Shown piece after piece: positions 1-21,297 of a stretch of DNA of 21,297 nucleotides (positions within the stretch are counted from its first letter, which is position 1; every line of letters starts with the position of its first letter). A model generated the notes under the pieces. It saw only the letters and a list, made by a program, of their open reading frames with translations, was not told where the DNA came from and did no database searches. The translations under genes were made by a program, and so were the position numbers. Source of the stretch: a virus; IMG/VR virus record IMGVR_UViG_3300036846_000453, positions 1-21,297 of that record, one strand, 5' to 3'.

Positions 1-319
1 GATTATACGATTCTCTGAAATTAATGATTTCCTGCTGACCATCTTCAAATTCGCTAGTACCAATATAGCGGGTAAGCTCTTGAAGTTTTTTCATTTCACG
101 AGCTTTCTTGGTATTAGAACAATCCAAACAACGTGGTTTTGCTCTCCGTAGATCTTGTGCTGATAGAATCATTATCGAACCACAAAGGTTACAAGTAGCA
201 TTTTTACCAAGCAAGAATTCTTTATCAGCGATATGTGTACAATCTGGCGCGGCACATCTGTAGTAACCGGGCCGTTTATTATATCTAACATATATATGTA
301 CATGATCTTTTGATGACAT
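1..319 (-). CDS. Zinc-ribbon protein, partial (C-terminus outside window)
   Basis: The reading frame is open from an ATG at 319-317 to the window edge, giving 106 residues without a stop. A strong Shine-Dalgarno site (GGAGG, preceded by a second AGGAGG) lies just upstream of the ATG, so this start is well supported. The protein carries three cysteine pairs: C22/C27, C43/C46 (CNLC) and C64/C67 (CLDC). This is the spacing of one zinc ribbon plus part of another, and suggests a small nucleic-acid-binding or protein-binding zinc protein. It follows the PD-(D/E)XK nuclease gene by 33 bases and is likely co-transcribed with it. I do not recognise a specific family, and the missing end prevents a firmer call. 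Confidence 0.75.
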   Translation of the reverse strand, partial: MSSKDHVHIYVRYNKRPGYYRCAAPDCTHIADKEFLLGKNATCNLCGSIMILSAQDLRRAKPRCLDCSNTKKAREMKKLQELTRYIGTSEFEDGQQEIINFRESYN

Positions 320-352
320 CTTAGTTCCTCCTTTCCTCCATTTACTAAATAT

Positions 353-1333
353 TTACCAGGGCCTCCAGGGATTTTCGTTTATTTTATAAAGAGTCTTTTC
401 CCTGTTATCCAATACATGTTGATCAATGGTTTCACAAAGTTGTGTATACCAACAAAACTGTGGTTTAGCTTTATCATAAGTGAGACGCCCACCACTACAT
501 GCATTCCAGTTTCTATCAATCTCACCTTTACCATTAGTTGACTGCATGGCACGCTTGACCCGAAAGAAAATCTGGACAACACGTTTTTGCCAAGCCGCCA
601 GTTCGATTTGATTGAAATTTAAGATTTCCCTGTAGAGTGTCGTGCCTGCATCAAATTTATCAGCAGTCCTAACATAATTGATAACACCAGTTGTAATACC
701 TGTAGCCAAAGCATAGTTCTTAAATTGAACAGTCTTAGGATAGAGATAATAAGTCTTAGCTTGGAACTTATGATCCACGAATACCATTTCAAGTTGTTGC
801 CATTTCGCAATAAGATCAATACGGCCTTCAAGAATGAATTGGTTTTCATTGTCCTCATAAATGATATTTGAGAAACCTACCTCTACATGATTTTCACTTA
901 AAGGCATGAAGTCATCTTTAGCATACTTGACCGCATACTCATTAAACCTTTTCTGTATTTTCTTTCTATCTTTAGTATTAAGAGCAAAAGGCTTAGGTCG
1001 GAATGTCATACAACGTTTGCAACGAGTACATTCTTCAATACCTAATTCAGCTAGAGTGCGATGCAGGTCTTGAGAACATCCACATTCGCACATATCTTTA
1101 TCAGGATCATAGTTATATACCAATTCGATAGAATCCTTAAATGGAATATGCTTAACTCGTGCTCTATAATAGATGTCAAGCAGGCGATGTCCATAAGTAC
1201 CTGCATTCATGTTTTCATCCTCTTGAAACTGTACAGGTAGCATTCCTTTGTGATACTGATAGTCCCATTTCTGTGGACATTCTAGAAATGTACTAATCTG
1301 TGAACTGTCAAGTGTAAGTGTGAATTTTGCCAT
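353..1333 (-). CDS. Cas4/RecB-like PD-(D/E)XK nuclease with Fe-S and extra zinc-finger cysteines
   Basis: This is a predicted single-strand exonuclease of the Cas4/AddB/RecB nuclease-like superfamily, 326 aa. Visible motifs in order: an N-terminal cysteine in SxxxxFLECPQKW (C19), the GTYGHRLLD segment with H49, GRIDLI with acidic D173, VDHK with D187 and K189 (the PD-(D/E)XK core), and QFKNY (Q203-Y207, the QxxxY motif). C-terminal cysteines C279, C294 and C300 together with C19 match the four-cysteine Fe-S cluster plan of this superfamily, with a longer C279-C294 gap than the usual CxxC. Residues 82-108 add CxCxC and CxxCxxC, a probable separate zinc site inserted between the N-terminal helix and the core. 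Such phage enzymes usually act in DNA replication, recombination or end processing. The SNF2-like helicase in the same leftward block fits that role. The substrate is not known. Confidence 0.85.
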   Translation of the reverse strand: MAKFTLTLDSSQISTFLECPQKWDYQYHKGMLPVQFQEDENMNAGTYGHRLLDIYYRARVKHIPFKDSIELVYNYDPDKDMCECGCSQDLHRTLAELGIEECTRCKRCMTFRPKPFALNTKDRKKIQKRFNEYAVKYAKDDFMPLSENHVEVGFSNIIYEDNENQFILEGRIDLIAKWQQLEMVFVDHKFQAKTYYLYPKTVQFKNYALATGITTGVINYVRTADKFDAGTTLYREILNFNQIELAAWQKRVVQIFFRVKRAMQSTNGKGEIDRNWNACSGGRLTYDKAKPQFCWYTQLCETIDQHVLDNREKTLYKINENPWRPW

Positions 1334-1356
1334 TTGTTCTATCCTTGTTTTAGTTT

Positions 1357-1521
1357 TTATTGTTTAAGTCGTGTATCAAGTACAACTCTCAGGAGTTTTT
1401 CTGTTAAAGTCTTCTCTAGCTCATCAATCTTTGCACCTACATAGAGAATTACTATAGTAGCACTTATTAAATTAACTAGAATTGGTAAACCTAAAGCTAA
1501 GCAAAGCTGTGTATTAGTCAT
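1357..1521 (-). CDS. Small single-span membrane protein, 54 aa
   Basis: A 54-codon frame starts at ATG 1521-1519, overlapping the stop of the upstream coiled-coil gene by the typical ATGA four bases, and ends at TAA 1359-1357. The overlap argues for translational coupling and for a real gene. Residues 5-29 form one strongly hydrophobic stretch (including LPILVNLISATIVILYVG), followed by a charged helical tail of about 25 residues rich in Lys, Glu and Leu. The product is therefore probably a membrane-anchored helix with a short soluble tail. It may partner with the 69-aa coiled-coil protein encoded just before it. No family is recognised. A holin or host-takeover membrane peptide are both conceivable, without direct evidence. 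Confidence 0.6.
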   Translation of the reverse strand: MTNTQLCLALGLPILVNLISATIVILYVGAKIDELEKTLTEKLLRVVLDTRLKQ

Positions 1522-1727
1522 TGTGGTTTCCACGCTGCAAGCTTCGCTTCTAACATGGTAAGTCTAGCATCTAAATCATCTATATTTACAGTATTAGCTA
1601 AGGCGATACGTTCAAGACGTTTGATACTATCTAAAGCTTTAACAGACATTTCTAGCATTTCGGCTAGTGTTATTTGTGTTTTTTCGTTAAATTCAACTAG
1701 CTTATTAATTCTTTCATCTATTGTCAT
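1518..1727 (-). CDS. Small coiled-coil protein, 69 aa
   Basis: Sixty-nine residues, almost all predicted helix, with Leu/Ile/Val/Met at heptad-like positions in two blocks: roughly residues 8-42 (INKLVEF...MLEMSVKALDSIKRL) and 49-64 (IDDLDARLTMLEAKLA). This is the look of an antiparallel or trimeric coiled coil. An AAAGGGA Shine-Dalgarno site precedes the ATG by about 11 bases. The stop overlaps the start of the 54-aa membrane gene (ATGA), so the two are likely translated together. The pair resembles in outline a soluble coiled coil plus membrane anchor, but I do not recognise the family. Function unknown. Confidence 0.65.
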   Translation of the reverse strand: MTIDERINKLVEFNEKTQITLAEMLEMSVKALDSIKRLERIALANTVNIDDLDARLTMLEAKLAAWKPQ

Positions 1728-1995
1728 TTTTATTTAATCCCTTTCTCGAATTACCTTATAGAATCGTGTCCCAAGCTACAGTGTACCAAGCAGCATTCAC
1801 GATTGCAACACGTTTCTAAGCGATTGATCAGTAGGTGGTACTCCGCATCCTCTCGATGCCTTTTAATTGACTGGAGAGGTTAATTTAACGCTAAAGTGAC
1901 CCTCTCTCAGAGCACCTGAAACGAGTGTACGTCTACCTGGAAGCTGCATAGGTCAAGTTACAAAATGTACGCGCTGACATATCTATTTTACTAGT
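1728..1995. other. Structured gap in the leftward operon, possible leader or non-coding RNA
   Basis: About 268 bases without a gene between the helicase and the 69-aa gene, in a block where other genes overlap or nearly touch. Read on the minus strand it contains a GAGAGG...CCTCTC stem, a perfect 5-bp hairpin GCATC-GAGAG-GATGC (1845-1859), and distal GTAG/GTAC elements able to pair with GTAC/CTAC further on, enclosing these hairpins. No tRNA cloverleaf was found. The plus strand reads CTTTT after the 5-bp hairpin, which is too weak to call a terminator. A leader RNA, a small RNA or a processing region for the leftward transcript are the options; none is proven. Confidence 0.4.
1780..1808 (-). 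promoter_or_regulatory. Weak candidate sigma70-type promoter for the 69-aa gene
   Basis: On the minus strand TTGCAA (1808-1803), a 17-base spacer and TACACT (1785-1780) each match the consensus hexamers at four of six positions. It would start transcription about 45 bases before the 69-aa gene. The -35 overlaps ACGTGTTGCA, a word also seen near the main leftward and rightward promoters. The match is modest and may be chance. Confidence 0.3.
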
Positions 1996-3885
1996 CTAAG
2001 CCCGCCCTGCAACAGTTCTTTCCAACAAATCTTTAAGTGAATTAGTATCTTGTTCAAGATTCCAATTATTATAAACTGTTTCACCAACAGCTTGTCTCTT
2101 AGATTCGATTAACTCAAACATCCATTCATCAAACAAGCCTTTACAAATTACGTATTCAATGTTAGTTGGATTTTTCTTAATTGATAGATCAGGGTTGTAG
2201 AAACGGAACTCAAACTGTGATTCCATTTCAGAATTCCATTGTCTCTCTAAGATGAGTACGTTATCACAATAGTGGAAGTCCATACCAACGCCGCCTGCTA
2301 ACATATTTATAATCAGAAATTGTCTATTGCTGGTTTCCCAATTTCTCATAACCCAATCTTTACGATCAGGCCCATCCTCACCACTTAACTTAAAACAATT
2401 TTTCTCAGCACCTAATTGATGATACATTACATCCCGTACTGATTCATGGTGAATACCTATAGCCCATTTAGAAGCTGAGTCTAAAGCACAAGTCTCTAAA
2501 AAATCAGTAGCGTAGCTGACTTTCATCATTCCGCAAATCCGCCTTAACTTCATGAGGTGATCAGCTACATCCCAATAAGTAGGATTTACCTTTTCAGCAA
2601 GTTTAAGCTCGATCTGATCTAGGATGCTATTATATAGTTCTGTTAGCTTACCTTTATCAGGTTCGATCATAGTAAAGTTACGCTGTATTTTAGGAAGGTC
2701 TGTGAATACATCTTCTTTCTCTCTGCGTAACAAATACTTGCCAACTTCTTCTTTAAAGGCGGATAGCATATAAGGTTTAACACGAGACCATTTACCTTTG
2801 GAATCTTGTTCTAGCCAAGATCTACGAAACCTTTCAAGAGAGCTGAACCGTTCAGGGTTTACTAAATTAAGAGGTACAAAATACTCATCTGCGCGATTTA
2901 GTATTGGAGTGCCCGTAAGAAGTATCAAACCACAGGGTTTAGTGGAATCATCTTCTAGCTTTAGATTGTACTCTGCTTTGAGTTCCTCTATTTTAGTTAA
3001 AACACTAGCACGTTCATGTTCATTACTATTATTTACTGGATTCGCTAATTCAAGAAGTTTAGTAACACGTTCACGTACTTCAGGGTTTGACTGCCACTTA
3101 GCGTCGCGTTCGTCATGTTGTTGTTGCTGATAACAGTACTGCGTACACTTTGGGCACCGCGTAGACTTAGATACTGCTACATGACCTATACGTTTGTCAT
3201 ACTTTTGCTTACCGTGCTCAAACCATGTATGAAAACACCGGGTACATCTAAAGTCTAGTTGAGTGTTAGATTCCCCTGTGTTTAGGAAAGAGATAAAGTC
3301 CACTAAAGCTTGTGATCTGTTAGAGTCTGTATTCTTGAATGAATGAGCCTCATCAACTATAACTAGCTTGAAAGCTATCTTACGAAGTGCTGCTTGGATA
3401 GCAGGCCGTCCAAAGGTATCCATTGAAATTACATAAGCACTGAAACCAGGAGGTATCCATGCCTTAGATCCGATAATAGGGAATACACCATTAGGTAATA
3501 CGTCAGTCCAAGTCTTAAACTCGCGTATCCATTGCCATAAATTCGCGGGTTTAACAATAATCAAAGCCGGGGTACGTTCTTTGTACTTATTCTTTAAAGC
3601 AAGCAGGGCTTGAGGTGTTTTCCCAAGACGCATTTGATCCCCTATGATACAATTGAAGTCGTGTTCAATAATAAACTGAATACCATCCTCTTGATAGTGA
3701 CGGGCTTTCTTACCAGACAAGTCGGCAGAGGTAAAGTCCAAGTCATCTTTAGAGACACGAGTTATGTCTGCGGTAAAGAAGTGTCCGCATGTATACTCAT
3801 ACAGTTTAGTCGTATCAAGCGTATGTTCCTCTTTGAGTTTTAGTTGTTTTCCACAAATTGGACATACAGCAGTTAATTTTGGCAT
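1996..3885 (-). CDS. SNF2/SF2-type DNA helicase-translocase with inserted zinc finger
   Basis: A 629-aa superfamily 2 ATPase of the SNF2-like type. Motifs in order: N-terminal zinc-finger cysteines C8, C11 and C33; Walker A GDQMRLGKT at 82-90 (SNF2 proteins usually have MGLGKT); DEAH at 178-181; an insertion holding C214/C217 and C244/C247/C251, probably a second zinc finger; motif III TGTP at 324-327; motif V around AGGVGMD at 530-536; and a divergent motif VI near 557-561 (QFEFR in place of the usual Q..GR.HR). Family members use ATP to move on double-stranded DNA; phage versions are often linked to replication, recombination or replisome loading. It has its own near-consensus promoter at 3911-3939 and an AGGAG site 11 bases before the ATG. 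It probably works with the Cas4-like nuclease downstream. Confidence 0.88.
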   Translation of the reverse strand: MPKLTAVCPICGKQLKLKEEHTLDTTKLYEYTCGHFFTADITRVSKDDLDFTSADLSGKKARHYQEDGIQFIIEHDFNCIIGDQMRLGKTPQALLALKNKYKERTPALIIVKPANLWQWIREFKTWTDVLPNGVFPIIGSKAWIPPGFSAYVISMDTFGRPAIQAALRKIAFKLVIVDEAHSFKNTDSNRSQALVDFISFLNTGESNTQLDFRCTRCFHTWFEHGKQKYDKRIGHVAVSKSTRCPKCTQYCYQQQQHDERDAKWQSNPEVRERVTKLLELANPVNNSNEHERASVLTKIEELKAEYNLKLEDDSTKPCGLILLTGTPILNRADEYFVPLNLVNPERFSSLERFRRSWLEQDSKGKWSRVKPYMLSAFKEEVGKYLLRREKEDVFTDLPKIQRNFTMIEPDKGKLTELYNSILDQIELKLAEKVNPTYWDVADHLMKLRRICGMMKVSYATDFLETCALDSASKWAIGIHHESVRDVMYHQLGAEKNCFKLSGEDGPDRKDWVMRNWETSNRQFLIINMLAGGVGMDFHYCDNVLILERQWNSEMESQFEFRFYNPDLSIKKNPTNIEYVICKGLFDEWMFELIESKRQAVGETVYNNWNLEQDTNSLKDLLERTVAGRA

Positions 3886-3910
3886 TTAATGTAAGTCTCC
3901 TATTCTACTT

Positions 3911-3939
3911 ATTGTAACATTTCTGCGGAACAGTGTCAA
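3911..3939 (-). promoter_or_regulatory. Strong sigma70-type promoter of the helicase gene
   Basis: Reading the minus strand: TTGACA (3939-3934), a 17-base spacer, TACAAT (3916-3911). The -35 is perfect and the -10 differs from TATAAT by one base. The predicted start near 3904 gives a leader of about 19 bases before the helicase ATG at 3885, with AGGAG in it. It lies in the only sizeable gap between the helicase and the 97-aa gene. Confidence 0.85.
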
Positions 3940-3961
3940 TAGATCTAAAGTCCTGGGCGTA

Positions 3962-4255
3962 CTAGTACTTACCATACTTGATTGTTCTTTCAATTGCAGT
4001 TAGATTAGTTATATCGTGTTCATTTTTAATCATGTCTAAAACTTTAAGTCTAGTATCAATATCTAAATAGCGTGAATCAGATTCAATTTTACCTTTTAAT
4101 TCATTTTCTCTGTAACGTAATTCATCTTGATAAGAGCTTGTATGTGATGGCGAAGTCACCCAACCATAGATACCAATACAAATTGGTAATACCACACCAT
4201 ATATAAGTGTACATGTACAAACAGCTAACCATGTGTATCCAATTATCTTTTTCAT
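3962..4255 (-). CDS. Small membrane-anchored protein, 97 aa
   Basis: The N-terminus MKKIIGYTWLAVCTC begins one hydrophobic span (about residues 5-33), which could be a signal anchor or an uncleaved transmembrane helix. The remaining 60 residues are charged and helical. The gene starts three bases after the stop of the 59-aa gene (TAG-ACC-ATG), so it belongs to the leftward operon. No conserved motif is recognised. A membrane-bound early protein, for instance one affecting host envelope or superinfection, is possible but only inferred from topology and position. Confidence 0.65.
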   Translation of the reverse strand: MKKIIGYTWLAVCTCTLIYGVVLPICIGIYGWVTSPSHTSSYQDELRYRENELKGKIESDSRYLDIDTRLKVLDMIKNEHDITNLTAIERTIKYGKY

Positions 4256-4258
4256 GGT

Positions 4259-4438
4259 CTAGTGTAACCTACCGTCAGTCTGAATGAACGCTATCGTGTT
4301 AAGGAGTGTGTTTAGTTTACCATCTAGAAAAGCTTTTAAGTAGGTATCCTCACTACGTTCTCCCTGTCTTTTTAATGTTTTCTTTGTATCTTCCGCTTCG
4401 TGTTGTAGCCATGTTAGTAAAGTATCTCTTTCATTCAT
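4259..4438 (-). CDS. Hypothetical helical protein, 59 aa
   Basis: Fifty-nine codons from ATG 4438-4436 to TAG 4261-4259. The start overlaps the end of the 87-aa gene by eight bases (CATGAATGA context) and the stop is three bases before the next ATG, which fits the packed operon and argues for a real gene. The product is short, charged and helical (MNERDTLLTWLQHEAEDTKK at the N-terminus, then LKAFLDGKLNTLLNTIAFIQ). No family recognised and no transmembrane span. Confidence 0.6.
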   Translation of the reverse strand: MNERDTLLTWLQHEAEDTKKTLKRQGERSEDTYLKAFLDGKLNTLLNTIAFIQTDGRLH

Positions 4439-4694
4439 GTGGTAACTCCGTCGGAAATGTTTTAAGAAACGCGCGCTGTGGATATACCATTTTATCAGAC
4501 CAGCTTTGTAGTTTCTCTAAGAGAGTTTTACCATCTACTAAAGACAGTGGCCGGGGTACCCACTCATTTAATTCACTATCATAGACTTTTACAAATATAT
4601 CATCTGAGAACCAATAACAATATAAGAGAAGGTTAGATGTTGTGAATGGTTCTTGCTTGAATTGTTCATTATCTAAAGGTACTGGTTGTTTCAT
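4431..4694 (-). CDS. Hypothetical protein, 87 aa
   Basis: Its ATG overlaps the stop of the 264-aa gene by four bases (ATGA) and its end overlaps the start of the 59-aa gene, so it sits in a translationally coupled chain. The protein is Trp/Tyr/Phe-rich in the middle (LLLYCYWFSDDIFVKVYD) and looks like a small soluble alpha/beta domain. No metal-binding or catalytic motif is visible. Function unknown. Confidence 0.65.
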   Translation of the reverse strand: MKQPVPLDNEQFKQEPFTTSNLLLYCYWFSDDIFVKVYDSELNEWVPRPLSLVDGKTLLEKLQSWSDKMVYPQRAFLKTFPTELPHE

Positions 4695-5485
4695 TGATTT
4701 AAACCTCTTCGTAAAGCTACACTTGCCATATTTTTAGCTTCCTCAAAGGGGATTCCCGCTGTTTGCCAACCTTTAACTGTCTTGAACCAGTTGGAGAATG
4801 TTTTCTTTGATTCTTGACTATCAGATAATTTAAACTCAAGCAGGAATACTTGATAGGCTATTTCTTTTTCACTTGGTTGATGAGACTCTTTAGGTTCTTT
4901 AGCTTCTTTAGTTTCTTTAGGTGAAGTAGAAGCGATTTGTGCTTTAGCTGCTTTCTCGAATGTAATCTTATCTGCAATTTGTTTCTTTTTGTGATCAGGA
5001 TCTTGCATTATAGCAATACGAATTAAGGAGGAGATGCGCTCCATACGTTCTAAAGTACGGGCTAGTTTATCATATTCCATTTCCGCTACAAGTTCCCGTC
5101 CATACGGTATAGACCTGATACCATTCAGTTCTATAGAACAGTCTGTTTCAGGCATTACTAAGTTACGGATTAAGTTAAGGAACTTATATTCACTCGCCCT
5201 GATGGAGACCATTGCAGTTGGATCATTTATACGACATGCAGGGTGGATTACATCCATAAGCAAGTACTCACACCGTTTTTCTATAGGAATAGTCTCGCCT
5301 GTTTCCTTTTCTTCTTTATCTATGGAACGATTGAATGTTTCGAGGATAGCTTTAGCTTCATACGGTGCTAAATCTTCATTACACCGTTGACATTTCCTGT
5401 GTTCATGACAGAAAGGAAACCCGGCATCCTTGGATTCTGCACCTAAAGGTTTTGAGCAAATCAGACATACGTTATATTCTGTCAT
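4691..5485 (-). CDS. LIM-like zinc-finger protein with acidic/basic linker, 264 aa
   Basis: The N-terminal 85 residues carry C7xxC10, C26xxH29, C32xxC35 and H81xxC84. This is the order of a LIM-like or double treble-clef zinc module, with an enlarged second finger. Residues about 185-210 form a low-complexity Lys/Glu/Pro linker with repeated KETKEAKEPKE, visible in the DNA as repeated TTCTTTAG units. A C-terminal domain of about 55 residues (WFKTVKGWQTAGIPFEEAKN) follows. Zinc modules of this kind bind proteins or nucleic acids. The start overlaps the stop of the 76-aa membrane gene by ATGA. No exact family is recognised, and the role in the early block is unknown. Confidence 0.7.
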   Translation of the reverse strand: MTEYNVCLICSKPLGAESKDAGFPFCHEHRKCQRCNEDLAPYEAKAILETFNRSIDKEEKETGETIPIEKRCEYLLMDVIHPACRINDPTAMVSIRASEYKFLNLIRNLVMPETDCSIELNGIRSIPYGRELVAEMEYDKLARTLERMERISSLIRIAIMQDPDHKKKQIADKITFEKAAKAQIASTSPKETKEAKEPKESHQPSEKEIAYQVFLLEFKLSDSQESKKTFSNWFKTVKGWQTAGIPFEEAKNMASVALRRGLNQ

Positions 5486-5712
5486 TTAGCACCTGCTTTC
5501 GCAATTAAAGAATCAACTAACATATTCAGTGCTGCACCTATGATGAATAGACTCGTAAGGAGACATGGAACTATGAGCATTCCATACACATAGCGTCCTA
5601 ATTGAGTCTTATCATGTCTCTTTAGATATTCTAGACCATGATAGATAATCCACAGACCACATGAACCTAAGAGCAATTGTAATTCAGATTCTATTAGTGG
5701 TGGTTTTAGCAT
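5482..5712 (-). CDS. Two-span small membrane protein, 76 aa
   Basis: I chose ATG 5712-5710 over an in-frame GTG 27 bases upstream, because AAAGGA lies six or seven bases before this ATG and nothing comparable precedes the GTG. Two hydrophobic stretches are seen, a weak one at about residues 10-30 (ELQLLLGSCGLWIIYHGLEYL) and a strong one at about 46-68 (YGMLIVPCLLTSLFIIGAALN), with a basic loop between. Size and topology are holin-like, but the gene lies in the early-type leftward operon with no lysin beside it, so I do not call it a holin. Confidence 0.65.
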   Translation of the reverse strand: MLKPPLIESELQLLLGSCGLWIIYHGLEYLKRHDKTQLGRYVYGMLIVPCLLTSLFIIGAALNMLVDSLIAKAGAK

Positions 5713-5757
5713 TTCTGTTCCTTTCTTGTTTAGTTGCACTAGTTAAGAGCTACATTC

Positions 5758-5781
5758 GAGACTCCTCCTTGAAGAAGTCTC
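5758..5781 (-). other. Hairpin in the leftward operon enclosing a Shine-Dalgarno-like site
   Basis: On the minus strand GAGACTTCT and AGGAGTCTC pair as a nine-base-pair stem (one G-T pair) around TCAAGG. No T-run follows, so it is not a standard terminator. The loop and 3' arm contain AAGGAGG, followed eight bases later by ATG TAG. It may be a processing or translational control site in the 75-base gap between the 131-aa and 76-aa genes. Confidence 0.5.
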
Positions 5782-5787
5782 TAGTTG

Positions 5788-6183
5788 TTAGTCCTTAGCT
5801 GTGGTTTTTACAAAGTGTTCCTGTAGGGTTTTTTCTAAATCACCATTACGAGTTAAAGCTTTTAGGCGACGGGATGTACGCTGGTCTTCGATAGACTTAA
5901 GCTCTGCATACTTGTTATCTTGCAGGTCACGAATAGATTCTAGCTTAGTTACTAGACTAGGTAATTCGGATGCGGCTGAATCCTCAAGTAGCTCTAAGAG
6001 ATAGTCTACATCCTGATAAGCTAGTTTAGCCCCACGGGCATCTTCACGGATTTTAAGAAGTTTGGGAATTGTGTATGTCCGTTGCCGCGCCGTATACACT
6101 GTATCTCCATCCACTTCGTGGATAAGCTCTAAGAGGTAATCACACTCTGTAGTTGTTAGTTGAATAAAGTTAGTTTGTGCCAT
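5788..6183 (-). CDS. Helical protein with an internal duplication, 131 aa
   Basis: Two halves resemble each other. Residues 9-48 (TTTECDYLLELI ... IPKLLKIRE) and residues 55-87 (AYQDVDYLLELLEDS ... LPSLVTKLESIRD) both run D-Y-L-L-E-L then a short loop, then P-x-L-x-x-K-L-x-x-I-R. The rest is charged helix. The protein probably folds as two tandem helical hairpins. No catalytic motif is visible. It is the second gene of the leftward operon, 24 bases after the 199-aa gene. Function unknown. Confidence 0.65.
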   Translation of the reverse strand: MAQTNFIQLTTTECDYLLELIHEVDGDTVYTARQRTYTIPKLLKIREDARGAKLAYQDVDYLLELLEDSAASELPSLVTKLESIRDLQDNKYAELKSIEDQRTSRRLKALTRNGDLEKTLQEHFVKTTAKD

Positions 6184-6207
6184 ATCGTTTAGTCGAGTCC
6201 TTTGTTT

Positions 6208-6807
6208 TTAACGTTTAGAGGAGAATTGATTTCTTCGCTGTTGTTCACAATTTAAACACATACCATTTATATGCATATAGTATATGTCTATCATCTTTCT
6301 GCATCGTGGGCATTTTATTTTGTTAGCTAATTCTTTATTAAGCGCATCCTCTTGTGCTGCTTCGTCTAATATCTTGTCTACAGATTTTAACCGACCTACT
6401 TTAATAAAGTCTACAGGTCTTGTAGGTATTATTGTACCTAAGGAAGGATTGAAATTGCCGGATAATCTACCATGTGATGAGCGTGGTAGTTTCTTTTTAA
6501 CATTTGTTTTAAATTTTCTAATAGTTTTAGGTACACGCCATCCCTCAGCTAATTTAGCCTCTAACCAATCATTTGTTGAACGTATATATGGGATGTGATC
6601 TATACAAATCCAATTTTTAGACCAGTCAAATAGTGATTGACATTGAAATTTTGTTGTTTTACTATATTCATATACATTTTTATCATCTGAAACAACTAAC
6701 GTTCTATACTGATATTCCTTGGTACGTGGTGTAAGGATAAGTTTTTCAACCCTCAATATTTCTGACCCTCTTTTACGATTTCCACGTGGTCTATCATGTT
6801 CTGACAT
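6208..6807 (-). CDS. Zinc-ribbon protein, first gene of the leftward operon, 199 aa
   Basis: The C-terminus holds C166xxC169 and C184xxC187, a clear zinc ribbon. The N-terminus is basic (RPRGNRKRG), and the middle is rich in Lys/Arg (KFKTNVKKKLPRSSHGR), which fits nucleic-acid binding. It is the first gene after the leftward promoter at 6910-6937, with a leader of about 96 bases, so it should be one of the first proteins made. An early regulator or host-takeover factor is a reasonable inference. No named family is recognised. Confidence 0.65.
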   Translation of the reverse strand: MSEHDRPRGNRKRGSEILRVEKLILTPRTKEYQYRTLVVSDDKNVYEYSKTTKFQCQSLFDWSKNWICIDHIPYIRSTNDWLEAKLAEGWRVPKTIRKFKTNVKKKLPRSSHGRLSGNFNPSLGTIIPTRPVDFIKVGRLKSVDKILDEAAQEDALNKELANKIKCPRCRKMIDIYYMHINGMCLNCEQQRRNQFSSKR

Positions 6808-6840
6808 ATAATTAATTCTCCAAAAGACTTTGGATTTTGA

Positions 6841-6860
6841 AGTACTAGTACTAGTAGTAC
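6841..6860. repeat. GTACT palindromic repeat in the leftward leader
   Basis: AGTACTAGTACT (6841-6852) is a perfect 12-base palindrome and is followed by AGTAGTAC. It lies between the predicted leftward transcription start (near 6903) and the first gene (6807), where a repressor could act on the leader. Three more GTACT units occur right after the 68-aa gene at 9116-9135. Confidence 0.5.
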
Positions 6861-6909
6861 CTTAGCTGTAGCGGTCGATTCAGCCAGTCGATGAAATGAC
6901 TGCAACACG

Positions 6910-6937
6910 ATTATAGCACGTTTTGAGCAGGTGTCAA
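6910..6937 (-). promoter_or_regulatory. Main leftward (early) promoter
   Basis: On the minus strand TTGACA (6937-6932), a 16-base spacer and TATAAT (6915-6910): both hexamers are perfect. The predicted start is near 6903, upstream of the whole leftward gene block. Spacer and downstream bases (CCTGCTC, ACGTG, CTATA, GTTGCAG) recur in a rightward promoter-like site at 7287-7326. Confidence 0.85.
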
Positions 6938-7028
6938 ATCTTTAGTCGCTTTAGAATCAATGGCTTACCAGTATGAGCTAGTGTGTCGAAAGCTACCTGG
7001 GGTCATAGTTGGCTAAGTACCAATAGAA

Positions 7029-7067
7029 TCAACAACTTAGCTCTTACCTTTGTTTTCAACAACTTAG
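7029..7067. repeat. Direct repeats TCAACAACTTAG
   Basis: Two identical 12-base copies at 7029-7040 and 7056-7067, 27 bases apart. A further ACTTAGCT follows at 7081-7088. They could be iteron-like binding sites for a replication or regulatory protein. Confidence 0.5.
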
Positions 7068-7080
7068 TAATAAACAAAGG
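7047..7080. repeat. Inverted repeat CCTTTGTTT / AAACAAAGG
   Basis: A perfect nine-base inverted repeat (7047-7055 and 7072-7080) around a 16-base loop that contains the second TCAACAACTTAG repeat. It may form a hairpin or serve as a two-fold binding site. No T-run follows on the plus strand, so it is not a terminator. Confidence 0.55.
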
Positions 7081-7145
7081 ACTTAGCTAGCTTGCATCTA
7101 AGAATCATTTTCATATACCTAAATTCCAAGGGTGATTGTTTGTAT

Positions 7146-7187
7146 GTTGTTGATAATAATATATATATATAAAATAAGAGAAACAAC
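7146..7187. other. AT-rich tract, possible DNA unwinding element
   Basis: GTTGTT at 7146-7151 and AACAAC at 7182-7187 are inverted repeats enclosing about 30 bases made almost only of A and T, including an alternating (AT) run. Its position beside the repeats above suggests the melting element of an origin, or simply a flexible promoter-upstream tract. Confidence 0.45.
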
Positions 7188-7270
7188 TACTGGCCACCAA
7201 CCCTAGGTGGGAATCGACTAGTCCATGATTTCTGGCCAATCATTGAAAATAAAGGACGAAAGCCTCTAAA

Positions 7271-7310
7271 ACGTGTCGTAAACGTGTTGAAAGCCTGCTC
7301 TTGCACGTGT
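7271..7310 (+). repeat. Three ACGTGT words near a rightward promoter
   Basis: ACGTGT occurs at 7271-7276, 7282-7287 and 7305-7310, with start-to-start distances of 11 and 23 bases, close to one and two helical turns. The second touches the -35 and the third lies between the -35 and the -10 of the candidate promoter 7287-7317. Related ACGTG occurs inside the leftward promoter. An activator or repressor site is plausible. Confidence 0.4.
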
Positions 7311-7317
7311 CTATACA
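7287..7317 (+). promoter_or_regulatory. Candidate rightward promoter related to the leftward promoter
   Basis: TTGAAA (7287-7292) followed after 19 bases by TATACA (7312-7317). The hexamers are imperfect and the spacing long. The stretch nevertheless shares CCTGCTC, ACGTG, CTATA and GTTGCAG, in the same order and with similar spacing, with the perfect leftward promoter. It may be a regulated or decayed relative. Confidence 0.4.
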
Positions 7318-7407
7318 TGTTGCAGACTGTTCGATTTGGAAACAATTGTCATGGGTCGAAGCTTGTTACATATTTATTGTTGGAACTAAAAAAGGTCTAA
7401 AAAACTG

Positions 7408-7436
7408 TTGACACCGAATCGAAAAGACTCTATGCT
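7408..7436 (+). promoter_or_regulatory. Rightward promoter 1
   Basis: TTGACA (7408-7413), a 17-base spacer and TATGCT (7431-7436). The -35 is perfect; the -10 has four of six matches with correct spacing. It would transcribe the rightward genes from about 7443. Confidence 0.7.
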
Positions 7437-7511
7437 TGATGAGTACTTGAGATTGAGATGAGGAGATGAGAAACGAAGCGAAAACGAGTTGAAAAAATGT
7501 TTAAAGAGGTA

Positions 7512-7540
7512 TTGACATGGTAAGCACAAGGTGCTATAGT
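7512..7540 (+). promoter_or_regulatory. Rightward promoter 2 (strong)
   Basis: TTGACA (7512-7517), a 17-base spacer and TATAGT (7535-7540), one mismatch to the two consensus hexamers. Transcription would start near 7547. The promoter covers the ATG at 7517, so that codon is not the start of the following gene on this transcript. Confidence 0.8.
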
Positions 7541-7663
7541 GTATTAGAGGGTAGAGAGCAGATGGCGACACAAACTAGCGGTCTGACATATGGACAGTCT
7601 CAAGACGTCCAATCGATTTTAGCATCACCCAGAAAGACCCGAAAGGGAAAAGGAAGAACCAAA

Positions 7664-8188
7664 ATGGCAAACGAAGAGACGAACGTGAACACTGAAGGAA
7701 CCGATCAAGAGGCAAGTGCTGAATCGGTTGCAGTCGATAACGTAAAGCGTATTCAGAAAACAGTATTTGATCTGGGTACATTTAAGAATGTTACCTTGTA
7801 CAAAGACGTGGAGCAGCCTAAGAAGCCAGCCGATCTTAAAGAAGCACAACAAATGGTTGGTGGCTCAACGGAAGCTTTGCTTAACCTTATCTATACGGGC
7901 CTAGTTGCAAAGACTAATGAGGACGCGCAAAAGGTTATCGATGGATTCCACTATTGCACTGCGGACTATCCTTTAGATCCTAACAAACGTCCGGCGCTTG
8001 AAGGAGAATATACCGGAAACTACGCTGAAGGTGAAAAGAAGGCAATGATCAACGCGGCTGTACTTAGCATGGCTAAGATGATGGGTTATGCTTCTGGTAA
8101 CTCCGCGGAGGTAAATGATAAGTACCGCGAACAAGCTATGGAGATTATCAGGGCTAACCCGGTTATGCTTAAGTCGTTGCAGGGTTAA
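7664..8188 (+). CDS. Hypothetical protein, first rightward gene, 174 aa
   Basis: I place the start at ATG 7664, where GGAAG lies seven bases upstream (AAAAGGAAG before the ATG). Earlier in-frame ATGs at 7517 and 7562 fall inside, or about 15 bases from, the promoter start and lack a clear Shine-Dalgarno site; the 7562 start remains possible for longer transcripts. The N-terminus is acidic and low in complexity (MANEETNVNTEGTDQEASAE). A folded part follows: VFDLGTFKNVTLYKDVEQP, then helices to the end. No family recognised. Placed behind two strong promoters and ending in a strong terminator, it is probably an abundant protein. Confidence 0.7.
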   Translation: MANEETNVNTEGTDQEASAESVAVDNVKRIQKTVFDLGTFKNVTLYKDVEQPKKPADLKEAQQMVGGSTEALLNLIYTGLVAKTNEDAQKVIDGFHYCTADYPLDPNKRPALEGEYTGNYAEGEKKAMINAAVLSMAKMMGYASGNSAEVNDKYREQAMEIIRANPVMLKSLQG

Positions 8189-8195
8189 ACAAACA

Positions 8196-8237
8196 AAGGC
8201 CCTACTTAGTTAATAGCTAGGTGGGGCCTTAATCTTT
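8196..8237 (+). terminator. Strong intrinsic terminator after the 174-aa gene
   Basis: A 14-base-pair stem, AAGGCCCTACTTAG (8196-8209) with CTAGGTGGGGCCTT (8217-8230), with two G-T pairs and a seven-base loop, followed by AATCTTTT. It ends the transcript eight bases after the gene's stop codon begins its trailer. Confidence 0.88.
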
Positions 8238-8285
8238 TAGTGAAACAAACAAACTTAGGCTGGACAAACAAACAAAGGATAGATT

Positions 8286-8456
8286 ATGGATAAAGAGCGT
8301 ATAATTCTACTGATGGTAGCAGCATTTCGTATAGGTGAGTTTCTAACTAAAGCTAATGGTGAAGATACTACAGAGGATACAGTAACTGAACATATGGAGA
8401 GGATATATAAGTTAGTCGAAAAAGATGAGCGATACATTAAGAATATAATAGGATAA
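8286..8456 (+). CDS. Small helical protein, 56 aa
   Basis: ATG 8286 to TAA 8456. AAAGGA lies seven bases before the ATG, giving a good ribosome site. The gene is isolated between two strong terminators, so it reads as a one-gene unit. The product is a charged helical peptide: MDKERIILLMVAAFRIGEFL at the N-terminus, then TEHMERIYKLVEKDERYIK. The first helix is only moderately hydrophobic, with charges every few residues, so a membrane span is unlikely. The upstream spacer repeats ACAAACAAA several times. Function unknown. Confidence 0.6.
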   Translation: MDKERIILLMVAAFRIGEFLTKANGEDTTEDTVTEHMERIYKLVEKDERYIKNIIG

Positions 8457-8489
8457 GGTCTTCAGATACTATCATAAGTAATAAGAGAC

Positions 8490-8529
8490 AGCCCTGTCCT
8501 CAATACGTAAGAGGATGGGGCTTTTCTTT
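8490..8529 (+). terminator. Strong intrinsic terminator after the 56-aa gene
   Basis: A 12-base-pair stem, AGCCCTGTCCTC (8490-8501) with GAGGATGGGGCT (8511-8522), with two wobble pairs and a nine-base loop, then TTTCTTT. Typical rho-independent terminator on the plus strand. Confidence 0.88.
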
Positions 8530-8578
8530 GGCACCTATATAAGACAATGAGGTATTAAACTAATGAACACTTGAGAGT

Positions 8579-8643
8579 TTAAGACCTGAATATCTTTAAT
8601 AGATTCAGAGTCTAAGGTATTAAGACCTGGTTATCTTAAATAG
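8579..8643. repeat. Two operator-like 24-base direct repeats, one a perfect dyad
   Basis: Copy 1 at 8579-8602 and copy 2 at 8620-8643 match at 21 of 24 bases and begin 41 bases apart, about four helical turns. Copy 2 contains TTAAGA-8-TCTTAA, a perfect six-base inverted repeat; copy 1 is TTAAGA-8-TCTTTA. Phased dyads in front of a gene suggest a dimeric regulator, or twin RNA hairpins. The 185-base gap (8530-8714) also has TCGGA-8-TCCGA at about 8662-8679. No clear promoter was found in it. Confidence 0.55.
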
Positions 8644-8714
8644 GAGTGGGATTCCCCATAATCGGACCCGTATATCCGAAATGCGGCCCTTCCCTCAAGT
8701 ATAGATGAGGATAT

Positions 8715-8912
8715 ATGAAACTTCCACAACAAAAAATAACAAAACCACAAACCCGGTTTCTGACTATTCTATTTCAAGATTTAGGTTATTCCAGAGAACA
8801 GCGGATTGCTAAACTAGGGACTGACTATGCAGTATATAGTATAGACGAATTAAGTAAAGTAGATGCGTCAAAGTTAATAGATGAGCTACTGGAGGCAAAA
8901 TTAAAAAAATGA
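8715..8912 (+). CDS. Hypothetical helical protein, 65 aa
   Basis: GAGG lies five bases before the ATG. The sequence runs Q-K-I-T-K-P-Q-T-R-F-L-T-I-L-F-Q-D-L-G, then SIDELSKVDASKLIDELLEA. This outline, a helix, 'LGY...R', then 'S..eLsk.dAskLIdeL', resembles the small helical C-terminal domain found in several phage single-strand-annealing and DNA-binding proteins, where the Lt..eAs..Id.L motif is common. Here it stands alone. The similarity is from memory of the motif, not an alignment. It overlaps the next gene by four bases (ATGA). Confidence 0.65.
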   Translation: MKLPQQKITKPQTRFLTILFQDLGYSREQRIAKLGTDYAVYSIDELSKVDASKLIDELLEAKLKK

Positions 8913-9115
8913 CTAAACAAGAAATACGTAACATTATAGAACAAGGATGGGACTCCCGTCGAGCTGCTCAGAAAGAAAAAAATAAAAAGAATAGTGAAGC
9001 TACCGCGGCTTGGACACTTAAAGAAGGCGGGGAAGCGGCGGCACGGAATATAAGAAGGTGGCGACATTACTTAGGGCTGGGTCGGGGATCTAAAATAAAA
9101 AAGGAACAAGATTAG
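8909..9115 (+). CDS. Basic hypothetical protein, 68 aa
   Basis: Starts at ATGA overlapping the 65-aa gene, so the two are coupled. The protein is strongly basic and Ala-rich (QKEKNKKNSEATAAWT, then RNIRRWRHYLGLGRGSK). This would suit nucleic-acid binding, but no fold is recognised. It ends directly at a set of GTACT repeats. Confidence 0.6.
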   Translation: MTKQEIRNIIEQGWDSRRAAQKEKNKKNSEATAAWTLKEGGEAAARNIRRWRHYLGLGRGSKIKKEQD

Positions 9116-9362
9116 GTACTTGGTACTTTAGTACTATCAGTTAAATATAACACGTATCAGGGGATTCAAACTTTATTCGACTTGGAATCAGCACGATACA
9201 TAACTGGTATAAGAATTCTGTTTAAATTACTTGACATTCCTATGAATTAGTTCTAAGCTTAGTTAAATTAAATCGCTATAGCACCCGCTGTCGTAAGCGC
9301 GGTTTCGTTTATTGCTACGTCTCCATTGCTACTCTCCCTAACGGGGAATCAGTGGAGAACGT
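9116..9362. other. Intergenic region with GTACT repeats and one weak promoter
   Basis: A 247-base gap before the small-gene run. It begins with three GTACT units (9116, 9123, 9131). TTGACA at 9231-9236 with 17 bases to TAAGCT (9254-9259) is the only promoter-like site and its -10 is poor. No hairpin with a T-run was seen. Confidence 0.4.
9231..9259 (+). promoter_or_regulatory. Weak candidate promoter before the late gene run
   Basis: The -35 is perfect (TTGACA) with a 17-base spacer, but TAAGCT matches the -10 consensus at only three of six positions. If active it would probably need an activator or a phage factor. Its place before the morphogenesis genes is the main argument for it. Confidence 0.35.
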
Positions 9363-9728
9363 ATGCCTCTCCCCTCCAATCTCGAACATCTAGTATATTC
9401 TAACAAAAAAGATTGTGAACCACCAGATAGAGTTAAAAACTCTCCTCTAGCTAATTTAAATCCGCCCCTTCCCTCACAACCTAAACCATTAAATACTTTA
9501 GTGGTCCCTACCTTTCCAACCTCCCCTCTAAGTTCACGATCCTACAAGACTATGAGAAAAGAATTAGCTGCTGTTGTAAACAGGGTTGTAACTTATGATC
9601 TAACCTCGATAGAGTGGGTATGCCGTGTAATGATAGATGAACTAAACAATCTACAGTCCGCTGCTAGATGTACGTCTAATGGACAGGGCGGGGCCGAATA
9701 TTTAATATGGATGCAGGAGGATCTCTAG
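9363..9728 (+). CDS. Hypothetical protein with Pro-rich N-terminus, 121 aa
   Basis: GGAG lies five bases before the ATG. The first 60 residues are rich in Pro, Ser and Asn and look unstructured. The second half (residues 62-121) is helical: KTMRKELAAVVNRVVTYDL, then WVCRVMIDELNNLQSAA. It ends one base into the GTG start of the next gene, so the two are coupled. No family recognised. It is the first gene of the run leading to the terminase. Confidence 0.65.
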   Translation: MPLPSNLEHLVYSNKKDCEPPDRVKNSPLANLNPPLPSQPKPLNTLVVPTFPTSPLSSRSYKTMRKELAAVVNRVVTYDLTSIEWVCRVMIDELNNLQSAARCTSNGQGGAEYLIWMQEDL

Positions 9729-10072
9729 TGCCATTAATAAGACCAGAAATACAGAAAATTCTACGTGAGTCTGGTTTAGAGCCAAAAGCTAGAGAAGGTA
9801 CTGTAGATGAGCAACTTAATTTATCAGGGTTAAGTAATGAGGCCCTAGCAGATGAACTTACCCACCTTGCACTTAATTCTTCAAATGAAGCTTTACGACT
9901 CCGCGCTTTAGAAACTGCACTAAAAGTCCGTGGTGCTCTTAAAGAACAACCTGCCGTTATTCCCTCTTTTACAATAATTATTCAAAACTCCTCTCCAGAC
10001 TTGACGAAGTCAGGTGGTGTAAATCCAATCTTGTTTCCACGTATTGCGAAGCAAAGTGAAAGTGAGAATTAA
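9728..10072 (+). CDS. Possible terminase small subunit, 114 aa
   Basis: I chose GTG 9728 because AGGAGG lies seven bases upstream; the in-frame ATG at 9707 has no ribosome site. The protein is helical with LSNEALADELTHLALNSSNE, then ALRLRALETALKVRGALKE, and ends in a beta-like FTIIIQN plus a flexible tail. Repeated helical hairpins and the phrase 'LRALEtALKvrGal' resemble small phage packaging proteins and other DNA-binding subunits. The role is a guess: it is 3 kb from terL, and no helix-turn-helix is obvious. It could equally be another morphogenesis accessory. Confidence 0.5.
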   Translation: MPLIRPEIQKILRESGLEPKAREGTVDEQLNLSGLSNEALADELTHLALNSSNEALRLRALETALKVRGALKEQPAVIPSFTIIIQNSSPDLTKSGGVNPILFPRIAKQSESEN

Positions 10073-10074
10073 CT

Positions 10075-10359
10075 ATGACAACTGCTAATGAAACACTCTC
10101 TCAAGAATCCGCGCCGATCCCTACCAATAAAGTAGCCCACCTTTCTAACCTGTGGGTTCTTTACTATAGGCATGGAATGAATCCAATGTTGCAGAAGGTA
10201 TTTGTCCATGATGGTACTCTTCAAGAGGCTGTTAAGCGCGGTCGGGCACATTGTCAAATCATGAATTATAAATATCACTTCACGAGGCCACTGGTTTTTG
10301 ACTTAGAATCGGAAGAAGCTTATAAGTTGCGCGGTGGTCCTGAACAACCGGACTCCTAG
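10075..10359 (+). CDS. Conserved-looking phage protein of unknown function, 94 aa
   Basis: The start follows the previous stop by two bases with no clear ribosome site, suggesting coupling. After an unstructured N-terminus comes a compact domain: LWVLYYRHGMNPMLQKVFVH, DGTLQEAVKRGRAHC, and YKYHFTRPLVFDLESEE. The LWVLYYRHGMNP...F.HDG.L..A..RGR.HC pattern looks familiar from small phage proteins near packaging genes, but I know no function for it. The fold would be a small alpha/beta domain. Confidence 0.65.
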   Translation: MTTANETLSQESAPIPTNKVAHLSNLWVLYYRHGMNPMLQKVFVHDGTLQEAVKRGRAHCQIMNYKYHFTRPLVFDLESEEAYKLRGGPEQPDS

Positions 10360-10378
10360 ACTATTCGAGTTTTAAGAA

Positions 10379-10582
10379 ATGCCTGCTTTATCTAAGAAGC
10401 AAAGACGCCTGATGGCTCTGGCAGAACATAACCCTGGAAAGGTAAGTTCTAAGAACAAAGGTGTCTTAAAAATGTCTCACGGGCAACTTCATGATTTTGC
10501 ATCTACTAAGGAGAAAGGTCTACCTAGTAGTGTAAAGAAGGCCAGTCAGAAAATCCAATCTTTAAAGAAAGCGAGAACTTAA
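10379..10582 (+). CDS. Small basic protein, DUF3008-like, 67 aa
   Basis: The N-terminus MPALSKKQRRLMALAEHNP and the C-terminal part with MSHGQLHDFASTKEKGLPSS match the pattern of the DUF3008-type small basic phage and bacterial proteins ('MPAkSkaQrr...', then 'Ms..qL.dFAsTk.kgLP'). No function is established for the family to my knowledge. It lacks a clear Shine-Dalgarno site. It probably belongs to the set of small virion or packaging accessories before terL. Confidence 0.7.
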   Translation: MPALSKKQRRLMALAEHNPGKVSSKNKGVLKMSHGQLHDFASTKEKGLPSSVKKASQKIQSLKKART

Positions 10583-10586
10583 AAAG

Positions 10587-11024
10587 ATGGCACGAGGATT
10601 CAATGCAAGAATAACTCCACTAGGCGGTGGTTCTGGTGGTTCAGGTGGTGAAATCGATAATACACTACCTGGAATTGAAGGACCTGTAGATCCTGATTAT
10701 GGAATAGATATAGGTGCGCATCCAGCACATCCTATAGTAATTCCACCCATACCAGGAATTTGGCCGCCGCCAGGAAAACCTACTTTACCTATTGTAATCC
10801 CTCCTACTGTATGGCCTCCTTCAGGTGGAGTTGTGATGCCTCCTATTTATATTGAGCCAACACCTGAACATCCAATTACACTTCCTCCAGGACAAGTTTA
10901 TCCTCCACTGCCTCCTGAGTATGCTGGTAAACTTGTTTTAGTTGTAGTTGTAGGAGAAGGAAAAGCTCATTGGTATATGGTTCCACCTCCTACTACGTGG
11001 CCGCCAACTAGTGGCCCAAAATAG
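10587..11024 (+). CDS. Trp/Pro-rich repeat protein, 145 aa
   Basis: The protein begins MARGFNARITPLGGGSGGSG and then carries repeats of the type 'hPIvIPP...iWPPpGkP..PI', with WPP at four places (about residues 59, 75, 137 and nearby) and several PPL/PPI units. It ends with a beta-like segment (GKLVLVVVVGEGKAHWYMV). Proteins with this 'MARGF.AR.TPLGGG ... WPP' layout occur in many tailed phages beside packaging or head genes; their role is not established. A polyproline-type extended fibre or linker that binds a partner protein is my inference. The start is four bases after the previous stop. A strong terminator follows about 120 bases downstream. Confidence 0.75.
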   Translation: MARGFNARITPLGGGSGGSGGEIDNTLPGIEGPVDPDYGIDIGAHPAHPIVIPPIPGIWPPPGKPTLPIVIPPTVWPPSGGVVMPPIYIEPTPEHPITLPPGQVYPPLPPEYAGKLVLVVVVGEGKAHWYMVPPPTTWPPTSGPK

Positions 11025-11091
11025 ATTCCTCTCATGAAGAGAGGTTTGAAAAAAGATTTGGTTTGAGGACTAGAAGAAGGACTTAAATGAT

Positions 11092-11113
11092 TTTCTGTTC
11101 GCCATAACAGAAA
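11092..11113 (+). other. Hairpin TTTCTGTT / AACAGAAA
   Basis: A perfect eight-base-pair stem around CGCCAT in the 192-base gap after the Trp/Pro-rich gene. No T-run follows. The shorter CCTCTC/GAGAGG hairpin near 11034-11050 is also present. Both precede the terminator at 11142 and may protect or process the transcript end. Confidence 0.45.
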
Positions 11114-11141
11114 CTCCAATCGAACCTTTTATTCTAGAGGG

Positions 11142-11183
11142 GCTGCCTCCTTCCACTAAGAGCTAGAGGGGGCAGCTTTTTTT
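11142..11183 (+). terminator. Strong intrinsic terminator before the metallopeptidase gene
   Basis: A ten-base-pair stem, GCTGCCTCCT (11142-11151) with AGGGGGCAGC (11167-11176), one G-T pair and a 15-base loop, followed by seven T. No clear promoter lies in the 33 bases between it and the next ATG at 11217. Confidence 0.9.
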
Positions 11184-11216
11184 CGATCATTTCTTAAATA
11201 TTAAAAGCTGGTTACA

Positions 11217-11864
11217 ATGGCTGATAAAGGCAAAGTCGATGATAAGCTTATAGAGAAAGCCGCAAAAATAATACTTGGTACACAGGCTCAGAGTAGATTT
11301 ACTAAGACACCTATAACTATATCAGACTATGGTAAACTATTCAAAGGATTTGATACAGAAGGAACTTATGCAGGAAATGAGCTTAATCAACCATCAACTG
11401 GCAAATATACTTATGCTACACCAACATCACCAGGACAAATAAATATACGATCTTCTTACGTTGATAACCCCAACTATCAAGATATCCAATCTACTATTCA
11501 TCATGAGGACATACATGCTTTGTTAGATAAAGCAGGCTATAAATATCCTGTCCTGCCAGAGACTCAACTAGGTCCTTATGAATTTGGAATGCATGATGAT
11601 CCAATCACTAAAGCTACTCTTGCTTTTATAAAAGGTCACAGAGCAGGTAATATATATCAAGAGCTTCCAGCTTATGCAGGTGCCTATAATCCACAAGAAC
11701 TCCCAGAGTTTACTGAAGGTGATAGACAAAGATATCTTAGTAGGCTCTATCAAACATTACAGCCAGATACAGCTAATATGCTTAATAGGATAATTAGTAA
11801 TTTTAGTGCTAGTCAAAATTCACCTTTTACAGTTTCATCGCCGCCAGTTCCAGAACCTAAGTAG
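11217..11864 (+). CDS. Predicted zinc metallopeptidase (HExxH), 215 aa
   Basis: Residues 96-100 read HEDIH, an HExxH zinc-protease motif in a predicted helix (STIHHEDIHALLDKAGY). The Glu in YQELPAYAGAY (E149) is a candidate third zinc ligand 49 residues downstream, as in gluzincin-type peptidases. The N-terminal 80 residues contain a Gly/Thr/Tyr-rich beta region, and the C-terminus is a flexible Pro/Ser tail. No signal peptide. The gene lies between small head-accessory genes and terL, directly after a strong terminator and without a clear ribosome site, so expression may depend on read-through. A virion-associated protease that processes capsid or tail proteins, or a remnant toxin-like peptidase, are the possibilities. 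The family is not identified. Confidence 0.65.
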   Translation: MADKGKVDDKLIEKAAKIILGTQAQSRFTKTPITISDYGKLFKGFDTEGTYAGNELNQPSTGKYTYATPTSPGQINIRSSYVDNPNYQDIQSTIHHEDIHALLDKAGYKYPVLPETQLGPYEFGMHDDPITKATLAFIKGHRAGNIYQELPAYAGAYNPQELPEFTEGDRQRYLSRLYQTLQPDTANMLNRIISNFSASQNSPFTVSSPPVPEPK

Positions 11865-11879
11865 GAAAGAAGGTCTAGA

Positions 11880-12365
11880 GTGACTAAAGAGAAAGGAATC
11901 AAAAACACAACACGGGACAAATATAAATTAATAGACAAAGCAAGTAGTCTTAGGCATGATGATCTCATGGATAAAGTTAGTAGTCATATGATGAATTGTT
12001 GTGATCCTGATTGTGATATATGTGATATGGGTCAATCAGGTTCTATGGTAGACGATGATGAGGATGAAGAAGGTGAGTCGTTACATAATAAAGGTAAGAG
12101 AGCCTCAGAGGGAAGGGAAGGTGTTGGTAATCTTGATAGTGCTGGTACGGAAACAATCAAAGCTAGTAAAGGTGATAAGCATAATCTTATGAAACATGGG
12201 GAACATACCTCGAAGCATCCTGGCTTTAAAGCAGTAGCTAGTAAAATAGCTAGTCAACAAGGTTTGTCTAGAAAGGCTGCTGGAGCTATTCTAGCATCTC
12301 GTACACGTTCGGCTTCGAGAAGTGCTAAAAAAGCGAATCCACGACTTTCACGAGTTAGGGGTTAA
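11880..12365 (+). CDS. Small phage protein with Cys-rich and acidic segments, 161 aa
   Basis: The GTG start at 11880 has AGAAGG seven bases upstream. Residues about 40-50 form a cysteine cluster (CCDPDCDICDMG) that could bind metal, followed by an acidic run (DDDEDEEGE). The C-terminal 50 residues contain HPGFKAVASKIASQQGLSRK, then AAGAILASRTRSASRSAKKA and NPRL. The pattern 'hPgFkaV..kIa...G.s...AgaiLA...R.a...A...NPrL' is widespread in small phage proteins near head genes, with no established function. It is likely a DNA- or RNA-interacting head or packaging accessory because of its basic tail. The Cys cluster is unusual for this pattern. Confidence 0.65.
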   Translation: MTKEKGIKNTTRDKYKLIDKASSLRHDDLMDKVSSHMMNCCDPDCDICDMGQSGSMVDDDEDEEGESLHNKGKRASEGREGVGNLDSAGTETIKASKGDKHNLMKHGEHTSKHPGFKAVASKIASQQGLSRKAAGAILASRTRSASRSAKKANPRLSRVRG

Positions 12366-12377
12366 CGAGGTTAAAGG

Positions 12378-12566
12378 ATGGGTGCTCATAGAAAAACTCA
12401 TTGTCTGAATGGTCATCTTTTAGCAGAACCTAACTTAGCATATAATTCATGTGGATATAGGGAATGTAAGACTTGTAGGTTAGCTAGGATGAGAGCTTAT
12501 CTTAAAAGGATAAGAGAGGAGAAGCGAAGTGCCAAGGCTTCAAGCAATAACTCAGCAACACTTTGA
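12378..12566 (+). CDS. Small CxxGH zinc-finger protein, 62 aa
   Basis: C9-LNG-H13 and C30xxC33 make the zinc-binding pattern C..GH...N......G.R.CK.C, which is common in phage HNH-type accessory zinc modules. GAGG lies seven bases before the ATG. Only the zinc module is present: there is no HNH catalytic part, so this is not an endonuclease by itself. The C-terminal half is a basic helix (LARMRAYLKRIREEKRSAK) suited to DNA binding. It overlaps the next gene by 38 bases. Role unknown; a packaging-linked DNA-binding protein is a guess. Confidence 0.7.
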   Translation: MGAHRKTHCLNGHLLAEPNLAYNSCGYRECKTCRLARMRAYLKRIREEKRSAKASSNNSATL

Positions 12567-12741
12567 GGAGAGACAACAAAGTCCTATAACAAATAAAATG
12601 ATAATGGGAGGATCTGGTGGCATACCTAAGATGCATCCTCTTAAAAGTTCTATGCCATCTCTTAAAGCAGGTTCTTTGATACATGGTCTGCGTATGCAGA
12701 AACCACGAATGCCACGTCTAGGATTACCAAGAATAGGTTAA
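12529..12741 (+). CDS. Hypothetical basic Gly/Pro-rich protein, 70 aa
   Basis: The GTG start at 12529 has GAGGAG seven bases upstream, which supports it despite the 38-base overlap with the zinc-finger gene. The product is short, basic and low in complexity (GGSGGIPKMHPLKSS, RMQKPRMPRLGLPRIG), and is likely disordered. It has no recognisable motif. It ends 11 bases before the next start. Confidence 0.55.
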   Translation: MPRLQAITQQHFEERQQSPITNKMIMGGSGGIPKMHPLKSSMPSLKAGSLIHGLRMQKPRMPRLGLPRIG

Positions 12742-12752
12742 GGAGATAAAAG

Positions 12753-12983
12753 ATGTCAATAAAATTAAATCCAATGGGTGAATTACCACCGGAACCAAAA
12801 CTTCCTGTAAAACCGTATAATCGTTTTTTGGGAAATCCTCCAGAAGGGGCAACAGCAGAAGAACATCTTGCAACGGAGATGGCTGAAAAGAAAGAAGAGA
12901 TAAAACCTACTTTAATCCATGAAACCGTTCATCATGAACATGTGCCAGAAAAGACTGAAAATTCGAAAATAGTAAAAAAGTAA
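12753..12983 (+). CDS. Hypothetical protein, 76 aa
   Basis: AGGAG lies seven bases before the ATG. The N-terminus is Pro-rich (MGELPPEPKLPVKPYNRFLG), and the C-terminus is charged with a His/Glu cluster (IHETVHHEHVPEKTEN). It is probably largely unstructured. It immediately precedes terL, six bases apart. No family recognised. A terminase or portal partner is suggested only by position. Confidence 0.55.
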   Translation: MSIKLNPMGELPPEPKLPVKPYNRFLGNPPEGATAEEHLATEMAEKKEEIKPTLIHETVHHEHVPEKTENSKIVKK

Positions 12984-12989
12984 ACACGT

Positions 12990-14483
12990 GTGGAACTAAA
13001 TGTCAGATTCTCGAATGCTGCTCAAGAAGCTTTTTACTATACAACTGCTAGGAATGCTACCTTTAGCGGCGGTTTCAATAATGGTAAAACTTGGGTAGGC
13101 TGTTTTAAGGCAATCAATCTTTTAAACATCTTCCCTAATTATCGAATGATAATAGCTCGTCAAAAGTATACAGATCTTAAAAGAACAACGATGCAAACAT
13201 TCTTTAAGATGCTACCAAACGAACTTATAAGTAGTCATAATGAACAAGATGGTTTCACAGTCTTAACTAATGGTAGTCTAATTAACTGGTTGCACTTAGA
13301 CAAAGTTGATGAAAACACGCTACGTGGAATCGAGCCTAACTCTATTCTAGTAGATCAGGCAGAGGAAACTGATGAAACAGTGTATGACGTCCTTGATGCT
13401 AGACTTGGAAGGTGGGATGGAGTCGTTGTTCCATCCGAATTACAAGAAGCTTACAAAAGGATTTACGGTCAAGATTGGCCCCGCAATCAATATGGTAAAT
13501 TCATCGTCCCATCCTATCTTATGTTACTTTGTAACCCTGACAACGAATTTCACTACATCTACAGAAAATACCATCCTGATTCAAACGAAAAAGTCTCTGG
13601 GTACTTTTATTGCGAAGGTGCTTGGCAAAAGGACTTGGGGTCTGAAGAAACTTACGATCAAGCTTTACGGCGAGACGAAGAGTGGGTAGGAAAATATGTA
13701 TATGGTAAGTGGGGATCATCGCAGAGTGCCATACACTTCTTACGGAAAGAATCTATTCTCCAACCTACTGAGGAGTTGCTTGAAGAAATACGTACTAAAG
13801 GTAATTTATTTAGGGTACTTGATCATGGTGATTCAGCCCCTACTTGTTGTCTGTGGGTGGCTGCTCTAAATGGAGTTTACATTTTTTTCAGAGAATACTA
13901 CGTAGCTAGCCAGGTTATAAGTTACCATCGTAGAGCTATAAGTGATTTAAGTAAAGGAGAAAGTTACGGTGGCGACTACGCGGACCCGCAAATCTTTAAA
14001 AAAACCGCCCAAAAAGATGGAGGGTTCTGGTCAGTCGCAGATGAATATAGAGACAAGGATCTCGAAGCTCCAGACTTATGTTGGACTCCTGCTGACAATA
14101 ACGAATTTGCGACGAGAAATCGTATTAATGAACTCTTATTACCGACAGGACGTTTTAGACACCCAGTTAATAAAGAGTCTCCAGCAGCTGGACTCTACTT
14201 TGTCCGCGCGACAAGCTTATATCCTTATGGTTGTAGAGAAGCTATAAAACAGCTAGGTGCGCAGAGGAAGAAGTTACTTGGTACTATTGAAGGTAAAAGT
14301 ATTTATAGTGACGATCGTGATGACAATGTTGTTGACCATGCTTATGATTGTGTTAGATACTTTGTTGCTATGCATGGATCTCAACCACGAACAGCGGGAA
14401 AGAAACCTCCTCGTAACTCGTTCGCGTATTTTAATAGTTTACTAAGAAAGACTTTGGAACCACAGGCACGTAGTATAGGTTAG
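12990..14483 (+). CDS. terL: Terminase large subunit (DNA packaging ATPase and nuclease)
   Basis: This is the packaging motor of a tailed phage, 497 aa. The N-terminal ATPase has a Walker A variant GGFNNGKT (27-34) and a Walker B-like ILVDQAEE (119-126) with catalytic E125 or E126. The C-terminal RNase H-like nuclease shows D278 in RVLDHGDSAPTCCLW, an acidic cluster around GGDYADP (328-333), and D449 in DDNVVDHAYDCVRY, the usual last metal-binding Asp. Length is typical of the family. The GTG start at 12990 lacks a clear ribosome site, so coupling to the preceding 76-aa gene is likely. The enzyme docks on the portal, encoded next, and pumps and cuts DNA. Confidence 0.93.
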   Translation: MELNVRFSNAAQEAFYYTTARNATFSGGFNNGKTWVGCFKAINLLNIFPNYRMIIARQKYTDLKRTTMQTFFKMLPNELISSHNEQDGFTVLTNGSLINWLHLDKVDENTLRGIEPNSILVDQAEETDETVYDVLDARLGRWDGVVVPSELQEAYKRIYGQDWPRNQYGKFIVPSYLMLLCNPDNEFHYIYRKYHPDSNEKVSGYFYCEGAWQKDLGSEETYDQALRRDEEWVGKYVYGKWGSSQSAIHFLRKESILQPTEELLEEIRTKGNLFRVLDHGDSAPTCCLWVAALNGVYIFFREYYVASQVISYHRRAISDLSKGESYGGDYADPQIFKKTAQKDGGFWSVADEYRDKDLEAPDLCWTPADNNEFATRNRINELLLPTGRFRHPVNKESPAAGLYFVRATSLYPYGCREAIKQLGAQRKKLLGTIEGKSIYSDDRDDNVVDHAYDCVRYFVAMHGSQPRTAGKKPPRNSFAYFNSLLRKTLEPQARSIG

Positions 14484-14492
14484 AGGTAGACA

Positions 14493-16397
14493 ATGGCTGA
14501 TTACAGAACATTAGAAGGCTCGGATAGCCCCTGGCTTTTAAGAATCCAGAGTGCCAACAAGATGTTCGGAGAGTGGGAAGGGAAGTTCAAGTGTAAACTA
14601 TTGGAGGAATATTATGAAGGTTTCCAATGGAAGCAGCGCAGGGATTACCCTACAACTAATTACAATCCTTATACTCTTAACCTTGTATATTCTACTATCA
14701 AGATCAAATTAGCCTCTATCCTATTTCAAAAACCACAATATATAATAGGTCCAAGCCCCGGTAACAGCCAATGGAACATGGACTTTGCAGTTCAGTCAGC
14801 ACAACTTAAAGAAGATGTGTTGAATACGATAGTACAGAATCCAAATATCAATTTTGTCAAACATATAAAGAGGGCAGCTCTTGATAGTTTCTTCAGGTTT
14901 GGCATAATAGAGGTAGGTTATGCGAGTGACTGGCGGAACCCAAATAAGACAATTCCAGAATTAAAGAGTTGGGATGACAAAGATATACCTGAATCTGAAG
15001 ATAAGATTGTAGAAGAAAATCCTGTCCCAGTTAATGAGAGATTTTATGTTAAAAGAATCTGGCCTCACAGATTTAGAGTCTGTGCTACAGAAGCCACTGA
15101 TCTTGATGAGTGTGACTGGGTTGGTTATTATGACTATTACTATACTAGAGTACTTCAAAACACGAAAGGTATCGATTGGCCGGAAATTTATAGTGGAGGC
15201 TCTTACGTTAGTGCAGAGTATGCTAGTGGCTTTGTTGGCGGTGGTTCTGGCTACGCAAGTAATGATGATACTCTTAAAGCTCTTTACTCAACAGGAGAAA
15301 TAAGTCGTGTTTGGCATATATGGGATATGGTTAAAAAGGAAAGACTCCTCTTATTGGAAGGTGCTGAAATGTATCCGTTATGGAACGCACCATTCGAGAG
15401 GATGCCTTTCATTGATCTTAGATGGGATTTCCGTATTAAAGGATTCTATCCACTACCACCTGTATTTCAATGGCTTAGTCCTCAAGATGAAATTAATGAA
15501 GCTAGAGAACAGGTAAGGTCGTATCGTAGAAGATTCACTAGGAAGTTTCAAACTGTTAAAGGAATGATTGATGAAGAAGAGAAGGAGAAATTTAGTTCGG
15601 GACCTGATGGTATTCTGGTAGAAGTTAAACAACCTGATGCGATTAAAGCTATTGACAATCCGGAGATAGGTCCGACAAGTGAAAATGCCTTGGTTTTAGC
15701 TAAAGATGATTTTAATATAATAAGTGGTACAAGTGCTGAAGCTAGGGGTCAAGATACAGATAGAGAGACTGCTACACAAGCTAAAATCGTACAGAATCGG
15801 GCGCAAATTAGAGAAAGTGCAGATCAACTTGATTTCTCGAATTGGCTATGTTCAGTCGGCAGGGAGTTGCTGTGCCAATGCCAGGAGAGGTTAGTAGATG
15901 GTTTATGGGTCAAATATACTGAAAATCCTGATCCTAATGGTGAACCAGGCTCAATACAGCAGATAATGCAGAATGCAGGGCCTGTCTATAAATATGTCTC
16001 TAGTCAAGAAATAGATGATGGATATGATTATACTGTAGACTTTGATGTTCAGAATGCAACTCCTGCTGCAATGCAAGCTGCACAAACAAGTTTTGTAAAC
16101 TTTCTCGCCATAGTTAATCAATTTCCACAAGTAGCTATGAATCCAGCTTTAATAAGAGAAGCAGCTTATAGGGTAGGATATAAGAATGAAGCTGTAATTA
16201 AGCAAATGCAACAAACAGCTATGGCTCAACTTAAGATGCAGGCTATTCAACAAGCTGCACAAATACAACAAGGTGGTGAAGGGAAGGGAACTCAAGGACC
16301 TGGAGCACCTGGAAATACAGCAAAAGCTAGAAATGCTCAAATGGCGGTTCCAGGTACTTCTGATGTCAACGAACAATTGAGTAATCAGATTCAGTAG
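14493..16397 (+). CDS. Portal protein, 634 aa
   Basis: The head-to-tail connector through which DNA is packaged. It directly follows terL by nine bases, with AGAGG before its ATG. Visible features: an N-terminal helical part with the segment QKPQYIIGPSP (79-89), a central stem/wing with WLSPQDEINEAREQVRSYRR (327-346), and the conserved DFNIISGTSAEARGQDTDRE block (406-425) continuing into ETATQAKI. The latter matches the 'd.n.isG.s...RG....eTAtqa...q' signature of large portal proteins. The C-terminus is Gln/Ala-rich (QQTAMAQLKMQAIQQAAQIQ, then a Gly/Pro tail). Length fits podovirus-like or other portals of 550-750 residues. A dodecamer is expected. Confidence 0.92.
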   Translation: MADYRTLEGSDSPWLLRIQSANKMFGEWEGKFKCKLLEEYYEGFQWKQRRDYPTTNYNPYTLNLVYSTIKIKLASILFQKPQYIIGPSPGNSQWNMDFAVQSAQLKEDVLNTIVQNPNINFVKHIKRAALDSFFRFGIIEVGYASDWRNPNKTIPELKSWDDKDIPESEDKIVEENPVPVNERFYVKRIWPHRFRVCATEATDLDECDWVGYYDYYYTRVLQNTKGIDWPEIYSGGSYVSAEYASGFVGGGSGYASNDDTLKALYSTGEISRVWHIWDMVKKERLLLLEGAEMYPLWNAPFERMPFIDLRWDFRIKGFYPLPPVFQWLSPQDEINEAREQVRSYRRRFTRKFQTVKGMIDEEEKEKFSSGPDGILVEVKQPDAIKAIDNPEIGPTSENALVLAKDDFNIISGTSAEARGQDTDRETATQAKIVQNRAQIRESADQLDFSNWLCSVGRELLCQCQERLVDGLWVKYTENPDPNGEPGSIQQIMQNAGPVYKYVSSQEIDDGYDYTVDFDVQNATPAAMQAAQTSFVNFLAIVNQFPQVAMNPALIREAAYRVGYKNEAVIKQMQQTAMAQLKMQAIQQAAQIQQGGEGKGTQGPGAPGNTAKARNAQMAVPGTSDVNEQLSNQIQ

Positions 16398-16405
16398 GAG
16401 GTAGC

Positions 16406-16540
16406 ATGAATATACATCTTGTGTTGATACTCCTGGCGTTTCTATTAGTTTTATTACAAGCATTAAATGTGCAAGCTCCAAGAGTAAGTCTAGGATGGCT
16501 TGGATTAGCTCTTTGGTTATTGGCATTGCTAATTAGTTAG
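16406..16540 (+). CDS. Tiny hydrophobic membrane protein, 44 aa
   Basis: ATG 16406 to TAG 16540, with GGAGG five bases upstream. The sequence is two hydrophobic stretches, LVLILLAFLLVLLQAL (5-20) and LGWLGLALWLLALLI (29-43), joined by VQAPRVS. This is a recognisable small protein type found between portal and scaffold or elsewhere in the head module of many phages ('NVpsPRVnLGWLGLALW'). Its function is not established. The position, inside the head module with a good ribosome site, argues for a role in virion assembly or membrane interaction rather than in lysis, but a holin role is not excluded. Confidence 0.75.
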   Translation: MNIHLVLILLAFLLVLLQALNVQAPRVSLGWLGLALWLLALLIS

Positions 16541-16554
16541 ATTGGAGAAAATAG

Positions 16555-17379
16555 ATGGCTGAACAAGAATTAGATACTACGCTGACTAGTGCTATTGAAA
16601 AAGCGGTGGAAACTCATGAAGAAGATAAACCGACTGAAGGTAAAGAAGAAACTAAAGAAGAAACTAAAGAAGAGGATGATGAAGAGATAGAAGAAGGTGT
16701 AACTGAAAAAGATGAAGAAATTGTAAATGGTAGAATACTGTATAGAGCTTTGAAAGATCCTGCTAAAGCTGGTGCTGTCATAGACTTTCTAGCGACCCAG
16801 GCTGGTTATACAAAAACTACTGTCCAGACAAAACAAGATGTAAAAGAGGCTCGTGAAGATATTACAGCAATTCTAGAACGTAACCTCGGCGACGAATTTA
16901 AGTTCTTGGCTCCTAAACTCGCACCTGCAATTAAGGAAAGTCTCACTAATCTAATGGAGGAGCACAATCAAGATATCCGCACTAGATTAGACGATAGGGA
17001 GCTTAAAGATATCCAAGCGGAGACTGCACGTACACATAATGATTTAGCTCAGGAGTGGTTTGGATCAGAAATGATGCCTGATAAAGTAGTAAAGGCTATG
17101 AGTCAGGCTATGGATGAGTTTCCTCCAACAGATCCAAAAATGAGTGCGGAACGGTATTATCGTAGAATCTTCACCTTAGTAGTTGGTGAATTAGGTTTAG
17201 AGAGAAAAGGAGGGGGAGGTAGGGGTGACCGTGTCTCTAGAAATCAAAGAGACGATGTTGCAAGAAATCTGTCTTCACAAAATCGAGGGGTCACACCAAG
17301 TGTTAATGGTAACCCTAAGAAAATGAGTTTGAATGACGCTGTATCCTCTGCAATTAAGGAGATAGCGAACAAAAAATAA
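16555..17379 (+). CDS. Probable scaffolding protein, 274 aa
   Basis: The gene lies directly between portal and capsid, the standard scaffold position. Residues about 20-56 are extremely acidic with a KEETKEETKEEDDEEIEE run, the middle is helical (EREDITAILERNLGDE-like region; ITAILERNLGDEFKFLAPKL at about 102-121), and the C-terminus is basic (RRIFTLVVGELGLERKGGGG, then KKMSLNDAVSSAIKEIANKK). Acidic N-terminus plus helical core plus basic capsid-binding tail is the scaffold design. Family membership by sequence is not clear, so the call rests on position and composition. Confidence 0.78.
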   Translation: MAEQELDTTLTSAIEKAVETHEEDKPTEGKEETKEETKEEDDEEIEEGVTEKDEEIVNGRILYRALKDPAKAGAVIDFLATQAGYTKTTVQTKQDVKEAREDITAILERNLGDEFKFLAPKLAPAIKESLTNLMEEHNQDIRTRLDDRELKDIQAETARTHNDLAQEWFGSEMMPDKVVKAMSQAMDEFPPTDPKMSAERYYRRIFTLVVGELGLERKGGGGRGDRVSRNQRDDVARNLSSQNRGVTPSVNGNPKKMSLNDAVSSAIKEIANKK

Positions 17380-17394
17380 AAAGGAGAAAATAAC

Positions 17395-18543
17395 GTGGCG
17401 TTGACATTTGGAAATCAAACAGCTCCAAATAACATCACCACGTACCTTGATAGCGTCTTTTCTACTAGTCTTGCTAATTATCGTAAAACACTCATAGACA
17501 ATATCGGTGCGACAAACAGTATCCTCTACGACTTAATTAAAGGTGAGTCGTATGAAGAAGCTGATGGTGGAACTTACATAGCTGAAGAATTAATGTATGG
17601 ATTGGCTCCCGCTGATTCATATGATGGGTACGACGAATTAAGTACTCTACCAACGGATGGAATAACTCAAGCTCAGTTTGAGTGGAGACAAGTTGCCTCT
17701 CCTATTGTGTATAACACAAAAGAGGTTGTTCAGAATGAACACAAGATTATAAATCTTGTAAAGGCAAGAATCCAGCAGAGTGAGCTTGGTATTCAAGAAA
17801 ATTGGGCACAAGCTTTTATGTGGGGTGCTGGTGCTGGCAATATGCAAGTTGCAAGAACTAGTACTGTTAATGGAAGTTCACATGTTGAACCACTTCCTAA
17901 GTTAGTCTCTTATAATACGTCAGGAAATGACGCTATTAGTGGAACTGCTTCTTCAGGAACAGCCTTAACTATTGGAGGTATTCCTGAAGGACCTAATGCA
18001 TGGTGGCAGAATCATTGGGGTACTTCAGCAGCTACTACTTATAGTGGATTTATGTATGAGCTGGAAGGAATGTATAACCTTACCTCTTTAGGTACGGGTG
18101 GTCCTCCTACTCATATGCTAATGGATCAGGTCACCTACCAAAACTTTATCCATGCTTACTTTGCAGTCTACAAGGCTAATGCTGATGCTTTGAATATGGA
18201 ATATCCTTTCATTGGGAAAAAGTTCCTGAATGCAAAAGTGATCATGGATGATAAGGTTCCTGATGTATTCTCGAATAGACCTGGAACTCAAACAGGCGGT
18301 GTTGTAAATCCTGGGACCATGTCATTCGGAAGTTGCTATTACGTAAATGCTAAATTCTTCAAGATTAGATATCATCCGTCTCGGAACTGGGATATGCTTA
18401 AGGATGAGAATGGAAATACGTTTGCCAAGCCAATCAATGGTGACAGTAGAGTAGGACATGTTGGTTGGATGGGGAATGTGACCGTAAATAATCGTCGCAA
18501 ACATGGCGTTCTGGCGAAATTCACTAGGAGCTATGCTAGTTAA
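17395..18543 (+). CDS. Major capsid protein, 382 aa
   Basis: GTG start at 17395 with AGGAG eight bases upstream. The C-terminal part CYYVNAKFFKIRYHPSRNWD (about residues 311-330) followed by GDSRVGHVGWMGNVTVNNRR resembles the conserved end of a large tailed-phage capsid family ('flN..yl.lrpH..Rnf......pvnqDa.v..igWaGNlt.sNr'). The N-terminal half has the EWRQVASPIVYNTKEVVQNE and helix segments (VKARIQQSELGIQENWAQAF) typical of HK97-fold coat proteins. A Ser/Thr/Gly-rich stretch (residues 177-200) may be a surface loop. It follows the scaffold at the expected place. Icosahedral shell component. Confidence 0.9.
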   Translation: MALTFGNQTAPNNITTYLDSVFSTSLANYRKTLIDNIGATNSILYDLIKGESYEEADGGTYIAEELMYGLAPADSYDGYDELSTLPTDGITQAQFEWRQVASPIVYNTKEVVQNEHKIINLVKARIQQSELGIQENWAQAFMWGAGAGNMQVARTSTVNGSSHVEPLPKLVSYNTSGNDAISGTASSGTALTIGGIPEGPNAWWQNHWGTSAATTYSGFMYELEGMYNLTSLGTGGPPTHMLMDQVTYQNFIHAYFAVYKANADALNMEYPFIGKKFLNAKVIMDDKVPDVFSNRPGTQTGGVVNPGTMSFGSCYYVNAKFFKIRYHPSRNWDMLKDENGNTFAKPINGDSRVGHVGWMGNVTVNNRRKHGVLAKFTRSYAS

Positions 18544-18571
18544 ATTTCTTTAAATAGTTAACTCAACCAAA

Positions 18572-18586
18572 CCCTAAAGCCTAGGG
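18572..18586 (+). other. Small hairpin CCCTA / TAGGG after the capsid gene
   Basis: A perfect five-base stem with a five-base loop in the 69-base gap after the major capsid gene. No T-run follows, so it is not a terminator; it may stabilise or process the abundant capsid mRNA. Confidence 0.35.
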
Positions 18587-18612
18587 ACTGAAAATGTGAA
18601 AGAGGCAATGAG

Positions 18613-19164
18613 ATGAGAACAAAGTTAATTGAAAGTAATAAACCAGAGAAATATATCCATTCAGTAAGAAACGTGGATACGAGTCCTCAAGGTGCTACAA
18701 TTGCTGTTGGATCACCTCTGGTTTTAAATCTTAGTAATGTCCCGCAACCACCTACTTATCAGAATGGACTACCAGCAGGATTTGAAGATGGCTTACAAGT
18801 AGTACTTCCTGGAACTGCTGGTTCTGCTAACTCAGGATCTTTCTATTATGGAGTTGCTGCTGGGCCAATAGTATTTAATCAGCTAGGTGAAACTATTGTT
18901 CATGGAGTTGCTCAAGCTGCTGTTTTTAGACAATCTAGAGCTTCAACTACTGCTGTTTGGACTGCTGGAGCAAGCGCGGCTGGTTTTGGATTTCCTTTAG
19001 GATTAGATACGGTAAATAACTGTTTTAGTGTTGGTACAGCAGCAGGTTCTGGACCCATAGTTCTTGTAGATGATCTAAAGAGTTATGCAAGTTCTGCAAG
19101 TAGTCCTGGAGATACAAGACTTGTACTTACTGCACTAAGCAGATCTTTTATTCGTCAGATGTGA
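18613..19164 (+). CDS. Probable capsid decoration protein, 183 aa
   Basis: AGAGG lies seven bases before the ATG. The protein is rich in Gly, Ala, Ser and Thr with beta-type segments (SGSFYYGVAAGPIVFNQLG, GETIVHGVAQAAVFRQSRAS) and no enzyme motif, as expected of a beta-rich virion protein. Its position straight after the capsid gene, and before a strong terminator, fits a head decoration or stabilising protein. This rests on context and composition; a head-tail joining protein is the alternative. Confidence 0.6.
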   Translation: MRTKLIESNKPEKYIHSVRNVDTSPQGATIAVGSPLVLNLSNVPQPPTYQNGLPAGFEDGLQVVLPGTAGSANSGSFYYGVAAGPIVFNQLGETIVHGVAQAAVFRQSRASTTAVWTAGASAAGFGFPLGLDTVNNCFSVGTAAGSGPIVLVDDLKSYASSASSPGDTRLVLTALSRSFIRQM

Positions 19165-19182
19165 GTGTGAACTGTAAGGTTT

Positions 19183-19216
19183 GGGGACAGTTTATGGTAG
19201 GCTGTCCCCGTTTTTT
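19183..19216 (+). terminator. Strong intrinsic terminator closing the head module
   Basis: An eight-base-pair GC-rich stem, GGGGACAG (19183-19190) with CTGTCCCC (19202-19209), an 11-base loop, then G and six T. It lies 19 bases after the decoration gene and only six bases before the next ATG. Confidence 0.92.
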
Positions 19217-19222
19217 ACTAAA

Positions 19223-20020
19223 ATGAAGAAAACACAAAAGCGTCAAAAGATTGTAGTAGGTATTAACTCTCTTACAGAAATACAATATCCAGCATACACT
19301 AATCATTGTCAATTCTGGTTTAGGCTAGGCCGTTCGTATCCTCATATAGATTTTATTATAAGCAATCCTTCACGTATGTCTATAGATCGTATGCGTAACA
19401 TGACAGCTAAGGTAGCTCTTGAGGTTGATGCTGATTATATTCTATTCTTGGACGATGATGTGCTGGTAGATCCTAATTACGGACTTAAACAATTACTGGA
19501 ATGTAATGCGGACGTCGCCGCAGGTAAGATTTGTGTAAGAGGTTATCCATTTGATTATATGTCATTTCAGTTTAATAAAAAGAAACAGCTTAAGATTGAT
19601 AAAGAGCTGCCACGAAGTGGTATAGTTGATAGAGATGCTGTTGGATTCTCATTTGCTCTACTTAAGGTTGGCCTACTAAAGAAGGTACAGGAGCCATATT
19701 TTATAACAAGTGCCCATAGTACAGAAGATGTATACTATTGTGTTAAAGCTAGGATGGCAGATCCAAAGTGTACAATTCGAGTTAACTGTGGTTGTGAATG
19801 TGGGCATATCCTGTGGCCTGAAGTTATGCAGGAAATAAACAGGGATGCATACAAAGCATACTTTGAAGGAATCAATAAGCCAAATGGAAATGGAGCGTCG
19901 GGCAAGAAAATTAATTTATTCAGAAAACAAGATGTTCCGCTACATGTCCATGAAGATGCTATAGTGGATGAGATGCGGAATATGATAATTGTCGAGAATA
20001 GAAGGGTGGTGGGAAAATGA
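19223..20020 (+). CDS. Glycosyltransferase, GT-A fold (GT2-like), 265 aa
   Basis: I start at ATG 19223; an in-frame TTG at 19181 lies inside the terminator. Residues 72-84 (YILFLDDDVLVDP) hold the D77-D79 metal-binding DxD-type motif of GT-A sugar transferases. STEDVYYCVKARM (166-178) holds E168-D169, the family's typical acidic catalytic pair, and H195 in CGHILWP is a likely extra ligand. The N-terminus KIVVGINSLTEIQYP reads as the first nucleotide-binding strand. The donor sugar and acceptor are unknown. Next to capsid and tail genes it most likely glycosylates a virion protein. There is no Shine-Dalgarno site, and the gene sits just behind a terminator, so it is probably made at low level. 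It overlaps the next gene by four bases. Confidence 0.87.
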   Translation: MKKTQKRQKIVVGINSLTEIQYPAYTNHCQFWFRLGRSYPHIDFIISNPSRMSIDRMRNMTAKVALEVDADYILFLDDDVLVDPNYGLKQLLECNADVAAGKICVRGYPFDYMSFQFNKKKQLKIDKELPRSGIVDRDAVGFSFALLKVGLLKKVQEPYFITSAHSTEDVYYCVKARMADPKCTIRVNCGCECGHILWPEVMQEINRDAYKAYFEGINKPNGNGASGKKINLFRKQDVPLHVHEDAIVDEMRNMIIVENRRVVGK

Positions 20021-20328
20021 TGACAGTTAGTCACAAATTTGTTTCTCCAAAAGTAGAACAGGCAGATCCAACTATTGTCGGGCCTAATGAATGGAATGCA
20101 AGCCATGTTGTAACTGGATTTGGTACTCAAAATATTACTGGAACACTTGATGGTGTTAATAATATATTTACAGTTGCGGCTGTACTAACGGATTTTATAG
20201 TTTTTAGAAATGGTATTGCTCAATCAGCTGGTGATTATAGTTGGGTTACTGATGGTATATCAACAACTACTATAACATTTATTTATCCACCAGCTAGTGA
20301 TGACACTTTAAAGATTTGGGGGTTCTAG
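20017..20328 (+). CDS. Tail-fibre-type adaptor protein, 103 aa
   Basis: Starts at ATG 20017 inside the end of the glycosyltransferase gene (ATGA). The N-terminus HKFVSPKVEQADPTIVGPNE followed by WNASHVV matches the 'H.FvsakaDg.DatlV.PsdWNa.H' motif seen in phage tail-fibre and tail-spike proteins. The second half (about residues 42-103) has the 'F.v......f.vfrNGi.Q..gDYs...g...itf..pP...dtl.i.' pattern of small beta-sandwich modules of tail proteins. The protein is probably a virion tail adaptor joining the tail to the spike encoded next. No catalytic function is expected. Confidence 0.75.
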   Translation: MMTVSHKFVSPKVEQADPTIVGPNEWNASHVVTGFGTQNITGTLDGVNNIFTVAAVLTDFIVFRNGIAQSAGDYSWVTDGISTTTITFIYPPASDDTLKIWGF

Positions 20329-20331
20329 AAT

Positions 20332-21297
20332 ATGGAAAAGCTTCTGTTGTTAGCATTACTGTCACAAGTTAATTTACTTGGACAAACTCAAGTTGATTGG
20401 ATTTCTCAAGTTAAGAATAAACCAGCATATGATGCAAGACAGTATAATTTTCCTCCACAATCTCCTGGCGGTAATTTATCTGTTGGTGCAAATACTATTA
20501 CAATGAAGCCATGTCCACAAGGTGTTAGTAGGACTGATTTAAATCACCAACTTTATATTTCTGGAGGAACTGGTACTCCTGAAGCTGGTTTAATTACTGG
20601 TGGTACTTGTACATCTGGTGCGGCTTCTGGAACAATTATCCTATCTCTATCTAATATACATTCAGGTGCTTGGAAGATTGGAAGTGCTACTAATGGATTG
20701 CAGGAAGCTGAAAAAGTTATTAAAGCAACTGGTAATGGTGGTTTGATACAGGTTGCTGCTGGTCTTTACAATCAATGTGGTACTTTTAATGCAGATACAC
20801 CTGGTATTTTTATTCAAGGCACCGGGAGTGCCGGAACAGGGTTAGAAAGTAATGTTGGAATAGTCACTGGTGGTGGAACAACTATTCAACCTTGTACAGC
20901 AAACCAGGTACTTTTTACAGTATCACAAGGTTATCCATATACGTCAACTGTAAGTTTTCTTTCAGTACGTGATATTGCTTTTTATAATAAGGGTCTTGTT
21001 GGTATAAAGGCGATTTATGCTGTTAGAGATACTACTGGTTTATATCAAAATCTTAGTTTTACTGGTGCAACTAATCTTTTCTATGGATTTTACTTTGATC
21101 GTACATGGGGTGAGCAAATTTCTCATATAACTACTTGGGGGATGACTGTTAATTTTTTTGGGTCTACAGTTGATGTTGATACAACTTGGGGCAATACACT
21201 TAGTGGAAATCTCTATATTAGTAATTGGGTAAGTGTGACAACTAACAACGTTGGCTCACCCATTATCACACTTCAACGATATATTACTTGTACAATT
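20332..21297 (+). CDS. Tail spike/fibre, beta-helix-like, with signal-like N-terminus, partial
   Basis: Open from ATG 20332 to the window edge (322 codons, no stop), three bases after the previous gene. The N-terminus MEKLLLLALLSQVNLLGQTQ has one basic residue, a hydrophobic core and a polar end, like a secretion signal. Then comes QVDWISQVKNKPAYDARQYN, the 'tqvdW..QvKnkP..Dar.y' lead found before pectate-lyase-like tail spikes. The rest is Gly/Thr/Asn-rich beta-strand repeats (SGTIILSLSNIHSG, GGLIQVAAGLYNQCG, SVRDIAFYNKG). It is probably a right-handed beta-helix receptor-binding or capsule-degrading spike. The catalytic residues cannot be assigned, and the C-terminus is missing. Confidence 0.75.
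   Translation, partial: MEKLLLLALLSQVNLLGQTQVDWISQVKNKPAYDARQYNFPPQSPGGNLSVGANTITMKPCPQGVSRTDLNHQLYISGGTGTPEAGLITGGTCTSGAASGTIILSLSNIHSGAWKIGSATNGLQEAEKVIKATGNGGLIQVAAGLYNQCGTFNADTPGIFIQGTGSAGTGLESNVGIVTGGGTTIQPCTANQVLFTVSQGYPYTSTVSFLSVRDIAFYNKGLVGIKAIYAVRDTTGLYQNLSFTGATNLFYGFYFDRTWGEQISHITTWGMTVNFFGSTVDVDTTWGNTLSGNLYISNWVSVTTNNVGSPIITLQRYITCTI

Follow-up and report, generated by a model that had tools for sequence, protein, structure and literature searches.

Genomic Setting of the Divergent Region

The window, a 21,297-base IMG/VR virus record that covers about half of a phage genome, contains two arms of opposite polarity. The left arm, in which an SNF2-type helicase and a PD-(D/E)XK exonuclease are encoded, is transcribed leftward; the right arm is transcribed rightward, toward the terminase, portal and capsid genes. 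Between the arms lies a 755-bp intergenic region (6808-7562) that holds two look-alike stretches and is best explained as controlling divergent transcription in a tailed phage. The left operon is an early/replication operon, with the helicase and exonuclease genes in the window and DNA polymerase and primase genes in G002, a 42,065-bp record that includes the relative L009. The closest relative is L003, whose protein adjoining the region is 89% identical to that of the window. Among 50,697 phage records none is closely related to the group: the terminase is at most 29% identical to any match, and the gene beside the region has no match. No prophages that would name the host were found in GTDB genomes, and searches for known RNA families and tRNAs returned none.

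The Leftward Promoter and Its Upstream Element

The leftward early promoter, PL (6910-6937, minus strand), reads TTGACA-16-TATAAT, matching the sigma-70 pattern (TTGACA, 16-18 bp, TATAAT) at 12/12 positions and carrying a TG (TGC) extended -10; a promoter scan recovered exactly the perfect promoter that the first-pass annotation had placed at 6937-6910. The surrounding segment, 6897-6952, forms an isolated conserved island that is 81% identical to L003 991-1047, and PL itself aligns across 11 phage records and is kept in the wider phage clade.

A conserved upstream element, GGTAAGCCATTGATTCTAAAGCGACTAAAGAT (6938-6969, minus strand), abuts the PL -35 box. In the 11-record alignment (A3), the common block is GnTAAnCC...TGATTCTAAAGCGAATAAAG, immediately upstream of TTGACA. 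The GATTCTAAAGCGAATAAAG element accompanies the leftward promoter in a clade wider than that of the phages that carry the repeats described below, and is also seen at the early -35 in L004, L009, L024, L033, L037, L038, L041, L051, L056, L079 and L091, L079 and L091 being two further cases. The phages that share it have highly diverged proteins, and L056, in the part retrieved, has no genes homologous to the window or G002; conservation in spite of this divergence suggests that GATTCTAAAGCGAATAAAG is an activator site, either of the host or shared widely. As a host signal the upstream element was rejected after a search of 85,000 bacterial genomes gave one match (Mastigocoleus), which lacks the flanking conserved bases. 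A conserved plus-strand RNA beside PL was likewise discarded, the alignment decaying beyond the upstream element.

In L024 (3471), L033 (3146) and L041 (4460), all on the minus strand, the first leftward gene begins about 5 nt past the promoter -10 (TACACT, then CAGTC or CGGTC, then ATG), and because the start codon lies so close, the first leftward message in these phages looks leaderless. Terminator-like hairpins with T-runs also occur in several relatives, at a distance of about 70-110 bp to the right of the early promoter element (L024 ~3920-3950, L033 ~3232-3262, L038 ~4195-4215), and these sites may yield a short plus-strand transcript.

Three Arrays of an 11-bp Direct Repeat

According to the first-pass annotation, the words TTGA, CCTGCTC, ACGTG, CTATA and GTTGCAG of the leftward promoter recur, with their order kept, on the plus strand at 7287-7326, a match judged unlikely by chance; the gaps between them there are 1-2 nt. 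Alignment against shuffled sequence bears this out. When the 42-nt PL segment is aligned to the rest of the intergenic region with gap-tolerant scoring, the score of 17 is reached in none of 1000 dinucleotide shuffles (maximum 15); with stringent scoring, the score of 25 is reached in 2/1000. All-against-all alignment of a 709-bp region gives a gap-tolerant score of 20 (0/200 shuffles, maximum 19) and is not significant under stringent scoring (27/200). Since gap-tolerant scores beat the shuffles and stringent scores do so less clearly, the similarity is real but gapped. It starts at 7272, to the left of the 7287 proposed earlier, and is explained by a tandem unit of about 11 bp, present three times on the left and five times on the right: two arrays account for the likeness better than two promoters.

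The unit has the approximate consensus CGTGYTnnAAW and is repeated head-to-tail, the tandem repeats beginning with CNTG; part of it (TGnTATAAT) also resembles an extended -10 box. The left array, OL (6899-6931, minus strand), is composed of CCTGCTCAAAA (6931-6921), CGTGCTATAAT (6920-6910) and CGTGTTGCAGT (6909-6899), and fills PL from right behind the -35 box to about +5, the -10 box falling within unit 2. OL is the best three-unit cluster in the window, with a score of 34.2 at what is a training site of the matrix. The right array, OR (7272-7326, plus strand), comprises CGTGTCGTAAA, CGTGTTGAAAG, CCTGCTCTTGCA, CGTGTCTATA and CATGTTGCAGA, which start at 7272, 7283, 7294, 7306 and 7316, at spacings of 11, 11, 12 and 10 bp. 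OL and OR are about 340 bp apart and in opposed orientation. A third array, Oexo (1780-1812, minus strand), lies between the helicase and exonuclease genes, consists of CGTGTTGCAAT, CGTGAATGCTG and CTTGGTACACT, and carries a weak promoter, TTGCAA-17-TACACT. Within each array the units share one orientation and are spaced by about one helical turn (10-12 bp, mode 11), and two of the arrays overlap promoter sequences, OL on the PL core and Oexo with its weak promoter. Three phages carry the arrays: the window, L003 and L009/G002. Equivalents of OL are present in both relatives, and those of OR lie at ~1450-1482 in L003 and at 4380-4436 in L009.

A tandem CGTG pair is expected about 0.001 times per intergenic region; the pair AWCGTG-N5-AWCGTG, at exactly 11 bp, occurs twice in the 755-bp region (none in 2000 shuffles), and such pairs occur three times in the whole window (none in 200). 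A matrix trained on the left arrays of the window, L003 and L009 only, and then applied to their right halves, found its best three-unit arrays on the plus strand and in the equivalent place in all three phages, with scores of 19.0, 15.4 and 23.8, respectively, each reached in 0/200 shuffles; column-permuted matrices reached all three scores in 0/2000 trials. The five-unit score of OR, which had no part in the training, is 24.1 (0/200 shuffles). Of the fixed spacings from 6 to 17 bp, only 11 bp stands out, with a summed score of 48 vs at most 21 for the others. The top three clusters in all 42,065 bp of G002 fall at the leftward promoter, at the right array and ahead of the exonuclease gene, and the three best clusters in the window occupy these same three places. 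The only WCGTGN6WCGTG pair in the 42 kb of G002 also precedes the exonuclease gene, at the equivalent of Oexo.

The left-array matrix gave no signal in L037, L024 or L004, and the arrays were rejected as a clade-wide feature: they are missing from L004, L024, L037, L041 and most of the helicase-bearing relatives. Judged by the records aligned, the leftward promoter is an old feature and the arrays are a narrower one, restricted to the window's subgroup. In L084, a more distant helicase-bearing relative, an array-like match to the 11-bp unit (score 22.0) is seen at ~7371-7392 on the minus strand.

Candidate Rightward Promoters

Two sites downstream of OR are, by their sequence, better rightward promoter candidates than 7287-7326. 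PR1 (7408-7436, plus strand) reads TTGACA-17-TATGCT, with TTGACA at 1583 in L003. PR2 (7512-7540, plus strand) reads TTGACA-17-TATAGT with a TG extension and has its L003 equivalent at 1680; TTGACATGGT at PR2 is common to the window, L003 and L041. Both lie in a segment, 7398-8188, with 81% identity to L003. PR2 contains the ATG at 7517, which is why the rightward gene probably starts at the ATG at 7563. From OR to the first good rightward promoter downstream is 82 bp, and OR overlaps no strong promoter.

AT-Rich Tract, Palindrome and Other Repeats

An AT-rich tract, TATATATA (7158-7180), lies between OL and OR and is found at the same place in L003, L004, L024, L033, L037, L038, L041 and L009. 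The tract is a possible unwinding element, and its conservation next to repeats makes an origin-like character of the region plausible; of the features of an iteron-type origin, repeats and an AT-rich tract are present here and no initiator was found. Elements of the TAGAATCAAnnnCTTA type are repeated in either orientation at 6952-6967, 7024-7039 and 7097-7106, and also in the intergenic regions of L004, L009 and L056; they could be iterons.

The palindrome GTACTAGTAC (6842-6851), located in the stretch presumed to be the leader of the leftward message, occurs once or twice each in 6/9 records, in which a reversed control pattern occurs 0 times. A second copy in the window (3959-3968) lies just upstream of the helicase gene, and the palindrome is also seen in G001, G002, G003, G004 and G005. 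It may represent a second operator.

A Direct-Repeat Operator Model and Its Alternatives

The analysis establishes the repeats and their period, orientation and positions, as well as their conservation in two relatives. We infer from this that the arrays are probably direct-repeat operators for one putative DNA-binding protein, which would repress the early promoter and coordinate three transcription units. The protein would bind all three arrays, most likely cooperatively as a row of subunits, with all units facing approximately the same side of the helix. Since OL reaches from the downstream edge of the -35 box to about +5, bound protein should block the early promoter: occupancy of OL would exclude RNA polymerase from PL, and the leftward replication operon would be switched off or tuned. 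Through OR and Oexo, this protein would also govern the rightward and exonuclease units and link them with the leftward unit, and OL and OR could pair by looping across the ~340 bp that separate them. Several points count against this model: no candidate regulator emerged, OR overlaps no strong promoter, part of the unit can be read as an extended -10 box, and the conservation covers three phages. More distant relatives also keep the leftward promoter without the arrays, so that array function is not essential to the clade.

OR, with its five tandem units, is separated by about 95 bp from an AT-rich tract that all intergenic regions read contain, and the region lies between divergent arms of which the left carries the replication genes. 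This arrangement would suit a replication origin, in which OR and the adjoining tract are bound by an initiator, the units are iterons, and OL and Oexo serve initiator autoregulation. This reading is unlikely: most relatives retain the AT-rich tract but lack the arrays, the array at the exonuclease gene has no origin nearby, the unit is shorter than iterons usually are, and no initiator gene was found, including among the 38 G002 proteins. The first-pass annotation saw instead divergent, co-regulated or duplicated promoters; on this reading, the plus-strand stretch would be an inverted duplicate of PL that fires rightward from ~7325. The alignment does cover the -35 through the start region, and both the window (TTGAAA-19-TATACA) and L009 (TTGGAA-19-TACGAT) bear a weak resemblance to a promoter there. 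Even so, a true second promoter is quite improbable: the window site has a 19-bp spacer and poor hexamers and is missing from the promoter scan, so that no sigma-70 promoter is recognized at 7287-7326 (plus strand), and L003, despite its 89% identical adjoining protein, keeps the repeats at the right site without promoter-like hexamers. A search of relatives for the paired motif found a second PL copy to be weak in eight other records (9/300 shuffles in L003, 26-29/300 in L033 and L041, not significant in the others), and duplication of the entire leftward promoter was rejected as a clade feature. Of the earlier proposal, co-regulation is what survives: the same repeat stands on both sides, L003 and L009/G002 show the same opposed orientations, and the exonuclease gene has a third array in front of it.

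The units might also be mere extended -10 boxes, TGnTATAAT-like, of clustered promoters that need no dedicated protein; the -10 does fall in the same unit register at OL and at the exonuclease sites. That is very improbable, as most OR units (CGTAAA, TGAAAG, TGCAGA) bear no likeness to a -10 box and a promoter requires neither a CG step nor an 11-bp period across three to five units. Chance similarity of promoter-like, compositionally biased DNA would fit the nonsignificant stringent all-against-all alignment taken by itself, but is hardly credible given the gap-tolerant scores, the independent matrix prediction and the conserved positions in two relatives.

No regulator is known for this phage group. 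No known DNA-binding regulator was found among the 38 G002 proteins or near the region, the structure predicted for the product of the first rightward gene had no fold match (mean pLDDT 61), and that of the first leftward gene product (pLDDT 44) was too poor for a fold search. In L041, a small ribbon-helix-helix-like protein is encoded beside the leftward promoter (3756-3947, minus strand), with a weak RHH_1/NikA-like match below cut-off. The arrays provide a testable handle on the timing of early, exonuclease and rightward expression in such phages, and supply short DNA baits for isolating the putative binding protein.

Comparison with Known Direct-Repeat Operators

By comparison, the arrays appear akin to 11-bp direct-repeat operators; because no cognate protein was found, no membership in the SARP, PHO, BldC or CII systems is claimed. 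PimR, a SARP regulator, binds three 11-bp units in the space between two divergently oriented genes, none of them at a -35 (PMC3367932), and the Streptomyces coelicolor PHO box consists of 11-bp direct repeats (PMC9019756). Like the phage arrays, SARP and OmpR/PhoB operators (a heptamer plus a 4-bp spacer) are built of head-to-tail 11-bp units on one helix face in at least two copies. The unit sequences differ, however (CGTGYTnnAAW in the phage vs CGGCAAG or GTTCACC in SARP/PHO sites), and, unlike these systems, the phage has three separate arrays, one across a whole core promoter. No winged-helix OmpR/PhoB or SARP regulator was found among the 38 proteins of G002, the window being half a genome. 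BldC, of a MerR-like family, forms cooperative head-to-tail multimers on direct repeats whose number varies (PMC5859096). The likeness lies in the head-to-tail direct repeats and variable copy number, but BldC units are 9 bp (AATTnnnnC) vs ~11 bp in the phage, in which no BldC homologue was detected.

At lambda OL/OR and in phage Mu, repeated operators are located at divergent promoters and one protein controls both arms. The phage region would share repeated operators in a divergent promoter region; the lambda operator sites are palindromic, in contrast to the direct repeats here, and no repressor or integrase gene was identified in the phage. At the lambda CII site, an activator binds two TTGC repeats, one on either side of the -35 of an early promoter; like the phage units, these are short direct repeats spaced by roughly one turn of the helix. 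That they straddle the -35 is cited in PMC3335776. CII repeats flank the -35, whereas the three to five units of the phage arrays cover the -10 and start region, an arrangement that suggests repression, unlike activation by CII.
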